Program-made: the position numbers and the translations under genes
Notes under the pieces: generated by a model
Database searches by the model: none
Seen by the model: the letters and a program-made list of their open reading frames with translations, nothing else
What the model was told of the DNA's origin: nothing
Shown: one piece after another, positions 1 through 64,000 of the stretch
How positions within the stretch are numbered: the first letter of the stretch is position 1
How the letters are laid out: each line of letters opens with the position of its first letter
Assembly (NCBI GenBank): GCA_019309045.1
Contig: JAFDGZ010000021.1
Location: forward strand, 1 to 64,000
Length of the DNA stretch: 64,000 nt
DNA from: Deltaproteobacteria bacterium
GTDB taxonomy: Bacteria; Desulfobacterota; Syntrophobacteria; BM002
Direction of reading: 5' to 3'

Positions 1-837
1 CCGCCTCTGGTATTCGTAGCCTTCATCGCCGGCATCGTGGGAAATAACAAGCTTGGCTTTCATCCCCAGCCTGCAAACCAGTTCGATGGCATGTTCAATA
101 CCCTTGCGGTGGACGATCCTGGTAGGCTGCAATATAAAGAGCTCGTCATCCTTTATTCCCAGGGCCTGCCGCACGTCAGAAGAATAATCATCTGGAGGTG
201 GCGGGGGATTGTCGAAATCCATTATGTTCGGTGCAACCCGTGCTGAAATACCGGTGCGAAAAGAGAGCTGCTCATTTGCATAGGAATTGATCACCACATG
301 ACGAATTGATGGCAGGTTTGCAGGAAAGGCCATATTGAGGTAATCGGAGACACTGTTTATCAGGAAGCGGTCCCTTTCCCAGTAGAAGTCGTGATGATGA
401 GCCACCGTGGTTATATTTGTTTCAGCTATCAGTTCCGTGAGAGCCAGACCGAGGGGAATATTCATCGGAATAGTCAGAGCATTTTCTACTAGAAGTAGAC
501 CTATGTCGAATTTTTCGATGAAATTGTAAAGGTGTTCTTTGAGCTTATAGGCAAGTCGATGTATCTGGCGAGTCACAGAGTGGTGACGTGTGGTTGTGCC
601 GAAGCATTGCCTCTGGATATCCACTATCTCCGGGTGAGTGAAGTGAGCCTCCTCGGCCAGATATGACCTTTCTGGAGGCCGCTCCAGTTCTCCGGCAAAA
701 TAGAAGCAGGTGAAGCCATGCTTTTCGAAAACAGTGGCCCATTTTTCCGCCTCCAGGGAAACCCCGTCCGTTCCAGCAAGCCTGGTTGAAATTATTCCCC
801 AGTGCGCCAGGTTGCGCTCATTATTCATTGCAGCCAT
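1..837 (-). CDS. Glycosyltransferase family 4-like protein, N-terminal part (cut by window edge)
   Basis: The first 279 codons are visible and the gene continues beyond base 1. The start is the ATG at 837, preceded by GGAGGG; an ATG four bases upstream is in another frame and stops at once. The visible part resembles the N-terminal Rossmann half of a GT-B glycosyltransferase: a glycine-rich loop STRLAGTDGVS at residues 18-28, HHHDFYWERDR at 147-157, and PTRIVHRKGIEHA at 238-250, the last being the usual first motif of the C-terminal nucleotide-sugar domain. The donor-binding E-x7-E region would lie outside the window, so donor and acceptor are unknown. Pyruvate kinase follows upstream on the same strand after a 177-base gap. 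The family call is reasonable; the specific substrate cannot be stated. Confidence 0.75.
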   Translation of the reverse strand, partial: MAAMNNERNLAHWGIISTRLAGTDGVSLEAEKWATVFEKHGFTCFYFAGELERPPERSYLAEEAHFTHPEIVDIQRQCFGTTTRHHSVTRQIHRLAYKLKEHLYNFIEKFDIGLLLVENALTIPMNIPLGLALTELIAETNITTVAHHHDFYWERDRFLINSVSDYLNMAFPANLPSIRHVVINSYANEQLSFRTGISARVAPNIMDFDNPPPPPDDYSSDVRQALGIKDDELFILQPTRIVHRKGIEHAIELVCRLGMKAKLVISHDAGDEGYEYQRR

Positions 838-1014
838 TCATCCCTCCTCGAAGATTGTTGTATCTCGCCGCCTGTATTCGCCCGATGGCTCGAGCGGCTT
901 TCCAGTGTATCACGCTTCCATTAATTTTCTGATTCCTATTAGACTTTTGCAGCATAAGCAGACGATCTGAACTGACTTCTCGATAATCAACCTCGAGATC
1001 CGCAGCCTCTACTC

Positions 1015-2442
1015 CTAACGATTCAGATCAATTATTTCGATACGGTGATTGGCTTCGGGATATTTCGGCGAAGGCCCGGTAGACAGCACCACGAGATTGC
1101 CCTGCAGCTCAGCCGACTGCAGCCAGTTGCGAGCGTACCCCTTCCAGTCGTCTGGCTGCTCCGGCTCGTGCACCGGCCAGATGCCATAAGAGAACATCAG
1201 CTGCTGACAAACCTTTTCCCTGGTGCTGACAGCTGCTATCCAGACTGGCAGCCTGAAACGGGTGATGCTCCTGGCTGTCGCACCACTGATGCTCGGCACC
1301 AGCACCAAGGCGGGTGCAACTCGGTCTATCAGAGTTTCTACACTCAGGGTAAGAAGGTCCCGCATGCTGAAATCGACTTTGCCGTCGAAGGTTCTGAGAA
1401 TTTCGCGCACTTTGTGGCCTGGACGAGTCGGTTCGGTAGCTGCGGCAATCTTGGCCAGCATGGCAGCAGCATCAACCGGATATTTTCCCATGGCCGACTC
1501 TTCTGAGAGCATGACGCAGTCCGTGCCGTCGAGGATGGCATTGGCCACATCAGTGGCTTCTGCCCTGGTGGGACGCCGGTTGTCGGTCATGGACTCCAAC
1601 ATCTGCGTGGCGGTGATTACCGGCTTGCCCAGCAGGTTTGCCCGCCTGATGATCTCTTTTTGGGCAACAGCGATCCACTCTATGGGGATTTCCACCCCCA
1701 GGTCGCCGCGCGCCACCATGATCCCGTCCGCAGCGTCCAGGATGCCGTCCAAATGCTCGCGAGCGCTGGATCTTTCCAGCTTGGCAATGATGAACGGCTC
1801 GTGTCCGAGAGAGGCGGCTGCCTGGCGAACAGCACGTATGTCCGCCGCAGACTCTACAAATGACTGGCTTATCGCATCTACCCCCTTTTCCATGGCAAAT
1901 CTCAGACACTGCTGATCACGCTCGGTAAAGGCGCCGATGCCGAGATCAATGTCCGGCAGATTGAGCCCCTTGCGGGAGCGCAGTTCACCTCCCACAACAA
2001 CACGGCAGTGAACCTCTGTTCCGACCGCCTTTTCCACCTCGAGCTGAATGAGACCGTCATTGAGAAAAAGGGTATCTCCCGCTTTGACTACCTGCGGCAG
2101 TCTGGGAAAACTCATGGAAACTCGTTCCTTGCTGCCGAGGATCTCTTCACTTGTCAAAGTGAGAGGGTCGCCAGGATTCAATTGCACAGGCTCTTCAGCC
2201 AGTTGACCGATGCGCATTTTAGGCCCTGGAAGATCGCCCATAATGGCCACCCGCCGGCCGGTGGCGCGGGCCGCAGTACGGATATTGGCAATGACTTTCT
2301 CATGGCTGTCGAAATCAGCGTGGGAGAAATTGATGCGGGCAATATTCATGCCCGCCTCAATCAACTGTTTCAACACTTCAACAGATTCGGAAGCAGGCCC
2401 TATGGTGCAAACAATCTTTGTCTTGTTAGCAGGAAGCCTCAT
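1015..2442 (-). CDS. pyk: Pyruvate kinase
   Basis: Cytoplasmic enzyme transferring phosphate from phosphoenolpyruvate to ADP at the end of glycolysis. The 475-residue length is normal for the bacterial family. Visible hallmarks: ARINFSH at 35-41, GDLPGPKMRIG at 69-79, the lysine of IIAKLERS (K221), the family signature MVARGDLG at 242-249 and TATQMLESM at 277-285. The ATG at 2442 is preceded by GAAGGG. The gene stands alone, with 226 bases before it and 177 after, so it is probably its own transcript. No missing catalytic residue was noticed. Confidence 0.96.
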   Translation of the reverse strand: MRLPANKTKIVCTIGPASESVEVLKQLIEAGMNIARINFSHADFDSHEKVIANIRTAARATGRRVAIMGDLPGPKMRIGQLAEEPVQLNPGDPLTLTSEEILGSKERVSMSFPRLPQVVKAGDTLFLNDGLIQLEVEKAVGTEVHCRVVVGGELRSRKGLNLPDIDLGIGAFTERDQQCLRFAMEKGVDAISQSFVESAADIRAVRQAAASLGHEPFIIAKLERSSAREHLDGILDAADGIMVARGDLGVEIPIEWIAVAQKEIIRRANLLGKPVITATQMLESMTDNRRPTRAEATDVANAILDGTDCVMLSEESAMGKYPVDAAAMLAKIAAATEPTRPGHKVREILRTFDGKVDFSMRDLLTLSVETLIDRVAPALVLVPSISGATARSITRFRLPVWIAAVSTREKVCQQLMFSYGIWPVHEPEQPDDWKGYARNWLQSAELQGNLVVLSTGPSPKYPEANHRIEIIDLNR

Positions 2443-2668
2443 GGCATTTCCCTTCTCTTTTCAGCAAGAAGTACCCCCAGAGCGCAACATGTACCGGCCA
2501 TTGCCCTGGCCACGCTTGGCAATGGCCTGACCGACCATCTCTGGCAAACTGGCTATTTCGACAATTCTAACTCCCCAGATGGCGACCTGCGCAGAGCAGT
2601 ACCGGTAAATCAACCTCGAGACAGACTATCACATGGGCAGTACGCGCCGCAAACAATCCTGTGACTGG

Positions 2669-4417
2669 TTAATCCTCTTCTGCTCTGCCCAGTTCGACAA
2701 TCCGTTTACCGTACTCCTTTTGAAGAGTGTTGAGATAATTCTCGTCGATCTCGCCTTTCCAGGTGATTATTTCTTTGAATCTTTTTGGAATCTTCACGCC
2801 CCTGGGGTCAAAACCGCTGGCCAACCGGAGCTGCCAGCGCATCTTTTGGATATGCTGGGCCACCTCATTCATATTGTCGGCCAAATACCTGTAACCCAGG
2901 CAATTCAAACACTCGGCCAGCAGTTGTTCCTTGTAAATTTCCCGGGCAAAAAGGCAGGAAACCATTGATGTCAACAGAACTCGCCCCTGTTCGTCCTTCA
3001 GCAAGAACTCCACCGCTTTTTGAGGATCCTTGTCTTTCTGCTTCTGATCATATGAATAGCCGCCCGCATCCAGGTGGGAATGCCTGAAACCCAGTGCCTG
3101 CGAGGTAAAAAAGACCTCACCGGTAGCGTAGCCAGCCATCTCTTGACCGAGGACGCAGGCGAAATCTTCTCCACCATAGTGTTCCACCGCTTTCATGGTT
3201 CCCTGGCCGAGGAGTCGGTAGAAATCGTTGCTCATTGAGCCAAGATGGAGTATAGCCTCCTTGTAACCGTCGGCATCACCAAATTTCAAGGGAACCAGCG
3301 TTTCTTTCTCCGAAATGACACCCCTTGCCAGCGCCTCTGTGGCCCAGGCCAGGGCGACTCCCGCTGACATCACGTCCAGTCCCATCTTTTCCACCATGTC
3401 AATAATGGCAAGCACCTTGAACGCATTGGTCATCCCCAGCATTGAACCTGTGGCAAAGATAGGCTCGTGGTCATAGGAGATCTGCCGGTAGAGATACTGA
3501 TTGGGTTCCATGAATTTTTCTCGCACAAAGCCGATGTGTATGCAGCCCACAGGGCAACCGGCGCAGGCGGTGTTGCGCAGCAAAGTATCATTGGCAAAGG
3601 TTTCACCGCTGATGCCTTCGATGTCAGGATCGGTGGTCTGCTGGAGATTTCTGATTGGCAGGGCCTTCAGTCCGTTGAGAATAGCCACGTTCACTGGAGT
3701 GCCCAGATTATGATACTTATCCATCATGTCGGTGGTAGTAAGCTGCTGATAGACTGCTTCGAAGAGATTCCTGTACGTCTTACCTTCCGGGAGATCGAAG
3801 ATACCATCTCCCAGAATGGCCACGGCCTTGAGATTCTTTGCTCCCATCACAGCACCGCCGCCGAGTCTGCCGAAATGGCGGTAGGTATCCACAGTGATGC
3901 AGGCCATGGGCAGAAGGTTCTCGCCTGCGGGACCTATGCGCAGAATGGACCGGTGGCCGGCGCCGCCAATCATTTTACGAAGCATCTTGCCGGATTTTTG
4001 CAGGTCAATCCCCTTCATGTAATGCACATCTTTGAGCTCCAGTTGCCGGGAGCCAATTATTAGACAGCTCAATGCCGGGGCCCTGCCAATAATGACCAGG
4101 CCGTCGTAGCCGGCAAAGCGAAGAGAAAGGGCCGAACGGCCGCCAGCGTGACTTTCGGCATACTGATCATGATAGGGCGACTTGAAACTGCACACGGTCT
4201 TGCTCATAAGAGGAAAATATCCGGTGAGCGGTCCGATGGTGAAAATAAGAGGCTGCGACGGCTCGGTCCAGGCCTTGTCAACATGACCGTATTTCTTGAA
4301 GAGAGCTGCAGCCAGGCCGCTGCCACCCAGGTGTCTATCCCGACCATCCATCTTGACCACCTTGCCTTTGCCTGTGGCAAGGTTCACCACGAGCACTCTG
4401 AAATAGTCTCTGCTCAT
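2669..4417 (-). CDS. aor: Aldehyde:ferredoxin oxidoreductase, tungsten-pterin family
   Basis: AOR-family catalytic subunit (582 aa), which interconverts aldehydes and carboxylic acids using a tungsten bis-pyranopterin cofactor and one [4Fe-4S] cluster. The cluster ligands appear as CAGCPVGC (C285, C288, C292) and a distant C488 in MVSCLF, the spacing known for the family. HLGGSGLAAA near residue 30 and GAKNLKAVA near 192-200 are typical N-domain motifs. An open frame extends 41 codons further upstream but inside the ferredoxin gene; I chose the ATG at 4417 because it follows GGAGGTGGCTTC and overlaps the upstream stop as ATGA, implying translational coupling. The substrate is unknown: such enzymes serve acetaldehyde, aromatic aldehydes or broad detoxification. 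The upstream ferredoxin-type gene is its probable electron-transfer subunit. Confidence 0.92.
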   Translation of the reverse strand: MSRDYFRVLVVNLATGKGKVVKMDGRDRHLGGSGLAAALFKKYGHVDKAWTEPSQPLIFTIGPLTGYFPLMSKTVCSFKSPYHDQYAESHAGGRSALSLRFAGYDGLVIIGRAPALSCLIIGSRQLELKDVHYMKGIDLQKSGKMLRKMIGGAGHRSILRIGPAGENLLPMACITVDTYRHFGRLGGGAVMGAKNLKAVAILGDGIFDLPEGKTYRNLFEAVYQQLTTTDMMDKYHNLGTPVNVAILNGLKALPIRNLQQTTDPDIEGISGETFANDTLLRNTACAGCPVGCIHIGFVREKFMEPNQYLYRQISYDHEPIFATGSMLGMTNAFKVLAIIDMVEKMGLDVMSAGVALAWATEALARGVISEKETLVPLKFGDADGYKEAILHLGSMSNDFYRLLGQGTMKAVEHYGGEDFACVLGQEMAGYATGEVFFTSQALGFRHSHLDAGGYSYDQKQKDKDPQKAVEFLLKDEQGRVLLTSMVSCLFAREIYKEQLLAECLNCLGYRYLADNMNEVAQHIQKMRWQLRLASGFDPRGVKIPKRFKEIITWKGEIDENYLNTLQKEYGKRIVELGRAEED

Positions 4418-4866
4418 GAAGCCACCTCCTTCCCCTCTGCAGCAGGGGCAGCCCCTAGCGACATCTCCACCATTTCCAGGCAATGATGGGGGCAGAATGC
4501 TACACACTGACCGCAGTGGATGCAGACGAACGGCTCCCAAGTAGGGGCAAGATAAATGGCATCGACAGGACAGGCCTCAGCGCAATCGCCGCACTGGATG
4601 CACAGTTTCCTCTTGACGAGCACACCTCCACCCCGACGCTGGGAAAAAGCCCCGGTGGGGCAGGCAAGGGCGCAGGGCGCCGGATCACAGGCCAGACATG
4701 ACTTGGCCTCGAAGCCTGTGGACAGACCACCGGAAGAGACAATGCGGATGCCGGCCGTATCCCAGGACAATTTTTTGTACACCAGCCGAGCGCAGGCCAA
4801 CGAACAGGAGTGGCAGCCGATGCAGCGCTCCATATGAGGAGTTGTCAGAATTTTAGCTTTTTTCAT
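4414..4866 (-). CDS. Four-cluster ferredoxin-type iron-sulfur subunit, AorA-like
   Basis: A 150-residue iron-sulfur protein with four cysteine groups: CIGCHSCSLAC, CLACDPAPCALACP, CIQCGDCAEACP and CIHCGQCVAFCP, enough for up to four [4Fe-4S] clusters. It has no signal peptide or membrane segment, so it is cytoplasmic. It overlaps the AOR gene by four bases and is translated first. That arrangement matches the AorA/AorB pairs of multi-subunit AORs, where the small protein wires the tungsten subunit to a flavoprotein or ferredoxin pool. No FAD subunit gene is adjacent here. It could equally serve the formate dehydrogenase-like protein encoded 149 bases upstream. The HycB/DmsB-type layout makes the electron-transfer role secure, the exact partner less so. 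Confidence 0.88.
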   Translation of the reverse strand: MKKAKILTTPHMERCIGCHSCSLACARLVYKKLSWDTAGIRIVSSGGLSTGFEAKSCLACDPAPCALACPTGAFSQRRGGGVLVKRKLCIQCGDCAEACPVDAIYLAPTWEPFVCIHCGQCVAFCPHHCLEMVEMSLGAAPAAEGKEVAS

Positions 4867-5015
4867 AAGGTTTCCTCATCTGAATAGATCCATAGGGGAT
4901 CGGCAAGATGGTCTGTCCTGCCATTTAGACATTGAATAATTCTGTCCCACGGATGGGCCGCTTTCAGGATCCGCCCAGTACCAGGACCAATATTTGTCTC
5001 GTACATTAGAGCAAC

Positions 5016-7070
5016 TCAACAGACGTACCGTTCGATCTTTACCGGAATCACCTTTAGGGCCGGCATTCGTGCTTGGGGATCCAGAGGCACGGCGCTCATC
5101 AGTGTGTTAACGTTAGGGGTCTCGTAGTGGATAGGCATAAAAACATATCCTGGCGCTATCTTATCAGTAACTTTCAGTTCGGACAAGACGCTTCCATACG
5201 GACTGGTAAGGCGCAACGACTCTCCTGCAGACAGACCTGCCCGATCAGCATCCTCAGGGTGCATCTCCACAAATGACCTGGGGGCGACCTTCATGAGTCT
5301 CTTGGAGCGCCGTGACATCTCACCTGTGTTGAAGTGAGCGAGCAGCCGACCAGTAATGAGCACCAGAGGATAGTCCTGCGTTGGTTTTATCAAGCTTCTG
5401 GGAAGAGATGGGGGAATAAACCTTGCCCGTCTGTCGCTGAAGGCAAAACCATCATCGTACAATCCTGGCGTACCGGGATGAGATTCATGGTAGCATGGCC
5501 AGCAAATTCCTTCCATTTCCTGCAACCTGCCGTAGGTCACCCCCGCGAAAATGGGTGCGGCCCGGCGTATCTCTTCCCAGATTACTTCGGTTGAGCCGTA
5601 TTGCCAGTCATATCCCATGGCTCTGGCAATATTCTGAAATATCAGCCAGTCCGCTCTGGCTTCGCCCGGAGGTCTGAGCCCTGCGGAGGTGTGCTGAATT
5701 CTCCTGCTGGCGTTAGTAAAAGTTCCCTCCTTCTCCCCTATCATAGCAGCCGGCAGTACAATGTTTGCATGTTTGGCGGTTTCCGTAAGGAATACGTCCT
5801 GAACGATAAGGAGCTCCAAGCGATCCATCATCCAGGAAACGAAAGTGGACTGGGGCTCCGACATCACAGGATTCTCACCCACTACATAAAGGGCGCGTAT
5901 CTTGCCGGATGCAATTTCATGGATCATTTCCGGAGCAGCAAGACCAGGCTTGCCTGGCACCTCGCATCCCCATATGGCTCCCAGGTGAATCCTGGCCGCC
6001 TCGTCATCAAGAAGCATGTGTCCGGGAAGAAGATTGGGCATTGCCCCCAGGTCACAGGCGCCCTGGACATTATTCTGTCCCCGCAGAGGAGCCACGCCGC
6101 AGCCTTCCCTGCCAACATTGCCGGTTAATAGGGCCAGGTCTATGAGGGCAGACACATTGTCCGTACCATGAGCATGTTGTGTCAGCCCCATACCCCACAA
6201 GAAAATAGTTTTTCTGCCGTGGATCAGTTCAGCTGCTCTGTGCAGATCCTCTCGAAAAATTCCTGCCATTTCGCAGGCAGAGTCTATATCGACCTCTTCC
6301 AGAGCTTTCTGCATAGCCTCGAAGCCAATGGTACGCTCTCGGCAGAACCTCTCATCGTGCCAGCCCTGCAAATAGATTATCTTGCTAAGAGCCTTCAGCC
6401 AAAAGATATCCGCACCCGGTTTCACCTTGAGATGAACCTGGGCGTATTTTGCCAGGCCTGTGGTCCGGGGGTCCACCAGAACAAGGCTAATTTCTCCTTT
6501 ACTGGCCCTCTTTTTGAGTCGCTGCCAGATAATCGGATGAGTGGTACTGGTGTGAGCCCCCACTATCACTATGGTTTCCGTGGCCATGCCGTCCCTGTAA
6601 AAGGTGCTGACTGCTCCATATCCCAGCTGCTTCTTGAGCGCCACCTCTGAGGGTCCGTGACAGAGGCGAGCACAGTTGTCCAGGTTGTTATTGCCAATTA
6701 CAACCCGCTGAAACTTCTGGCTGAGATAGATTTCTTCATTGAGAACCTTGCTGCTGGCAAGCATTCCCACGCTTTCCCGGCCGTAAGTTTTCATAACCCT
6801 TTGTAAACTCTCGGCTGCCTGGTCGATGGCTTCTTCCCAGGCAGCTTTCTCTAGAGTGCCATGGCGGCGCACAAGGGGATGAGTAAGTCGTTCTTGACTG
6901 CTCACAAGTTCATGGATGGAGAGGCCCTTGACGCAAAGGTACTTGTCGTTGACCGTCTTGTTTCTACCCGAGGCCCTGCTTTTCACGGGAACGCCTTTGT
7001 CGTCGAGCTCCAACTCCAGATTGCAACCCACCCCGCAGTAAGGACAGATGATGTGAATTTGTTCCAGCAT
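5016..7070 (-). CDS. Formate dehydrogenase H-like molybdopterin oxidoreductase, cysteine form
   Basis: 684-residue catalytic subunit of the DMSO-reductase superfamily. The N terminus binds one [4Fe-4S] cluster through C9, C12, C16 and C46. The segment NNLDNCARLCHGPS matches the active-site region of formate dehydrogenases, with cysteine (C137) where E. coli FdhF has selenocysteine, followed by the conserved histidine H138. C-terminal molybdopterin-dinucleotide motifs such as LITGRLLAHFNTGEMSRR are present. It lacks the N-terminal ferredoxin extension of NAD-linked enzymes and has no Tat signal, so it is a cytoplasmic subunit needing a partner; the four-cluster ferredoxin gene downstream is a candidate. 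The ATG at 7070 follows AAAGGAGTAATT. Divergent moaA, required for its cofactor, starts 242 bases away. Formate is the likely but unproven substrate. Confidence 0.9.
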   Translation of the reverse strand: MLEQIHIICPYCGVGCNLELELDDKGVPVKSRASGRNKTVNDKYLCVKGLSIHELVSSQERLTHPLVRRHGTLEKAAWEEAIDQAAESLQRVMKTYGRESVGMLASSKVLNEEIYLSQKFQRVVIGNNNLDNCARLCHGPSEVALKKQLGYGAVSTFYRDGMATETIVIVGAHTSTTHPIIWQRLKKRASKGEISLVLVDPRTTGLAKYAQVHLKVKPGADIFWLKALSKIIYLQGWHDERFCRERTIGFEAMQKALEEVDIDSACEMAGIFREDLHRAAELIHGRKTIFLWGMGLTQHAHGTDNVSALIDLALLTGNVGREGCGVAPLRGQNNVQGACDLGAMPNLLPGHMLLDDEAARIHLGAIWGCEVPGKPGLAAPEMIHEIASGKIRALYVVGENPVMSEPQSTFVSWMMDRLELLIVQDVFLTETAKHANIVLPAAMIGEKEGTFTNASRRIQHTSAGLRPPGEARADWLIFQNIARAMGYDWQYGSTEVIWEEIRRAAPIFAGVTYGRLQEMEGICWPCYHESHPGTPGLYDDGFAFSDRRARFIPPSLPRSLIKPTQDYPLVLITGRLLAHFNTGEMSRRSKRLMKVAPRSFVEMHPEDADRAGLSAGESLRLTSPYGSVLSELKVTDKIAPGYVFMPIHYETPNVNTLMSAVPLDPQARMPALKVIPVKIERYVC

Positions 7071-7197
7071 AATTACTCCTTTGGCTTGGAAGGTATGTTT
7101 CGCCGATCAATCCCTGTGTGCTTGGTGGAACATCTGATGTGGGGCACCTTTGCACCTACCTGACAGAATGTAAGTTTTCCTGAGGCCATTCTTCCCC

Positions 7198-7226
7198 TTG
7201 ACATCAGGACTGCTCTTTTTTATTAT
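7198..7226 (+). promoter_or_regulatory. Sigma70-type promoter for moaA
   Basis: TTGACA at 7198-7203, a 17-base spacer, and TATTAT at 7221-7226 give 11 of 12 consensus matches at ideal spacing. Transcription would start near 7233, about 80 bases before the chosen moaA ATG. It lies in the 242-base divergent region between the formate dehydrogenase-like gene and moaA. No molybdenum-cofactor riboswitch fold was recognised. Confidence 0.75.
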
Positions 7227-7312
7227 GGGATAGTTGTCATAACAAGATGCCATTGCAACTTCAATCGACATCACTCCTCCTCAAGGAAATATTCTGGCTC
7301 GAGTGCATCATA

Positions 7313-8305
7313 ATGACACCTCCCATAGACCATTATCACCGCCCCATCGACTACTTGCGGGTGTCCATCACTGACCGCTGCAATCTTCGTTGTGTATACT
7401 GTGTGCCAGCCACCGGCGTCCACAAACTCAGCCACCACGATATCCTCACCTATGAAGAGCTGCTTCGCCTTACACGCATTGCCCTGGATATGGGTATTTC
7501 CAAAGTGCGCTTGACTGGTGGCGAACCCTTAGTACGTAAAGGGGTGATCGATTTTTGTCAGCGGTTGGCCCGCCTCCCAGGCCTTGACAGCCTCAGCCTG
7601 ACAACAAACGGGGTACTCCTGGAGCAGTTCTGCAGCGATCTCTACCATGCTGGTATGCGACGCATCAATATCAGCCTAGACACTCTGCAGCCGGAAAAAT
7701 TTGCCAGGATTACCCGCTTCGATCTCTTCGAGCAAGTATGGCGGGGCATCAGAGCCGCTGAACAGATTGGCTTTGCCCCGATAAAACTCAATGTTGTAGT
7801 CATGCGGGGCATTAATGACGACGAAATCGTAGAGCTTGCCCAACTGACCACCAGGCACGCCTTCCATGTCCGTTTCATCGAGTTCATGCCCCTCACTACT
7901 GACGACACCTGGGTCAGACGCCACTACGTCAGTGCCGATGAAATCCTGGCAACGCTTTCCGGGAGAGGGCCGCTGGAAAAGATTACCGTCGAACACACCA
8001 ATGGCCCGGCTCGCCATTTCCGCTGGGCCGATGCGCCCGGGGTCATTGGCATTATTAGTCCCATCAGCCACCATTTTTGTCCTTCCTGCAACCGCATAAG
8101 GCTCACCGCCGACGGCAACCTGAGAAACTGCCTGTTCTCTGATCACGAAGTGGACATCAAATCCGCCATGCGCCAGGGCGCCACCGACAGCGAACTTGCC
8201 GCCATTTTGAGGCAGTCCATTGCTGAAAAGCCTAAAAACCATTTTCTGCAGTCAGACCTCTTTCACAAGTGTCACAGCCGTCCCATGGTTGCCATAGGGG
8301 GTTAG
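7313..8305 (+). CDS. moaA: GTP 3',8-cyclase (molybdenum cofactor biosynthesis protein A)
   Basis: Radical-SAM enzyme (330 aa) that, with MoaC, converts GTP into cyclic pyranopterin monophosphate, the first step of Mo/W cofactor synthesis. The SAM-binding cluster is C23, C27, C30 (DRCNLRCVYC); the second cluster is C256, C259, C273 in CPSCNRIRLTADGNLRNC. The C-terminal double glycine (AIGG) required for activity is intact. An in-frame ATG at 7247 would add 22 residues; I prefer 7313 because family members start about 11 residues before IDYLR. The Shine-Dalgarno is weak at both. Placement opposite the formate dehydrogenase/AOR genes suggests coordinated supply of cofactor. No other moa gene is in the window. 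Confidence 0.95.
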   Translation: MTPPIDHYHRPIDYLRVSITDRCNLRCVYCVPATGVHKLSHHDILTYEELLRLTRIALDMGISKVRLTGGEPLVRKGVIDFCQRLARLPGLDSLSLTTNGVLLEQFCSDLYHAGMRRINISLDTLQPEKFARITRFDLFEQVWRGIRAAEQIGFAPIKLNVVVMRGINDDEIVELAQLTTRHAFHVRFIEFMPLTTDDTWVRRHYVSADEILATLSGRGPLEKITVEHTNGPARHFRWADAPGVIGIISPISHHFCPSCNRIRLTADGNLRNCLFSDHEVDIKSAMRQGATDSELAAILRQSIAEKPKNHFLQSDLFHKCHSRPMVAIGG

Positions 8306-8421
8306 CAACAAGCAGTTTTCGCCTGGCACTCCTGTCCCAGTTGACGGAATGAACTTTGCATTCTAGAATCAGTCCCGAATTGAATGCCGTGGCCATTACC
8401 TTGCCATATTGGACACACACC

Positions 8422-9507
8422 ATGCCCGATAAGCTGCTCACTCATCTGCCCCTGCTGCAGGCAATTCTCAAGTCTATGCCTCATGGCTTGCTGCTGTTCA
8501 ACCCTGATGGCATCGTGCTCTTCGCCAATGACAGTGCAGAATCTATGCTCGGCTACAACTCCGGGTCCTTGGCTGGTAGTAACATCGGGCAAATTTTCAT
8601 AAAAGATGACTGCAGGATCCTCCTGCCTAACATCATAAAACTGACTATGTCCGAGGGACAGTTCAGTGGTGAGGTCCTCCTGTGCGGCAAGAAGGGCCGC
8701 ATCTTTGCCCACATCCGCACTCGGCTTTTTAAAGAGAAAGACTCACAACTCATTGTAGCTCACATCGAAGACATCAGCCCATTCAAGACCTTGCAGAAGA
8801 GTTCCCGAGAGGCGGACCGCGTTCTCTGCCTCGGCAAAGTAGTGGATCGGATGGCGCATCACATAAGAAATCCCATTGCAGCTATAGGAGGTTTTGCCGC
8901 CCGCCTTATGAAAGAGGGTGTCGCAGAAGAGCACAAACGATTGTACCAGGAAATCATTTATCAGGAAGCGAGCCGTTTGGAAAGTCTGCTCAGGAGTCTC
9001 GCCGACTTTACTTCGCTGCCTTATCCCTCCCTTGCCAACACATCTCTGGACAAACTCATGGCGAGAATCAGAGAACTGCTGCCGGAAGAGTTGCAGGAAC
9101 GAGCCTCTGCCTGGCACGTTCCCTCACCAGAAATCTGTCGCTCCCTGCACGCCATTATGGATCTGGAGCTCATGTCTCAAGGCATCGCCAATGTGCTCAC
9201 CAACGCACTCGAAGCAGCGAATCCAACCGTGGCTATTGCTATAGAGGCATTTTCACAAGATGGCAGCCTGCAGCTCAGCGTTAAAGACACTGGAACGGGC
9301 ATTTCTGCTGAGGACCTCCCCTTTGTGTTCGACCCGCTTTTTACTACCAAGACACATCACGTGGGGCTCGGGCTGACAATCAGTCAACGCATCATTGAAG
9401 ACCATGGCGGTAGCATCGATATTAAAAGCACACCAGGCCAGGGCACCACAGTAACAGTGGCAGTGCCTGTGGAGAGAAGAAGAGCAATTCGTTTGAGGAG
9501 GCTTTGA
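8422..9507 (+). CDS. PAS-domain sensor histidine kinase, soluble, orphan
   Basis: 361-residue kinase without membrane segments. An N-terminal PAS domain spans roughly 12-120 (GLLLFNPDGIVLFANDSAE near 22-40). The dimerisation/phosphoacceptor region contains MAHHIRNPIAAIGG with H146 the likely phosphorylated residue; then the N box (GIANVLTNALEAA), the G1 box (VKDTGTGIS) and the G2 box (VGLGLTISQRIIEDHGGSI). It belongs to the NtrB-like HisKA class. A TTG at 8356 would add 22 residues; the ATG at 8422 starts just before the PAS helix, but neither has a convincing ribosome site, so the start is uncertain. It follows moaA by 116 bases and may be co-transcribed. No response regulator gene is adjacent, so its output is unknown. 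Confidence 0.88.
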   Translation: MPDKLLTHLPLLQAILKSMPHGLLLFNPDGIVLFANDSAESMLGYNSGSLAGSNIGQIFIKDDCRILLPNIIKLTMSEGQFSGEVLLCGKKGRIFAHIRTRLFKEKDSQLIVAHIEDISPFKTLQKSSREADRVLCLGKVVDRMAHHIRNPIAAIGGFAARLMKEGVAEEHKRLYQEIIYQEASRLESLLRSLADFTSLPYPSLANTSLDKLMARIRELLPEELQERASAWHVPSPEICRSLHAIMDLELMSQGIANVLTNALEAANPTVAIAIEAFSQDGSLQLSVKDTGTGISAEDLPFVFDPLFTTKTHHVGLGLTISQRIIEDHGGSIDIKSTPGQGTTVTVAVPVERRRAIRLRRL

Positions 9508-9535
9508 TCAGGGCATCTCCTAGATCATGCCCTGG
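9508..9535. terminator. Hairpin between convergent genes
   Basis: CAGGGCAT at 9509-9516 pairs perfectly with ATGCCCTG at 9527-9534 across a 10-base loop, right after the kinase stop codon and 29 bases from the end of the convergent comEA-like gene. There is no U-tract on either strand, so it may protect 3' ends rather than act as an intrinsic terminator. Confidence 0.45.
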
Positions 9536-9562
9536 CCATCTCCGAAAGCATCCAGCCCAGAG

Positions 9563-10150
9563 CTAGTGATTTCCGTACCCAACGCTGCCCACCGTGAGAT
9601 GCGGCCGCACCTTTTTCAGAGTCTTGGGGCCCACACCTTTCACCTTGAGCAATTCTTCCAGATGTCGATAACCTCCACAGCGTTGGCGTTCTTTCACAAT
9701 GCGCTCGGCCACTGGACGGCTGATACCGGGAAGACGCGCCAGTTCAGCCTTGCTCAGTCGATTTACATCCACCTTGCTCCCTAGAGCCAGCAAAAAGCCA
9801 ACCATCATTCTTTCCACTCGGAGCCGTGGTTGGCCGTTTCTATTGAGGCTCACTCGCAACCAGTCTCCATTCTTGAGTTTTCTGCAGCTCCAGAGATCTT
9901 GGATCTCGCCGCCCGAGTCCAGACCGCCCGCCCTCTTTATTGCGCGCTGGATTGATACCGGCTCTGGAAAAGAAAAGATGCCTGGATTGCGAACATGACC
10001 TCCCACCTGGATAAATGTAGGAGTTGGCCTGCAGGTCCCTGGTTTTCCCCCTGTGTCCCACGGCAACCACTCCTGCAACAGGTGGTAGGTTACCAGGAGA
10101 AAGGCGAACAGTAACACCACCGCTAATTGACGACGAAGGAAAAATTTCAT
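9563..10150 (-). CDS. ComEA-like helix-hairpin-helix DNA-binding protein with SLBB domain
   Basis: 195 residues. An N-terminal membrane anchor (residues about 7-26) would leave the rest outside the membrane. It is followed by an SLBB segment (FIQVGGHVRNPGIFSFPEPV, about 46-65) and two helix-hairpin-helix motifs in the last 70 residues (VNRLSKAELARLPGISRPVA and LLKVKGVGPKTLKKVRP). This layout is that of ComEA, the periplasmic receptor that binds incoming double-stranded DNA during natural transformation. No comEC, comF or pilus gene is nearby, so competence is not shown by the window. The ATG at 10150 follows AAGGAAAAATTTC. Convergent with the kinase gene. Confidence 0.85.
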   Translation of the reverse strand: MKFFLRRQLAVVLLFAFLLVTYHLLQEWLPWDTGGKPGTCRPTPTFIQVGGHVRNPGIFSFPEPVSIQRAIKRAGGLDSGGEIQDLWSCRKLKNGDWLRVSLNRNGQPRLRVERMMVGFLLALGSKVDVNRLSKAELARLPGISRPVAERIVKERQRCGGYRHLEELLKVKGVGPKTLKKVRPHLTVGSVGYGNH

Positions 10151-10384
10151 AGCATTTTTGGCCGCTTACCCTTGAGAGATGGCCATAGTCTATGATTGGC
10201 ACCCCTTCGGCAGCATCAAATGGTGGGTTGTCCCTGAGTAGGCAGCGCCATGCAGGTCATCAGGCAGGACAGCGCCAACAGAAACTATATCAGTGCCCCC
10301 GGTGATTCTCTATCACGTTCATGCCTGCAGCAGACAATAGATCCTGAAGCAGCCTCTGACCCTATCTAGGGATCAGGTTCAGCA

Positions 10385-11980
10385 TCAGCTCTCTGAGGCC
10401 CTGTCGCGTTCCTTCTCGTCTTTGAACAGCTTGTAATTGACGCTATCCACCAGCGCCAGCCAACTTGCCTCCAGGATGTCCTGAGATACGCCTACGGTAC
10501 CCCAGGTACTGGTAGAATCGGCAGATTCAATGAGGACTCTCACTTTGGCAGCAGTTCCTCTGTCACCAGGCAGGACCCTCACCTTGTAGTCGCTCAAACG
10601 CATGTGAGCGATTTCTGGATAGAAACGCTCCAGGGCCTTGCGCAGGGCCTTGTCCAGGGCGTGGACCGGCCCCACACCTGTGGCCGCCGTATGTTCTACC
10701 TTACCGCCAACCTTGAGCATTACTGTTGCTTCCGCCACAGATGGCTGGTTTTCCTGGATCTTGGAGACCAGTACTCGGAAGCCGATAAATTCGAAGTAAC
10801 GCTTTACCTGGCCTACGGCTCGGTGCAGAAGGATCTCGAAAGATCCCTCAGCAGCTTCGTACTGGAAGCCTTCATTTTCAAGCTCTTTGAGTTCTTCCAG
10901 TATCTGCATGGCAACCGGATCTTTAGTGGAAATTTCGATGCCATATTGCTTCGCCTTGCGCTTGATGGTGCTCCTGCCGGAGAGGTCAGAAACCAGAATC
11001 CGTTGCATGTTGCCAACGAGTTCTGGTCGGATGTGTTCATAGGTCTCCGGGTTTCGCTGCACAGCACTGACGTGGATGCCGCCTTTATGCGCAAAAGCGC
11101 TTCGCCCCACGTAGGGCTGATATTGATTTGGCCTGATATTGGCAACCTCCAGAATATAGCGAGACGTCTCGCGCAAGAGAGCAAGCTGGGCATCGCTTAT
11201 GCAATCCATGTTCAACTTCAGCTTTATAGCCGGTATGATGCTGCAGAGATTGGCATTGCCGCAGCGCTCTCCCACACCGTTCATTGTACCCTGGACATGA
11301 TTCGCCCCCATTTCTACTGCAGCCAGGGAGTTTGCCACCGCCAGCTCAGCATCGTTGTGAGTATGGATGCCGAGAGCAGCCTCGGGAAATTCTTTTTTTA
11401 CCTTCCTGATAATCTCGCGCAGCTCGCTGGTAAGTGTGCCACCGTTGGTATCACAGAGAACCAGACATTCTGCACCGCCCTCGATAGCCGCCTTTAGGGT
11501 TGCCAGAGCATAGGTAGCATCATCTTTGAACCCGTCAAAAAAGTGTTCGGCATCATAGAAAAGTGTAGCCACGTGAGGTCTCAGAAAGGCAAGCGAGTCG
11601 CGAATTATTTCCAGATTCCTTGCAGGACTGGTGCGCAGGGCGTCACGTACGTGAACCGTCCAACTCTTGCCGAATATGGTAATGACCTCAGTCTTGGCCT
11701 GGAGCAGTGCTGCAAGATTCTTGTCTTTTTCCGCTGAACTCCGGGGATTGTGTGTACTGCCAAAGGCGGCAATCTTGGCGTGTTTCAGTCTGTAGTTCTG
11801 AATCTCTTTGAAATAGCGCACATCCTTGGGATTAGATCCTGGCCAGCCGCCCTCTAGATAATGGATGCCTAATTCATCCAGTTTTAGAGAAATGCGGATT
11901 TTGTCCTCGAGAGAAAGATTAAATTCCTCAGCCTGAGTGCCGTCTCTTAAGGTCGTATCATAGATTTCTATTTTTCTCAT
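10385..11980 (-). CDS. cimA: (R)-citramalate synthase
   Basis: Condenses pyruvate and acetyl-CoA to citramalate, giving a threonine-independent route to isoleucine. The 531-residue length and the start EIYDTTLRDGTQAEEFNLS are typical of the CimA branch of the isopropylmalate/homocitrate synthase family. Catalytic features: the TTLRDG loop at about 9-14 and the metal-binding HTHND in LGIHTHNDAELAVANS; a C-terminal LeuA-like regulatory domain follows (from about 395), where isoleucine feedback would act. The phrase LEGGWPGSNPKD is a CimA trait that separates it from LeuA. The ATG at 11980 follows AGGATCAGACG. Aspartate kinase lies immediately upstream on the same strand (103-base gap). Confidence 0.95.
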   Translation of the reverse strand: MRKIEIYDTTLRDGTQAEEFNLSLEDKIRISLKLDELGIHYLEGGWPGSNPKDVRYFKEIQNYRLKHAKIAAFGSTHNPRSSAEKDKNLAALLQAKTEVITIFGKSWTVHVRDALRTSPARNLEIIRDSLAFLRPHVATLFYDAEHFFDGFKDDATYALATLKAAIEGGAECLVLCDTNGGTLTSELREIIRKVKKEFPEAALGIHTHNDAELAVANSLAAVEMGANHVQGTMNGVGERCGNANLCSIIPAIKLKLNMDCISDAQLALLRETSRYILEVANIRPNQYQPYVGRSAFAHKGGIHVSAVQRNPETYEHIRPELVGNMQRILVSDLSGRSTIKRKAKQYGIEISTKDPVAMQILEELKELENEGFQYEAAEGSFEILLHRAVGQVKRYFEFIGFRVLVSKIQENQPSVAEATVMLKVGGKVEHTAATGVGPVHALDKALRKALERFYPEIAHMRLSDYKVRVLPGDRGTAAKVRVLIESADSTSTWGTVGVSQDILEASWLALVDSVNYKLFKDEKERDRASES

Positions 11981-12083
11981 CGTCTGATCCTATTCTGTTA
12001 TGGTTTGCTCATTCCATCCATTACGGTGAAAAACACTTTTTTTAACCACTGTTGACTAATTTCGCTGGCAGCAAGGTCACTTA

Positions 12084-13325
12084 TTACTTGGGAATCTCGT
12101 GCTGCAAAGGTTTGTCGAGAGCAAAGGCATCGTGCAAGACTCTCACTGCCTTTGCTGTGTAACGATCGTCGATGACGCAGGAAACTTTGATCTCAGAGGT
12201 GCTTATCATATGTATGTTGATATGCTCTGCTGCCAGGGCCTGAAACATTTTGGCTGCCACACCGGCATGGTGTCGCATTCCTACCCCTATAACGGAGACC
12301 TTGGCAATGTTTTCGTCACTGGAGATTTCCAGATGGGGCCAGTCTGCCTTCATGGCCTGGAGAATCTTGATGGCGGCGTTCCGATCAGGACGGGGTACCG
12401 TAAAACTGAGACTGGCATTGTCGGTCTCTCCAGTGCCCCCCTGAATTATCATATCCACAACAATACCTTCCCTGGCGATTTCTGAAAAGATCCGCGCAGC
12501 CACGCCTGGGACATCAGGAAGTCCTGCCAGGGTGATCCGAGCGTCGCTGTCTGAATAGGTGACGCCAGAAACCAACACCTTTTCCATGCTTTTGTCCTCC
12601 TTCACCACCATGGTGCCTTGTTCGTCCACGAAAGAGGAGCGCACGTGGATGGGAACATTGTACTTCATTGCGAACTCTACTGAGCGGATGTGCAATATCT
12701 TGGCACCTGTGCTGGCCATCTCCAGCATTTCCTCGTAGGAGATCCGCTGCAGCTTTCTGGCCCGCTCACACAGGTTGGGGTCTGTGGTATACACTCCAGC
12801 CACGTCGGTATAAATTTCGCAGACATCAGCACTGAGAGCAGCTGCCACTGCCACAGCAGTAGTGTCTGAGCCCCCTCGGCCCAGGGTGGTGATATTTCCC
12901 TTCTCGTCAAGACCCTGGAATCCGGCAATTACAGGAATGCGGTCTTTATAGAGATTGTGCCAGATGGGCTCTGTCCGTATCTCGCTGATTCGAGCCCGAC
13001 CATACGAGTGATCCGTAAAAATCCTGGCTTGATGACCAAGCAGTGACTGTGCTTCATAACCCATGCACTTCACCGCGATACTGAAAAGAGCAATGGTCAC
13101 CTGTTCACCAGTAGCGAGCAGCACGTCCAGTTCTCTCGGATCAGGCTCATCCGTAAGCTCGTGGGCCATCTGGATGAGCTTGTCTGTCTGGCCGGCCATG
13201 GCTGACAGTATAACCACCACATCGTGACCGGCCTGGCGCGTCTTTATCACCCGCTCGGCAACCGCCTTGATCCGTTCGATATTGGCCACAGAAGTGCCGC
13301 CATATTTTTGCACAATCAGGCTCAC
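12084..13325 (-). CDS. lysC: Aspartate kinase
   Basis: Phosphorylates aspartate at the head of lysine, threonine and methionine synthesis; its product leads to aspartate semialdehyde, also a proposed substrate of HcyBio at 60.8 kb. 413 residues, the monofunctional size. The signature [10 protein letters not shown] lies at 5-14, the aspartate-binding and kinase core runs to about 250, and two ACT domains ([20 protein letters not shown] and [20 protein letters not shown]) form the C-terminal regulatory part, implying feedback control. The start is GTG at 13325, with GGGAG 12 bases upstream. A 103-base gap separates it from cimA; an A/T-rich inverted repeat at 12025-12047 lies there. Confidence 0.95.
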
Positions 13326-13975
13326 TGAGATACCAAGCTCCCGACTTTACTCATATTGTCGCGCTCAAGGATGCCGGCTAAACATCCCTGCAGAGACAAG
13401 CGCCTCTATTCTTCAGTCCATCCTGGAGTGAACTGAGTTCACTGTTTGATAAAACATATAGCATGACCTAGAGTATTAAAACTGTCAATCAAAAAAGAAC
13501 TGCTCTTTTCGGTGCAGGGTTGATGGCAAAATGAAAGTGCACCCCTTTCACTAGCCGATTGCTGGCGGCCAACCTGAAGAGTGAGTCAGCGGCCAGCATT
13601 ACAATGGCGCCATGGTGCAATTGCTCGCCGGAATAGATATCAACACAGGACAACGCAGGCTGAAGCCTGCGGCTACCAACTCCTTGTCGTGCCTCCAATC
13701 CCCTGTCACGCCTACCTGACGATACTGGTTATCAGGTGCACTTTCATTTTGCCATCAACCATCTTTCCGGTGCAGCATTAGTATCATTGTCTTATCCGCC
13801 CTCTTGATGGGGCCGAGCTCCGCATCAGTCCACACTCGCCTTGCATATCCAGGCAGCTACAGAGCGGCACGCCAAAAAATCTTGCTTTGTTCACGCAGCT
13901 CACTGACGGCGGCAGGATACCATTTCTCCAGGAAAGAGCTTTCCCGGGCAGCTCTCTAGCGAATCTATGCCTGGA
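13326..13975. other. 650-base gene-free stretch
   Basis: No protein gene of normal size is supported on either strand. The middle (13518-13760) holds the palindrome-ended repeat described separately. The part nearest lysC is A/T-rich and contains TTGACA on the minus strand (about 13485), a possible lysC promoter with no good -10 partner at normal spacing. The part nearest tsaE shows nothing recognisable apart from a short GGAAAG/CTTTCC dyad near 13930. Confidence 0.6.
13518..13760. repeat. Repeat element, copy 1, with 26-bp perfect terminal inverted repeats
   Basis: Bases 13518-13543 (beginning GGTTGATGGC) are the exact reverse complement of 13735-13760, framing a 243-base unit. Imperfect 13-base direct repeats (12 of 13 matching, ending CGGTGCAG) lie just outside at 13505-13517 and 13763-13775, as a duplicated target might. 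Inside, a palindrome GCAGGCTGAAGCCTGC lies near 13655-13670, and a 35-codon reading frame runs 13612-13719. A diverged second copy of the central part is at 50319-50531. No transposase gene is present, so this would be a non-autonomous element or a decayed remnant. Confidence 0.75.
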
Positions 13976-14455
13976 TCATCCGTGTTTGTGGACAAATGCC
14001 AGGAGTTTCTGAAGCCTCTGTTCCGCCCGCCGCCCTCGGGCAATAATGATGATGTTGCGGCTGCTCTCATCTGCAAAGGAAAGCTGAACTTCCAGGTATT
14101 CCTCCGGCAGCTCCTTTGTTATACGCTCCGGCCACTCAATGGCTACTGCGCCCTGCCCGTAAAGAATCTCCACCAGGCCGAGCTCTTCAACCTCTGTATC
14201 GCCTGCAACCCGGTAGAGGTCAATGTGATAAAAGGGAATTCTTCCAGGATATTCATTGACTATGCTGAAAGTGGGACTGGTAATATAGTACGACTCTGGC
14301 ACCTGCAGCCCTCTGGCCAATCCCTGGGCAAATACAGTCTTGCCGCTGCCGAGTTCCCCGAACAGGGCGATCACGTCCCCGGGCTGCAGCAAGCTTCCCA
14401 GAATCTCGGCAAGCCGCCGGGTATCCTCTGGACTGGCTGTACATGTCTTCCACAT
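13976..14455 (-). CDS. tsaE: tRNA threonylcarbamoyladenosine biosynthesis ATPase TsaE
   Basis: P-loop ATPase (159 aa) that, with TsaB and TsaD, completes N6-threonylcarbamoyladenosine at position 37 of ANN-decoding tRNAs. Walker A GELGSGKTVFAQGLARGL lies at about residues 33-50, followed by the family motif SPTFSIVNEYPG and YHIDLYRV, and the Walker-B-like VAIEWPER near 104-111. Length is standard. ATG at 14455. It sits 128 bases downstream of nnr on the same strand, an association seen widely in bacteria. The tsaB and tsaD partners are not in this window. Confidence 0.94.
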   Translation of the reverse strand: MWKTCTASPEDTRRLAEILGSLLQPGDVIALFGELGSGKTVFAQGLARGLQVPESYYITSPTFSIVNEYPGRIPFYHIDLYRVAGDTEVEELGLVEILYGQGAVAIEWPERITKELPEEYLEVQLSFADESSRNIIIIARGRRAEQRLQKLLAFVHKHG

Positions 14456-14583
14456 GGCCGCCTTGCACCAACTATATCAGCAAGCACCTGGATCATTAGT
14501 ATGGGGAAAAGGGAGGAATGGCAAGATCTGCCAGGCTGGGGAAACTCAACAAAGTCAAAGTTCACCCAAAACAGCTCCTCTGC

Positions 14584-16143
14584 TCAAACATCAATTTCAG
14601 CCAACCTGCTCAACACCTTCGGAATCTGCTCCAGCAAATCAGTGGCAATCATCCCCTGGCAGCCAAGATGCTCCTTTGCCTGGTCAGCTGCTGCCCCGTG
14701 GCAGAACACTCCAAGACACGCCGCTTCAAAGGCAGCCAACCCCTGGGCCAGAAATCCGGCGATCAGTCCAGTAAGCACGTCACCGCTGCCACCGCTGGCG
14801 AGTCCCGGGTTGCCGTTCACGTTTATTGCCACCCTGCCGTCCCTGTGAGCAACAATGGTGCGGGCGCCCTTGAGCACCAGGGTCACTCCGTACTTGCGGC
14901 TGAAGGATCTGCTGAGCTCGAGCCGCTGCTCCTGTACTGCCGCAGCCTCGAGACCCACGAGTCGGCCCATTTCTCCAGGGTGAGGAGTAAGAACCAGCGG
15001 GGCTTGAGCCCTTTCGAGCACTGCCAATTGGCCTGCTAGACTGTTGACTCCGTCGGCATCAACTACCAGAGGGCAGCCACCTTGCTCCACTAGCTTGCAG
15101 ACGAGGCTTCTGGTCTCCTCGTGCATTGAAAGGCCGGGGCCCAGAGCCAGCGCCTGTTTGTTGGCCAAAAGTTGTTGCAGCCTGGCCCAGGCTGCCTCGC
15201 TGATGGTCTGCGCAGGAGTCTCCGGCAACGGCTCGGTCATCACCTCGGTAAGCTTGACCTCCAGGACTGGATTGAGGGAGGCTGGAACAGCCACAGTTAC
15301 CAGACCAGCACCAGCACGGGCCGCCCCCAGGCCCGTCATGGCAGCAGCACCGCTTTTGCCCACCGAGCCTGCCACCACCAGCACGTGTCCAAACGAGCCT
15401 TTGTGTGATGTCATGGGCCTTGGCTGCACCAGCGATGCAACTTCGGCTTCGTCGAGCACAACCATTGGCGGAGGAGCAGCCTCGGTCACACTCCTGGGCA
15501 GACCGATGTCTACCACCTGCAAATCTCCCACAAATGTGCAGCCTGGAGTAATCAGCTGCCCCACCTTGGCAAGACCAAAGGTGGCAGTAACATCTGCCCG
15601 GATACACACTCCTAGAGGCAGGCCAGTGCTGGCGTGCAAGCCAGAAGGCAGATCCACGGCAAGCACTGCCGCTGCCGCCCCATTTATCAATTCAATTACA
15701 TCCCGGTAGTAGCCGCGTACGGGTGCATTCAATCCAGTGCCAAAAATTGCATCGACAATCAGATCAGCAGACTCCACCAGCGGCCTCAGGGCAGTGATCC
15801 CATCAGCGCGAGTCCGCACCTCGATTGGTACGCCAAGCCTCTGGATGATTGTCAGATTTGTCCTGGCGTCTCCTCGGTATGCCTCCGGCTCTTTCAGACA
15901 GCACACCACCACGTCCAACCGCTGCTGCCATAGATGGCGGGCAATGACAAAACCGTCGCCGCCATTGTTCCCTCCCCCGGCAACCACCAGCAGCCGCTTG
16001 CCCTCGAGATGCGGAAAGTGGTTTTGCAGCACTTCCGCCGCTCCTTTGCCGGCATTTTCCATGAGGACAACCCCAGGAATGCCGAGGGTGTCTATAGCAG
16101 CCCGATCCATAGCGGTCATTTCTTCTGCAGTCACCACCCTCAT
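14584..16143 (-). CDS. nnr: Bifunctional NAD(P)H-hydrate repair enzyme (epimerase/dehydratase)
   Basis: 519-residue fusion that repairs damaged NAD(P)H hydrates. The N-terminal half (about 1-215) is the YjeF/NnrE epimerase with VVAGGGNNGGDGFVIARHL near 54-72 and the catalytic-loop region DAIFGTGLNAPVRG. The C-terminal half is the ADP-dependent dehydratase NnrD (SHKGSFGHVLVVAGS, LTPHPGEMGRL, NGNPGLASGGSGDVLTGLIA). The domain order is the usual bacterial one. ATG at 16143, six bases after the acpS stop, so it belongs to the pdxJ-acpS-nnr run. Confidence 0.95.
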   Translation of the reverse strand: MRVVTAEEMTAMDRAAIDTLGIPGVVLMENAGKGAAEVLQNHFPHLEGKRLLVVAGGGNNGGDGFVIARHLWQQRLDVVVCCLKEPEAYRGDARTNLTIIQRLGVPIEVRTRADGITALRPLVESADLIVDAIFGTGLNAPVRGYYRDVIELINGAAAAVLAVDLPSGLHASTGLPLGVCIRADVTATFGLAKVGQLITPGCTFVGDLQVVDIGLPRSVTEAAPPPMVVLDEAEVASLVQPRPMTSHKGSFGHVLVVAGSVGKSGAAAMTGLGAARAGAGLVTVAVPASLNPVLEVKLTEVMTEPLPETPAQTISEAAWARLQQLLANKQALALGPGLSMHEETRSLVCKLVEQGGCPLVVDADGVNSLAGQLAVLERAQAPLVLTPHPGEMGRLVGLEAAAVQEQRLELSRSFSRKYGVTLVLKGARTIVAHRDGRVAINVNGNPGLASGGSGDVLTGLIAGFLAQGLAAFEAACLGVFCHGAAADQAKEHLGCQGMIATDLLEQIPKVLSRLAEIDV

Positions 16144-16149
16144 GACATA

Positions 16150-16545
16150 CTACTCCTCCAGTACCACAACAGCTACGGCAAGATTGGTCTCATCTGAAAG
16201 GCTGAGCCACACCTTCCTGGCACCCACGGTTTTCAGCAATCTATGGGCCTGATCGTATAGATGCAGCACCGGCTTGCCGAGTTCATCATTGCTTACCTCG
16301 ATATCTCGCCATCTGAGTCCTTGCTGCAACCCAATGCCGAGAGCCTTGGCAAATGCCTCTTTAGCCGCGAAACGGAGGGCCAGACATGAGGCTGGCCGCT
16401 GCCTCTTGAGACAGAGTTCTATTTCTGCCTCAGTAAAAATCCTTTTCAGAAAGCGCTCCCCCCACATGGCTACAGCCCTTTCCATCCGGCCCACATCAAC
16501 CATGTCGATTCCCAATCCACGCATCATCTCTCTGCCCGCGGCCAT
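16150..16545 (-). CDS. acpS: Holo-[acyl-carrier-protein] synthase
   Basis: Transfers 4'-phosphopantetheine from CoA to acyl carrier protein. The family start appears as RGLGIDMVDVGRME and the second motif as LALRFAAKEAFAKALG, which hold the Mg-binding aspartate and glutamate. Two starts are possible: ATG at 16545 (131 aa), preceded by GGTGGAGG, and ATG at 16524 (124 aa), which begins like most family members. I give the longer form because of its better ribosome site. Either way the gene overlaps the end of pdxJ, a conserved pairing in many proteobacteria, and precedes nnr by six bases. Confidence 0.92.
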   Translation of the reverse strand: MAAGREMMRGLGIDMVDVGRMERAVAMWGERFLKRIFTEAEIELCLKRQRPASCLALRFAAKEAFAKALGIGLQQGLRWRDIEVSNDELGKPVLHLYDQAHRLLKTVGARKVWLSLSDETNLAVAVVVLEE

Positions 16546-17267
16546 GCGCCTCCACCACCGATCAGCTCAACCATATCGCGCACTGCCCTCTCAAACCCCA
16601 CCAGCACAGCCCTGGCAATAATAGCAAAGCCAATATTGAACGACTCTATCTCTACCAGATCTACCAGCCAGCCAATGTTGTGGTAGTCTAGACCATGGCC
16701 GGCACTCACGCCCAAGCCGACTTTATGGGCCACTTTAACCGTGTTGTAGATCTTGTCGTACTCTTCTTGCCGTTGTCGCAGGGTACGGGCTGCACAAAAA
16801 GGACCGGTGTGCACCTCTATGAAATCAGCCTCGAGCCATTGTGCCGCCCGTATCTGATCCAGGTCCGGGTTTATGAAGACGCTAACCGCAATGTCTGCAT
16901 CTCTTAACAGCCGAATCGGTTTTTTCAGTTTTTCCTTGTTGAGGTGAACCTCAAGAGCTCCCTCGGTGGTAATCTCTTCGCGGCGCTCCGGCACGAAAGT
17001 CACCATATCTGGCTTGACGCTGAGGGCAATCTTGAGCATCTCTTTGGTGGGAGCCATCTGCAGGTTGAGCCTGCTCTTCACCGTGTGTTGCAGTACGTTC
17101 AAATCACGCTCCTGGATATGGCGACGGTCTTCACGCAGATGGATGACAATGCCGTGTGCCCCGCCTAGCTCCGCCAGCACCGCCGCAGCCACTGGATCCG
17201 GCACTGATGCCTGGCGCGTCTGTCTGAGAGTCGCCACATGATCTATCTTGACTGCAAGTTTGGCCAC
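16524..17267 (-). CDS. pdxJ: Pyridoxine 5'-phosphate synthase
   Basis: Condenses 1-deoxy-D-xylulose 5-phosphate with 3-amino-2-oxopropyl phosphate to form vitamin B6. 247 residues, a TIM barrel of standard length. Typical features: KIDHVATLRQTR near 7-18, REDRRHIQERD at about 42-52, VTFVPERREEITTEG and the C-terminal GHGLDYHN. The start is GTG at 17267 behind AGAGGAGGATG. It overlaps the start of acpS. A 99-base gap separates it from ybeY upstream. Confidence 0.96.
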   Translation of the reverse strand: MAKLAVKIDHVATLRQTRQASVPDPVAAAVLAELGGAHGIVIHLREDRRHIQERDLNVLQHTVKSRLNLQMAPTKEMLKIALSVKPDMVTFVPERREEITTEGALEVHLNKEKLKKPIRLLRDADIAVSVFINPDLDQIRAAQWLEADFIEVHTGPFCAARTLRQRQEEYDKIYNTVKVAHKVGLGVSAGHGLDYHNIGWLVDLVEIESFNIGFAIIARAVLVGFERAVRDMVELIGGGGAWPRAER

Positions 17268-17366
17268 ACCATCCTCCTCTTTTTCAGGAGCCCCCCATTT
17301 GCGGGACCACCAAGCTGGTATCGCTGTAGAGTGTGTAGCGGATTGTCTGCACCTCTGCCGCGGTTG

Positions 17367-17810
17367 TCACTCCATGGCTGCCAACCTTTCCAGGAGTTCT
17401 CTAGTCTTTTCGGCCATCTGCCTCTCAGAATCCTCGTCCCCCTCATGGTCAAAACCCAGAAGATGCAAAATCCCGTGAACCAACAGCCGGGACAGCATGG
17501 CATCCAGAGAAATACCAGCCTCCACCGCCTGTCTCGCTGCTGTGGGCAAAGAGATCACCACGTCTCCCAACAGTTGTGGAGACACATCGCCAAACTCACC
17601 TTCCCGCATGGCAAAAGAGAGGACATTGGTTGCTCCTTTTCGCCGGCGATACTCCCAGTTGAGAGAGCTCATCCTCTCATCGTCAACGAGGGCTATACTG
17701 AGCTCTGCTTCACGACATGCCAAGACGTCTAAGATCTTCCTTGCTTTTGCCTTGATCTTCTCTAGATCCGTTCTGATCTCTCGCTGCAGGTCTACTACCC
17801 TGATCTCCAT
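17367..17810 (-). CDS. ybeY: Endoribonuclease YbeY, rRNA maturation factor
   Basis: Zinc-dependent endoribonuclease for 16S rRNA 3'-end maturation and ribosome quality control. 147 residues from the ATG at 17810. The zinc motif H-x3-H-x5-H is intact as HGILHLLGFDH, and RKGATNVLSFA is the second family motif. The open frame extends 33 codons upstream, but MEIRVVDLQ matches where family members begin, and GGGGAAGG lies upstream. The start is embedded 101 bases inside the 3' end of the preceding 7TM-HD gene in a different frame, an unusually long overlap. The phoH - HD - ybeY order is a conserved bacterial cluster. Confidence 0.93.
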   Translation of the reverse strand: MEIRVVDLQREIRTDLEKIKAKARKILDVLACREAELSIALVDDERMSSLNWEYRRRKGATNVLSFAMREGEFGDVSPQLLGDVVISLPTAARQAVEAGISLDAMLSRLLVHGILHLLGFDHEGDEDSERQMAEKTRELLERLAAME

Positions 17811-20202
17811 CTTTTCGCACCTTCCCCTCAGCACCTTTGGCGGCAGCCTCTGGGTATTCGATCCGCTGGTGAAAAATGCCGGAGAGAATTTGATTGAAAT
17901 TCTTGGCAATCTGATGCAGGTCCTTGAGAGTCAATTCACACTCGTCGAGCTGGCCGTCTGAAAATATTTTGTTGATGATTTTCTGCACCAGCCCCTGAAG
18001 CCTCGCAGTGGTGGGTTCTGCCAAGGTGCGAGAGGCAGCCTCAACTGCGTCGGCCAACATTACCAGGCCAGCCTCCTTGGTCTGCGGCTTTGGTCCCGGG
18101 TAGCGGTAGTCTTCCACCAGCACCGAAGATGTCTCGGCTGACCTGGTATTTCTAGTCTTGTCGTGCTGTTCAAGTGCCTTCTGATAAAAGTATGAGATTA
18201 CGCTGGTGCCGTGATGTTGTTGAATGATATCCTCTATAGCCTGTCCGAGCCGATGTTTCTTGGCCAGTTCTACGCCTTCCTTCACATGGGAAATCAGGAT
18301 AAGGCTGCTCATTGAAGGCGCCAGCCGTTCATGTCTGTTCTCGTTAGCCCTCTGATTCTCAACAAAATAGGCGGGTTTGTTGATCTTGCCAATGTCGTGG
18401 TAATAGGCTGCCACCCTGGCGAGCAGAGAGTTGGCGCCAATAGATTTGGCCGCTGCCTCGACCATGTTGCCAACGATCAAGCTGTGGTGATAGGAGCCCG
18501 GAGCCTGCACCATCAGCTGGCGCAGCAGAGGCTGATCCATACTTGCCAGCTCCAGGAGCCTGACGTCCGTGGTGTAGCCGAAAATCATTTCCACCAGAGG
18601 TAACAGACCGGTAGTAGTTACCCCACTCAATAACCCTCCGGTAACACCGAAAACAAGGGCAACCCCAGTGCGAACGCTGAACATCTGTTCGTTCACCATA
18701 GTTAGAATGATGATCACCACAGCGTTGGCCAGGCTGACTGTAAGGCCAGCCTTCAGTGGTGTACTCCGATCCCGGCATTGTTCCACCCCATGAATGGCGA
18801 CCAGGGAGCCAATGAGATAGAAAAAAAGCAGGCTCAACTGCTTTTCGAGCACCAGTGTTACCAGCAATGACTGCACGAAGGCGAAGAGCATGCCAGTGGC
18901 TGGATTGAAGAAAATCGTCACCAGCATTGCCCCTGAGGCCAGGGGGAGCAAATAGAATATCGCCTCTCGTGACACCAGAGGGAAAGCACTGCTCAAGGCC
19001 TCTGCCACGCCCATGGAAATCTTGCCGATTCCCAGGAAAAGGCAGACTATGACAGCGAGAAACAGCAAATCTTTACTTTTTTGCGGGAATTGCCTGATGT
19101 ACCTGTCTCCCACGTACACGCTCACCCAGATAATAAGACACCCCAGCAGGGCCACCCCAATGGTGGTAAATATGGCAGCCCATTCCACCTTTCCCTGAGC
19201 CTGCATTTTCAGTTTCAGCAGCTCTTCTTCACCGAGACGCTGACCCTCCCGAACAATCATCTCCCCTTTTTTCACCTGGAAAAGTACTGGCTTGACTGCC
19301 TCGATCGCCTGCTGTCTTCGCAGTTCCGTCTCACTGCGATTGAAGGTAATATTCGGCTGCAGCATTTTCAAAGTGAGATGGACGACAGCGTCTCTGAGAG
19401 CCCGAGGCTCGTTGTCGAGAAGCATTGTTGCTCGCAAGCGAATCTGCTGCTTGGCCTCCTCGAGACTTAGAAACCTGGTTGGGTCCGTTATATGAGACTC
19501 GGTGCCGGTCTGAACGCTCCGCAGCAGGATTCCCTTCTGGACCTGACTCAACACCAACGATTTATTGCCGACAACGCCAGAGGACAGTACAGCTTCAGCG
19601 AGCCGCACCACTTCCTGCTGCACTCGGCCATCAAACTGCGCCTTTACCAAGGCGGCGAAATCCTTGCTGGACACCGAAATACCGAGCAAGGCTTCGAACT
19701 GCTTCTTCGCTTGCGGTATAGCTTCCAAAGGAGATTTGTACTCGGCTTCTATATTGCCACTGGCACCATCTTGCTCATTGCCTGCTGTTTCCAGTGGAGT
19801 CTGCATCATGGTGCGCATTGTTTCAAAGGCAGGCGCCAATCGTTCTTTCAACTTTTGCACCGCCTCCTCATCGAGGTCATAAACAGCCAGCGATTTTCTT
19901 GCCGCCTCTTCCCTTTTCCTGGCTGTAGCAGCTTCATCCGTGACCAGGAAGTCCTTGCTCGCCTTGATGTCTCGATCAACCACATCTCCAAGTTCATAAC
20001 GGGCAGGCAGTCCCAGGTATCCGGGGGTTACCAGCAAGGCCAACACCAGGCTCACCCCGATAAGAATCAAGGCCCTCTTCCAGCGTGCTTCAGCTGCTGA
20101 CTCGGAGCTGCCGCCCCTTTCCAGAGGTATGGTTCGCTTTTTGGCCGCCTCACTGGAACGACGGCGAACCTTTTTCAAGATTTCCGTGGTCTGCCTTGTC
20201 AT
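17710..20202 (-). CDS. 7TM receptor with cytoplasmic HD hydrolase domain, PgpH-like
   Basis: 830-residue membrane protein. After a charged cytoplasmic N terminus there is one membrane segment (about 45-63), a large external domain (about 70-335, 7TMR-HDED type), a seven-helix block (about 345-555) and a C-terminal HD phosphohydrolase domain. The HD residues appear in AAYYHDIGKINKPAYFVENQ, followed by HERLAPSMSSLILISHVKEG. Characterised relatives (Listeria PgpH) hydrolyse cyclic-di-AMP; whether this one uses c-di-AMP or another cyclic dinucleotide is inference. The stop lies inside ybeY, so the last 33 residues, rich in charged amino acids, form an extra tail after the usual end FHQRIEYPE. Start overlaps phoH as ATGA. 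Confidence 0.9.
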   Translation of the reverse strand: MTRQTTEILKKVRRRSSEAAKKRTIPLERGGSSESAAEARWKRALILIGVSLVLALLVTPGYLGLPARYELGDVVDRDIKASKDFLVTDEAATARKREEAARKSLAVYDLDEEAVQKLKERLAPAFETMRTMMQTPLETAGNEQDGASGNIEAEYKSPLEAIPQAKKQFEALLGISVSSKDFAALVKAQFDGRVQQEVVRLAEAVLSSGVVGNKSLVLSQVQKGILLRSVQTGTESHITDPTRFLSLEEAKQQIRLRATMLLDNEPRALRDAVVHLTLKMLQPNITFNRSETELRRQQAIEAVKPVLFQVKKGEMIVREGQRLGEEELLKLKMQAQGKVEWAAIFTTIGVALLGCLIIWVSVYVGDRYIRQFPQKSKDLLFLAVIVCLFLGIGKISMGVAEALSSAFPLVSREAIFYLLPLASGAMLVTIFFNPATGMLFAFVQSLLVTLVLEKQLSLLFFYLIGSLVAIHGVEQCRDRSTPLKAGLTVSLANAVVIIILTMVNEQMFSVRTGVALVFGVTGGLLSGVTTTGLLPLVEMIFGYTTDVRLLELASMDQPLLRQLMVQAPGSYHHSLIVGNMVEAAAKSIGANSLLARVAAYYHDIGKINKPAYFVENQRANENRHERLAPSMSSLILISHVKEGVELAKKHRLGQAIEDIIQQHHGTSVISYFYQKALEQHDKTRNTRSAETSSVLVEDYRYPGPKPQTKEAGLVMLADAVEAASRTLAEPTTARLQGLVQKIINKIFSDGQLDECELTLKDLHQIAKNFNQILSGIFHQRIEYPEAAAKGAEGKVRKDGDQGSRPAARDQNGSREDQGKSKEDLRRLGMS

Positions 20203-21200
20203 GCTCTGTCGCCGCTATCCTCTTCTGCTTTATCATATGCCTTGATAATGTCCTGCACGAGACGGTGTCTGATCACGTCTCTTTCACTGAAGTAGACGAA
20301 TTTCAACCCTTCGATACCCACCAGAATTTCTCTAGCCACAACCAGGCCCGAGCGAACACCATTAGGCAGATCAATCTGAGTAATATCACCGGTTATTACT
20401 GCCTTGGAACTGATGCCTAACCTGGTGAGAAACATTTTCATCTGTTCCGAGGTAGTATTTTGCGCCTCATCGAGTATGACAAAAGAATCATTCAAAGTTC
20501 GCCCCCGCATGAAGGCCAGCGGCGCAACTTCAATTACTCCCCGTTCCAGCCACTTGGACGTTTGACCAAAATCTATCATGTCATGCAGTGCATCATAGAG
20601 GGGCCTCAGATACGGGTTCACCTTTTCCACTAGGTCTCCTGGGAGAAAACCCAGTTTCTCCCCAGCTTCAACCGCCGGCCGCACCAGAATTATGCGATTT
20701 ACCTGCCCAGCATTGAGCCAGGAAACTGCCATGGCCATAGCTAGATATGTCTTGCCTGTGCCTGCCGGGCCAATGCCAAAAACAATGTCATAGTTGCGCA
20801 TAGCGTCAATGTACTCTTTCTGGGCGATACTTTTGGGAGCAATAAGCCGTCTCTTGGCTGTGATGTAAACTGCGTCCAGAAAGATATCGCGCAGACTGGC
20901 CCGGTAATTGCTGCTGAGAATCTGAATGGCGTGAGTAATATCGCTGGGATACAGGGGGTAGCCTTCCTGGAGGAGGCCGTAAAGTTCTTCCAGGAGCCGC
21001 CGAGCCAATTTGACGCCGGCCTCGTCCCCAACCACTGTGATGGTATTTCCCCGAAGGCTGAGTTTTACCTGCAGGGCTCCCTCAACGGCCTTGAGATGAG
21101 CGTTGCGACTGCCGCAAAGACTTAGAAGCAGGCTGTTGTCGTCGAACCGGAGCACAGTCTCCATCAACTGTTCCGAACCTACCTGGGCGGCTGCGGCCAA
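20199..21200 (-). CDS. PhoH-like ATPase
   Basis: 333-residue P-loop ATPase of the PhoH/YbeZ family, an RNA-associated protein that partners YbeY in ribosome maturation. A KH-like N-terminal part is followed by Walker A GPAGTGKTYLAMA (about 143-155) and Walker B FVILDEAQNTT (about 240-250); TGDITQIDLP is the sensor motif. The start is TTG at 21200, supported by GGGAG seven bases upstream and by following the YjbQ stop by three bases. The gene ends in a four-base overlap with the HD protein. The phoH-HD-ybeY cluster strongly supports the assignment. Confidence 0.93.
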   Translation of the reverse strand: MAAAAQVGSEQLMETVLRFDDNSLLLSLCGSRNAHLKAVEGALQVKLSLRGNTITVVGDEAGVKLARRLLEELYGLLQEGYPLYPSDITHAIQILSSNYRASLRDIFLDAVYITAKRRLIAPKSIAQKEYIDAMRNYDIVFGIGPAGTGKTYLAMAMAVSWLNAGQVNRIILVRPAVEAGEKLGFLPGDLVEKVNPYLRPLYDALHDMIDFGQTSKWLERGVIEVAPLAFMRGRTLNDSFVILDEAQNTTSEQMKMFLTRLGISSKAVITGDITQIDLPNGVRSGLVVAREILVGIEGLKFVYFSERDVIRHRLVQDIIKAYDKAEEDSGDRA

Positions 21201-21203
21201 ATC

Positions 21204-21635
21204 TTACTCCCTTTCCCCAATAACCTGCAAGATCAGGCGGCGACGTCTGGGACGATTGTCAAAATCCAGCAAAACCACCTGTTGCCAGGTACCGAGACAC
21301 AATCGGCCATCTACCACAGGAATATGAAGGGAAGGACCCAACAGCGCAGCTCGAACGTGCGAATAGCCGTTGCCGTCTCCCCAGCGCCGGTCGTGGGCAT
21401 AGACAATGTCACGAGGGGCCATCCGTTCGATGGCATCCCTGAGGTCCTGGAGCACACCGCTCTCATATTCGATAGTTGTGAGGGCCCCTGTAGACCCGGG
21501 TACAAAAAGAATCATAGCACCATGCCGCACCTTACTTTCAGCAAGGTGATCAGCAACTATCCGAGTGATATCCACAATATCAGTGCCGCCGGTTGTCTCC
21601 AGTTCAGCCGTTGTCGTCAACACTGTGGTGGGCAT
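21204..21635 (-). CDS. YjbQ/UPF0047 family protein
   Basis: 143-residue member of the YjbQ family, trimeric proteins with thiamine-phosphate-synthase activity reported for the E. coli relative but with unclear physiological role. Family motifs: FVPGSTGALTTIEYE, the metal-binding-like AHDRRWGDGNGYSHVRAALLG and LGTWQQVVLLDFDNRPRRR. The open frame reaches 49 codons further upstream, but the ATG at 21635 follows GGGAGTGATAAA and matches where family members begin. First gene of the phoH run, three bases before phoH. Confidence 0.9.
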   Translation of the reverse strand: MPTTVLTTTAELETTGGTDIVDITRIVADHLAESKVRHGAMILFVPGSTGALTTIEYESGVLQDLRDAIERMAPRDIVYAHDRRWGDGNGYSHVRAALLGPSLHIPVVDGRLCLGTWQQVVLLDFDNRPRRRRLILQVIGERE

Positions 21636-21980
21636 TTTATCACTCCCTGGCCGCCAGGTGCTGAGGCAAGCTATAAGAAGTTTGCCGCCAGCGACCTTTT
21701 CTTCATCTCTTTCGCTAGAGCGCCCGTTGACAACTGCCCTAGAATAGCTTGGACTTGTAACATAAACAGGCTTTTGCTGCAAGTCCGGCAGCCGTCAACA
21801 CTTGGTTTCCTTATCTGCTCCCTTCACCCAACTGGTGCCCCTGCAACTCATTATTGCTCTTGACGCCTCGGCAATAATCTGCTAGCTGATTGCTTAGCAA
21901 GCATAGCACAAAGCAATGAAATAGTTTTTCGCCTTCGTTGACTGCCGATCTGACAATTCAGCAGGTGCGGGACATACACA
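21636..21980. other. 345-base divergent intergenic region
   Basis: Lies between the minus-strand yjbQ-phoH run and plus-strand cvpA, so promoters for both must be here. I found no strong consensus promoter, terminator or RNA structure. Open frames in this stretch have no recognisable protein character. Confidence 0.5.
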
Positions 21981-22553
21981 ATGCAGATGCCTCATTTTAT
22001 TGCCAACCTGAACATTCTCGACGTCTTGCTTTTCTCCCTGCTCGCCATCTCTGTAGTCCGAGGATTTATGCTCGGCATGATTCGCCAGGTTGTCTCTCTT
22101 CTGGGAATTCTGGCTGCTTTTTTTGCTGCTGGCCGTTATTACAAAGTATTTGCTGTTGCAATGGCTGCCCACCTGCCTGCCCTGCCCTATGGTTCTTATA
22201 TAAGCTATGCGCTGCTCTTTGTTGCCAGCTGGCTTCTGGTGGTTCTCCTCGGGTCCCTACTGGGACGATTTACCCGGGCGGCTTTAATGGGTTGGGCAGA
22301 TCGCTTGCTTGGAACTGCCATGGGACTGGTCAAAGGAGTTCTCGTTGTGGTGGTAGTGGTAACGGTTCTCACACTATTTTTGCCGGCCCGCTCCCGGATC
22401 CTTACCACCTCACATTTGGTGCCCCGCATCCAATATATTGGCTATTACCTGGTACGACTCACGCCCACCGAGGTACGCCACCTCTATCAGAAGCGCTCTA
22501 CTGCACTTTATCGTTACCTCTCTCGCCAAAAATTGAGCAAAGCTTTCCAATAG
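21981..22553 (+). CDS. CvpA family inner-membrane protein
   Basis: 190 residues with four hydrophobic segments (about 15-32, 37-55, 75-98 and 112-132). The family motif VVRGFMLGMIRQVVSLLGILAA sits in the first two. CvpA relatives are needed for colicin V production in E. coli and for bile and envelope stress tolerance elsewhere; a molecular activity is not established. ATG at 21981 (a second ATG two codons on is equally possible). It precedes mazG by 59 bases, probably as one transcript. Confidence 0.85.
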   Translation: MQMPHFIANLNILDVLLFSLLAISVVRGFMLGMIRQVVSLLGILAAFFAAGRYYKVFAVAMAAHLPALPYGSYISYALLFVASWLLVVLLGSLLGRFTRAALMGWADRLLGTAMGLVKGVLVVVVVVTVLTLFLPARSRILTTSHLVPRIQYIGYYLVRLTPTEVRHLYQKRSTALYRYLSRQKLSKAFQ

Positions 22554-22612
22554 CGGCTTGCCTTGCACTCTGCCGTGAACCCTAAGCACGCATCACCTGG
22601 AGCTCTAAACCC

Positions 22613-23365
22613 ATGATTGAGAAACTGCAGGAGATTGTTCAGAGGTTGCGAGCAGCTGACGGCTGCCCCTGGGACCGCCAACAAACGCCAGAAAGCATAA
22701 AAAACTACATCCTGGAAGAGGCCTACGAGGTGGCAGATGCCGTGGAAAACAAATCGCCTCCCCAGGTGGCTGAAGAATTGGGTGATCTGCTCTTCATGGC
22801 TGTTTTTCTGGCTAATCTGTACATGGAAAAGCACTGTTTCTCCCTGGACGACGTGCTGCAGGGAGCAAAGGACAAGATGATTCGCAGACATCCGCACGTG
22901 TTCGGTGAACAACGCCTGGAGTCCAGCGAAGAAGTAAGGGAAAATTGGGAAAAAATCAAACAACGAGAACGAGCAGATAAAACGCTGGCCTCTGCCCTGG
23001 AGGCTGTGCCGCGCACTTTGCCTGCATTGATGCGGACCCACCGAGTGCTGGCTAAATTCCGCAGGGCACTCCACCGGCCCCTCGGCAGGGAGCTTCTTGC
23101 GCAGGAACTGGCCGAGGCCGTCGCAGCAATAACAGCATCAACCACTCATGAGAGCAGTAGCCCAGCAAAGCTATTAGGGAAGGCTCTCTTTCTGGCAGTG
23201 GCATTACACCTGGAAGCAAAAATCAAGGCTGAAGAAGCACTCAGCAAGACGGTCAGCGGCTTTTCGAAACGGATTGGCCAACTGGAAGTCAAGTTGCAGG
23301 AGAGCGGCAGAACTTGGCAGGATTTTTCAGAAAAAGAAGAGAAAGATCTTTGGCACAGTTTGTAG
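22613..23365 (+). CDS. mazG: Nucleoside triphosphate pyrophosphohydrolase MazG
   Basis: Hydrolyses non-canonical or excess nucleoside triphosphates to monophosphates and pyrophosphate. 250 residues with two MazG domains; the first carries the metal motifs EEAYEVADAV (about 36-45) and EELGDLLFMAVFL (about 55-67), preceded by GCPWDRQQTPESIKNYILEE. The second domain is diverged. ATG at 22613 after GGAG. No toxin-antitoxin mazEF context, so a housekeeping role is likely. The minus-strand SRP RNA lies 3' of it, ending about 124 bases after the stop. Confidence 0.93.
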   Translation: MIEKLQEIVQRLRAADGCPWDRQQTPESIKNYILEEAYEVADAVENKSPPQVAEELGDLLFMAVFLANLYMEKHCFSLDDVLQGAKDKMIRRHPHVFGEQRLESSEEVRENWEKIKQRERADKTLASALEAVPRTLPALMRTHRVLAKFRRALHRPLGRELLAQELAEAVAAITASTTHESSSPAKLLGKALFLAVALHLEAKIKAEEALSKTVSGFSKRIGQLEVKLQESGRTWQDFSEKEEKDLWHSL

Positions 23366-23488
23366 GTTACTGATCTTCACAGAAGCACAGTTAATTAGAA
23401 GCACCGGGCTTTGGTGCAAGGCACAGGACGAAACGATCCTCTTAAGCCGTCCAGCATAACCAGTGACCGACAACCGCAAACAAAATAA

Positions 23489-23769
23489 GATCCTTGACCG
23501 TGCACCCTCCCTCGAATTCTGCCAGTGCCGGAACTGACAGCCTGGAAGCCATGATTAGAGAGAACTGCGACACAGACTGCAATACTTACCGCTGCTTCCT
23601 CCCGGACCTGACGGGGTTCGTATCCGTCTGTTGCGCAGTGTCCAACCAGATCCAAGGACTGCCAGACTCCGACATTGCATGGACCCTCAGGAGGGGATTC
23701 AACCCCGCATAAGCGGCTTTCGGGTTACAGGGCACCGCTAGCTCCCCGTCTAGCACGGCCAAGGAATCC
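23489..23769 (-). ncRNA. ffs: Signal recognition particle RNA, long bacterial form with Alu domain
   Basis: Read on the minus strand, this roughly 280-base RNA matches the Bacillus-type scRNA from memory. The 5' part has CCGTGCTAG, GGGGAG, TAGCGGTGCCCTGTA and GAATCCCCTCCTGAGG, the Alu-domain blocks. The centre has GGACACTGCGCAAC and the SRP54-binding domain GTCAGGTCCGGGAGGAAGCA with a GGGA tetraloop. The 3' end GTGCACGGTCAAGG pairs with 5' CCTTGGCCGTGC in a 12-bp closing helix with one G-U. A U-rich run (TCTTATTTTG) follows, a plausible end. A possible promoter upstream is TTGAGA (23819-23814), 18 bases, TATGCT (23795-23790). End coordinates are accurate to about 5-10 bases. This gene explains the otherwise empty 491-base gap and rules out the open frames there. 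Confidence 0.94.
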
Positions 23770-23856
23770 TCAATTTTGTCGATGTGCATAGCATAACACA
23801 AAACTCAGCTGAATCTCAAAGCATCTTTGCTGGCGAGCGTTCTTGCAGAGCCCCTA

Positions 23857-24597
23857 TCACGCAGGGAGCTCTTCCCCGGTTGACAACAACACCCTTCTGG
23901 GCTCAAGGTGGAGGAGGCGCTCATAAAGTGTATCAGCCGCTGTAGGGTGCAGCAGATGCTCCCAGCCTCCCACATGCAGTAAGCAGCCAGAGTTCAACTG
24001 TCTGAACACCAGCTCCACTGCAGCAGCCATGCGGGCTTCCCTCTCTTGCCAGGTAGAGTCAGCCTGGCAGCCTCTACTATAGAAGTATGACAGCGGACCT
24101 CCCTGCCCATTGAGCAATTTCCCAGCAAGATGGTATTCCTGCCGCACCTTCGAGGGCATATCCTCAGGCTCTTCACCGAGCAACGCCTCTATGTTTCTGC
24201 TGCTGAACAGTTGCGGCCACTGTGAGCTGATCAACCTTCTGCTCCATTCCGAGGAGTCCACGCACTGGATGATCGCCCCATAGTCGTGGCCGTATTTCTC
24301 TGCCGCCTCATATTCAAATGGCACCTCGATTTGAACCAGCATAGCCTGAATCTGTCCCCACGCGCGCCAACACTTCCCTAGAGCTTCTGCCAGCTTCTTT
24401 GCTCTTGCCTGCACGATTCTAGCCTGGCGCCGACCGTACCTTTGCCGGTACCAGAGACCATAGGGACTCAGTTCCACTGTCACGGCAGCAGGACGCACTT
24501 TCTCGAGCAGACGGCGCAGCTTGCCTGCTCCGTCTGGATCACGATGCACCGTACCTACGAGCAAGAGCCCTTTGCCCCTGAGTCCCGTAGCAGCCAT
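23857..24597 (-). CDS. TraB/PrgY-like protein of unknown function
   Basis: 246 residues from the ATG at 24597, two bases after the J-domain gene stop. The start GKGLLLVGTVHRDPDGAGKL followed by RPAAVTVELSPYGLWYRQRYG resembles the GTxH and VELD motifs of TraB/PrgY and related Tiki/EreA-ChaN proteins, some of which are metal-dependent proteases or pheromone inhibitors. The later segment LHVGGWEHL has a second conserved-looking histidine. There is no signal peptide or membrane helix, unlike many TraB proteins. The rest is not recognised. It is the last gene of a tight four-gene operon (101-aa protein, HAD hydrolase, J-domain protein, this gene). The superfamily link is by motif only. Confidence 0.6.
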   Translation of the reverse strand: MAATGLRGKGLLLVGTVHRDPDGAGKLRRLLEKVRPAAVTVELSPYGLWYRQRYGRRQARIVQARAKKLAEALGKCWRAWGQIQAMLVQIEVPFEYEAAEKYGHDYGAIIQCVDSSEWSRRLISSQWPQLFSSRNIEALLGEEPEDMPSKVRQEYHLAGKLLNGQGGPLSYFYSRGCQADSTWQEREARMAAAVELVFRQLNSGCLLHVGGWEHLLHPTAADTLYERLLHLEPRRVLLSTGEELPA

Positions 24598-24599
24598 TT

Positions 24600-24908
24600 T
24601 CACTCGCGCGAGCGGATATTGTTCCCGAAACGTCGGAACCACCACTTTTCAGGATCAAACTTTTCAACTTTCTCCTGGACGAAAGAACATGGATAGAGCT
24701 GACAGTAATCGAGAAGCAAACGGTAGGCTGCATTCAGATCCTGCATTTTGGCCACGCTGGCTCGCTGGCTCCTCTGCCGGTCAGGATGCCATTCCTTGCA
24801 GAGTCGGCGATAGGCTGCCTTTATCTCTCTGATGCTGGCCCTCTCTTCCAGGCCTAGAAGTCTTCGAGCTCGGTCTATGTCAGCAAAACTGAAAGGTAAC
24901 TGCTTCAT
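24600..24908 (-). CDS. Small J-domain protein
   Basis: 102 residues. Residues about 9-70 form a J domain with the HPD motif in CKEWHPDRQRS, which stimulates DnaK-type Hsp70 ATPases. The C-terminal tail has FDPEKWWFRRFGNN, not part of DnaJ proper; no G/F-rich, zinc-finger or C-terminal substrate domain is present, so it is a specialised co-chaperone. The start ATG shares one base with the HAD gene stop (TAATG) and the stop lies two bases before the TraB-like gene, implying coupled translation. Client unknown. Confidence 0.85.
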   Translation of the reverse strand: MKQLPFSFADIDRARRLLGLEERASIREIKAAYRRLCKEWHPDRQRSQRASVAKMQDLNAAYRLLLDYCQLYPCSFVQEKVEKFDPEKWWFRRFGNNIRSRE

Positions 24909-25624
24909 TATTCCTCTACAGTGCCCGGGCTGCTGCTCAGCTTGCCTTTTCCAGGCTGAAAAGCCATGCGCTCCAACAGCGGCACAAGCTGCGAAAAATG
25001 ACTCAGGTGGTAGTCGGCCTGCAGTTCTCTATTCCGATAGGCAATAAAGCATACGCCTGCCCGGAGGGCTGTTTCCTGGTCAACAGCCGAATCTCCCACA
25101 TAACAGGCTTCCTGTCTGTCGATTTGGAAAAAAGATATGATCTTATCTATAGATTCGGGATGAGGTTTGGGCTGCGAAACATCCAAAGAGGTGACAACCA
25201 TGTCGAAGTAGGGTTCGAGGGCAAAGCGGCGCAGCAAGCCTTTCATGGTGGTAGTTCGATTGGTGGCCACAGCAATGTGGTAGTTGCCATGCAGCTGCCG
25301 CAAACACTCTCGCAGCCCAGGTTGCAAAGTCAGCAGCGCCAGGATCGGCCCATAGTCCATATTTTGCCAATACTGCAAGGCCTGCTGGCGATGAGCGCTG
25401 TCTTTGAAAAGGAAAGCCAGGGACTGCTCCAGTGTGTGGGAGTGTACATAGGAAAGCTCCTCCTCGGTGAGAGGCTCCCTGTTGAAGTGGGAGAGAATCG
25501 TGTTATAAAAGGCAGCGTTTGCTTGCCGTGATTCAACGAGTACGCCGTCACAATCGAATATCACCGCGCGTATTCTCGAGCTCCCCCTGCCATGCTGCTC
25601 TTCCAACATCCTGTGGTCAGCCAT
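24908..25624 (-). CDS. HAD-family hydrolase, phosphoglycolate phosphatase-like
   Basis: 238 residues. Motif I is FDCDGVLVES (about 23-32) with the nucleophilic aspartate and DxD; motif II lies in VATNRTTT; the lysine in QPKPHPES and YVGDSAVDQETALRAG (motif IV) complete the active site. A helical cap between motifs I and II marks it as a subfamily I enzyme like Gph/PgmB. The substrate cannot be inferred. It overlaps the upstream 101-aa gene by eight bases and the J-domain gene by one base. Confidence 0.88.
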   Translation of the reverse strand: MADHRMLEEQHGRGSSRIRAVIFDCDGVLVESRQANAAFYNTILSHFNREPLTEEELSYVHSHTLEQSLAFLFKDSAHRQQALQYWQNMDYGPILALLTLQPGLRECLRQLHGNYHIAVATNRTTTMKGLLRRFALEPYFDMVVTSLDVSQPKPHPESIDKIISFFQIDRQEACYVGDSAVDQETALRAGVCFIAYRNRELQADYHLSHFSQLVPLLERMAFQPGKGKLSSSPGTVEE

Positions 25625-25922
25625 CCTCCCCCGTGATTTTTTCCTGTCTGACGCTTTCTATGAAACGTTGATTGCTGCGCCGATTTCGCTTCACCTGAGC
25701 CAGAAATTTCCTCATCTCTCTGTCAGGAAACATGGCATTCAAGTCAAGTTCCGACTCACCAAAAACTCTATTGAGATCAATGGCATCCGCCTCGCAGTCG
25801 CTCTCCGCCTCCTGTGGCACATGTGGCTGCTGTTCCTCCATCTCACCTCTCGCCTGGCTGTTTCCCGAGGCAACATTTTCGCCAACCTCTCGAGGGGTCG
25901 AACATCTGATCGCCACTGTCAA
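25617..25922 (-). CDS. Hypothetical 101-residue protein
   Basis: Not recognised. The protein is highly charged, with an acidic middle (EAESDCEADAIDLN) and a basic C-terminal stretch (LAQVKRNRRSNQRF); no signal peptide or membrane segment. It is supported by its place as first gene of a tightly overlapped operon: its stop overlaps the HAD gene start by eight bases, and GGGGAGGATGG at the junction provides the HAD ribosome site. Divergent from nadB with a 195-base A/T-rich region between. The start codon is uncertain; later in-frame starts would shorten it. Confidence 0.6.
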   Translation of the reverse strand: MTVAIRCSTPREVGENVASGNSQARGEMEEQQPHVPQEAESDCEADAIDLNRVFGESELDLNAMFPDREMRKFLAQVKRNRRSNQRFIESVRQEKITGEDG

Positions 25923-26117
25923 CGCTCCTCTTTTCTAGGCAGTAATTAAGACCATTCACTTGATCTCCTACCACATTCCCACAAAAGTTACTTTTCTTAT
26001 TTCAACAAGTTAGTCACGAAGAACATTCTCCTTCTTTTATCCGCCGACTAATATATAATATCATCCAGAATGTCAAGCATTGCAGAGCTCCACAAACGAC
26101 TCTAGGGAGGCAGTGAA

Positions 26118-27767
26118 GTGGCTCGGCCTGAAACTGAAATATTCGACATCCTGGTCATCGGCAGCGGCATAGCAGGACTCAGTTTTGCTCTCAAAGTGGC
26201 AGAAGAGTGCCGGGTTGCCGTGGTCACCAAGAAAGAAAAAGTGGAAACCAGCACCAACTATGCCCAGGGAGGCATAGCCTCCGTGCTGGGTCCGGATGAT
26301 TCCTTCGATCTTCACATTCAGGACACCATTCAATCAGGCGACGGTCTGTGCCATGCAGATGTGGTGGAGATGGTAGTAAAAAACGGCCCGGCCCGCATCC
26401 AGGAACTGGCAGAGATGGGGGTTCACTTCAACATGGGCAAACGCGCCAACAGCTCCTTTGACCTCGGCCGGGAAGGAGGCCATTCCCGCAGCCGAATCGT
26501 CCATGCCCATGACATGACCGGCAGAGAAGTGGAAAGAGTTCTGGTGGCTATGGCCGAGGAGCATCCAAACATCGAGATTTTCGAAAATCACATTGCCATT
26601 GATCTTATTACTGAATGCCACTTCTTCAAGCGCGGCCTTCTAACCACCAGACGGAGGGTGCGGTGTTGGGGCGCCCATATCCTGGATATTCAGGGAAACA
26701 GAATCGTCACCTTCCTCGCCCAGAACACTCTGCTCTGCACCGGAGGTGCCGGCAAAGTTTACATTTACACCAGCAACCCTGACGTGGCCACCGGCGACGG
26801 TGTGGCCATGGCCTATCGCGCCGGGGCACTGATCGCCAACATGGAATTCGTCCAGTTTCATCCAACCTGTCTCTATCATCCCCACGCCAAGAACTTTCTC
26901 ATTTCCGAAGCTCTGCGGGGCGAAGGCGGGCGGTTAATCGACAGACGCGGCCACCGCTTCATGGATAAATACCATCCCCTCGGGGATCTGGCCTGCCGCG
27001 ACGTGGTGGCCCGGGCGATCGATACGGAAATGAAGCAGAGCGGCGATGATTGTGTCTACCTTGACATCAGCCATCGCGAGGCTGATTTCCTCGAGAAGCG
27101 TTTTCCCAATATCTATGATAAATGTCTATCGCTGGGAATCGATATGACAAGAGAACCGATTCCCGTAGTCCCTGCAGCTCACTATATGTGCGGCGGTATC
27201 CTTACTGACAAACAGGGCCGCACAAGCATCGAGCATCTCTATGCTCTTGGAGAGTCAGCCTGCACTGGCCTCCACGGCGCTAACCGCCTGGCGAGCAACT
27301 CCCTGCTCGAAGCCCTGGTATTCGCTCACAATGCTGCCCTGGATATCAACAGGCGAACTGAGACCGCAAAGAAAGAGCCGTTGCCCGAAATTCCACCGCT
27401 GGAGATGGACTTTCTCAGCAACAGGAGTGAGATGGTGCTCATTGCCTACAACTGGGACATAATTAGGCGCCTGATGTGGAATTATGTGGGTATCGTCCGC
27501 ACAAACAATCGCTTGCGGCTGGCTCAGAACCACCTTGTCCAGATCCACCGGGAGATAAATGAACACTACCCAAATATCAGTCTCAACAGCGATCTCATAG
27601 AACTGCGGAACCTGGCAACGGTGGCACAAATCATCGTCACCTGTGCCCGGAGCCGCACCGAGAGTCGCGGTCTGCACTATAACCTCGATCATCCGCGCAA
27701 AGACGACGAGCATTGGCTGCACGACACCGTCACTCGCCTGGGGGACCAGCAAATGTTCTCGGGATAA
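26118..27767 (+). CDS. nadB: L-aspartate oxidase
   Basis: Flavoprotein that oxidises aspartate to iminoaspartate in de novo NAD synthesis; in anaerobes fumarate is the likely electron acceptor. 549 residues. The FAD-binding loop is ILVIGSGIAGLSFALKVAEE near 14-33, TSTNYAQGGIASV follows, and the catalytic core has SRIVHAHDMTGRE, HPTCLYHP and EALRGEGGRLIDRRGHRFM; GLHGANRLASNSLLEALVF is the NadB-specific signature. The start is GTG at 26118, supported by AGGGAGG ten bases upstream. Convergent with qrcD (23 bases between stops). No nadA or nadC in the window. Confidence 0.95.
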   Translation: MARPETEIFDILVIGSGIAGLSFALKVAEECRVAVVTKKEKVETSTNYAQGGIASVLGPDDSFDLHIQDTIQSGDGLCHADVVEMVVKNGPARIQELAEMGVHFNMGKRANSSFDLGREGGHSRSRIVHAHDMTGREVERVLVAMAEEHPNIEIFENHIAIDLITECHFFKRGLLTTRRRVRCWGAHILDIQGNRIVTFLAQNTLLCTGGAGKVYIYTSNPDVATGDGVAMAYRAGALIANMEFVQFHPTCLYHPHAKNFLISEALRGEGGRLIDRRGHRFMDKYHPLGDLACRDVVARAIDTEMKQSGDDCVYLDISHREADFLEKRFPNIYDKCLSLGIDMTREPIPVVPAAHYMCGGILTDKQGRTSIEHLYALGESACTGLHGANRLASNSLLEALVFAHNAALDINRRTETAKKEPLPEIPPLEMDFLSNRSEMVLIAYNWDIIRRLMWNYVGIVRTNNRLRLAQNHLVQIHREINEHYPNISLNSDLIELRNLATVAQIIVTCARSRTESRGLHYNLDHPRKDDEHWLHDTVTRLGDQQMFSG

Positions 27768-27790
27768 CAGCCTCCTCAGGAAATAAGGGC

Positions 27791-29023
27791 TCAGTCGCTC
27801 GGATTGAGCTCCTTTTCCCTGGGAAACATTGGCAGGTAACGATAGGAAAGAGAAATAAGCAGCGCCCCATATGCCACCAGGGCTACCGTGGGGGCCCACT
27901 CCTGCCAGGTGGGGATGTAGACCTGCCACTGATCAAAGGGCAGCACCGGTACAGCCAGGGTCTGCACGGTAAAGACGAAACGATTGAGCAAAATTCCGGT
28001 GCAGTCGAGCACACAGGCAGTAAGCAACCAGACGTCATCTTCCCTGCACCACGGACAGAGCAGCATCAGGGCCGGGAGCACGCCACAGACGCCGAGCTCG
28101 GCAACCAGCAGCCATTTGCCATAGGGCGACATGTAGAAATCACTGAGGTTGAACCCCTCACTCGGCGCCAGCTGACTGGCCCAGTACCAGGTGTCAGCGA
28201 TCTTGACCACCATGTAGAAGGCCAACAAGTATCCGGTGATTCTGGCCAACTCAGAAAGAACTTCACGCCGGACCAGCTTCTTGCGGGTGATCTCCTGCAG
28301 CAGATAGCAAACCAGAATGGTGAGCGCCGGCCCTGAGGCTATGGCAGAGGCCACAAACAGGAAGAAAGTCCAGGGCCAGATAAAAAAGCCCTCACGGAAG
28401 GCAAAAGGCCTGCCGAACAGCACGCCGTACAATCCTCCCAGGGACCCCTGGTGGAAGAAGCTCAAAAAAGTCCCGGTGGCTGCAAACACCACCATGATCT
28501 CGTGCAGATTGTGACTGAAGTAGTGGAATTCAGGCACCCGATCCAGGACTCTGTTTTCCAGAATTAACGGCAGGTATTCAATAACGAGCACAATAGTGTA
28601 GCAGGTGATGCAAAAGACCACTTCCGTGAGCATGGAGTGGACATTTGGATGCCAGAATGTGAACCAGCCGCGCAGTGGTTGGCCGATGTCCAGGAGAAGT
28701 ACGAGCTGGGCTCCAGTGTAGCAGATAAAGCCAATCACCACTGCCAGGTTAATGATGTCCTTCAGTTCCTTCTTGCCGATGACGTACGTGAGAAAGCCGG
28801 TAAAGAATGCCCCTGCTCCCAAGGCAATAATGCCAAGATCAGCCGTTATCCACAGGCCGAAGCCGAAATAATCATTCAGGCCGGTCTGATTGAGGCCTTT
28901 CCATAGGACCAAGAAGCCCGCCAGCAACCCCCAGCCGAGGAAAGCGAGAATCACCAGTACCCAGAGGGCGAACTTCTTGAACGAACAGCGTCTAACTCCC
29001 TCAGGAATGAGTGCAGAGTCCAT
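27791..29023 (-). CDS. qrcD: Quinone reductase complex membrane subunit QrcD, NrfD/PsrC family
   Basis: 410-residue integral membrane protein with about ten hydrophobic segments, of the NrfD/PsrC/HybB type that binds menaquinone in the membrane. It contains no cytochrome CxxCH motif. The start is ATG at 29023 behind AGAGAGGATAAGC; a TTG 11 codons upstream is less likely. It is the last gene of a four-gene set (c-type cytochrome, molybdopterin-family protein, iron-sulfur protein, NrfD-like) whose order and content match the Desulfovibrio Qrc complex, which reduces menaquinone with electrons from periplasmic cytochrome c3 and hydrogenases or formate dehydrogenases. That context rather than sequence alone gives the specific name. 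Confidence 0.88.
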   Translation of the reverse strand: MDSALIPEGVRRCSFKKFALWVLVILAFLGWGLLAGFLVLWKGLNQTGLNDYFGFGLWITADLGIIALGAGAFFTGFLTYVIGKKELKDIINLAVVIGFICYTGAQLVLLLDIGQPLRGWFTFWHPNVHSMLTEVVFCITCYTIVLVIEYLPLILENRVLDRVPEFHYFSHNLHEIMVVFAATGTFLSFFHQGSLGGLYGVLFGRPFAFREGFFIWPWTFFLFVASAIASGPALTILVCYLLQEITRKKLVRREVLSELARITGYLLAFYMVVKIADTWYWASQLAPSEGFNLSDFYMSPYGKWLLVAELGVCGVLPALMLLCPWCREDDVWLLTACVLDCTGILLNRFVFTVQTLAVPVLPFDQWQVYIPTWQEWAPTVALVAYGALLISLSYRYLPMFPREKELNPSD

Positions 29024-29067
29024 GCTTATCCTCTCTTCTCCGTGGTATTTTGCCAACCGTTATCGAC

Positions 29068-29817
29068 TCATATAAAGTTATCAGCCTGCTTGCGAATCCA
29101 ATCCTGCTTGCTCAGATAGATTATCTTGGGGTGCGTCCCCAGCTTGGCCAGAAGCCGAAAAGCGTGAGGGCTCTTGGCCAGTTTGGCCACCTCACTGTGC
29201 GGGTCGTGAAGATTGCCGAAGGTCATTGCTTTTGTGGGGCAGGCCTCCACACAGGCAGGTACGTATTCTCCCTCCTCCAACTCGCGTCGTCCTTCCATAA
29301 ATGCCTTGTCTTTAGCTCTCTGAAGCCTGTGGACACACATGGTGCATTTTTCCACCACACCCCGCATCCGTGGTGACACATCAGGCGTAAGCATCTGCTC
29401 CATCGGTTTCGGCCACTTCGGGTCCCACCAGTTGAAATAGCGGGCATGATAAGGACAGGCGGCCATGCAGTAACGACAGCCGATACAACGTACCGGGATC
29501 TGGTTGACAAGCCCATTTGCCTCGTCCCTTTTGGTTGCGTTCACCGGGCAGACAATGGTGCACGGGGAGTCATGTGGTGAGTCACAATGCTGACATGGCC
29601 TCGGCAAATACGCCTGTCGATGCTCAGGGTAAGGCTTGCCATTGTCCAGGTAAAACACCCTCAGCCAGGTGATGGAACGCAGCTTGTTACTCTCGTCCTC
29701 CCTGAAAGAAATGTTGTTTTCCTGCTGGCAAGCAACAGCACAGGCCATGCACCCGGTACATTTGTCGAGATCAATGACCATGCCGTAACGAACTCCACCT
29801 GTCTTGTGTTCGCTCAT
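29068..29817 (-). CDS. qrcC: Quinone reductase complex iron-sulfur subunit QrcC
   Basis: 249-residue DmsB/NrfC-type electron-transfer subunit. Cysteine groups: CTGCMACAVAC, CQHCDSPHDSPCTIVCP, CIGCRYCMAACP and CTMC with CVEACP, suited to up to four iron-sulfur clusters. No signal peptide of its own; export on the Tat-bearing QrcB is the usual arrangement. ATG at 29817 after GAGGTAAGAA. It lies nine bases from qrcB and 44 from qrcD in the same operon, linking the cytochrome and molybdopterin-family subunits to the quinone-reactive QrcD. Confidence 0.9.
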   Translation of the reverse strand: MSEHKTGGVRYGMVIDLDKCTGCMACAVACQQENNISFREDESNKLRSITWLRVFYLDNGKPYPEHRQAYLPRPCQHCDSPHDSPCTIVCPVNATKRDEANGLVNQIPVRCIGCRYCMAACPYHARYFNWWDPKWPKPMEQMLTPDVSPRMRGVVEKCTMCVHRLQRAKDKAFMEGRRELEEGEYVPACVEACPTKAMTFGNLHDPHSEVAKLAKSPHAFRLLAKLGTHPKIIYLSKQDWIRKQADNFI

Positions 29818-29825
29818 TTCTTACC

Positions 29826-32228
29826 TCACGCTCTGGAGATTTTTACTGGCGTTCCCCACCAGCTTGCAAGCCCGGTTAACGGCTCTTGCAGAACAGCGAG
29901 AACCTCATTGGCGTTCGCACCTTTGCCCCGGATGTACCTATCGAAGGCAGAGTGACCCAGTCCGAGCGGTATGAAAATTACCCCGGGTCTGGCAGACTCT
30001 GTCAGATGGAGGCGAACCTTGACAGAACCGATTGCCGTGGTCAGCTCCACGCGGTCACCCTCTCTGAGGCCCACTTCTTTTGCTGTTTTGGGGTTGATTT
30101 CAACGAAACTGTCTCTGCCCTTCAGCTCAAAATCAAACAGCATCTTGGTCATAAACGGCTGGTTTGCCAGAGGGCCATTCTCGATAATCATGACCTCATA
30201 GGGCATGAGCAGGTAAGGATATTCTTCTTTTCCTCCTGGAAGGTCAGCTGGCTGATAGTGCGGCAGATAGGTCGAATCCGAGCCAGTCACCCCAGCCTCT
30301 TTCAGAGCCTGGCAATAGAACTCGAACTTGCCGGAAGGAGTCTTGAAGGCAGAAGACAGGGAAGGCATGCTCTGAGAGGTGTCATACCAGCAGCCATGCT
30401 CCTGGAGCATTTCCCAGAGTTCATCTGCGGAGCCATAGTTAGGCGCAAGCCGCTCACCCAGGTGGCTCCATGGCTGCAGACCTGGCTCATCCGCCACCCT
30501 GCCGCTAGGAGCCGCAGCCAGTCCCTGAATTCTCGCCTGCAGCGCTTCTTCATAGTTGTCCCAGGGAAAACTGGCGGCCACACTGCCACCGAGCATTTTG
30601 GCAAGTTTGATTAGGACATCACCTGGATGGCGACACTCGAATCGGGGCTGCAGCACCGGCCGGCTCAAACCGAAGTAGGCGTACTGGAGCCCCCTGTCAC
30701 CTGATACATCTTCGAAACGTTCCAGAAAGGTTGGTGCTGGCAAGATCAGATCGGCCATGACTGTGGTCTCATCCATAAAGGAGGAAAACGATACTACAGT
30801 GTCGATCTTTTCGAGGGCCTTGACAAAGAGATTCACATCGGCCAGATCATGCGCGGGGTTCGCCTCGTACACCCAGAGCATCTTTGTTGGATAGGGCTTC
30901 CCCTTGGGCACATTCTCGAGAAAATTGTACAGGAGGTGGCCTCCCAGAGGAAGGTCTGGTCCCCCGGAGCCGTCAAGCCTTTCTGAGCGCAGGCCATTAC
31001 GGCTGGTACTATCCTGAACCACCTTGGGCCACGGTGCCAGCGGTGGCGTCACTGCCCAGCTCACACCACCTGGTCGATGCACACTTCCCACCAGTGCATT
31101 CAGACTCAGGACAGCAAGAAACTCATAGAGGCTGCCGTCCATCTTGCCCTGACCCCGGCCGCTCACTGCCAGAGCCGGCTTTGTCAAAGCAAAGTTCCGG
31201 GCCAGTTCAACTATTTTTTCCTGCTGAACACCGGTAATTTCGGCAACTCGAGCGGGGGTATACTCCTCGAGAAGCATAGACTTGAACCCCTGGTGGCGGC
31301 GACCCTGGCTGTCAGTCCAGTCATCGAAACCATGGGTGTAATTATCTACAAAAGCCCTGTCATAAATCTTCTCGCGGACAATTACATGGGCAAGACCCAG
31401 AGCGAGAGCAGCTTCTGTTCCAGGTGCTACGGCAAGCCATTCGTCTGCCTGGGAAGCGGTCAGTGAGCCGCGCGTTTCTATTTGAACCAGCCGGGTTTTC
31501 TGGCTGCCGCTCTTACTGCGCCACAGCCTGAACGCGCTCATCATTCGGCAGGGAGCACCCCATCCTTCTATAAGGTCAGCACCAAAACTCAATATCATTC
31601 TGGCATTTTCAAAATCATATGAAAGGGGAGTTCTCACACCCTGGCTCAGAAACACTCCAAGAGATTCCGCCTGCGCCGCAGCAGGCATGGTCAGGTAATT
31701 CGGCGACCCATAGGCTTCGAGGAAGCGGGAGAAAAACTCACTGACAGTTCCGTTCTGCTTGCCGCTCAGGCATACCAATCCTTGGGGTTGCGCCCGTAAG
31801 GATTTCAGTTTGGCTGCAAGCAGTGCCACTGCTTCGTCCCAGGTGATGGGCTCCAGGGTTTTCACCTCTCCCCGGGTACCTTTCTGTTTGAGGGGACTCT
31901 CTATACGGCTGATGCCGTAGTGGTATTGCAGGCCGGTGGCACCCAGAGGGCATATGCCTCCCTGATTGAGAGGATTGTTGGGATTGCCGTCTAGCCGTAC
32001 AGCCCGTTTGCCATTGATAAGTCGAACTCTGATGCCGCAACCGCCAGGACAGAGTTGACAGACAGTATTGACCATAGTGGCCTCGCCCCGTTCAGGCGAA
32101 GGCCGCCAGGACCAGTTTTGTGACCAGATGGCAGAATCATCAGCCAGCTTCCACGGCAATGGTGACAGTAAAGTCCCCCCAATACCGCCAGCAATCAACT
32201 TGACAAAGGCCCTTCTGTCTACTTTCAT
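29826..32228 (-). CDS. qrcB: Quinone reductase complex molybdopterin-family subunit QrcB
   Basis: 800-residue protein of the DMSO-reductase superfamily with a twin-arginine signal (DRRAFVKLIAGG at 4-15), so it acts in the periplasm. The N-terminal [4Fe-4S] motif is CQLCPGGC plus a fourth cysteine in GGICPLGATG. In Desulfovibrio QrcB no Mo or W was found and the role is structural/electron relay; I see the fold here but cannot judge cofactor binding. ATG at 32228 preceded by AAGGGGAAGC. Operon position between qrcA and qrcC is as in Desulfovibrio. Alternative reading: a polysulfide/thiosulfate reductase PhsA-type subunit, but the attached multiheme cytochrome gene argues for Qrc. Confidence 0.9.
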   Translation of the reverse strand: MKVDRRAFVKLIAGGIGGTLLSPLPWKLADDSAIWSQNWSWRPSPERGEATMVNTVCQLCPGGCGIRVRLINGKRAVRLDGNPNNPLNQGGICPLGATGLQYHYGISRIESPLKQKGTRGEVKTLEPITWDEAVALLAAKLKSLRAQPQGLVCLSGKQNGTVSEFFSRFLEAYGSPNYLTMPAAAQAESLGVFLSQGVRTPLSYDFENARMILSFGADLIEGWGAPCRMMSAFRLWRSKSGSQKTRLVQIETRGSLTASQADEWLAVAPGTEAALALGLAHVIVREKIYDRAFVDNYTHGFDDWTDSQGRRHQGFKSMLLEEYTPARVAEITGVQQEKIVELARNFALTKPALAVSGRGQGKMDGSLYEFLAVLSLNALVGSVHRPGGVSWAVTPPLAPWPKVVQDSTSRNGLRSERLDGSGGPDLPLGGHLLYNFLENVPKGKPYPTKMLWVYEANPAHDLADVNLFVKALEKIDTVVSFSSFMDETTVMADLILPAPTFLERFEDVSGDRGLQYAYFGLSRPVLQPRFECRHPGDVLIKLAKMLGGSVAASFPWDNYEEALQARIQGLAAAPSGRVADEPGLQPWSHLGERLAPNYGSADELWEMLQEHGCWYDTSQSMPSLSSAFKTPSGKFEFYCQALKEAGVTGSDSTYLPHYQPADLPGGKEEYPYLLMPYEVMIIENGPLANQPFMTKMLFDFELKGRDSFVEINPKTAKEVGLREGDRVELTTAIGSVKVRLHLTESARPGVIFIPLGLGHSAFDRYIRGKGANANEVLAVLQEPLTGLASWWGTPVKISRA

Positions 32229-32267
32229 GAGTAGCTTCCCCTTGAGCGATTGACCTTGTTCGTTCGT

Positions 32268-32831
32268 CTACTTATGACAGACGTCACAGCCGTTGTGCAC
32301 ACTTGCACGCGCATGGCAGTCCTCGCACTTATACATCTTCATAATCCCCTTGGGATATCCGGTGAGGCGATTCACCTGCACTGGTGGCGTCTCTTCCTCC
32401 TGGGAGGCGTCCCGGTGACAGGAGGTACACTCCATTTCGGCCATGAGCACATGAGCAGCGTGAGAAAAAAATACGTTATCCGGCTGCCTGGTATAGGAAA
32501 GCCAGGGGATCTCCTTGCCTGGCTCGACAAATTCTGTCACCAGTTTTGCTTCAGCCTCACTCTCGGTCATGGGCTCCTCGTGACATTCAGCACACTTCTC
32601 CACCTGGGGGATACCCACGTATGAGCCGTCCTCCCTGAAGCCATGGCAGTCTTCACAGGCCATGTCATTCTCCATGTGGACGGCGTGGTTAAAATTCAAT
32701 GGCTGCTGCTGGGTAGAGTAGAGCAGCTTTGGGAAAACGACCCAGCCCACAAACAAGGCACCCACGAAGCCAACAACAAAGAGGGTCCAACCCAGTGCAC
32801 CAGACTCCCGCTGTGTATGCTCTCCGCTCAT
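32268..32831 (-). CDS. qrcA: Quinone reductase complex multiheme cytochrome c QrcA
   Basis: 187 residues with an N-terminal membrane anchor (about 14-37) and five CxxCH haem sites: CEDCH, CAECH, CTSCH, CEDCH and CDVCH. Distal histidines occur in NHAVH and SHAAH, as in cytochrome c3/c7 folds. Desulfovibrio QrcA is described as a hexahaem protein, so this version shows one canonical site fewer. It receives electrons from soluble periplasmic cytochrome c3. First gene of the operon; ATG at 32831 follows AGAGGCGTTTC, and a promoter candidate lies 130-160 bases upstream. Confidence 0.9.
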   Translation of the reverse strand: MSGEHTQRESGALGWTLFVVGFVGALFVGWVVFPKLLYSTQQQPLNFNHAVHMENDMACEDCHGFREDGSYVGIPQVEKCAECHEEPMTESEAEAKLVTEFVEPGKEIPWLSYTRQPDNVFFSHAAHVLMAEMECTSCHRDASQEEETPPVQVNRLTGYPKGIMKMYKCEDCHARASVHNGCDVCHK

Positions 32832-33331
32832 GAAACGCCTCTATTCTCTATTTGATGTTGTAGGGTGAATGGATTGTCAACGCGCGTGATTTTCCGGGTC
32901 ACGGTCAGCAGCACCCGGCACCACTCTTGAAAAAGCTTTTTTTCACAAATTAAACTGCTCCCTTTCTAGCGTGTTCATTTTCCTTTGTCAAGTGAAAATG
33001 TGTGCAATATCTTTATGCTATAGGTTTTTTCTTCTGTAAGGCCGCCGAACTTGACAGAGGAGGCATTGCTTTCTAAGCTGCACTGGACTTCTTGCCTCAA
33101 AGCCAGCAAGCAAAGCCCTTGCTGTGAATGACTATTTTCAGCAGCAGCGGCCTGCCAGGTGGTCGGCCTCTGCCATAGTTGGTATGATCACATAGAAAAA
33201 ATCGCCGAGCGGCCGAGTAAAAGAGGCGCGGTTCAATTCGGAGCTCAGACAGTTTACTCATCGTCCTGCTGTTTCTAGCATGATCGTACCCCCAGCAACA
33301 TTCCCCATTCCGCATTTGAAAGGTTTTGCCC
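32832..33331. other. 500-base divergent control region between qrcA and the LysR gene
   Basis: A/T-rich near the centre. It holds a minus-strand promoter candidate for qrcA (32963-32991, listed separately). For the LysR gene, TTGACA at 33051-33056 is followed 17 bases later by TAAGCT, a weak -10. A short dyad GAAAAAGCTTTTTTTC lies near 32927-32943. LysR regulators commonly control a divergent operon, so this region may include the LysR binding sites, but I could not single out a T-N11-A box with confidence. Confidence 0.45.
32963..32991 (-). promoter_or_regulatory. Candidate sigma70-type promoter for the qrc operon
   Basis: On the minus strand TTGACA (32991-32986), a 17-base spacer and TAGAAA (32968-32963). 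The -35 is perfect, the -10 matches at four of six positions. It would give a leader of about 125 bases before qrcA. Confidence 0.5.
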
Positions 33332-34207
33332 ATGGATCTCCACAAACTAGAGATCTTTTGTAAGGTTCTGGAATTGAAGAGTTTTTCCAAGGCAGCCGAA
33401 GCATGCCTTCGCTCTCAGCCCACGGTGAGTGAGCACATTCGCTACCTGGAAAATCTTTTAGCAGTGAGACTTTTTGATCGTTCAGGACGCGAGGTGACTG
33501 CCACAGCCGCAGGTGAAATCCTTTACACTTACGCCCGCAAAATGCTCAACGTCAAGCGTCAGGCCGAGAGGGCACTGCAACTTCACCGGGGCAAAATGGC
33601 CGGCACACTGGAGGTCGGAGGCAGTACTATACCTGGCCAGTATGTTTTGCCTGCCATTATTGGTCGTTTCAAGAAACAGTATGCAGAGATCCGCATCAAA
33701 CTGCTGATCGATGATACCATGAAGATCAGCCAATTAGTTCTCGATGGCACTGTCGAACTGGGAGTGGTGGGTGCAAGAGTCAACAACGGCAAACTAGTCT
33801 TCAAAAAACTTTTTGAAGACGAGATGGTCCTGGCTGTGCCGCCTGGACATGCCTGGGAAGGGCAAACCTCAGTGAAACTCGAGCAGCTCACTGCTGCCCC
33901 TTTTATTCTGCGGGAGCCTGGCTCGGGCACCAGGATCATGACCGTGAAACTACTCGAAGATGCCGGCTTCGGCACTGATGCCACTCGTCAGGGCATAAAA
34001 GCAGGGGTAGGAGTATCAATCCTCTCAAAGATGGCCATCCGTGACGATGTACGCTTTGGTCTCATTGCGCAGGTGCCGATCAGAGGACTAGACCTGCGCC
34101 GCAGTTTCTATCTTGTAACACACAAGAGACGTTCACTTTCCCCACTTGGACAGGCATTCGTTGACTTTCTCTTTGAAATTCCCCAGGGAAGCGATATGTT
34201 TCCCTGA
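33332..34207 (+). CDS. LysR-family transcriptional regulator
   Basis: 291 residues. Residues 1-60 form the winged helix-turn-helix (SFSKAAEACLRSQPTVSEHIRYLENLLAVRLFDR); the remainder is the periplasmic-binding-like effector domain. Sequence character is close to the selenium-metabolism-associated LysR group of deltaproteobacteria, but this is from memory. A segment usually about 11 residues longer appears shortened between LLEDAGF and GTDATRQGIKAG, suggesting an in-frame deletion in the effector domain. The start ATG at 33332 follows AAAGG; a TTG two codons earlier is less likely. Divergent from the qrc operon, a plausible but unproven target. Confidence 0.9.
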   Translation: MDLHKLEIFCKVLELKSFSKAAEACLRSQPTVSEHIRYLENLLAVRLFDRSGREVTATAAGEILYTYARKMLNVKRQAERALQLHRGKMAGTLEVGGSTIPGQYVLPAIIGRFKKQYAEIRIKLLIDDTMKISQLVLDGTVELGVVGARVNNGKLVFKKLFEDEMVLAVPPGHAWEGQTSVKLEQLTAAPFILREPGSGTRIMTVKLLEDAGFGTDATRQGIKAGVGVSILSKMAIRDDVRFGLIAQVPIRGLDLRRSFYLVTHKRRSLSPLGQAFVDFLFEIPQGSDMFP

Positions 34208-34303
34208 AAGGAGATTGCCCAGGAGCAGACCTCTCGAGGCGTCAGGTAGCGGCAACAGATCTCTTCTTCACCCGGCCATCTTGCCTGGCCTCTCCCCAGC
34301 GCT

Positions 34304-35179
34304 TTACTCAGAACCATGATCAGCCCTGTCGGTGCTGACAATGACCTGCTCCCCCATCTGCCGCCCGAGGCGCCGGGCAATCACTGGACACTTCACCTTT
34401 AACAGGAAAAACACGGGCGCCGCAACGTCACACAGTGTTTCGTAGTTTCCCTGGCCCTTGGCTATTATTAGATCTGCTCGCCAGAACAGTTCCTGGAAAG
34501 ATGGCGAACAGAATTCCAGAATAGTGCCGGGCGCATTCGAGCCGTTGTCAACCACCTTTACCAGTTGCTGCAGCCCTGCTGCCTCGGCATCCTCTATGGT
34601 AGCATCGTTCAACACCGGCCCGCCGCGAACAACAAAGACTGTTTTTTCCGGAACCATTTGCTCGATGAGCAGCCGGTCGAAGACTATCTCGCCTGCATTG
34701 TCTCCCAGATAAACTATCCTTTTTGCTCGGGCGACAGCAGAGCGCAGAGAAGCAAGCATTGCAGTCGGCAGCTGCTGCACCATGGCCTGTTTGATTCCCT
34801 CCACCACCTGCTGCCTCTCAGGGGTGTAGCCCTGGCCAAAGTCTATGATGTTGCCGGCAATAGCCAACCGCACCGCGGTCTCAAAAGGATCAGCTGAATC
34901 ATTTACCTGCTGCCGCATCTGTTCATACAACTCGAGGGCCAGCAGGTTGGACCTCTTTTTCACCTCTCTGTAAGGGTCTTCGCTACCAAGTTCCTGGCGA
35001 ATCTCTGCGTGGATAATAGTGGCCAGTCGAGGCGGCGACTGCTGGAAGCTCACCTCGGCCAGCCGCAATAATACCTTCCTGAGTATCCTCTCCTGATCCC
35101 CCTCATCCACCTTTGCCAATCGCACCACTTCCATGGTTTGCCGCAGGAAGCAAGGGATACACTCCAGAGTCATGTTCAT
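34304..35179 (-). CDS. DUF89 (ARMT1-like) damage-control phosphatase family protein
   Basis: 291 residues. The N-terminal CIPCFLRQ is the metal-site motif of the prokaryotic DUF89 subgroup, and VYLGDNAGEIVFDRLLIE carries the metal-binding aspartate/asparagine. Members are metal-dependent phosphatases thought to remove damaged phosphometabolites; the natural substrate here is unknown. The frame is open to a TTG at 35242, but ATG at 35179 starts directly before the conserved MTLECIPC and follows GGTGGGG. Downstream of the IscU-like gene on the same strand (66-base gap), probably co-transcribed. Confidence 0.85.
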   Translation of the reverse strand: MNMTLECIPCFLRQTMEVVRLAKVDEGDQERILRKVLLRLAEVSFQQSPPRLATIIHAEIRQELGSEDPYREVKKRSNLLALELYEQMRQQVNDSADPFETAVRLAIAGNIIDFGQGYTPERQQVVEGIKQAMVQQLPTAMLASLRSAVARAKRIVYLGDNAGEIVFDRLLIEQMVPEKTVFVVRGGPVLNDATIEDAEAAGLQQLVKVVDNGSNAPGTILEFCSPSFQELFWRADLIIAKGQGNYETLCDVAAPVFFLLKVKCPVIARRLGRQMGEQVIVSTDRADHGSE

Positions 35180-35245
35180 GAGAACCCCACCGTGGCCGGC
35201 TTGTAGCCCAAAGTCCTGATTGTTGGCGGTCTCCTGCCACAATGT

Positions 35246-35695
35246 TCAGTGCCTTTTCTGATGAGCTACATTTTTAATCATCCAGTTGTGAATAGCAGCC
35301 TGCAGCGTTTCTGCCGCCAGAGAAGCACAATGACGCTCTTCTGCTGGCATACCTTCGAGAACCGCAAGTATGGTATCGGCCGCAATTTGCGCCGCTTCAT
35401 CTAGGTCTTTACCCGTGGCAAGTTCAGCAGCTACTGAACCACAGATCATGCTCGAGGCGCAGCCGTCTGTATAGCAACGGGCCTCCAAAATGTGGTCGTC
35501 TCTGATCTGCAGATACATTTCCATGGTATCACCGCAAGAACCCTTCAATCGAGCAAAGCTCGAGGCATTTTCAATTTTCCCCAGATGACTAGGGTGCAGC
35601 CATCTTTCCACAGCGGCCGCTCCATAGGTCTTCTTCGCTTGGGCAATTATCTCCTGTTGCAAATGTTCGGCAAATTCATCCAATGATCCACTCAT
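35246..35695 (-). CDS. IscU/NifU-type iron-sulfur cluster assembly scaffold
   Basis: 149 residues. The three scaffold cysteines are visible as GSCGD (C54), TDGCASS (C79) and RHCASLAAETL (C123), with the usual aspartate after the first. A NifU-N-domain-only protein, so it assembles and hands on [2Fe-2S]/[4Fe-4S] clusters. No IscS gene or Fe-S regulator is adjacent. Abundant iron-sulfur enzymes in this window (AOR, FDH, Qrc, ferredoxins) are conceivable clients. ATG at 35695 after AGAAGGAGAAGTGCC. Confidence 0.9.
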   Translation of the reverse strand: MSGSLDEFAEHLQQEIIAQAKKTYGAAAVERWLHPSHLGKIENASSFARLKGSCGDTMEMYLQIRDDHILEARCYTDGCASSMICGSVAAELATGKDLDEAAQIAADTILAVLEGMPAEERHCASLAAETLQAAIHNWMIKNVAHQKRH

Positions 35696-36066
35696 GGCAC
35701 TTCTCCTTCTCTTCCAGCAGCAACTTTTTTCCTTCTCAGATCAGACCTGACCCTCATGGCTGGGCGGCAAAATGCCGCTGTCATGGCCTGCGCAAACAAT
35801 CGCGCCTTTCATGTTATGACGCCCCTCTTACAGATTACCCGCAAAGAGCTACCTCAACAGCGGCAGTATGCTCTTGTGCCTAATTTAACAATTGCCTTCC
35901 CTGTAAGCAACCATCTAGTTGTGACCAGCAGCATGGCATGGACCTACATCTTCTAAGCCTGGATGTCTAGTGGCCTGGCTAATTTCTATATTTACATTCC
36001 TACAAACTGTGATGTATTGTGCTTTTGGCTGTATCCGAAGTCTCGTTCAACAGGAAAGTTTGAGGA
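35696..36066. other. 371-base intergenic region
   Basis: Divergent spacer between the IscU-like gene and the secreted-protein gene. I see no reading frame with protein character, no stable RNA and no convincing promoter pair. Confidence 0.5.
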
Positions 36067-37053
36067 ATGATGCCCTTCCGTATGAAAACCATGCTTTTTG
36101 TTTGCGCCGTGTTCCTTGCGGTCATGTCTTTGCAGGCCTTGGCCAACGCCGAAGGCGTGATCATCGACCACAACTGCACCGATCTGGGCAAAATCCCCTC
36201 CTACTGGATCGCCAAGGCCAAAACAGATCTTCACATTGCTTACCAGCATACATCTCATGGTAGCCAGTTGATCACTGGCATGAATGCACTGGAGAACTAT
36301 CCTCTGTTTGGAAACAGCTACGATTGGGAGGACGATGGCTTGCCGCAGGAAGCACTTGACCTTGATGATTATGGTATCCCCGGCTGCCCTGATCTCAGCC
36401 AGGGGGACTATATTGACGAACATGGAGTAACCCCCTGGGTAACTGCCACGCGCAAATTGCTGGACAACCCGGCCAACAGCCACATCAATGTGGTGATGTG
36501 GTCCTGGTGCAGCATTAATTTGCACAATGCGCAAAGATACATCAATAACATGGAGATCCTCATTTCTGAATACGCGAATGTCACCTTTGTTTTCATGACA
36601 GGCCATGCCGAGGGACAGGGTGAAAACCTTTACGATGATCCCCAATCCGACGGGAGCGGTCACGTGCATTATAACAACGAGCTCATTCGCAATCACTGTC
36701 GAGCGAACCACCGGCTGCTTTTCGATTTCGCTGACATCGAGGCGTATGATCCCAATGGCGCCTATTTCTGGGACAAGGCTATGCTCGACAATTTGAATTA
36801 TTCCGGAGGCAACTGGGCCGTACAGTGGATTGCTGCAAACAGAGGCTCTGAATTGGAAAGACTTACCACGGGAAATGACGTTTCAGGATACGATGGCTGC
36901 ACAGGCTGTGCCCATTCGAGCACACCTCATGAGGCAAACATCAATTGCATCTTGAAGGCTAGAGCTGCCTGGTGGATGTTCGCACGGATCGCTGGCTGGC
37001 TTAGGCCTAACAGCTCTTCCCCAGCCGTTCTGCAAATCCTTCTATCCGAGTAA
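36067..37053 (+). CDS. Secreted protein of unknown function, possibly SGNH-hydrolase-like
   Basis: 328 residues with a clear signal peptide (hydrophobic 7-24, likely cleavage after ALANA near 28). The mature part begins VIIDHNCTDLGKIPSYWI and contains YQHTSHGSQLITGM, where the serine could be a nucleophile, MTGHAEGQGEN, and FDFADIEAYDPNG. The C-terminal HEANINCILKARAAWWMFA with AGW is a shared ending I associate with similar secreted proteins of deltaproteobacteria. A late Asp-x-x-His of SGNH enzymes is not evident, so the enzymatic idea is weak. It contains seven cysteines in the mature part, suited to disulfides. Alone between unrelated genes. ATG at 36067 follows GAGGA; M6 (36082) is an alternative start. 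Confidence 0.6.
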   Translation: MMPFRMKTMLFVCAVFLAVMSLQALANAEGVIIDHNCTDLGKIPSYWIAKAKTDLHIAYQHTSHGSQLITGMNALENYPLFGNSYDWEDDGLPQEALDLDDYGIPGCPDLSQGDYIDEHGVTPWVTATRKLLDNPANSHINVVMWSWCSINLHNAQRYINNMEILISEYANVTFVFMTGHAEGQGENLYDDPQSDGSGHVHYNNELIRNHCRANHRLLFDFADIEAYDPNGAYFWDKAMLDNLNYSGGNWAVQWIAANRGSELERLTTGNDVSGYDGCTGCAHSSTPHEANINCILKARAAWWMFARIAGWLRPNSSSPAVLQILLSE

Positions 37054-37410
37054 CCTCTCTGCTACCTGTCATTGCCTTTGTCAACGCTAACATCCTCATG
37101 CACATGCGCTTCTCCCTGGAACGCTTGCGGACGCCGGCCCACACCGTCTCCAGCCATCTTCTGCAAACGAGACAGCTGGGAGAGGCGGCACCGAGACAGT
37201 GATGAACAACCTGGTTTACAAAGGCAGCTTTAATCTCTCCACTGAAAAAATGGCAAAGGGATTGCTTGTTTGATCTTGACAAATGACGGCGGTTATGTTT
37301 AATAATACCGCCTTTATGGACTATGATTTTTCTGCATCTCATAAACAACACAAAATTCTAACCCAACCTGTGAGCAGATAAGGGAGCGGCTCACATAGGA
37401 ACGAGAGCAG
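37054..37410. other. 357-base leader region before rpmH
   Basis: Holds the rpmH promoter and its dyad (listed separately). No DnaA-box cluster or A/T-rich unwinding element typical of oriC was seen, and dnaA is absent. The first 200 bases show nothing recognisable. Confidence 0.5.
37276..37312 (+). promoter_or_regulatory. Promoter of the rpmH operon with overlapping inverted repeat
   Basis: TTGACA at 37276-37281, a 17-base spacer, then TTAATA (or TAATAA one base on) at 37299-37305. GGCGGT at 37288-37293 and ACCGCC at 37307-37312 form an inverted repeat that brackets the -10, so it could be an operator. Transcription would begin about 100 bases before rpmH. Confidence 0.65.
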
Positions 37411-37545
37411 ATGAAACGTACCTATCAACCAAGCAACACCCGGAGGAAAAGAACTCACGGCTTTCTTGTGCGGATGCGATCCAAATCGGGTCGCAAGGTC
37501 ATCAGCCGCAGACGGGCGAAAGGGAGAAAAAGGCTGGCTGTTTGA
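37411..37545 (+). CDS. rpmH: Large ribosomal subunit protein bL34
   Basis: 44-residue, strongly basic ribosomal protein. The start [18 protein letters not shown] and the end [12 protein letters not shown] are those of bacterial L34, at normal length. ATG at 37411, preceded by GGAACGAGAGCAG. It is followed after 26 bases by rnpA, the near-universal rpmH-rnpA pairing, and heads the rpmH-rnpA-yidD-yidC-jag-mnmE-rsmG cluster. Too short to be caught by a usual 60-residue cut-off. Confidence 0.97.
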
Positions 37546-37571
37546 AGCAAGTTGACGAATAGGCAAGACGA

Positions 37572-37970
37572 TTGAAAAAAAGAATCCTACCGGGTTCAGA
37601 GGTGCCGGGATCGAGTGGCAAAAAGAGATATTCTTTTAGCAAAGATGAGAGGTTACGCCGGCGCAACGATTTCCAGATTGTATTTCGCCAGGGAAGACGC
37701 CGCTATAGCAAGCATTTCATAGTCATTACGCGGCCAAATGAATTGCAGTTTTCACGTCTGGGCATCGCGGTCGGCAAAAAGGTGGGAAAGGCTGTAAAGA
37801 GAAATCGTCTGAAAAGGTGCCTGCGGGAATTTTATCGCCTTCACAAGCATGTATTGCCTGCCTCTCATGATCTGGTCATTATCGCGAAACAGGGTTCCGC
37901 AGAATTGCGCTACCATGAAATTCGCGAGGAGTTAACGTCCATTTTATTGGACGACAATAATCATGCTTAA
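37572..37970 (+). CDS. rnpA: Ribonuclease P protein component
   Basis: 132-residue basic protein subunit that helps the RNase P RNA process tRNA 5' ends. The core RRNDFQIVFRQGRR and the RNR motif in KAVKRNRLKRCLREFYR are intact. The start used is TTG at 37572 with AGGCAAGACG upstream; a later internal start (GTG near 37602) would remove a poorly conserved extension of about ten residues. It overlaps yidD by eight bases. Confidence 0.95.
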   Translation: MKKRILPGSEVPGSSGKKRYSFSKDERLRRRNDFQIVFRQGRRRYSKHFIVITRPNELQFSRLGIAVGKKVGKAVKRNRLKRCLREFYRLHKHVLPASHDLVIIAKQGSAELRYHEIREELTSILLDDNNHA

Positions 37971-38190
37971 GGATCTTTTACTCGGATGTATTCGGGTCTA
38001 TCAGCTGGTAATCTCGCCATGGATCCCCCCGGCCTGCCGTTTCACCCCGACGTGTTCTGAGTTTGCCCGTCAGGCCATTCAGGCTTTTGGTGTGAGACGA
38101 GGCCTCGCCCTTGCCTTCTTTCGTCTCCTTCGCTGCCACCCACTTCACCCCGGCGGCTATGACCCAGTGGAAAATCATCGTAGGTCCTAG
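37963..38190 (+). CDS. yidD: Membrane protein insertion efficiency factor YidD
   Basis: 75 residues with the family block YQLVISPWIPPACRFTPTCSEFARQAI and the ending RLLRCHPLHPGGYDPV, including the three conserved cysteines. It has an amphipathic N-terminal helix and acts with YidC at the inner membrane. ATG at 37963 lies inside the end of rnpA; the stop is 121 bases before yidC. Confidence 0.95.
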   Translation: MLKDLLLGCIRVYQLVISPWIPPACRFTPTCSEFARQAIQAFGVRRGLALAFFRLLRCHPLHPGGYDPVENHRRS

Positions 38191-38311
38191 TGTTGCTCTC
38201 TTTTTTGCCCACGGAACCCGAGAAACAAGGTGCGCCGGACAGAGCATATCGCCGCAGGCTTTCTGTAGATGAGGACGCTCTTCATGCTGCCCGGCTCAGG
38301 AGTTTTTCATA

Positions 38312-39985
38312 ATGGACAAACGAGCTTTCCTTGCTGTCATACTCTGCCTGTTGGTGCTCGTCCTGTGGCAGGCATTCTTTGCGCCCAAGCCTCCTCCACC
38401 AGCAGCAAAGAAGGGTCCTGCCGCGGAAAAGGTGGCCAAAAGAGCTCCCGTGCCAAAGGAAGAAAAGGTTGCCCCACAAGCGAGCCCTCGGGTTGACAAT
38501 GCCCGAATGGCGCCTCCTGGCCTGCCCGCCGCCGCCAAGCAGACGAGCCGCGACATCACCGTTGAAACGCCACTTTATCGGGCGGTCTTCACTGAGACAG
38601 GCGGACGTCTCAAGAGCTATACCTTGAAACGCTATCGCGAAACTATTGCCAAAGATTCGCCCGGCATGCAGTTGGTAAGAAACCAGAAAATCGAGGAGCT
38701 GCCCCTTGCCTTCAACTTCCTCAGTCATCCGGTGGCAGCCCTGAATCTGGCTCACTTTTCCGCCGATCAGACAACTTTGAAAATCAGTGAGGAAGGCAAA
38801 CCCAAGAAGCTCACCTTTACCTACGAGGCCCCTGGCTGGTTGAGGATTGTCCGAGAATATCTCTTCCATCCGGACAGTTACCTCATAGAGTTGAACATCG
38901 CAGTAACCAACCTGGGATCTCAACCGTGGGAAGATTCCCCCACCCTCAGCCTGGTGAACGTGCCATTTTCCGAGAAGGCCGGGCGGTACAGCTTTCAGGG
39001 GCCTGCTTTGCTAGTGGACAATAAACTGGATGAAATCAAAGTCAAAAAGATAGAGGGCGAAAAGGTCATTCCCGGACCGGTAGAGTGGGTGGCTTATACC
39101 AATCAATACTTCATTATGGCGGTGGTTCCTCAAGAACAAGCGCCAAATCATGCCCTCCTCAAAATCTTGGAGCCAGCCACGCACATGGTTGAAAGCACCT
39201 TCGTCGGCCCCAAAAGTTTGATTCAGCCAGGTGCCAGCAAATCTTTCCACTACACCCTTTATATGGGGCCAAAAGATGTAAAAACCCTGAAAGCGGCCAA
39301 CCTAAAATTGGAAAAGGCGGTGAACTTCGGCTGGTTCGATGTCATTGCGCAGCCTTTACTGGTATGCCTGAAATTCTTCAACCGTTTTACGCACAATTAT
39401 GGTGTCGCCATCATTCTGTTGACAATCTTGATAAAAGTACTGTTCTGGCCTCTCACCCGGAAGAGCTACGAGTCCATGCAGGCCATGAAAAAATTGCAGC
39501 CCAAGATGGCGAAAATACGGGAGAAGTATAAAGACGACAAGGAACGAATGAATCAGGAAATAATGCAGCTCTATCGTACTCATAAAGTCAATCCTCTGGG
39601 TGGCTGCCTGCCGATGGTGCTGCAGATACCGGTATTCTTCGCTCTTTATCGGGTGCTCTATAGCTCGATCGCCTTGCGACATGCACCATTCATGTTGTGG
39701 ATCAACGACCTGTCAGCACCTGATCGCTTGAACATAGGCTTCCAGATCCCCTATCTCGGTGGTCTGCCTGTATTAACCTTGCTCATGGGAGTCTCCATGT
39801 TCGTCCAACAAAAGATGACCCCCACAACAGGCGACCCCCGACAGGAAAAAATGATGCTTATGATGCCCGTTGTTTTCACCTTCTTGTTTGTCAACTTTCC
39901 CAGTGGCTTGGTGCTTTACTGGTTGGTAAACAACATTCTCCAGATCGGGCAGCAATACTTTATTAACAAAAAAGCACAGACCTGA
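38312..39985 (+). CDS. yidC: Membrane protein insertase YidC
   Basis: 557-residue insertase of the Gram-negative type: an N-terminal transmembrane segment (about 6-24), a large periplasmic beta domain (about 60-350) and the conserved membrane core starting at GWFDVIAQPLLVCLKFFNRFTHNYGVAII region with five helices. Family motifs include TRKSYESMQAMKKLQPKM and KVNPLGGCLPMVLQIPVFFALYRVL. The linker after the first helix is rich in Pro, Ala and Lys. ATG at 38312, preceded by CAGGAGTTTTTCATA. Confidence 0.96.
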   Translation: MDKRAFLAVILCLLVLVLWQAFFAPKPPPPAAKKGPAAEKVAKRAPVPKEEKVAPQASPRVDNARMAPPGLPAAAKQTSRDITVETPLYRAVFTETGGRLKSYTLKRYRETIAKDSPGMQLVRNQKIEELPLAFNFLSHPVAALNLAHFSADQTTLKISEEGKPKKLTFTYEAPGWLRIVREYLFHPDSYLIELNIAVTNLGSQPWEDSPTLSLVNVPFSEKAGRYSFQGPALLVDNKLDEIKVKKIEGEKVIPGPVEWVAYTNQYFIMAVVPQEQAPNHALLKILEPATHMVESTFVGPKSLIQPGASKSFHYTLYMGPKDVKTLKAANLKLEKAVNFGWFDVIAQPLLVCLKFFNRFTHNYGVAIILLTILIKVLFWPLTRKSYESMQAMKKLQPKMAKIREKYKDDKERMNQEIMQLYRTHKVNPLGGCLPMVLQIPVFFALYRVLYSSIALRHAPFMLWINDLSAPDRLNIGFQIPYLGGLPVLTLLMGVSMFVQQKMTPTTGDPRQEKMMLMMPVVFTFLFVNFPSGLVLYWLVNNILQIGQQYFINKKAQT

Positions 39986-40044
39986 TGAGGAATTGTGGCT
40001 GAGCCCCGACTCCAATGCCGCCAGTCTTCGAAACGGAGGAAACA

Positions 40045-40719
40045 ATGTCTGGTATTGAAATCGAAGCAAAAACTGTGGAGGAAGCAATTGCCAAGGCCTG
40101 TGAGCAGCTTAATCTCACTGCAGACCAGCTCAACATAGAAATCGTTTCACAAGGGTCTCCCGGTATTTTCGGACTCGGCACCAAAAAGGCGAAAATACTG
40201 GTCGCCCCCAAAGAAGTGGAAGATGAAGTCTTCCTCACCAGAGCAAAGGAAATTCTGGAGCAGATTCTCTCTCACATACAAGTTCCAGCCACGGTTAGTG
40301 CCAGCTGGGTAGATGGTCAGATAAAACTCGATATCTCCAGCAATGGTTCAGGCCTGCTCATTGGCAAGAGAGGTAAGACCCTGCAGTCCCTGCAATACAT
40401 TGTCAACAAGATGTTCAACAAGAGATCTTCCAGAAAGGTCCATATCCTTATTGATACAGAAAACTACCGGGAGCGAAGGCGCCAGGCTCTTACGGAGGTA
40501 GCCCTTCAATTGGGTGAGCGAGTCAAGAAATCAGGCAAGCCAGCAGCAAGCAGCCCCATGAGTGCCTATGACCGCCGAATATTGCACCTCGCCCTCAAGG
40601 ACGACCACGAATTGAGGACCAGAAGCAAAGGCGAAGGGGAGTTTCGTAAAGTCGTTGTATTCCCCGTGAAAAAGCAGGAAAGCAACAGAGAGAATCCTGC
40701 CAACAACAGTACCAGCTGA
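40045..40719 (+). CDS. jag: Jag/KhpB RNA-binding protein (Jag-N, KH and R3H domains)
   Basis: 224 residues. The N-terminal Jag domain (IEIEAKTVEEAIAKACEQL onward, about 4-52), a KH domain around LLIGKRGKTLQSLQYIVN (about 110-127) and a C-terminal R3H domain (YRERRRQALTEVALQL and the final EGEFRKVVVFP) appear in the usual order. It binds RNA and is linked to cell-envelope control in other bacteria. The frame is open ten codons further upstream, but ATG at 40045 follows GGAGGAAACA. Located between yidC and mnmE, as widely conserved. Confidence 0.94.
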   Translation: MSGIEIEAKTVEEAIAKACEQLNLTADQLNIEIVSQGSPGIFGLGTKKAKILVAPKEVEDEVFLTRAKEILEQILSHIQVPATVSASWVDGQIKLDISSNGSGLLIGKRGKTLQSLQYIVNKMFNKRSSRKVHILIDTENYRERRRQALTEVALQLGERVKKSGKPAASSPMSAYDRRILHLALKDDHELRTRSKGEGEFRKVVVFPVKKQESNRENPANNSTS

Positions 40720-40799
40720 GATGCTCACACCAAGGGCTGAGGTCGACACCAGAATGCCGCTGTAGACAACTGGCAGGCCTCTGAGGTCGCCATCTCAGG

Positions 40800-42221
40800 A
40801 TGATCCCGGCAGCCGCCGCCGTCAATATGCGTGCTTTGAAAACCCCTGAAGACACTATCGCTGCCATAGCCACTCCTATAGGGACTGCTGGCATAGGTAT
40901 CATAAGGCTCAGCGGTCCGCAGGCATGGGCCGTGGGCCAACGATTGTTCCGCCCCCGAAAAGATCGACAACATCTCTCTTCACACCAGCTCTACCTGGGG
41001 CATATCATCTGTCCGGAGACCGGCAAAGCAGTGGACGAGGTCCTTGTCAGTTTTATGAAGGCGCCTCACACGTACACCCGAGAGGACGTGGTTGAGATCA
41101 ACTGTCACAGCGGCCTTGTCGTTCTGGAAAGGATTCTCCACCTCATCCTTTCGCACGGGGCTCGCCTGGCAGAACCCGGAGAATTCAGCCGACGCGCCTT
41201 TCTGAACGGCCGCATCGATCTCACCCAAGCGGAAGCGATTGCCGATCTCATAAATGCCAAAACTCATAAGAGTCTCGAACTGGCCGGTGAGCAGCTCCAA
41301 GGCAGAATGCACCAGCTGATCGCCAGGATCAGAGGTGATCTGCTCGATCTGCTGGCGTATGTGGAGGCTGCCATCGATTTTCCGGAAGATGATGTAGAGT
41401 ACCTGAATCAGACGGATTTCACCGAACGGCTTCGCAGTCGGGTATATGAGCCTGTGAAACAACTTCTGCAGCGGTATGAAGACGGCCGTATTCTGCGCGA
41501 GGGGTTGAGCGTCATTATTACTGGTAAACCCAATGTGGGCAAATCGAGTCTGCTCAACAACCTGCTGAATTCAGAGCGGGCACTGGTTACTCCCATACCC
41601 GGCACTACCAGAGATCTCATCGAGGAGGGCTGCAGTCTGCGGGGCATCCCTCTGCGTTTGGTAGACACAGCTGGTCTTCATCCTTCTGAGCACCCGGTTG
41701 AGCGGCTGGGAATCGAACGCGCCAGAGAACGACTGTCCCGAGCCGACCTCGTGCTCTTTCTCCTGGACCGCAGCCAGCAGTTGACCAAGGAGGACGCTCA
41801 CATCTATCAAGAGATCTCGAGCAAACCCCGACTGCTGATTGTGAACAAAGTGGATCTGCCACCGCATCCTGACTTCAGCGAGCTGACAAAGCACTTCCCA
41901 GGTGAGCGGTTTCTGCAGGTATCCGCCCTGCGAGGAGACGGCGTCGAAGAACTCAAGGATGCCATCTTGGAAACCATAATTGGTGAGCGCCTTGACACTG
42001 AAACCTCGCTGGTGGCTCCTAACCTGAGGCACAAGAAGTGCCTGGAAAGTACGCTCGAAGCCCTGGCGCGTAGTCTCAATCTGCTGGAATCAAATGGCGC
42101 CCCAGAATTGCTCGCCGTTGAACTGCAGGAAAGTCTGGCTCACCTGGGTGACATCATTGGTCAGACTACTAGTGAGGATGTCCTGGACCAAATTTTTAAT
42201 CAGTTCTGCATCGGCAAATAG
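40800..42221 (+). CDS. mnmE: tRNA modification GTPase MnmE
   Basis: 473 residues. With MnmG it makes 5-carboxymethylaminomethyl-uridine at tRNA position 34. The N-terminal folate-binding domain (DTIAAIATPIGTAGIGIIRLSG), a helical domain and the inserted G domain with GKPNVGKSSLLN, GTTRD, DTAGLHPSEHPVERLG and NKVD are all visible; the C-terminal CIGK with its catalytic cysteine is intact. ATG at 40800 has only a modest ribosome site; an ATG at 40827 is an alternative. One base separates its stop from the rsmG GTG. Confidence 0.96.
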   Translation: MIPAAAAVNMRALKTPEDTIAAIATPIGTAGIGIIRLSGPQAWAVGQRLFRPRKDRQHLSSHQLYLGHIICPETGKAVDEVLVSFMKAPHTYTREDVVEINCHSGLVVLERILHLILSHGARLAEPGEFSRRAFLNGRIDLTQAEAIADLINAKTHKSLELAGEQLQGRMHQLIARIRGDLLDLLAYVEAAIDFPEDDVEYLNQTDFTERLRSRVYEPVKQLLQRYEDGRILREGLSVIITGKPNVGKSSLLNNLLNSERALVTPIPGTTRDLIEEGCSLRGIPLRLVDTAGLHPSEHPVERLGIERARERLSRADLVLFLLDRSQQLTKEDAHIYQEISSKPRLLIVNKVDLPPHPDFSELTKHFPGERFLQVSALRGDGVEELKDAILETIIGERLDTETSLVAPNLRHKKCLESTLEALARSLNLLESNGAPELLAVELQESLAHLGDIIGQTTSEDVLDQIFNQFCIGK

Positions 42222-42222
42222 G

Positions 42223-42879
42223 GTGGACAAGAAAAGCCTCCTACACCTTCTGCGAAGAAGCTGTGACCAGATCGGCGTTGAGCTCATCCCTGATCAGGCA
42301 GAGCAGTTCTGGCTCTACCTGCAAGAACTTCTGGAATGGAACCAGAAGTTCAACCTCACCGGCATCACTCAACCGGAAGAAATACTGATAAAACACTTCG
42401 TTGATTCACTCACTCCTCTTCCTTATCTGGCCGGAGCCAAGGGTCTCCTCGACATCGGCACCGGCGCAGGGTTCCCCGGCATCCCTCTCAAAATAGCTGC
42501 TCCTTTTATGCAGGTGCACCTGGTGGACTCACGCAGAAAAAAGATCACTTTTGTGCAGCACATCATTCGCAGCCTCAATCTGCAGAAAATTCTTGTCAGC
42601 CATGGGCGAATAGAGGAGATGCCGGAGGTGGTGCCCCGCTATCAGATCGTTATCAGCCGCGCCTTTCAGCAGCCAGAACAGCTGTTCCATTTGCTATCCG
42701 GGCTGCTGGCGCCGCAGAGTGTGCTAGTGGTCATGCTCGGCCCCACGAACTCTGGAGATCGCTCCAGGCTGCAGAAGCTTGGCGCCGCTAGCAGGCTGGT
42801 GCTCAGCCGTGTGGTGTGCTTGCAGCTGCCGCATCGCAGTGGCGCTCGAACCCTTCTCTTTTTCAACAAGCGATATTAG
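42223..42879 (+). CDS. rsmG: 16S rRNA (guanine-N7)-methyltransferase RsmG
   Basis: 218-residue SAM-dependent methyltransferase that modifies G527 (E. coli numbering) of 16S rRNA. The SAM motif is GLLDIGTGAGFPGIPLKIA; NLTGITQPEEILIKHFVDSL precedes it, as in GidB proteins. The start GTG at 42223 lies one base after the mnmE stop; the frame is open 43 codons further upstream but only within mnmE. The last codons overlap the convergent exonuclease III gene by four bases. No parA/parB genes follow, so the usual origin-proximal order breaks here. Confidence 0.94.
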   Translation: MDKKSLLHLLRRSCDQIGVELIPDQAEQFWLYLQELLEWNQKFNLTGITQPEEILIKHFVDSLTPLPYLAGAKGLLDIGTGAGFPGIPLKIAAPFMQVHLVDSRRKKITFVQHIIRSLNLQKILVSHGRIEEMPEVVPRYQIVISRAFQQPEQLFHLLSGLLAPQSVLVVMLGPTNSGDRSRLQKLGAASRLVLSRVVCLQLPHRSGARTLLFFNKRY

Positions 42880-43661
42880 TCTCTCTCGGGTTCATAGGCA
42901 AAAGTGGCCCACACAGGTATGTGGTCTGAAGGCCTCGGCCTGGCTCGCAATTCCTTTACCATGCCGCACTCTCTGCTGAGCGCTGCCATTGGTGCAGTAG
43001 CCCAGATATGATCTATCCGCAGTCCCATGTTGCGGCGAAAGGCATTGGCCCGGTAATCCCACCAGCTGTAGTGGCCCCTTTCCTTGTGATGACGACGGAA
43101 CACATCCTCCAAGCCCCAATTTTTCAATTCTGTAAGAGCTGCCCGCTCCTTCGGGTGAAAACCTATCTGTCCTTCCATGGCCTGCGCATCGTAGACGTCT
43201 CTTTCTTCCGGGGCAATATTGAAGTCGCCAACAAGCAGCAGATGGTCGGCTGGTGAGTGCAACCTCTCCAGATACCTGCGGAGTTCCGCAATGAATTCCA
43301 GTTTGTAGATGAACTTTGGAGAGGCGGGCTCAGCTCCATTGGGGATATAGGTGTTCAACAGGCGCACTTTGCCCACGGTAGCAGCGAGCAAACGTTTCTG
43401 GCCCTCCGCCTCGTAATCAGGAAAACCTGGCAGGACATCCACAAGTGGATATCGCGAGATGATGGCCACGCCATTGTAAGTCTTCTGGCCGCTCACTGCC
43501 ACTTCATAGCCGCGTTCACGAAAGACCTCGCCGGGGAAAAGTTCGTCTGGCACCTTAATTTCCTGAAGACAGAGCACATCTGGCTGTTCCGCAGCCAACC
43601 ACTCAAGTACTGCTGGCAAACGCACCCTAATTGAATTCACATTCCAACTGGCAACCTTCAT
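42876..43661 (-). CDS. xth: Exodeoxyribonuclease III
   Basis: 261-residue AP endonuclease/3'-5' exonuclease for base-excision repair. Family landmarks: ASWNVNSIRVRLPAVLEWL at 4-22, LCLQEIKVPDE with the metal-binding glutamate, TYIPNG, LVGDFNIAPEERDVYD, and the catalytic RPSDHIPVWATF near the C terminus. ATG at 43661 directly follows the stop of the upstream kinase gene (TGAATG) and has GGGAG within that gene, so the two are translationally linked. Confidence 0.95.
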   Translation of the reverse strand: MKVASWNVNSIRVRLPAVLEWLAAEQPDVLCLQEIKVPDELFPGEVFRERGYEVAVSGQKTYNGVAIISRYPLVDVLPGFPDYEAEGQKRLLAATVGKVRLLNTYIPNGAEPASPKFIYKLEFIAELRRYLERLHSPADHLLLVGDFNIAPEERDVYDAQAMEGQIGFHPKERAALTELKNWGLEDVFRRHHKERGHYSWWDYRANAFRRNMGLRIDHIWATAPMAALSRECGMVKELRARPRPSDHIPVWATFAYEPERD

Positions 43662-45326
43662 TCAAATCTCCCCACCTCTAGAGCAAGCCGTTCTTGCTTG
43701 CACCCTTTGGCGCCAGTACGCTTCGGCAAGTAGTTCTCCGAAACTTTCTGCCAGGCTCTGGTCTGTCCTCAGCCGCAGGTGAACTTCCTGGGGCAGCTCA
43801 TCCACCTCTTCGAAGGCCAAACCTTGAGCAGCCATGTGCTGCAGCCGAGCGTCGCTATAGAGCACCTGCCCCTGGCGTTGCGCAAGCCTCTGTCGCCGCA
43901 CCTCCTCAGGACAAAGACATTCCACAGCTATCAGGCAGGCATCCATCTCTGCAGCCACTTGTCTCGCCCGCTGCCTCTGGTGCCGTTTACCGAAAGTCGC
44001 ATCCAGGATACAGGAGTTGCCCTGTGCCAGCTGCCTGCGTGCTGCGAGAAGGAGCTGGTCATAGGTGCTCTCCGTGGCAGCTTCACTGTAGATGCCTTTG
44101 CCAAACTCTGTGACCACCCCGGTATGCGGCTCAATGCCGTGCAGCTTTTTCCGGATTACATCCGAACGCACTACCTTCACCTGAAAGCACTCAGCCAGTT
44201 CATCGGCAATCCTGCTTTTGCCGCTGCCGCTCAAACCGCACATGAGCCACAGGGTCGGCCGGCTGCAGGTGGCCGCATAGAGCTTCCCCAGGTCCAGGTG
44301 CCGCTGAATCTTCTCGATGACCTCCTGGCGCTGGCGCTGTTGCAGACCCCCTTCTGCCAGCCTGAGGCAGTCCACCTTGCACCGCACCAGGGCCCGATAG
44401 CATTTATAGAAATCCAGCAGAACAAACACCTCGGGATCATTTGCCGCGCTCGCATAGGTGCGCACCAGTGTGTGGCTGAGATCTTCTCTGCGGTAAAAGT
44501 CGAGTCCTTCGCCCAGAAAGGCCAGATCCGCGGTGACGTCATTGTTGCGAAACCGGTCATTGAACTCGATGCAGTCTATAACCTGCACAGTGTCCAGAAA
44601 ATAGACATGCTCCAGCCGCAAATCACCGTGTCCGTCGCAGATGTGGCCGTGGGCAATCCGCCGGTCGAAGAGCACTTTCCTGTGCTCCAGGAATTCTCTC
44701 ACATTGTGCCGAATATACAGAAACGGTTCAGCTGGCACTACTCGGCTCACAAAGGGCTCGATCTGGGAAAAGTTCTCTTCACAGTTTAGCCTCACAGTTT
44801 CAACCGTTCCCATTTTATCGATGGATTGCCCGTGCCGAGCCTTCCTGTAAAAGTTAGCAAGAAGTACTGCCAGTTCCGCCACCAGTCCTTCATGCAACTC
44901 ACCACGACGGAGGAGCTCCAGCATGGAGCGCTCTCCGGGGAGCTGCCTCATTTTGACTGCATATTCCACCACCTCTCCTGGCCCGTCCAGTTCATAACCG
45001 CCAGCCTTTCGAGTGACAGCCACCACACCGAGGTATATGTTGTGACTGAGCCGCTGATTGAGATGAACTTCGCGCTCGCAGAAATGGCGCCGCTTCTCCA
45101 GGGTGGAAAAATCCAGGAAGCCAAAATTGACGGGTTTTTTCACCTTATAGGCGTAGCCGCCTGTGAGAAAAACTTTGGAGATGTGGGTTTCACAGCAAAA
45201 AATCTCTTCCACTGCATGCGGATACAAGGATGGCTTCAGAAAAGCCGCCTCTATCTCAGGAGGAATATCCCCTATTTGCTGCAATGTGGAATTCTCGCCC
45301 GCCACTGTGTTCACCCCTGTTATCAT
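43662..45326 (-). CDS. Two-domain protein: aminoglycoside-phosphotransferase-like fold plus P-loop kinase
   Basis: 554 residues. The N-terminal part (about 40-340) resembles APH/ChoK kinase folds: YKVKKPVNFGFLDFSTLEKR, then HGHICDGHGDLRLEHVYF with the Brenner-like HGDLRLEH and IDCIEFNDRFRNNDVTADLAF. The C-terminal part (about 360-530) is an AAA_33/zeta-toxin-like P-loop kinase with Walker A CGLSGSGKSRIADELAE and ILDATF. Proteins with this fusion are widespread, but no substrate is known to me. They are sometimes misannotated as resistance kinases; nothing here supports antibiotic resistance. Directly upstream of, and coupled to, exonuclease III. Confidence 0.8.
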   Translation of the reverse strand: MITGVNTVAGENSTLQQIGDIPPEIEAAFLKPSLYPHAVEEIFCCETHISKVFLTGGYAYKVKKPVNFGFLDFSTLEKRRHFCEREVHLNQRLSHNIYLGVVAVTRKAGGYELDGPGEVVEYAVKMRQLPGERSMLELLRRGELHEGLVAELAVLLANFYRKARHGQSIDKMGTVETVRLNCEENFSQIEPFVSRVVPAEPFLYIRHNVREFLEHRKVLFDRRIAHGHICDGHGDLRLEHVYFLDTVQVIDCIEFNDRFRNNDVTADLAFLGEGLDFYRREDLSHTLVRTYASAANDPEVFVLLDFYKCYRALVRCKVDCLRLAEGGLQQRQRQEVIEKIQRHLDLGKLYAATCSRPTLWLMCGLSGSGKSRIADELAECFQVKVVRSDVIRKKLHGIEPHTGVVTEFGKGIYSEAATESTYDQLLLAARRQLAQGNSCILDATFGKRHQRQRARQVAAEMDACLIAVECLCPEEVRRQRLAQRQGQVLYSDARLQHMAAQGLAFEEVDELPQEVHLRLRTDQSLAESFGELLAEAYWRQRVQARTACSRGGEI

Positions 45327-45567
45327 TGCCCTGTATTATCTTATGGTAACGTAGAACAGTTGAAACTGCCAGAGTGTACAAAGATGATCTATCAGCGAAT
45401 TGTAAACCTTCTTTTTATGAGCCGGGCACAGGGGATGAGGTCATCTCTGTGGAGGTTGCAGGAGAACTCGCCCAGTGGTCAGAGCCAGCACCTGACCGGC
45501 AATCCGGGCTGATCGCGAAATGATGAGGAAGGAACCAGATGGCTATGAGCCAGGATTGCCCCCTTGC

Positions 45568-45954
45568 CTACCAGATGCAACGCACAGGATACTGCATGAT
45601 TAGTCTGTCCGGGGTAAGAATCAGCAAACCATGCACCATTGCCTGACAGATGAGCATCCGGTCGAAGGGATCTTTATGCATTTCAGGCAGACGACTGAGG
45701 TGGAGAGTGGTTTCCTCGTCTAGAGGCAAACTAACCACACCATGTTCTTCACGCTGGGCCGGAATGAACCTCTCTACGGCCTCGGGAAGAGGCAACCGGC
45801 CTATGGCGTGCTTGATGGCTATTTCCCAGGTTGACACAGCGCTGAGGTAAACCTGGTTTCCGGGATTGACAAAGACCTCTCGCGCCACATCAGACAGTTC
45901 GGGAGCGTCGGTTATGAGCCACAGAAAGGTGCAGGTATCCAGGAGTATTCTCAT
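45568..45954 (-). CDS. vapC: PIN-domain ribonuclease toxin, VapC-like
   Basis: 128-residue PIN domain of the Sll0205-like VapC group. Candidate acidic metal ligands: D6 in MRILLDTCTFLW, the glutamate of STWEIAIKHAIGRL, and aspartates in KDPFDRMLICQA and LTPD. These toxins cleave RNA, often tRNA, when free of antitoxin. The start overlaps the antitoxin stop by four bases (ATGA), the canonical antitoxin-first order. All key residues appear intact, so the toxin is likely functional. Confidence 0.9.
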   Translation of the reverse strand: MRILLDTCTFLWLITDAPELSDVAREVFVNPGNQVYLSAVSTWEIAIKHAIGRLPLPEAVERFIPAQREEHGVVSLPLDEETTLHLSRLPEMHKDPFDRMLICQAMVHGLLILTPDRLIMQYPVRCIW

Positions 45955-46196
45955 GTTCCGTCAGCATGGAAGGCCGCGATCATTTCATCCGGCAGCGGTT
46001 CGAAAAACTCGGGTGGAACCCGAAATTTGCCTTTGGCAAGACCTATGGGCCGCTCCGATTCTCTTTCCCGAGGAAGAGGCCGTATTTCGGCAATGGGAAC
46101 ATTCCTCTTGCAGAGAATGATCGTTTCCCCCTTTGCCAACCGGCCAAGATACCTCGACAGATGAGTCTTTGCCTCATGAATGTTGATCTTAATCAT
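45951..46196 (-). CDS. vapB: Phd/YefM-type antitoxin paired with the PIN toxin
   Basis: 81 residues (84 if ATG 46205 is used). MIKINIHEAKTHLSRYLGRL and GETIILCKRNVPIAEIRPLP are the DNA-binding Phd/YefM fold; the C-terminal FFEPLPDEMIAAFHAD is the likely toxin-wrapping segment. Such antitoxins bind their own promoter; upstream, ACTAT, ACTAT and ACTAA occur at 46198, 46210 and 46222, twelve bases apart. Two ATG starts three codons apart are possible, neither with a strong ribosome site. Confidence 0.88.
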   Translation of the reverse strand: MIKINIHEAKTHLSRYLGRLAKGETIILCKRNVPIAEIRPLPRERESERPIGLAKGKFRVPPEFFEPLPDEMIAAFHADGT

Positions 46197-46454
46197 AACT
46201 ATCATTTAAACTATATAATAAACTAAGTCAAGATAATCTTTTATTAGAGAGCCATGAAACTGCATATTGAAGCTCAAGTTCTTACTCTTGTCGACCGCAG
46301 ATAACCCTCCTGTCTTTCTCCGCAGCCATAGATCTCTGCGCCTCCCGTTGTTGCAGGTCGGTACATTGACTTCCATGCACTTCACTACCTTCAAAAGTGG
46401 GGCAAGAACTGAGTACTTTGTTTCGGAAAGTTCAGGGCAGCGTTTCTTTTCTGA

Positions 46455-47645
46455 TTACTGCCCCTGCAAGGTTGCGGCTATCTGCGAAAGAGAGGTGCGC
46501 AGGCTGCTGATCAGTCGCGATCTAGAGTCGCTGCTGTGATATCTTTCCACTACCTGCAGCAGTTCCTGTATGCGGGCGATGGAGTGCATGGTCTGTCTGC
46601 TGCCGAGGATCTCAGTTTCCTGTTGCAGGAGGCAGGTAATCAGTTGCATGAAGGCCGCGCTGATTATCCTTTCAGCTGCCTCACCCTTGTGGCGCCGGCT
46701 TGCCACCTGAAGGGCTCGGCTCACGTTTTCATGGCCGCTGTCGCCCACCTGGTATCCGGCGAGTACTTCTTTGCTTTCCACAGGCAGAGACGCCCTGCAG
46801 CTGCTTATGAGTCTGGTGCTGTATTCCGGGCCGAGTTCTTCTTCCACGTGCTTGCTGATAGTTACCACCACATCGTGGTAGATGGGAAGGAGTCTGATGG
46901 GCTCTTCTGCCTCACGCCGACCTTTCTCAGAAGCAGCAGAAGGCAGGGGGCGAATCAGTTTGGAGCTGGCCATGGCGTAGAGAATTTTGTAAATTTCAAA
47001 CTCTGAAATGCCGGTCATTTTTACCAGATCCCGTACACTTCTGCTGCCGTCCATGAGGGATGCAACTTTCAACTCCCTGGGCTCCAGGGTGACCTTTTCA
47101 TTTTCAGTCCCGGGCTGATGCTTTATTTCAAAGACCATAGTGTCGCTGGGAATGACCTTCTTGATTACTGCCCACTCATCCATGCGGCGCGCTGCTTCCA
47201 GGATGATTTCCATGGTATTGATCTCGTCGAAAACTCTCTCATCAAAATCAACATGTGATTCGCGAAATTCGAATCTGCCCTCTTCCCACAAAAAGATATT
47301 GAGCACCGTTTCTCGCACCTGATAGCGCACAATCCTCTTGAGGCTCTCCTCATCCACGTATCCAAAAGCCAGCAGCACCTCGCCGACTGGTCGTGCCGTT
47401 CTTCCTGCCTGGGCAACCACCTCCCGCAGCTGCTGCCGGGAAATAACGCCCCTTTCCAGCAGCAGCTCTCCCAGACGCAGCTCCTTTAGACCACTGCTCG
47501 CCGCAATGATGGTACCGTTCTTCAGATAGATGGCCGCCTTGGCCTCCTTGCGGGCAATTTCCAGTATACCGGTCTTGCCCTCCGAAGAAAGGATCTGCAA
47601 CACTGTGGAAAGGTTGAGTGACTTGAGGTCTCCCGTAAACGCCAC
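46455..47645 (-). CDS. DUF4388 (PATAN-like) domain protein
   Basis: 396 residues. The N-terminal FTGDLKSLNLSTVLQILSSEGKTGILEI is the classic opening of DUF4388/PATAN domains of deltaproteobacterial signalling proteins. A second part (about 55-130: LRLGELLLERGVISRQQLREV, GEVLLAFGYVDEESLKRIV) resembles GspE-type MshEN motifs. The C-terminal third is helical and unrecognised. No receiver, GGDEF or kinase domain is attached, so it may act as an adaptor. ATG at 47645, after CAGGGAGTAGTTTGTCG. Monocistronic by position. Confidence 0.8.
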   Translation of the reverse strand: MAFTGDLKSLNLSTVLQILSSEGKTGILEIARKEAKAAIYLKNGTIIAASSGLKELRLGELLLERGVISRQQLREVVAQAGRTARPVGEVLLAFGYVDEESLKRIVRYQVRETVLNIFLWEEGRFEFRESHVDFDERVFDEINTMEIILEAARRMDEWAVIKKVIPSDTMVFEIKHQPGTENEKVTLEPRELKVASLMDGSRSVRDLVKMTGISEFEIYKILYAMASSKLIRPLPSAASEKGRREAEEPIRLLPIYHDVVVTISKHVEEELGPEYSTRLISSCRASLPVESKEVLAGYQVGDSGHENVSRALQVASRRHKGEAAERIISAAFMQLITCLLQQETEILGSRQTMHSIARIQELLQVVERYHSSDSRSRLISSLRTSLSQIAATLQGQ

Positions 47646-47870
47646 GACAAACTACTCCCTGTTATTAACAATGAATGTTGTAACAACTGCAAGGGTGGTG
47701 CCGTTCCTTCCTGTTTATAGTGGATTGTCCACGATTCAGGCAAGAAAAAAAGAGTGTCGCTCAGGGCGCCATCCCGGGTATAGTAGTTTTGTAGCGGGAA
47801 TGCCTGCTGCTAGAATGGTAGTACAAATGCCTTGTCGGCAGAGGCAGCTCATCTGGTCGAGGCTCTGGCA

Positions 47871-48815
47871 ATGAATAAACCCCTCGCCATCGTGGCCATT
47901 GGAGGAAACGGCATCTGTCCCTCGGAGCCAGGGACAGAAATGTCCTTTATTGCCCAGCTGACCCATACCAAACGTACCCTCTGGAACATTATGGCTCTGT
48001 TTGACCGCTATCAGGTGCTCCTCACCCATGGCAACGGCCCCCAGGCCGGTCTGGTCTACGAACGTTTGCATCCAGCCACACCTTTTGGCGTAATAACCCT
48101 CATCACTACTCCCCAGATAAGTTCTGCCATCACCCGGGCTTATGAGGAGCTTATTCTGGAAAACAACCTGCAGGGTCTGCCGCCTCTGGAGCCCGTGCTC
48201 ACCTGGGTGGCAGTAGACCCCGACGATCCAGGCTTCAGCCAACCGACAAAACCTGTGGGGCCGCAATATCGGGAGGCTGAGGTCACCAGCCTGCTCGAGA
48301 AGCATCCAGAATGGAAATTCGGACCTTATGGCGAGGGGCTGCGCCGCCTGATTGCCTCTCCCAGGCCCAGAGCCATCTTGAACCTGGATGACATCCGGGA
48401 GGTCCTCGCCGACGGCAAGGTACCGGTAGCCCTGGGAGGAGGCGGCATCCCGGTGTCCCTGGACCAACAAGGAAGAATGGAGATCACGGACGGCATTCTG
48501 GATAAGGATCACTCTTCAGCCCTGCTGGCAGCAGAACTCCGGGCTGATCTCTTTCTGCTTCTTACTGGCGAGCAGGGCATCTTCACCGGCTACGGCACCA
48601 AGGCGCCAACATTTCACCGGCAGCTGAATTCTTGCCAGCTCGGCAGAATGCTCGCCGCTGGAGAGTTTCCCCCGGGGAGCATGGGTCCCAAGGTGGAAGC
48701 AGTGCTTCATTTCCTTTCGGCAAATGCTGAGGGCAGGGCAATAATAGGATCAGTTGCAGAAAGAGTCGACAGGCTGCTCAGCAACGAAAGTGGCACCACT
48801 GTCGTCTCTGGTTGA
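47871..48815 (+). CDS. arcC: Carbamate kinase
   Basis: 314-residue amino-acid-kinase fold enzyme that interconverts carbamoyl phosphate plus ADP with carbamate and ATP. Motifs: IVAIGGNGICP at the start, LTHGNGPQAGLVYER, VGPQY and PVALGGGGIPV, EITDGILDKDHSSALLA and MGPKVEA. Arginine deiminase and ornithine carbamoyltransferase genes are not adjacent, so its catabolic partner pathway is unclear. The frame is open 13 codons upstream from a TTG; ATG at 47871 matches where the family begins. Confidence 0.94.
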   Translation: MNKPLAIVAIGGNGICPSEPGTEMSFIAQLTHTKRTLWNIMALFDRYQVLLTHGNGPQAGLVYERLHPATPFGVITLITTPQISSAITRAYEELILENNLQGLPPLEPVLTWVAVDPDDPGFSQPTKPVGPQYREAEVTSLLEKHPEWKFGPYGEGLRRLIASPRPRAILNLDDIREVLADGKVPVALGGGGIPVSLDQQGRMEITDGILDKDHSSALLAAELRADLFLLLTGEQGIFTGYGTKAPTFHRQLNSCQLGRMLAAGEFPPGSMGPKVEAVLHFLSANAEGRAIIGSVAERVDRLLSNESGTTVVSG

Positions 48816-48881
48816 CGACAAGGTGCCGGTGGCAAACAGCCAACCAGGACATGCTCAGTTGGCCTGCACTGCGCAGCCTCG

Positions 48882-49697
48882 TCAACAATCAGGATAGCAT
48901 CTGCCCTGCTGCCACAACGCCACAGCTTGCTGAAAAAGCCTGCGATAGCCAGCCGTACCGCCAAGTCCTTTTCTGCCGAAGTTGAAGTTGATCTCTATGA
49001 ACATCGGCGGGCCCTGGTCTGGAAACATGAGATCAAAGGCTGCCAGGTTGATATCTGCTACCTTGCAAAACCTCGCCACAGCACGTATGCCTGCCATTTG
49101 CTGCTTGGGACGCCCGTGTCTATCGATGCGCCCGCCGCGACATATATTGTTGTAAAAACCGCCATTTCCCACGCGGAAATAGCTGACAATTCTCGCACCC
49201 ACCACCACCACCCGCAGGTCTCGGCCTTGATGCTTTATCCACTCCTGAATGAGCAGGGGCTCCCCTTCCGGCAGTTTGCCGAGCGCAGCCTCGAGCTCCA
49301 GGCTGTTACAGACGGGAAACACGGCCACCCCACCGCCACCCCTGTCTCCCTTTAGTACGAAAGGATACGCAAGGGGCAAGCCATCGACTGTCTGCATCAG
49401 CAAGTGCTGTCTGTTGTGAAAGATTGCAGTCCTGGGGTGCCGCACAGCCAGGTGCTGAAAGAGCATCGTTTGTCTTGTCTTACCCGGATAGGAGAATTTT
49501 GCCTCCAGCCGGGGGAACCAGTCTCGGGCCAGGGCAGCAATTTTCCGGTAGCGTGCTGGTCTGAGCCCCGGAGGCATGACAACCCCTCGAGCACCTCTGA
49601 TCAACTTCACCACAGTTGGGTCATCCAGGGGTGCCAGATTCGGTAGATTTTCCTCCAGCTCCACGAGCGGGTTCATGGAAAGGAAGTAGGAAGGCAT
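48882..49697 (-). CDS. ATP-grasp ligase, RimK-like
   Basis: 271 residues. FVLKGDRGGGGVAVFPV is the nucleotide-binding loop region, LLIQEWIKHQGRDLRVVVVG the central ATP-grasp segment, and MFIEINFNFGRKGLGG the metal-binding Glu/Asn end. RimK-type enzymes add glutamate or other amino acids to proteins or small peptides; the substrate is unknown here. It lacks most of the N-terminal lid domain of full RimK (about 300 residues). ATG at 49697 after AGGATTGCTC. Convergent with arcC (66 bases). Confidence 0.8.
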   Translation of the reverse strand: MPSYFLSMNPLVELEENLPNLAPLDDPTVVKLIRGARGVVMPPGLRPARYRKIAALARDWFPRLEAKFSYPGKTRQTMLFQHLAVRHPRTAIFHNRQHLLMQTVDGLPLAYPFVLKGDRGGGGVAVFPVCNSLELEAALGKLPEGEPLLIQEWIKHQGRDLRVVVVGARIVSYFRVGNGGFYNNICRGGRIDRHGRPKQQMAGIRAVARFCKVADINLAAFDLMFPDQGPPMFIEINFNFGRKGLGGTAGYRRLFQQAVALWQQGRCYPDC

Positions 49698-49917
49698 GAG
49701 CAATCCTGGTGCAAAGATGAGAGAAAAGCCTTTTACATTTTTTTTTGCATCAAGTAATATGTGTAAAAAAACACAAAATCAATCATAGACTAAGTAACAT
49801 GGTTTGATTCTGCTACAGCTGAACATAGAGCATCCTTTCTGAAAGATCTGGACCTCCCATGGGATGGTTTCGTATTCTATCACGACTCGCTGAATGCATG
49901 AAGGAGGTAAGCAGAGA

Positions 49918-50172
49918 ATGAAGAAAGAAAACAGTATCACAGATGTGGGCGAGATGAAAGACAGGGTCATGATCGACCTGTTCAAGAGGCGCATCCGCCA
50001 AGCGAATATTGATCTGGATAAGTTGCGGGGGACATGGGCAGAAACCAGCGACATTCTCAAGGCGCACTTCGGCAAGATTACCAGAACAATGAAAAACAAC
50101 GAAAACAAGCTCCGCAACCTCTACCAGGCAGCCATTGACGAACTCAAGAAAGAAAAGCGCCAGCCGAACTGA
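49918..50172 (+). CDS. Small coiled-coil protein of unknown function
   Basis: 84 residues, not recognised. It is nearly all predicted helix and rich in Lys, Arg, Glu and Asp (VMIDLFKRRIRQANIDLDKL, KITRTMKNNENKLRNLYQ), ending in a basic tail. The ATG at 49918 follows AAGGAGGT, an almost perfect Shine-Dalgarno ten bases upstream, which together with coding character supports a real, well translated gene. The region before it (49735-49800) is very A/T-rich and may contain its promoter. Orphan position between an ATP-grasp gene and a repeat. Confidence 0.65.
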   Translation: MKKENSITDVGEMKDRVMIDLFKRRIRQANIDLDKLRGTWAETSDILKAHFGKITRTMKNNENKLRNLYQAAIDELKKEKRQPN

Positions 50173-50318
50173 ACCGGCCGGCGCTCAGCAGTAGTGCTCC
50201 ACATGGCTATCACCGCCCAGAACCCTGACCACCCCGCAGGGAAGGCGGCAAAACAGTAGACATTGGGCACTGGATAAAGGCTGTCCCTGGATCGCTGCCG
50301 ACAACCAATACCGCTCAA

Positions 50319-50531
50319 TGCAAAATGAAGGTCCACTCCCCTCCACTGCACGTTCGGTAGTAGCAACCTTCAAGTTGCGCCTGCGGCCATTATTACCATT
50401 ATTACAATGATGCCATGGCGCAATTATTCTTCGGAATCGATATCAACACAGCGCAATGCAGGCTAAAGCCTGCGGCTACCAGCTCGTTGCCGTGTCTGCA
50501 GTCCCCTGCCACAACCGTTAGCCGATAACCC
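50319..50531. repeat. Repeat element, copy 2 (diverged)
   Basis: Related to 13518-13760 over most of its length: the left end resembles the copy 1 inverted repeat (TGCAAAATGAAGGTCCAC), and bases from about 50385 (GCGGCCATTATTACC) to 50512 align with the interior of copy 1 at roughly 75-80 percent identity by eye, including the palindrome GCAGGCTAAAGCCTGC. The right inverted end is not evident. A 37-codon frame at 50415-50528 aligns without gaps to the 35-codon frame of copy 1. It fills the 400-base gap between the coiled-coil gene and clpB; the first 130 bases of that gap show nothing else. Confidence 0.7.
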
Positions 50532-50572
50532 TGCCCCCGTTTCCTGGCAGCCCGCAACTTCTACCTCAGCTG

Positions 50573-53227
50573 TTAGCTTGCCTCGACCGCCTCCAGCACC
50601 ACTTCCTCCTGCTCTTCAGGTGGGATGATCTGGAAGGCGATTTCCTGATTTTCCACTACCGCCTTCACTTTACTGCCATCTGCCACCTCACCGGCCATGA
50701 TTTTTCTGGCCAGTGGTGTCTCCACCAGTTTCTGAATCACCCTTTTCAGAGGTCGGGCACCGTATACCGGATCATAGCCCCGTCTGGCCAATAAATGTTT
50801 GGCCTCCTCACTGAACTCCAGACTGATGCGGCGATCCTCGAGCCTGCGCTGCAGCCAGGCCACCTGGATCTCCACGATTTTGGCTAGCTGTTCTTCAGTG
50901 AGGGAACGAAACACCAGAATCTCGTCCACCCTGTTGAGGAACTCGGGCCTAAAGTGCTGTCTCATTGCCTCCAGCACCCGGTCTCGCATACGCTCATAGC
51001 TCGCCTCGTCCGTGCCGGTAGTGTCCAGGATGTACTGACTGCCGATATTGGAAGTCATGATGACGATGCAGTTCTTGAAATCCACGGTTCGACCATGTGA
51101 GTCGGTCAGCCTGCCGTCATCCATAATTTGCAGAAAGATATTGAAGACATCCTGGTGTGCCTTTTCGATTTCGTCAAAAAGGATGACAGAGTATGGTTTT
51201 CGACGAACCGCTTCTGTTAGCTGGCCTCCCTCCTCGTAGCCCACGTATCCTGGCGGTGCTCCGATCAAGCGGGCCACTGTGTGCTTCTCCATATACTCGC
51301 TCATGTCAATGCGCACCATGTTGTTCTCATCATCGAAGAGGCTTTCCGCCAGGGCCCGAGCAAGTTCCGTCTTGCCAACACCTGTAGGGCCGAGAAAGAT
51401 GAAGGTGCCTATGGGACGATTCGGGTCTTTTATGCCGGCCCTCGAACGCAGCACTGCTTCCGCCACTGCCTGCACAGCCTCGTCCTGCCCCACCACGCGC
51501 CGGTGCAGGTGTTCTTCGAGCTTCAGCAGTTTCTCCCGCTCACCTTCCATGAGTCTGGTGACCGGAATATGAGTCCACCGGGAGACGATCTCAGCAATCT
51601 CCTCATCGGTCACCTCTTCGCGCAGCAGTCGGCCCGTACCCTGCTTGCTGACGAGGATCTCCTCCTCTGCCTTGAGCTTTTGCTCCAGTTCGGGGAGCCT
51701 GCCATGCTTCAGTTCCGCCGCCCGATTGAGATCGTAGTGGCGCTCGGCCACACTGATCTCGTGGCGCACCTTCTCGATTTCCTCACGCAGAGCCTGCACC
51801 TTGTGAATGGCCTCCTTTTCCGCCTCCCATTGGGCTCGCAGGCCGTCTGCCCGGTCTCTGAGTTCGGCCAATTCTTTGCGCAGGGCAGCAAGCCGCTCCT
51901 TGCTGGCTTTGTCTTTCTCTTTCTTGAGCGCCGCTTCCTCGATCTCGAGCTGCATCACCCGTCTGGTCACTTCATCCAGTTCAGTGGGCATCGAGTCCAT
52001 CTCCGTCCGAATGGTGGCGCAGGCTTCATCCACCAGGTCGATCGCCTTGTCCGGCAGAAACCGGTCGGTGATGTACCTGTTGGAAAGCACTGCTGCTGTG
52101 ACAAGGGCGCTGTCCTGAATGCGCACTCCGTGGTGCACCTCGAAGCGCTCCTTGAGACCCCGCAGGATACTGATGGTATCTTCCACGGTTGGCTGGTCCA
52201 CCATCACTGGTTGAAAACGTCTTTCCAGGGCCGCATCTTTCTCGATATACTTGCGGTATTCATCCAGGGTGGTGGCGCCAATGCAATGGAGCTCGCCGCG
52301 GGCCAGCATGGGTTTGAGCATGTTGCCCGCGTCCATGGAACCTTCGGCCCGGCCTGCGCCCACGATATTATGGAGCTCATCGATAAAAAGCAGGATGCGC
52401 CCGTCGCTCTCCTTGATCTCTTGCAGCACGGCTTTCAAGCGCTCCTCGAATTCGCCTCTGAATTTGGCTCCTGCCACCAGGGCGCCCAGGTCGAGAGCAA
52501 ATATGGTCTTGTCCTTGAGACCTTCCGGGACGTCGCCCCGCACGATGCGGTGCGCCAGTCCCTCAACAATAGCGGTCTTGCCCACACCGGGCTCGCCAAT
52601 GAGCACCGGGTTGTTCTTGGTCTTGCGCGACAGAATTCGGATGACCCGCCGAATTTCGCTGTCCCGGCCAATCACCGGGTCCAGTCTGCCCTTTTTGGCC
52701 TCTTGCACCAGATCACGGCCGTAGCGCTCTAGGGCGTCGTAAGTGGACTCTGGTGAAGCGCTGGTCACCCTCTGGTGGCCGCGCACCTGGGTGAGCGCCT
52801 GCAGCAGTCGATCACGGCTTATATTGAAGTTCTGGAAGATGCGCCCAGCCGCTGTGCCCGAACCTTCCTCGATGAGCGCCAGGACCAGATGCTCCACGGA
52901 GATATACTCATCTTTGAGTCTCCTGGCCTCTTCATCGGCCCTCATGAGAACGCGGTTTAACCTCTGGGTCACATATATCTTGCCTGCCTCCATACCCGGA
53001 CCGGTCACCCTGGGGCGTTTCTCCAGCTCTTCCTGTACGGCAGCTTTCAGAGTGTCTACCGGCACATCCATTTTGTTGAACAGACGCGGCACCAGTCCAT
53101 CCTCCTGCTCCAGCAGAGCCAGCAGCAGGTGTTCACCATCAACTTCCTGGTGACCATAGCGCAGCGCCAGTGTCTGTGCTTGATGGAGCGCCTCCTGTGA
53201 TTTTTGCGTCAGTTTGTTCGGATCCAT
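50573..53227 (-). CDS. clpB: ATP-dependent chaperone ClpB
   Basis: 884-residue Hsp100 disaggregase that works with DnaK/DnaJ to recover aggregated proteins. Clp N-terminal repeats (about 1-145), first AAA+ module with [15 protein letters not shown], the coiled-coil middle domain (about 400-525) and second AAA+ module with [15 protein letters not shown], then the D2-small domain. No ClpP-binding loop is expected or seen. ATG at 53227 after AAGGAGGAACAAAATAT. It forms a minus-strand chaperone operon with cbpM and cbpA upstream (49- and 15-base gaps). Confidence 0.96.
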
Positions 53228-53276
53228 ATATTTTGTTCCTCCTTTTTCTCAACTGTGGTGCCCGCAGGAAATAAAC

Positions 53277-53603
53277 TTAAAGCCTGTTCCTTACCCAGGC
53301 TAGCTCCCGTTCCAGTTCTTCGATCCGATCGAGTAGATCCAGCACCAGGCCGATTCCAGCCAGATTGATGCCCAGATCTCTCCTGAGTCGGATGATCTTC
53401 CAGATCCTCGGCACCAGGGTGTCAGGAAAGAGCTGCTCAGGCTCCTCCACTGCCGGCTCCAGCAAACCCCACCTGATAAAGACTCTGATCATATCTGGAT
53501 GCATGTGGGCCATGCGGGCCAGCTCCTCCGTGGTTACCAGTTCTCCCGAAAGGGGGACTCCCTCACACTCGTAATGCACTATGTGATAACGCCTGGAACT
53601 CAC
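53277..53603 (-). CDS. cbpM: Chaperone modulator CbpM-like (MerR-type helix-turn-helix)
   Basis: 108 residues with a MerR-like N-terminal helix-turn-helix (TTEELARMAHMHPDMIRVFIRWGLLEPA) and a C-terminal helix (LVLDLLDRIEELERELAWV). In E. coli CbpM binds and inhibits the DnaJ homologue CbpA; HspR-type repressors have a similar start, so a transcriptional role is the alternative. The location directly between cbpA and clpB fits either. The start is GTG at 53603 behind GGAGGAT. Confidence 0.82.
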   Translation of the reverse strand: MSSRRYHIVHYECEGVPLSGELVTTEELARMAHMHPDMIRVFIRWGLLEPAVEEPEQLFPDTLVPRIWKIIRLRRDLGINLAGIGLVLDLLDRIEELERELAWVRNRL

Positions 53604-53618
53604 ATCCTCCTCCCCTTT

Positions 53619-54587
53619 CTACAAAAGCCGTCTAGGGTCAAAGGTGGACACTCGTGCCAGTTCAGAAAAAAGTTCTTTTTCTTTGGCAGTTAATCTCTTG
53701 GGCACAGTGATTTTAACTTGGGCTAGCAGATCGCCTCTGCCGCCCCCTTTCTTGGGAAGCCCCTTGCCGCGAAGCCTCAGCTTCTGGCCGCTTTGGAAAC
53801 CGGCAGGAATCTTGAGGCTCACCGACCCATCGATCAGCGGCACCTTTACCGTGGCCCCGAGGGCCGCCTCCCAGGGAGCCACCGGCACTTCGACCAGCAC
53901 GTCATGGCCATCGACTTTGAACCGCGGGTGCGGCTCAATATTGACCTTGAGGTAGAGATCTCCGGGAGGGCCGCCTGCCACTCCCTCTCCGCCTTTGCCC
54001 CTCAGTCTGATCCTGCTGCCATCCGTAGTTCCCGGTGGAATACGAACCTGGTATGTGTGGTTAACCGGCCGCAGATAACCCTTCTCGTCTACCTCGTGCG
54101 TCTGCAGCGTTATGGTTTTGGTGGCGCCACGGTAGGCATCCTCGAGGCTTATTGATATCTCTGCCTCGTGATCCTGGCCTGGCACTGCCCACACAGAGTG
54201 CCGGGCTCGGGCAGCGCCGCCGCCCCCCATGCCTTGGCCAAAAAGCGCCTCAAAAAAATCGCTGAAACCATGGCCGAAATCAAAAGCCTCCGCACCCGGT
54301 CCTCTTCTGAACTCGAAGTGGACATTTTCCCATCCCGGAGGTGGTTTGAAGTCCTGGCCCGCTTTCCAGTCAGGGCCGAGCTGGTCGTAAAGCTTTCGTT
54401 TCTCAGGATCTTTGAGTACCTCATAGGCCTCGTTGACCTGTTTGAACTTCTCTTCGGCGTTCCTGTCCTTGTTCACATCTGGATGATACTTGCGAGCAAG
54501 TTTACGGTAGGCCCGCCTGATGTCGTCCTGGGAGGCATCACGCTTCACTCCCAGAATCTCGTAATAGTCTTGAAATTTGACCGCCAT
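53619..54587 (-). CDS. cbpA: Curved DNA-binding protein CbpA / DnaJ-like co-chaperone
   Basis: 322 residues. J domain at 6-72 with HPD in [12 protein letters not shown], a G/F-rich linker (about 75-130) and the DnaJ C-terminal substrate-binding domains ([39 protein letters not shown]). It lacks the zinc finger, so it is a class B J protein. First gene of the cbpA-cbpM-clpB operon; ATG at 54587 after AGGAGGAGAATC. A CTTGAA-like heat-shock -35 lies about 180 bases upstream without a convincing -10, and no CIRCE element was found. Confidence 0.93.
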
Positions 54588-55097
54588 TGATATCTGAGAT
54601 TCTCCTCCTGAAATATCGATTGGCTGGCTGCCATGACCAGCTTGTTAGGGGGCATAGGGCTCCTCTATCGGGCATTCCACCCTGACATTACTGGCAACCA
54701 TATGAACTTGTGAGTGAATTTCGTCTCAGTTCCCTCTAGAAGTTAAGATCTTTCCCGTAATTTTCAAGATAGGCAGGTGAAATTGTCTGCGGGGAATCAA
54801 CGGTGGAGAGCGAACTTGTGAAAAAGTTCTTTAAGTAACTTTGCGCTTGACAATTTACTAGTAAACAAATATGAATAATCTAACTGACGGCCAGCTTTGG
54901 CAAATATTGGCACTGAATATGGCCAGGGCACCAGCAGGTTGCCGCATTCTCAGGTTATCTTCCTAGCTCTTCAGATCTTAGCCGGCCGGCAACAAATGAA
55001 TTCCCAAACTACGAACTAAAAGACGACACCTTTTTACTTCATTTACTTTTGGCCATCTTTATCAGATTTCTTTCTCCACTCGGAACAGGAGGATGCT
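54588..55097. other. 510-base divergent control region
   Basis: Separates the chaperone operon (minus) from the multiheme cytochrome genes (plus). It contains the promoter/operator candidate at 54847-54875, an A/T-rich stretch around it, and a GCCGGCCGGC dyad near 54981. No additional gene is supported. Confidence 0.5.
54847..54875 (+). promoter_or_regulatory. Candidate promoter with palindromic operator upstream of the multiheme cytochrome genes
   Basis: TTGACA at 54847-54852, 17-base spacer, TATGAA at 54870-54875. The spacer contains the perfect palindrome TTTACTAGTAAA (54854-54865), placed where a repressor would block polymerase. The leader to the octaheme gene would be about 215 bases. 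Confidence 0.55.
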
Positions 55098-56372
55098 ATG
55101 AAGGGCGGGAGTGTAGCAAGGGTTGTCATACTTGTTCTGGCACTTGCCGCCTTGGCTGCTTGCACCGCAGAACAGCCGATTGACCTCAAGGCCATCGAGT
55201 CCCAACCCAAAATGTACGTGGGGTCCAACACATGCAAGCAGTGCCACCTGGAGCACTACGACTCCTGGAAGATGACCATGCACAGCCGCATGACCCAGGA
55301 TGCCCAGAAAAACAGGGATGCCATCATCGTTCCCATAGATGAGAAACGGATCAGGGCGGACCTGGCAAAGCTGGAAAAAAAGCTCAAGGTACCTGCCGAC
55401 AAAATCTATGTTCCCAAAGTGGACGAGATCCTCTACACCATTGGCAGTCAGTGGAAGCAGCGTTTTATTGTCAAGAAGGATGGCACCCTCTACATCTCAC
55501 CCATCCAGTACAATGTGGCAACCGATTGCTGGGTAAATTACCATGAGAAAGACTGGGACAAACGACCATGGCTGCTCAAATGCGGCGGCTGCCACGCCAC
55601 CGGTGTGGATCTGGAGAAACAAACCTTTGTAGAACCGGCAGTGTCCTGTGAGGCTTGCCACGGACCGGGCTCCTGGCACGCTGCCCTGCCCAAGACAGCA
55701 GTCTTCGAAAAGCGGCAAACTATAGTAAATCCTGCCAAACTCACCATGGGAGTGGCGGTACAGATCTGCGGCTCTTGTCACAACCGGGGGCATGCAACAC
55801 AGGTGAAAGGGGCTGGCTGGCCAGTAGGCTATCGCCCTGGAAAGGCACTTGAGGCATACTACAAGTCCACCTCTTATGCGGCCGGAGATACTAAACATGT
55901 CTACGCCAACGAATTCTCCAAAGGCCATCACCAGCAGTACATCGACTGGGTGCAGTCACAACACCACACAGAGGGGGTAACCTGCACATCCTGCCATTAT
56001 GTTCACCAGCTCGGGGTGCCGCCCACCCGTTCGCAAACTCAGGTAGCTGGGTCCAAGCAGTGCTTTCAATGTCACGTCCAGATAAACAAAAACATGGCCC
56101 ACTCGATCCACTCATTTGCCAACTGTGTGGGCTGTCACATGCCGAGAATAGCCAAGAGCGCGGAATCAGGAGATATCCGCAGCCACGTATTCGCTACCCT
56201 GTTGCCAGAAGATACCCTGAGGAATCCGAAAATTCCCAATTCCTGCCAGACCTGCCACCAACACAAAAAAGAGGATTTGAAGAAGCTCGATGCCAAATGG
56301 AAGGCCCTGGCCAAGATACCAACGCCTGTGGGCAAACCTATTGAACCCATTGAGTATGAATACACCAGGTGA
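55098..56372 (+). CDS. Octaheme c-type cytochrome lipoprotein
   Basis: 424 residues with a lipoprotein signal (lipobox LAAC, C22) and eight CxxCH sites: CKQCH, CGGCH, CEACH, CGSCH, CTSCH, CFQCH, CVGCH and CQTCH. The start VGSNTCKQCHLEHYDSW resembles cytochrome c554-family domains. It has no CxxCK motif and no obvious nitrite-reductase active site, so electron transfer is the safest call. The Asp after C22 is absent (TAEQ), which by the E. coli rule favours the outer membrane. ATG at 55098 follows ACAGGAGGATGCT. First gene of a three-gene unit with a triheme cytochrome and a b-type cytochrome. Confidence 0.85.
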   Translation: MKGGSVARVVILVLALAALAACTAEQPIDLKAIESQPKMYVGSNTCKQCHLEHYDSWKMTMHSRMTQDAQKNRDAIIVPIDEKRIRADLAKLEKKLKVPADKIYVPKVDEILYTIGSQWKQRFIVKKDGTLYISPIQYNVATDCWVNYHEKDWDKRPWLLKCGGCHATGVDLEKQTFVEPAVSCEACHGPGSWHAALPKTAVFEKRQTIVNPAKLTMGVAVQICGSCHNRGHATQVKGAGWPVGYRPGKALEAYYKSTSYAAGDTKHVYANEFSKGHHQQYIDWVQSQHHTEGVTCTSCHYVHQLGVPPTRSQTQVAGSKQCFQCHVQINKNMAHSIHSFANCVGCHMPRIAKSAESGDIRSHVFATLLPEDTLRNPKIPNSCQTCHQHKKEDLKKLDAKWKALAKIPTPVGKPIEPIEYEYTR

Positions 56373-56398
56373 GAATAACGTTGGACAGGGAGCGGTTC

Positions 56399-57091
56399 AT
56401 GCCTGCAAGCAAACTAAGGTTCATGGCCCTTGGCATCACGGTGTTTCTGGCGCTGCTCATTCTGCCTGAAGTGGTTGGTGCTCAGGAAGAGGTGGCTTCG
56501 GCCATCCGGCGGTACAAGGAACGCGAGGCCAGCACTGGCTACTACGAGGAATATGAGGTGCTGCCGCGGCGGCAGCGCCCCCTCGTGGGCGTACCTGGTA
56601 TAAGTAGAGGCCTTTTCCCCTACAGCCCTTCTGCAGCTGAGGTGCGGGTTCGGACCAGGCTGGCGGACTCGCATCGAGGAATAAAGTTTTACCGGCGGCG
56701 GCGGTGCGAGGACTGTCATATCATTGAAACCAGGGATATTCATACCACCAGAGCCAACCTCACCTGCCGCCAGTGCCACGGCGGGGAGCCTATAGCAAGC
56801 ATCAATCACTACTACTCGCCATTGAACCCCATTCGCAGACATGCCTATGTGTGCAGCAAATGCCATCAAGGCTCCAGTGCCTCCTTTGCCTCTTACGTTG
56901 TGCATACACCAAATCCCACGCTGGTCAGTACCAAGAAGACCTTCCCTGCGCTCTTCTATGCTTTCTGGATAATGGTAGTTTTGGCAGTAGGCACATTCGT
57001 GGTTTTTCTGCCGCATACGGTTCTATGGGGTATTCGCGAACTTTTTGTGAGAAAAGGGAAAACTGAAGGTGAGTCAAAACAGCAAGACTAG
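56399..57091 (+). CDS. Membrane-anchored triheme c-type cytochrome
   Basis: 230 residues. A signal peptide (cleavage likely near VVGAQ, residue 28) exports it; three CxxCH motifs (CEDCH, CRQCH, CSKCH) lie at about 105-165, with histidines in HIIETRDIHTTR and INHYYSP as possible distal ligands. A C-terminal transmembrane helix (about 184-206) followed by a basic tail anchors it. The frame is open from a GTG at 56369 overlapping the octaheme stop, but ATG at 56399 has GGGAG six bases upstream. Its stop lies inside the cytochrome b start, so all three genes are one unit. Confidence 0.82.
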   Translation: MPASKLRFMALGITVFLALLILPEVVGAQEEVASAIRRYKEREASTGYYEEYEVLPRRQRPLVGVPGISRGLFPYSPSAAEVRVRTRLADSHRGIKFYRRRRCEDCHIIETRDIHTTRANLTCRQCHGGEPIASINHYYSPLNPIRRHAYVCSKCHQGSSASFASYVVHTPNPTLVSTKKTFPALFYAFWIMVVLAVGTFVVFLPHTVLWGIRELFVRKGKTEGESKQQD

Positions 57092-57905
57092 GATCAGGCG
57101 CTTCACCCCGGGGCAACGGCTTTTTCACCTGCTTCTCATTCTCACCTTCTTGCTGCAGGCAGCCACAGGCCTCGCTCGCCTGTACATTCAGACCCAGTGG
57201 GGTAAGAGTTTGGCCTGGGTATTTGGTGGCTACGAAGCTTGTCGCACTGTCCATATATATGGAGGAATTTTCTTAATTTGCCTTTTTTTGGTTCACATCC
57301 TTCATATACTAATTGTCAAGCTCGACTGGAGCAACTTGCCTGGCAGTCTGTTTGGCCCCGATTCCCTCATTCCACGGCCAAAGGATATCAGAGACTTCTT
57401 TTTGCACCTGGGCTGGTTTCTGGGCCTGGCAAAGCACCCAAGGTTCGATCGCTGGGGATACTGGGAAAAATTTGATTACTGGGCTGTGTTCTGGGGAATA
57501 CCTTTGCTCGGCATCACTGGCCTGCTCCTGGCGTATCCTCTGTATGCAAGCCGCATCATACCCGGCTGGGGCCTTAACGTGGCTCTCTGGATCCACAGAA
57601 TTGAGGCCCTTCTGGCCATGTGCCACGTGTTCGTCATTCACTTCTTTATCGCTCACTTTCGCAGACAAAACTTCCCCATGGATCGCGCCATGTTTGAAGG
57701 AAGCATCGACCTGGAGAGCGCTAATCACGAAAGGCCTGAATGGATCGCCCGCCTGAAAAAAGCAGGCGAACTGGAAAAAAGGCTGGTGCCCGGGGCAGCA
57801 CCTGGCAGACTGGTTTTCTTCTATCTCTTTGGTTATGCTGCCATGGCAGTGGGCCTCTTCCTGCTGATAGGCGGCGTCGTCAACAGTCCATACATTGCCT
57901 GGTAG
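57069..57905 (+). CDS. Cytochrome b561/formate-dehydrogenase-gamma-like membrane protein
   Basis: 278 residues with about five transmembrane helices. Histidines in the helices (FTPGQRLFHLLLIL, CRTVHIYGGIFL, FLVHILHILI and the later ALWIHRIEALLAMCHVFVIHFF) are suited to ligate two b haems, as in FdnI/HybB-like diheme cytochromes that exchange electrons with menaquinone. The start is GTG at 57069, overlapping the triheme gene by 23 bases. Together the three genes encode an apparent route between quinone pool and outer periplasm. The direction of electron flow and terminal partner are unknown. Confidence 0.82.
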   Translation: MSQNSKTRIRRFTPGQRLFHLLLILTFLLQAATGLARLYIQTQWGKSLAWVFGGYEACRTVHIYGGIFLICLFLVHILHILIVKLDWSNLPGSLFGPDSLIPRPKDIRDFFLHLGWFLGLAKHPRFDRWGYWEKFDYWAVFWGIPLLGITGLLLAYPLYASRIIPGWGLNVALWIHRIEALLAMCHVFVIHFFIAHFRRQNFPMDRAMFEGSIDLESANHERPEWIARLKKAGELEKRLVPGAAPGRLVFFYLFGYAAMAVGLFLLIGGVVNSPYIAW

Positions 57906-58060
57906 CAACCCTTTGTAGCAGTGCATATCGGGGCGTTATTTCATGCCATGATGGCCGCATGTACCAGGGGTACAACCTAATTCCTTGACCTTGCAAGCCA
58001 TAGCTCTGCAGTTGCCTCCCAGATTATAACCGCAAAGTAGAGGCGCCAGCCTCATATCAC
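57906..58060. other. Spacer between the cytochrome module and the cysE promoter
   Basis: First third of the 478-base gap before cysE. I see no gene and no strong terminator here; the remaining part holds the promoter and short ORF listed next. Confidence 0.45.
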
Positions 58061-58088
58061 TTGACAAAAACAATTTAATCTATATAAT
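58061..58088 (+). promoter_or_regulatory. Perfect-consensus sigma70 promoter upstream of cysE
   Basis: TTGACA at 58061-58066, a 16-base A/T-rich spacer and TATAAT at 58083-58088: twelve of twelve consensus bases. Transcription should start near 58095, about 290 bases before cysE, leaving a leader that contains a short cysteine-rich ORF. This is the strongest promoter-like signal I found in the window. Confidence 0.8.
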
Positions 58089-58132
58089 AGTAAAATAATA
58101 TGAATAGTTGCCCAGGGGGTGATGACGTGGAG

Positions 58133-58270
58133 ATGACCATGAGCGAAGACGATATGGGCTGTTGTGGTTGTCAAATTATGAGGAATTGGAAGGCGGCAAG
58201 CGGCAACTGCACGGTGTCTTCGGCAACCATGCTCTACGTACCAGTGCCCCTGACGCAGTACAGTCTTTGA
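58133..58270 (+). CDS. Short cysteine-rich leader ORF upstream of cysE
   Basis: 45 codons (47 if the GTG at 58127 is the start). The peptide begins MTMSEDDMGCCGCQIMRN and contains four cysteines at 10, 11, 13 and 26; the first three are TGT codons packed within four positions. GGGGGTGA upstream could serve as ribosome site for the GTG start. It lies about 38 bases after the predicted start of transcription and ends 113 bases before cysE. No homologue is known to me. The placement suggests a cysteine-sensing leader peptide, but it may be a chance frame. Confidence 0.4.
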   Translation: MTMSEDDMGCCGCQIMRNWKAASGNCTVSSATMLYVPVPLTQYSL

Positions 58271-58383
58271 GCCCACCTCCCCTTTCCACCTCAGGTTTCG
58301 CCTAGCGTCCACAAACGTTTTTCCAAACCTGCAATAGTAATCACAATGAGTATCGGCCATTTGCCGAAAGTTAGGGGAGTGAA

Positions 58384-59355
58384 ATGAGTGAAGCATACCA
58401 CCTGAGAGATAAAGAAGTCGAAGCCTGCCGTGTAGAGATTGACACTGCCGCAAAGTTCCGCAGGAAGCTGCCAGTGGTCGTTGGCAAGCTGGTGACCTCT
58501 GCCAGGGATCCCGAGCTCTTCTCCCATATTGATGCAGAAACCATTCCGTCCCTGGAACGCATCATAGATATATTACACCGTTCCAGGCGTCTGCTGTTTC
58601 CCGGCTATTTGAATGGGCAGGTTCTGGATGCAAACGCCTTGGAATATGTCATTGGCATGGAAGCGACCCGCTTGTTCGAGGATGTTGCCAAGCAGGTGGC
58701 CCTGAGCATCCGGCACGACTGTCAGAGGTACCAGATGGTGTGCACTCGCTGCCAGGAACGGGGACAACAGGAAGCTCTTCGTTTTCTCGAGGAGCTTCCC
58801 AGGATCCGCAACATACTCGCCACCGATGTCCAGGCAAGCTATGATGGCGACCCAGCTGCCAAGACCATTGATGAAGTTGTCATCAGCTATCCAGGAGTTC
58901 TGGCTATAACCGTGCACAGGATTGCCCACCAATTCTGGCAGCAACAGGTGCCTCTAGTGCCGCGAATGATGTCCGAGTATGCTCATAGTATCACCGGTAT
59001 CGACATTCATCCTGGGGCCTCCATTGGACCCAGTTTCTTCATTGACCATGGCACCGGCGTGGTAATAGGCGAAACTACCACCATCGGCTCGAGAGTACGA
59101 ATCTATCAAGGGGTAACACTTGGCGCCCTTTCTCTGCCCAAAGAGGAGGTGGAGCGTTTGCGGGGTGCAAAGCGACATCCCACCATTGAAGACGACGTCA
59201 CCATCTACGCCGGAGCTACTGTACTCGGCGGTGATACTGTCATTGGCGCTGGCGCGGTGATTGGCGGCAATGTCTGGATCACAGAATCGGTTCCTCCTGG
59301 AACCAAAGTTTTTCTGGCTCCACCCAAGCTGATCTACAAGAACTCCGTGAGGTGA
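58384..59355 (+). CDS. cysE: Serine O-acetyltransferase
   Basis: 323 residues. Makes O-acetylserine from serine and acetyl-CoA, the acceptor for sulfide in cysteine synthesis. The N-terminal helical domain is long (about 190 residues), as in the larger SAT subgroup; the left-handed beta-helix domain has [20 protein letters not shown] with the catalytic histidine, [13 protein letters not shown], and the hexapeptide run to [21 protein letters not shown] at 58384 after TTAGGGGAGTGAA; a 5-bp hairpin (TCGGC/GCCGA, 58353-58367) sits just before this ribosome site. cysK follows after 95 bases. Confidence 0.95.
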
Positions 59356-59450
59356 TCCTCTCGCGGTAGTTCAGGTTTGTCAATCGCATAAAGATAGCCG
59401 CTCGCCTTGTCTGCAGGTGCCAAGTTGAGAAGAAAGAGAGGAAGCTTCCT

Positions 59451-60365
59451 ATGAAAATTGCCAGCCTGATTGGCCATACCATCGGGAATACCCCGCTGGT
59501 GGAACTCAAGAGTATGGCAGGGGATCTGCCCGGGAAGATCCTTGCCAAATTGGAGTTCTTCAATCCTCTGGGTAGCGTCAAGGATCGCATCGGTCGGAGC
59601 ATGATCGAAGCGGCTGAAGTTGACGGCAGATTGAAGCCCGGCGGCACCATCATCGAGCCCACCAGCGGCAACACCGGCATCGCCCTCGCCATGGTTGCTG
59701 CCAGTAAAGGCTACCACCTCATTCTCACCATGCCGGAAACCATGAGCGTGGAGAGGCACAAATTGCTGCTGCGCCTGGGGGCAGAACTTGTCCTCACTCC
59801 TGGAAGCGAAGGGATGAAGGGGGCTATCAAAAAAGCTCAGGAATTGCTTGAGGCAAACAGCACAGGATTCATGCCTGATCAGTTTTCCAATGCTGCCAAC
59901 CCGACGGTGCATCGTGAGACAACCGCCCTGGAGATCTGGCATGACACAGACGGCAAGGTAGATATCCTGGTCTCCGGTGTGGGCACAGGCGGTACTATCA
60001 CCGGCGTTGCCGAAGTAATAAAAGAGAAGAAACCTTCTTTCCGGGCCATTGCCGTGGAACCCAGCGAATCACCCGTACTTTCCGGTGGCAACCCCGGTTC
60101 TCACAAGATTCAGGGAATCGGCGCCGGGTTTGTACCAGCTGTGCTGCGTCTGGATCTGGTGGACGAGGTCGTTCAGGTGGGATATGAGGAAGCTGAAGAA
60201 ATTGCCGCCCGCCTGGCTCGGGAGGAGGGAATCCTTGCAGGCATTTCCAGCGGCGCTGCGGTCTGGGCGGCTCTGCAGGTAGCTGGAAGAGAAGAGAATC
60301 GCGACAAGACCATCGTTGTTGTCCTGCCCAGCACCGGGGAGCGGTACATCAGCACCTGGCCATGA
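59451..60365 (+). CDS. cysK: Cysteine synthase A (O-acetylserine sulfhydrylase)
   Basis: 304-residue PLP enzyme forming cysteine from O-acetylserine and sulfide. The PLP lysine is K44 in [18 protein letters not shown] at 70-78 is the substrate-binding loop, and [10 protein letters not shown] and the C-terminal SSGAA bind PLP phosphate and pyrimidine. [20 protein letters not shown] is typical of CysK. ATG at 59451 after AGAGGAAGCTTCCT. Sits directly after cysE, so the two are probably co-transcribed. In a sulfide-producing cell sulfide supply is direct. Confidence 0.96.
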
Positions 60366-60620
60366 AGAAGGGTGCAGGGTTCATAGCGCAAGGTGCACGG
60401 CCACGGGAAACCCTGGTCGTCTGCTGATCGCGGCAGGATGCCGCTCCCACAGGTTGATGGTGGTGCGAGTTGACAGTTTCGCGTTGCGAGTTGCAAGTTA
60501 CGAGTTGCTGGTTACCATTTGTCTCTCATTGATCCCTGCGCCGTGCGCCTTGCACCCTGCGCCTTTATTTATTTGATCGCGGCTAGCCTGTCCCGTCGCC
60601 GGGGAGAGCCGCTCCTACGA
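60366..60620. repeat. Nested small-repeat cluster between cysK and hcyBio
   Basis: Three structures overlap in the gap. (1) REP-like units: GATCGCGGC ... GCCGCTCC(C/T)AC at 60427-60450 and 60575-60617, each able to form a hairpin (GCGGCA/TGCCGC, GCGGCT/AGCCGC). (2) Seven tandem heptamers at 60465-60513 with consensus GCGAGTT. (3) An imperfect long inverted pair, 60368-60405 (GGGTGCAGGGTTC...) against 60533-60563 (...CTTGCACCCTGCGCC). No coding frame is credible. The rest of the gap to 60800 is ordinary spacer with the hcyBio ribosome site GGAGGAG. Confidence 0.75.
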
Positions 60621-60800
60621 AAGAGAGAGAAGTGAGGCTACATAAGTGTCAATTCTCTATAGGTAGTCAATATTCGGCGCGTTGCGCTGCAAAGGGGGTG
60701 GTCTCATGCTATGGATAATGGCCGGCCCCGTATGGGGGCTGTCAAGAACAACAAGATTAACATTAGATAGCTCGACACATCTTATAGCAGGAGGAGATTC

Positions 60801-62030
60801 ATGGCTAAGACCATCCAGGAAATCAATGAAAAAATACGCCGAGGTCGGGCAGTGGTCTGTACCGCCGAGGAGGTTATCCAGATAGCAAAGAGTAAAGGCG
60901 CCAAGCAAGCTGCAGCCGAGGTGGACGTGGTCACCACCGGCACTTTTGCGCCCATGTGTTCATCCGGAGCCTATTTCAACGTGGGCCACAGCAAGCCGCG
61001 CATCAAGCTCGGCGGCGGCACCGTTACCCTGAACGATGTTCCCGTATATACCGGGTTTGCCGCTGTCGACTTCTTCTTGGGTGCTACCGCCGTGCCTGAC
61101 ACCGACCCGAGAAACACTATTTATCCGGGCAAATTCTCCTACGGCGGCGGCCATCTTATCGAGGATCTGGTAGCTGGCAAAGATGTCCAGCTTATCGCCC
61201 GCGCTTATGGTACGGACTGTTATCCGCGGCGCAAGCTCGAGACCTGGATCAGGCTCGAAGATATGAACGAGGCCGTGCTCTTCAACATGCGCAACTGTTA
61301 TCAGAACTACAATGTGGCAGTGAACCTTTCTGACCGGCTGATTTACACTTATATGGGAGTCCTGCAGCCCAATATGAGGAACGCCACCTATTGCAGCGCT
61401 GGCCAGTTGAGCCCGCTGCTCAATGATCCTTTCTATCGAACAATAGGGATAGGAACCCGCATCTTTCTTGGCGGCGGCATTGGCTATGTGGTGGGCAACG
61501 GCACCCAGCACAATCCCAGCGTACCTCGGACCGCCAAAGGCATTCCCCGCATGGGTGCCGGCACTCTGGCAGTCACTGGCAGCCTGAAGCAGATGAGTGC
61601 TCGTTGGCTCAGAGGAGCTTCCTTCACTGGCTATGGCGTCACCTTGGCGGTTGGCATCGGTATCCCCATTCCGATACTGGATGAGGACATGCTGCTATAC
61701 ACTGCCGTCACCGATGCAGATATCGTGGCGCAGGTGGTGGATTACAGTGAAGCTTATCCACACTACACTTCGGGAAATCTTGCTGAAGTGAGCTACGCTG
61801 AACTCAAATCAGGCTCAATTACTGTAAACGGCAAGAAAGTTCCCAGCGCTGGCCTTTCTTCCTATGTCCGCGCCAGGGAGATTGCCGAAATCCTCAAGAG
61901 TTGGCTAGAAAAAGGCTCCTTTCTGCTCACCGAACCGGCGGAAACTCTTGTTTCTGCCGATTCGGAAGTCGAATTCAAGCCCCTGCAGGAAAGGCCCATC
62001 CTAAACAACAACAGGGTGGCTGCCTCTTGA
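60801..62030 (+). CDS. Homocysteine biosynthesis protein (DUF39/HcyBio)
   Basis: 409 residues of the DUF39 family, shown genetically in methanogens to make homocysteine from aspartate semialdehyde and sulfide without O-acyl-homoserine. TGTFAPMCSSGAYFNVGHSK (C53), YGTDCYPRRKLET (C140) and VGNGTQHNPSVPRT are prominent conserved-looking segments; the two cysteines are candidates for persulfide or substrate chemistry. ATG at 60801 with GGAGGAGATTC. It is paired with a NIL-ferredoxin gene downstream, the arrangement known for this system. Gives the cell a direct sulfide route to methionine beside CysE/CysK. Confidence 0.9.
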   Translation: MAKTIQEINEKIRRGRAVVCTAEEVIQIAKSKGAKQAAAEVDVVTTGTFAPMCSSGAYFNVGHSKPRIKLGGGTVTLNDVPVYTGFAAVDFFLGATAVPDTDPRNTIYPGKFSYGGGHLIEDLVAGKDVQLIARAYGTDCYPRRKLETWIRLEDMNEAVLFNMRNCYQNYNVAVNLSDRLIYTYMGVLQPNMRNATYCSAGQLSPLLNDPFYRTIGIGTRIFLGGGIGYVVGNGTQHNPSVPRTAKGIPRMGAGTLAVTGSLKQMSARWLRGASFTGYGVTLAVGIGIPIPILDEDMLLYTAVTDADIVAQVVDYSEAYPHYTSGNLAEVSYAELKSGSITVNGKKVPSAGLSSYVRAREIAEILKSWLEKGSFLLTEPAETLVSADSEVEFKPLQERPILNNNRVAAS

Positions 62031-62171
62031 AAAATGAGCTCTCAAGCCGGCAGATCATGCCAGCGGTTGAGCATATGGTCCGGAGCCAGGGAGCTCTCAT
62101 GGACAAGGCACATTTCAGTCAAAATCAATCTGGCAAAGCAAATGAGATTATGAGCCTCGAGGAGGAATGAA

Positions 62172-62579
62172 ATGGCGAAAAAGCGTCTCGTGCTCAATTT
62201 TCCACCTCAGTTGATCGACCAGCCGGTCACTTACCGCCTGATCACTCAATATCAGCTGGAAGTAAACATTCTGCGAGCCAGCATCACTCCGCGGGAATGG
62301 GGCAGACTCGTGGTGGAGGTGACCGGCAGCAAGGAAAATCTCGATTCCGGCTTGAAGTTTGCCTCCAATCTGGGAGTGGAAATCAAGCCACTCGCCCAGG
62401 ATGTCCAGTGGTATCAGGAACGCTGCATCGAGTGCACCGCCTGCACAGCCATTTGCCCCACCGGTGCGCTGCAGCTGTCGAGAGAGGAGATGAGGGTCTC
62501 TTTTGATCACGACAAGTGCATCGTCTGTGGCCTTTGTCTTCCCATCTGTCCATATGGCGCAGTGGAGATTATGTTTTGA
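62172..62579 (+). CDS. NIL-domain ferredoxin, partner of the homocysteine biosynthesis protein
   Basis: 135 residues. The N-terminal NIL domain (about 1-75: LVLNFPPQLIDQPVTYRLI) is a small ACT-like ligand fold also found in methionine transporters; the C-terminal part has two [4Fe-4S] sites, CIECTACTAICPTGA and CIVCGLCLPICPYGA. In methanogens the homologous gene acts with HcyBio in homocysteine formation, presumably supplying electrons or mobilising sulfur. ATG at 62172 after GAGGAGGAATGA. It follows hcyBio by 141 bases and ends the sulfur cluster. Confidence 0.92.
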   Translation: MAKKRLVLNFPPQLIDQPVTYRLITQYQLEVNILRASITPREWGRLVVEVTGSKENLDSGLKFASNLGVEIKPLAQDVQWYQERCIECTACTAICPTGALQLSREEMRVSFDHDKCIVCGLCLPICPYGAVEIMF

Positions 62580-62650
62580 ACCGGGGCACACTTTTCGGAC
62601 ACCGAGAACACTCTCTGTTATTGCCTAGTCACTGGCGCGCATTATAAGGC

Positions 62651-62698
62651 GCGGACAAACGGTCTTCCTCACAGAAGCAGAAAAAACTGTTTGTCCGC
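62651..62698. terminator. Strong inverted repeat after the NIL-ferredoxin gene
   Basis: GCGGACAAAC at 62651-62660 pairs with GTTTGTCCGC at 62689-62698, extendable by three pairs including one G-U, with a 22-base loop. There is no U-tract after it on either strand. It may end the hcy transcript in a Rho-dependent way, or bind a regulator of the next gene. A moderate promoter candidate follows (TTGTGT at 62708, TAATAG at 62731). Confidence 0.5.
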
Positions 62699-62783
62699 TG
62701 CCTTCCTTGTGTTAGAATCTAGAGTAAAATAATAGGGAAAACGTGCCTAAACAACAAGCCCTGGTTTCCTCAGAGAGCTGACA

Positions 62784-63761
62784 ATGCAACATATTTCACC
62801 TGCCACTTTCCTTATCAGCTCTTCACTATTGGCCGTCAGTTTGCTGTTTTCGTTGAGTTGCAGCCGTGATGTGGACTCACATGTGGTTGACTTCAGCAAG
62901 ACTATGCAGGTGGAGCGGCCCGGCGAAAGCACATCGCCAAAGGGTTCGTCTCTGCGGGTAGCGGTGGGCGCCATGATTTCTCCTAGAGAGACTTTTGCCT
63001 ATTATCACCGTATGTTAGATTACATTGGCCGACGTCTACACATGGAAGTGGAACTTGTTCAGCGCAAGACTTATGCCGAAGTCAATGAACTCTTTGCCAG
63101 AGGCCAGGTGGATGTAGGGTTCATCTGTTCAGGCCCTTACGCCCTGAGCAAAGCGACATATGGCTTTGAACCTTTGGCCACACCTTTGGTTCACGGGCAG
63201 CCATCATATCAAGCTTACCTTATCGTCAATAGAGAAAGCACCATTTATCGGCTGGAAGATCTGAGAGGAAGAGTTTTTGCCTTCACGGATCCTCAATCCA
63301 ATACCGGGAAACTGGTGCCCACTTACTGGGTGACCCAGCTGGACGAACAGCCGGAGACCTTCTTTGCCAGAACCATCTACACTTACAGCCACGACAACGC
63401 CATTATCGCGGTGTCCAAGGAGCTTGTTGACGGTGCTGCAGTGGACAGTCTGATCTGGGAATATTACAATCACAAACGACCCGAGCTCACAAGCAGAACG
63501 CGCATCATTAGAAAATCCACACCATATGGCATACCTCCGCTGGTCTGTTCGTCATCCCTGCCAGCGCAGCTCAAGGGCCGCATTCGGCAGGTGCTCTTTG
63601 CCATGCATGGCGATCCGGAGGGCCAGACAATTCTCAGCCAGCTCATGATTGATCGATTCGTGCCCGTAAGGGAAGAATGGTATGAAACGATCAGAGATAT
63701 GAAAAAGAAACTTGCTTCCCCTGGAAACAGACTCGATGCGACCTCTAAAACTCAAGAGTAA
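62784..63761 (+). CDS. PhnD-like periplasmic phosphate/phosphonate-type binding lipoprotein
   Basis: 325 residues. Lipoprotein signal with lipobox LSC at C26. The body is a type 2 periplasmic binding fold of the PhnD group: LRVAVGAMISPRETFAYYHRML, YAEVNELFARGQVDVGFICSGPYAL and FAFTDPQSNTGKLVPTYWV. Family members bind phosphate, phosphite, phosphonates or quite different small ligands. No ABC permease or ATPase gene follows; instead the next gene encodes a membrane sensor and overlaps this one by 26 bases. It is therefore probably a ligand-sensing component rather than a transporter part. ATG at 62784. Confidence 0.85.
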   Translation: MQHISPATFLISSSLLAVSLLFSLSCSRDVDSHVVDFSKTMQVERPGESTSPKGSSLRVAVGAMISPRETFAYYHRMLDYIGRRLHMEVELVQRKTYAEVNELFARGQVDVGFICSGPYALSKATYGFEPLATPLVHGQPSYQAYLIVNRESTIYRLEDLRGRVFAFTDPQSNTGKLVPTYWVTQLDEQPETFFARTIYTYSHDNAIIAVSKELVDGAAVDSLIWEYYNHKRPELTSRTRIIRKSTPYGIPPLVCSSSLPAQLKGRIRQVLFAMHGDPEGQTILSQLMIDRFVPVREEWYETIRDMKKKLASPGNRLDATSKTQE

Positions 63762-64000
63762 GCTGCTGCTGGCAGTGTCCCTGCTGGTGATCGCTAGCGG
63801 TCTGAGCATCTCCTCTCTGGTTGCCCAACGTTACTCGAGGAGTCTGTTGAGTGCAGTATCCTCGCAGGCAGAAAATCTTGCTCATGCCGTGGCTCTGGAA
63901 TCTGCGGACAAAATCCTCACCAACGACCTGGTCGCTCTGCAAAAGATGCTCGAGTACCAGGTGAGAAGTAATCCGGCCATCTCCTATCTCTTCATCTACA
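63736..64000 (+). CDS. Membrane sensor protein, likely histidine kinase, N-terminal part (cut by window edge)
   Basis: 88 codons are visible: a short basic start (MRPLKLKSKLLLAVSLLVI), a transmembrane helix at about 10-30, then an extracytoplasmic helical segment (SQAENLAHAVALESADKIL) as seen at the start of HAMP-type kinases and chemoreceptors. The frame is open to the window end. ATG at 63736 lies inside the PhnD-like gene (26-base overlap), so the two are coupled. Whether the cytoplasmic part is a kinase, diguanylate cyclase or methyl-accepting protein cannot be seen. Confidence 0.6.
   Translation, partial: MRPLKLKSKLLLAVSLLVIASGLSISSLVAQRYSRSLLSAVSSQAENLAHAVALESADKILTNDLVALQKMLEYQVRSNPAISYLFIY

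Follow-up and report, generated by a model that had tools for sequence, protein, structure and literature searches.

A single-copy long bacterial SRP RNA gene with a putative elongation-arresting Alu head in a deltaproteobacterial genome

Introduction

In the usual picture Gram-positive bacteria carry an Alu brake on their signal recognition particle (SRP), and Gram-negative bacteria lack it and compensate otherwise (PMC4359368); the same source, in a passage citing Regalia 2002, describes Gram-negatives as typically without the Alu domain. A locus on the minus strand of a deltaproteobacterial contig raises the question whether this rule holds here. In the window, by which we mean the whole 64-kb stretch of DNA analysed, the initial annotation had proposed a long Alu-domain SRP RNA and had called this form best known from Firmicutes and Thermotoga, most Gram-negatives having the short 4.5S RNA. 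It further named two outcomes that would speak against the proposal, namely a match of domain IV only and a separate, expressed 4.5S gene elsewhere in the genome. We therefore ask whether the locus is a genuine SRP RNA gene, what its Alu head may do and how ordinary it is among its relatives.

Results and discussion

Identification of the SRP RNA gene

Covariance models for the large and the small SRP RNA give a clear answer. With cmscan on positions 23000–24300 the Rfam family RF01854 (Bacteria_large_SRP) was matched end to end at 23498–23758 (-), untruncated over model positions 1–256 of 256, with 162.8 bits (E 4e-28; gathering score 60 bits). This high score across the whole interval bears out the proposed long RNA, and a match limited to domain IV is not what was found. 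RF01854 was also the sole Rfam family matched at gathering threshold in the entire 64-kb window, in which no tRNA genes were found. The minus strand at 23491–23765 thus holds one complete long bacterial SRP RNA (Table 1), its ends being estimated from the sequence by way of the closing helix. All features of RF01854 that could be tested are present: full-length match, Alu head, closing helix and domain IV, together with Ffh and FtsY in the genome. RF00169 (4.5S), in turn, comprises RNAs without an Alu head and this locus carries one. Its domain IV matches RF00169 with 62.9 bits and has the conserved Ffh-binding internal loops and the tetraloop, CAGGTCCGGGAGGAAGCAGC being present exactly. The warning that false ORFs might fill such a gap also holds, as an 86-aa ORF at 23395–23655 (-) overlaps the RNA.

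Table 1. Features of the SRP RNA locus and its neighbours in the window.
Feature	Position	Strand	Basis or remark
SRP RNA gene	23491..23765	-	RF01854 match plus seven outward pairs; mature RNA estimated at ~275 nt, bounded by closing helix
Helix 1 (closing helix), 5' arm	23753..23765	-	pairs with 23491-23503; 11 of 14 counted columns compensatory
Closing helix, 3' arm	23491..23503	-	pairs with 23753-23765
Alu hairpin H3 with loop L2	23729..23747	-	RF01854 alignment
L2 segment AGCGG of loop-loop pairing	23735..23739	-	pairs with 23712-23716
Alu hairpin H4 with loop L1.2	23703..23724	-	RF01854 alignment
L1.2 segment CCGCU of loop-loop pairing	23712..23716	-	pairs with 23735-23739
Domain IV S-domain tip, Ffh-binding part	23550..23647	-	RF00169 match, 62.9 bits at same locus (G000:C21)
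Promoter-like site TTGAGA-18-TATGCT, TG before -10	23790..23819	-	agrees with consensus at 9 of 12 positions; 0.2 on average in shuffles
T-rich tail right after closing helix, probable termination region	23478..23490	-	TCTTATTTTGTTT
262-aa TraB/PrgY-like protein, upstream neighbour	23857..24645	-	TraB likeness by eye
MazG, convergent neighbour	22613..23365	+	NF007113, 224.9 bits, above cut-off

Only one SRP RNA was found in the host genome, a draft of 3.9 Mb in 211 contigs that is 97% complete. This count rests on three concordant searches (RF01854, RF00169 and a core pattern with up to three mismatches), which do have false negatives since the B. subtilis control genome gave no match to either RF01854 or RF00169. 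The separate 4.5S gene considered at the outset was found by none of them. The sole other match to the core pattern was rejected as a second SRP RNA: it has three mismatches, the same as the reversed control, and is without model support. Both protein partners are encoded in the genome, Ffh with 612.5 bits to TIGR00959 and FtsY with 353.2 bits to TIGR00064, each above the curated cut-off.

The Alu head and its proposed function

In the window RNA the apical loops of H3 and H4 are complementary over 5 bp (AGCGG/CCGCU). A loop-loop pseudoknot is common to all Alu crystal structures, and the Alu domain of B. subtilis docks at the factor site of the ribosome and blocks elongation (PMC8137916). We collected 137 distinct Alu heads and found the five-pair L2/L1.2 pairing kept in every one of them, although in the 119 loci collected by pattern the search itself prescribed the letters of L2 and left those of L1.2 free. 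The great majority (133) read AGCGG/CCGCU, two read GGCGG/CCGCU with one G-U pair, and GGCGG/CCGCC and GACGG/CCGUC, found once each, are compensatory variants of the pairing.

We consider the locus almost certainly a single-copy gene for a long bacterial SRP RNA that would serve as SRP scaffold and, through its Alu head, arrest elongation by “dock-and-block”. The RNA, probably transcribed from its own promoter, is one long hairpin; Ffh is bound at the domain IV tip, which also accelerates docking with FtsY. The opposite end is predicted to fold into the Alu head, H3 and H4 being joined by the loop-loop pairing, and the head should reach the factor-binding site of the ribosome, slowing elongation during targeting of ribosomes that make membrane protein. 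Sequence, structure, conservation, copy number and the presence of Ffh and FtsY come from the sequence analysis itself; factor-site docking, elongation arrest and any partner of the HU/IHF family we infer from B. subtilis.

The RNA might instead be a mere 4.5S-like Ffh scaffold whose Alu head is a vestige without arrest in this lineage. For binding Ffh, domain IV would be enough by itself, and relatives in the same families dispense with the Alu head; the head is indeed not indispensable, because many relatives live without it. However, distant phyla share a nearly unchanged head whose tertiary pairing is kept up by compensatory changes, which is not expected of a vestige. We therefore regard a vestigial head as improbable.

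All 256 positions of RF01854 are matched (H3/H4 Alu head, rod and domain IV) and nothing essential differs, the window RNA adding seven closing-helix pairs outside the model. It shares the Ffh-binding domain IV tip with E. coli 4.5S RNA (RF00169), whereas the long rod and the Alu head are absent from the latter. The scRNA/6S SRP RNA of B. subtilis has the same architecture, and its head is likewise paired through AGCGG with CCGCU. In contrast to B. subtilis the host is Gram-negative, the gene lies between mazG and the TraB-like gene, and, where HBsu is the partner protein in B. subtilis, the host genome has five HU/IHF-family proteins as candidates.

Genomic context

A further reading would make the contig a contaminant from a Firmicute or a member of the Chloroflexi and the long RNA foreign to this genome. 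The assembly is a draft in 211 contigs with an estimated contamination of 3.46%. The gene order PhoH, YjbQ, CvpA, MazG, SRP RNA, TraB-like, DnaJ-like, HAD and NadB is, however, identical strand for strand over all nine genes on the complete deltaproteobacterial chromosome CP070735.1, and contamination is therefore very unlikely. Among the loci compared the flanking genes are closest to Deltaproteobacteria (NadB 79–81%, PhoH 80%), and genomes of the same family carry the same RNA. The gene order on CP070735.1, together with the RF01854 match, confirms the initial annotation of a long Alu-domain SRP RNA on the minus strand of a deltaproteobacterial genome. The TraB/PrgY-like protein immediately upstream is kept at this position in relatives with 30–50% identity; it had no Pfam or NCBIfam match.

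The promoter-like site lies 25–30 bp upstream of the closing helix, and its hexamers are not conserved at any one fixed position among relatives. No separate hairpin terminator was found adjoining the closing helix. Relatives of the same family end with CCAAGGG at the end of the RNA followed by a T-run, so that the closing helix may double as terminator stem.

Fold and covariation

The fold of the minus strand is 5.0 standard deviations more stable than that of dinucleotide shuffles, none of 200 shuffles being equally stable. The closing helix proposed initially exists, but is 13 bp long, one more than the 12 bp given: UCCUUGGCCGUGC pairs with GCACGGUCAAGGA, seven outward pairs lying beyond the RF01854 model and one of these being G-U. 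In the window sequence 85 of the 98 model pairs present are standard pairs. Two-sided changes were seen at 75 pairs in 34 divergent homologues (56.6 in shuffles, at most 52 with slid structures), and the covariation score in these homologues was 0.375 in comparison to 0.190 for shuffles and at most 0.154 for slid structures. This test took its structure from aligning the window sequence to the Rfam model, and the percentage of paired positions is therefore biased in favour of that structure; more weight belongs to the two-sided changes. With an E value of 4e-28, a fold z-score of -5, covariation, an intact Ffh-binding tip and the standing of the genome's only SRP RNA found, a chance fold or pseudogene is hardly credible.

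Distribution of the long form

A full-length RF01854 match of at least 129 bits is present in 48 of the 56 genomes of the host's class. One further genome of the class, from the same family (G308), had appeared as a loss; this was rejected since the head is intact and the low score results from a run of N that interrupts it. Of 296 genomes sampled evenly across the phylum, 49 from 20 families carry the full-length form, each scoring at least 116 bits over all model positions. Scores then drop to 102 bits and, read by eye, the top examples under this gap are short 4.5S RNAs, several of them beside a tRNA-Ser-like gene. We left two genomes aside: G094, in which neither RF01854 nor RF00169 found an SRP RNA, was kept out of the counts, and G321, which looks diverged at the 5' end and has 7% contamination, was left out of the loss calls.

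An exact Alu-head pattern matched at least 119 loci in GTDB species genomes. Among the matches listed are Deltaproteobacteria/Desulfobacterota, Dehalococcoidia, Anaerolineae, SAR202, Thermoleophilia, other Actinomycetota, Zixiibacteriota, LCP-89 and one member of the Clostridia, and the named carriers of the long form span Deltaproteobacteria, Chloroflexi, Thermoleophilia, Zixibacteria and LCP-89. Since Alu-head loci span these groups, the long form has a wide distribution beyond Firmicutes and Thermotoga. The initial annotation was thus right about the Alu form and overstated the surprise, given its presence in most of the class and in several non-Firmicute phyla. The long form is the rule in the host's class and the window gene is ordinary for its group; the rule that Gram-negatives typically lack Alu does not hold for this portion of the phylum.

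Alu-bearing SRP RNAs were also seen in Thermoleophilia (L063, L085, L086, L107, L120) and in other Actinomycetota (L083, L096, L118, L134). The Thermoleophilia loci contradict an earlier statement that the long form is missing from all Actinobacteria (PMC1586193).

Alu-less relatives

Alu-bearing and Alu-less SRP RNAs coexist in six families (f2, f16, f34, f37, f49 and f86). The short RNAs of f2 (G068), f16 (G012, G079, G127), f34 (G181) and f49 (G116) are headless and keep the core letters of their long relatives; in f34, G220 was counted as a short RNA without head from its model match only. Several short RNAs of f16, f34 and f49 still follow the HU-family gene that also precedes the long forms, which suggests that the head was lost in place.

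In genus g182 of f86 all five genomes with a detectable RNA (219–221 nt; L208–L212) retain the rod and helix 1 (GGTTGTGC pairing with GCACAACC), one short hairpin standing in place of H3 and H4, and the sister genus g162 is intact. Within f37, G033 (L203) is headless and its congener G429 intact, and G435 (L204) is also without the Alu head.

“Headless” long SRP RNAs, with helix 1 and rod kept and a single short hairpin, were thus observed in the five g182 genomes and in two genomes of another family. We know of no report of such bacterial RNAs, and a literature text search of limited reach found none.

The RNAs sit at homologous places and the head hardly varies from phylum to phylum, which argues for loss rather than gain. 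The order of loss would then run from an intact head, through a rod in which a single hairpin substitutes for the head, to a short 4.5S RNA.

An HU/IHF-family gene beside the SRP RNA

Of the 134 distinct Alu-bearing loci listed, 58 have an HU-family gene immediately upstream and on the SRP RNA strand; these loci come from six or more families of the phylum. The best score of the HU-family protein is to IHF-beta, just under the cut-off; loci with such an IHF-beta-like gene upstream include L006, L007, L014, L017, L019, L021 and L023–L027. Downstream of the pair the genes vary (PilM-like, PyrG-like and laccase-domain-like, named by eye), so that the pair has outlived rearrangement.

According to the passage of PMC4359368 that cites Nakamura 1999, the Alu domain of B. 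subtilis is bound by HBsu, which makes the IHF-beta-like protein a candidate partner of the Alu head. Adjacency as proof of head binding was rejected, as the HU gene is still there at four loci of these families whose RNA is Alu-less. In the window and in its own class the HU gene was not found adjacent. The host genome encodes five HU/IHF-family proteins, and its closest homologue of the HU-family neighbour lies on another contig (L036, G000:C47).

Implications

The window RNA joins a known kind, RF01854, and is not a rarity; of more interest than the gene itself are two leads, the series of losses and the pairing with HU. On balance we favour the view that the Alu brake of Desulfobacterota is old and selected, is being lost repeatedly and stepwise, and in part of the phylum is genetically linked to an IHF-beta-like HU protein as possible head-binding partner. 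Should the HU/IHF–SRP RNA gene pair prove functional, it would point to a candidate partner protein outside Bacillus. A class that keeps the head almost universally beside headless close relatives offers natural pairs for testing the purpose of SRP elongation arrest, and with the headless RNAs the contribution of the rod could be told apart from that of the head. If stepwise loss is the true reading, SRP elongation arrest in Gram-negatives becomes testable by comparing close relatives.

Follow-up and report, generated by a model that had tools for sequence, protein, structure and literature searches.

The cysE-cysK operon of this Desulfobacterota bacterium is preceded by a short ORF with clustered Cys codons, which on balance we take to be a translated, cis-acting and cysteine-responsive leader (attenuator) of the operon, with a Rho-mediated scheme as the best explanation of its action. 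The ORF is very probably translated, as judged from the pattern of its sequence conservation, and its first codons carry an invariant acidic triad in addition to the Cys codons.

Organization of the leader and the cysE-cysK operon

All features of the locus lie on the forward strand of the window, the whole stretch of 64,000 nucleotides that was analysed. The sigma70-type promoter TTGACA-16-TATAAT (58061-58088) agrees with the consensus at 12 of 12 positions, as an earlier note on this DNA had stated, and its 16-nt spacing is kept in 11/11 genomes. The -10 box ends at 58088, which puts the expected transcription start near 58095. Positions 58114-58124 hold the Shine-Dalgarno region (AGGGGGTGATG) of the leader ORF, and its segment 58116-58124 doubles as the 5' arm of a predicted helix, P1. 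The strong Shine-Dalgarno stretch within it, AGGGGGTG (58114-58121), best fits a start at GTG 58127. The leader ORF itself, MTMSEDDMGCCGCQIMRNWKAASGNCTVSSATMLYVPVPLTQYSL (58127-58270, stop codon TGA at 58268-58270), consists of 47 codons if started at GTG 58127, 45 codons if started at ATG 58133, the start remaining in the one relative (L002) that is devoid of the GTG, and 56 codons if started at the in-frame, near-leaderless ATG 58100. Codons 5-7 encode the acidic triad Glu-Asp-Asp (58145-58153), and codons 10-13 (TGT TGT GGT TGT, 58160-58171) encode Cys-Cys-Gly-Cys, the cluster that the earlier note had pointed out in an ORF of 45-47 codons. Near the 3' end of the ORF is the other arm of P1, CAGTGCCCC (58242-58250), which reads CACCATCCC or CACCGCCC in most of the relatives. 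A C-rich and G-poor stretch, a candidate Rho loading region with a C-over-G excess of 20 in 70 nt, extends across the leader stop codon (58224-58293). The earlier note did not mention the acidic triad, the C-rich stretch or the helix that spans the ORF.

The cysE gene (serine acetyltransferase; 58384-59355), which commits serine to cysteine, starts 113 nt past the leader stop codon, its product being 71-76% identical to those of the relatives, and is followed by cysK (cysteine synthase, PALP; 59451-60365), in the order given by the earlier note. Next comes HcyBio (PF01837, homocysteine biosynthesis enzyme; 60801-62030), probably a further sulfur gene of the cluster; the segment 60801-62579 also encodes a small protein in which two ferredoxin-like Cys motifs occur. 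The presence of these two genes after cysK suggests a combined cysteine/homocysteine cluster. The leader peptide matched no Pfam family, and no known Rfam family was found at the leader locus; the sole Rfam match in the window was the bacterial large SRP RNA (RF01854, 23498-23758, reverse strand).

Between the leader ORF and cysE, no further promoter-like site was detected. On the forward strand of the scanned window region, no terminator-like hairpin was found, in agreement with the claim that a terminator with a U-tract is missing. The 5-bp hairpin TCGGC-CATTT-GCCGA that had been noted before the cysE ribosome site does exist (58353-58367), but it is not conserved in the relatives.

Conservation and selection of the leader ORF

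By itself the window is unremarkable, and a Cys cluster in a single genome could be due to chance. The leader ORF is counted as real because it is conserved in 10 relatives, belonging to several genera and two families, all of which share the order promoter, Shine-Dalgarno site, ORF and cysE. The arrangement was found in all genomes of the window's family with a readable cysE upstream region (n=10, including the window), while an 11th instance is provided by L012, a Syntrophobacteria bacterium that belongs to the same class but to a different family. Three more genomes of the family (incomplete, 79-87%) gave no cysE match, and the element was absent from them as well. The layout in common is TTGAC(A/T)-16-TATA(A/C)T, 43-54 nt (between the -10 box and the leader ATG), the core ATG, 43-49 codons, a stop codon, 105-132 nt and cysE. 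The named relatives are metagenome-assembled and represent few independent lineages, the effective sequence number being 2.59 among the 11.

The distribution of the leader is narrow. Using both pattern and covariance searches, we detected one leader copy per genome, always at cysE. The leader ORF is missing from the cysE upstream regions of 100 unrelated loci in the phylum; short ORFs (8-80 codons) containing three or more Cys within 6 codons did occur there, but no more often on the sense strand than on the antisense strand (5 vs 9). The covariance model gave 0 matches in 90 of these 100 loci, and across the class it recovered only the same 11 sites, plus one match with E=0.37. When 84,980 species genomes were scanned, all other occurrences of the core fell within long coding frames of unrelated genes. 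The matches in Dehalococcoidia and Consotaella were thus set aside as chance; for instance, M-A-M-G-E-E-D-M-L-C, which equals the leader core pattern, occurs in a protein from Dehalococcoidia, about 260 aa in length (L046, L047, L052 and L053; DUF169-like, by eye), and is likewise located within a long coding frame.

Some features of the neighbourhood were observed in passing. In the related family f5 (L013-L032), cysE is mostly located directly downstream of a gene for a NifS/IscS-like cysteine desulfurase (by eye), and no leader is present. In genus g2 (L003, L008 and L010), a gene for an ArsR-type regulator, with a CVCE motif in its translation (by eye), is apparently divergent from cysE at about 400-560 nt before it; in the window, this place is taken by a gene for cytochrome b. 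The -10/+1 region of the leaders (58083-58108 in the window) shares a near-palindrome, CTA(C/G)TA-N6-7-TATGA(T/A), or ATCCTAC-N7-GTAGGAT in L012, which is also present in L014, a genome having the promoter without the leader ORF. This near-palindrome may be a repressor operator.

The mode of selection was estimated from the ratio of nonsynonymous to synonymous changes. Within codons 1-11 of the 11 sequences, pN was 0.10 and pS 0.65, giving a pN/pS of 0.16 in the ORF frame, while the two other sense frames gave 1.9 and 1.2. The leader frame is open to codon 43-49 in 11/11, whereas the alternative frames of the same stretch mostly contain stop codons. Because of this frame-specific constraint and the frame open in all instances, we conclude that the ORF is very probably translated and that its N-terminus matters as peptide. 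For codons 14-45, five divergent sequences gave a pN/pS of 0.96 (0.85 and 1.03 in the other frames) and four close relatives gave 0.42. The first dozen residues thus appear to matter as peptide, and the remainder, if at all, would matter as RNA or as distance. The invariant residues (11/11) are Met1, Met3, an acidic residue at each of positions 5-7, Met8 and Cys10. The adjacent pair Cys10-Cys11 is present in 10/11, so that the check proposed in the earlier note, a Cys-codon ORF under low dN/dS in relatives, came out positive and in this frame only. The number of Cys at the cluster ranges from 1 to 5, with five consecutive Cys in one relative. The exception is L002, in which the ORF is kept and the triad is Glu-Glu-Glu but a single Cys is left at the cluster. 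The acidic triad is therefore kept more strictly than the Cys cluster and, being retained where the cluster has decayed, is unexplained by Cys codons alone.

RNA folding and the proposed mode of control

The 11 leaders gave an RNAalifold consensus of -22.9 kcal/mol, compared with a column-shuffle mean of -11.05 (z -4.2). In this prediction, the basal helix P1 pairs the Shine-Dalgarno region of the ORF (58116-58124) with 58242-58250, and a second helix pairs the start-codon region (AUGGUCAU in relatives) with a GACCAU or GGCCAC segment. The paired cells amounted to 93%, as against 37-55% in slid-partner controls. The variation within the helix is mainly one-sided, and since two-sided changes are no more frequent than in shuffles of the 11 sequences, the alignment is consistent with pairing but is no proof of it. 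All of the 8 representative leaders were predicted to fold into a single closed hairpin as long as the ORF (z -1.3 to -3.0). In all 11 leaders, C outnumbers G by 17-23 in 70 nt at the same place, across the ORF stop codon; when the best stretch of each 250-nt segment of the window is taken, about 7% of the segments equal the weakest leader in this respect, the range across the leaders being 0.4-7%. The C-rich stretch was predicted to be slightly more open when the 5' arm is occupied than when the arm is free and the ribosome is stalled, a small difference observed in all 11. The genome encodes Rho.

Rho control of transcription is favoured because neither a terminator nor a conserved sequestration of the cysE ribosome site was found. 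In the scheme we propose, RNA polymerase would initiate at the consensus promoter and ribosomes would load at the strong Shine-Dalgarno site, the sensor being the first 10-13 codons, Met-x-Met-x-[Asp/Glu]3-Met-x-Cys-Cys. When Cys-tRNA is ample, ribosomes would reach the stop at about codon 45; the hairpin spanning the ORF would thereby stay unfolded and the C-rich stretch accessible, so that Rho could load and end transcription before cysE. When Cys-tRNA is scarce, the ribosome would pause at codons 10-13, possibly dropping off owing to the acidic triad just upstream; the 3' end of the ORF would then pair with its own Shine-Dalgarno region (P1), the C-rich stretch would be covered and transcription would reach cysE. 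The data back the existence and conservation of the ORF, the frame-specific selection, the conserved anatomy, the predicted helix and the C-rich base composition. Response to cysteine or Cys-tRNA is the step we consider quite likely, Rho as the executor is proposed tentatively, and ribosome drop-off at the triad is doubtful. An elaborated form, in which the triad 2-3 residues before the Cys codons makes a composite sensor, so that a shortage of Cys-tRNA leads to drop-off and not to a mere pause, and the ORF hairpin then shuts its own ribosome site, shields the Rho site and turns cysE on, is put forward as a rather speculative and, in our estimate, unlikely reading.

The leader could instead control the translation of cysE if the RNA structure that masks the ribosome site of this gene depended on where the ribosome stands on the ORF, which is how mycobacterial poly-Cys uORFs are described to act. 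According to PMC13236596, the cysteine genes of mycobacteria are subject to translation attenuation, and the cysE site AGGGGAG of the window (58369-58375) is able to base-pair with CTCCCCT (58276-58282). This pairing, however, is confined to the window, and no conserved alternative pairing was found at the cysE ribosome site of the 11 genomes. In most of the 11 genomes, that site is predicted to be about equally accessible on average whether the leader is free or stalled (0.47 in all states for the window), with no consistent change across the set, and about 210 nt separate cysE from the Cys cluster, which lies near the beginning of the ORF. A switch at the cysE ribosome site was rejected on this folding result, and translational control of cysE as a whole appears unlikely. 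An improbable alternative is a functional Cys-rich micropeptide, binding metal or thiol or acting as a partner of CysE, which would share the operon by chance and exert no regulation in cis. The strength of both promoter and Shine-Dalgarno site and the purifying selection on the conserved Met-x-Met-x-acidic3-Met-x-Cys-Cys N-terminus would fit such a product, but codons 14-45 lack peptide-level constraint among the divergent sequences, the varying number of Cys and the lack of a Pfam match argue against it, and conservation reaches into the Shine-Dalgarno region and the paired 3' segment.

The acidic stretch leads to another reading, in which ribosome destabilization by the N-terminus is the selected feature, a signal other than Cys-tRNA is sensed and the Cys codons are secondary. 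Acidic pairs in the first 30 residues can pause or destabilize ribosomes (PMC11282234, PMC8092293), and the triad persists even in L002. It is hard, however, to credit coincidence for adjacent Cys codons before cysE in 10 of 11 genomes, and L002, which also lacks the GTG start, may be decaying; we consider this reading very improbable. As a lead, the triad recalls the ribosome-destabilizing leaders mgtL and mgtQ of Salmonella, which likewise are short, contain acidic residues early in the peptide and, through their translation, govern how the RNA folds and how the downstream gene is expressed (PMC8092293, PMC11282234). In contrast to the present leader, mgtL and mgtQ are under Mg2+ control and use Pro and acidic codons, with no Cys codons.

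Relation to known cysteine leaders and implications

Cys-codon leaders have been described in other bacteria. Poly-Cys short ORFs were predicted before cysteine operons of Mycobacterium, Propionibacterium and Bifidobacterium (BMC Microbiol 2005, PMC1262725), for which Rho control was suggested in the same study, and those of M. smegmatis were tested and found cysteine-responsive (Canestrari et al. 2020, Mol Microbiol 114:93, as cited in PMC9094748 and PMC13236596). Like them, the present leader ORF is short, has its Cys codons clustered, is located upstream of cysteine or sulfur genes and lacks an intrinsic terminator. The actinobacterial Cys run, however, is located near the stop codon while the cluster described here occupies codons 10-13 of 43-49, and the mycobacterial uORFs are leaderless whereas here a strong Shine-Dalgarno site precedes the ORF, whose ATG is separated from the -10 box by 43-54 nt. 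Further differences are the phylum, the position before cysE, the ORF-long hairpin and the adjoining acidic triad, which is invariant, and sequence similarity is not claimed. In Rhodobacterales, the uORFC-8-2 motif before cysS, for which ribosome-mediated attenuation is proposed, includes an AUG uORF in which codons 14 and 15 both encode Cys (PMC8632094). A conserved uORF with adjacent Cys codons is common to both, but the gene downstream of uORFC-8-2 encodes cysteinyl-tRNA synthetase and the motif ends in a U-run intrinsic terminator, whereas here no U-run terminator was found and cysE lies downstream.

Compared with amino-acid attenuators in general, the locus has the short leader ORF upstream of a biosynthetic operon on the same transcript, as indicated by frame-specific selection and the one conserved upstream promoter, and the conserved cluster of codons for the product of the operon, with the exception of L002 and its one Cys; mutually exclusive structures with a U-run intrinsic terminator were not found. 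The leader thus shares the principle, and not the defining details, of the actinobacterial and Rhodobacterales Cys leaders.

The literature searched includes no report of a Cys-codon leader for Desulfobacterota or for cysE. The element is probably a Cys-sensing translated switch in one Desulfobacterota lineage; earlier reports of this kind of switch are confined to Actinobacteria and Rhodobacterales. With it, the range of Cys-codon leaders would come to include Desulfobacterota and cysE, the gene for the step that commits serine to cysteine, and the tie between the Cys cluster and the invariant acidic motif suggests that two ribosome-stalling principles are combined in one peptide. The element is small (about 300 nt) and directly testable with a reporter, and its recognition indicates that frame-specific selection can reveal short regulatory ORFs in uncultured lineages.
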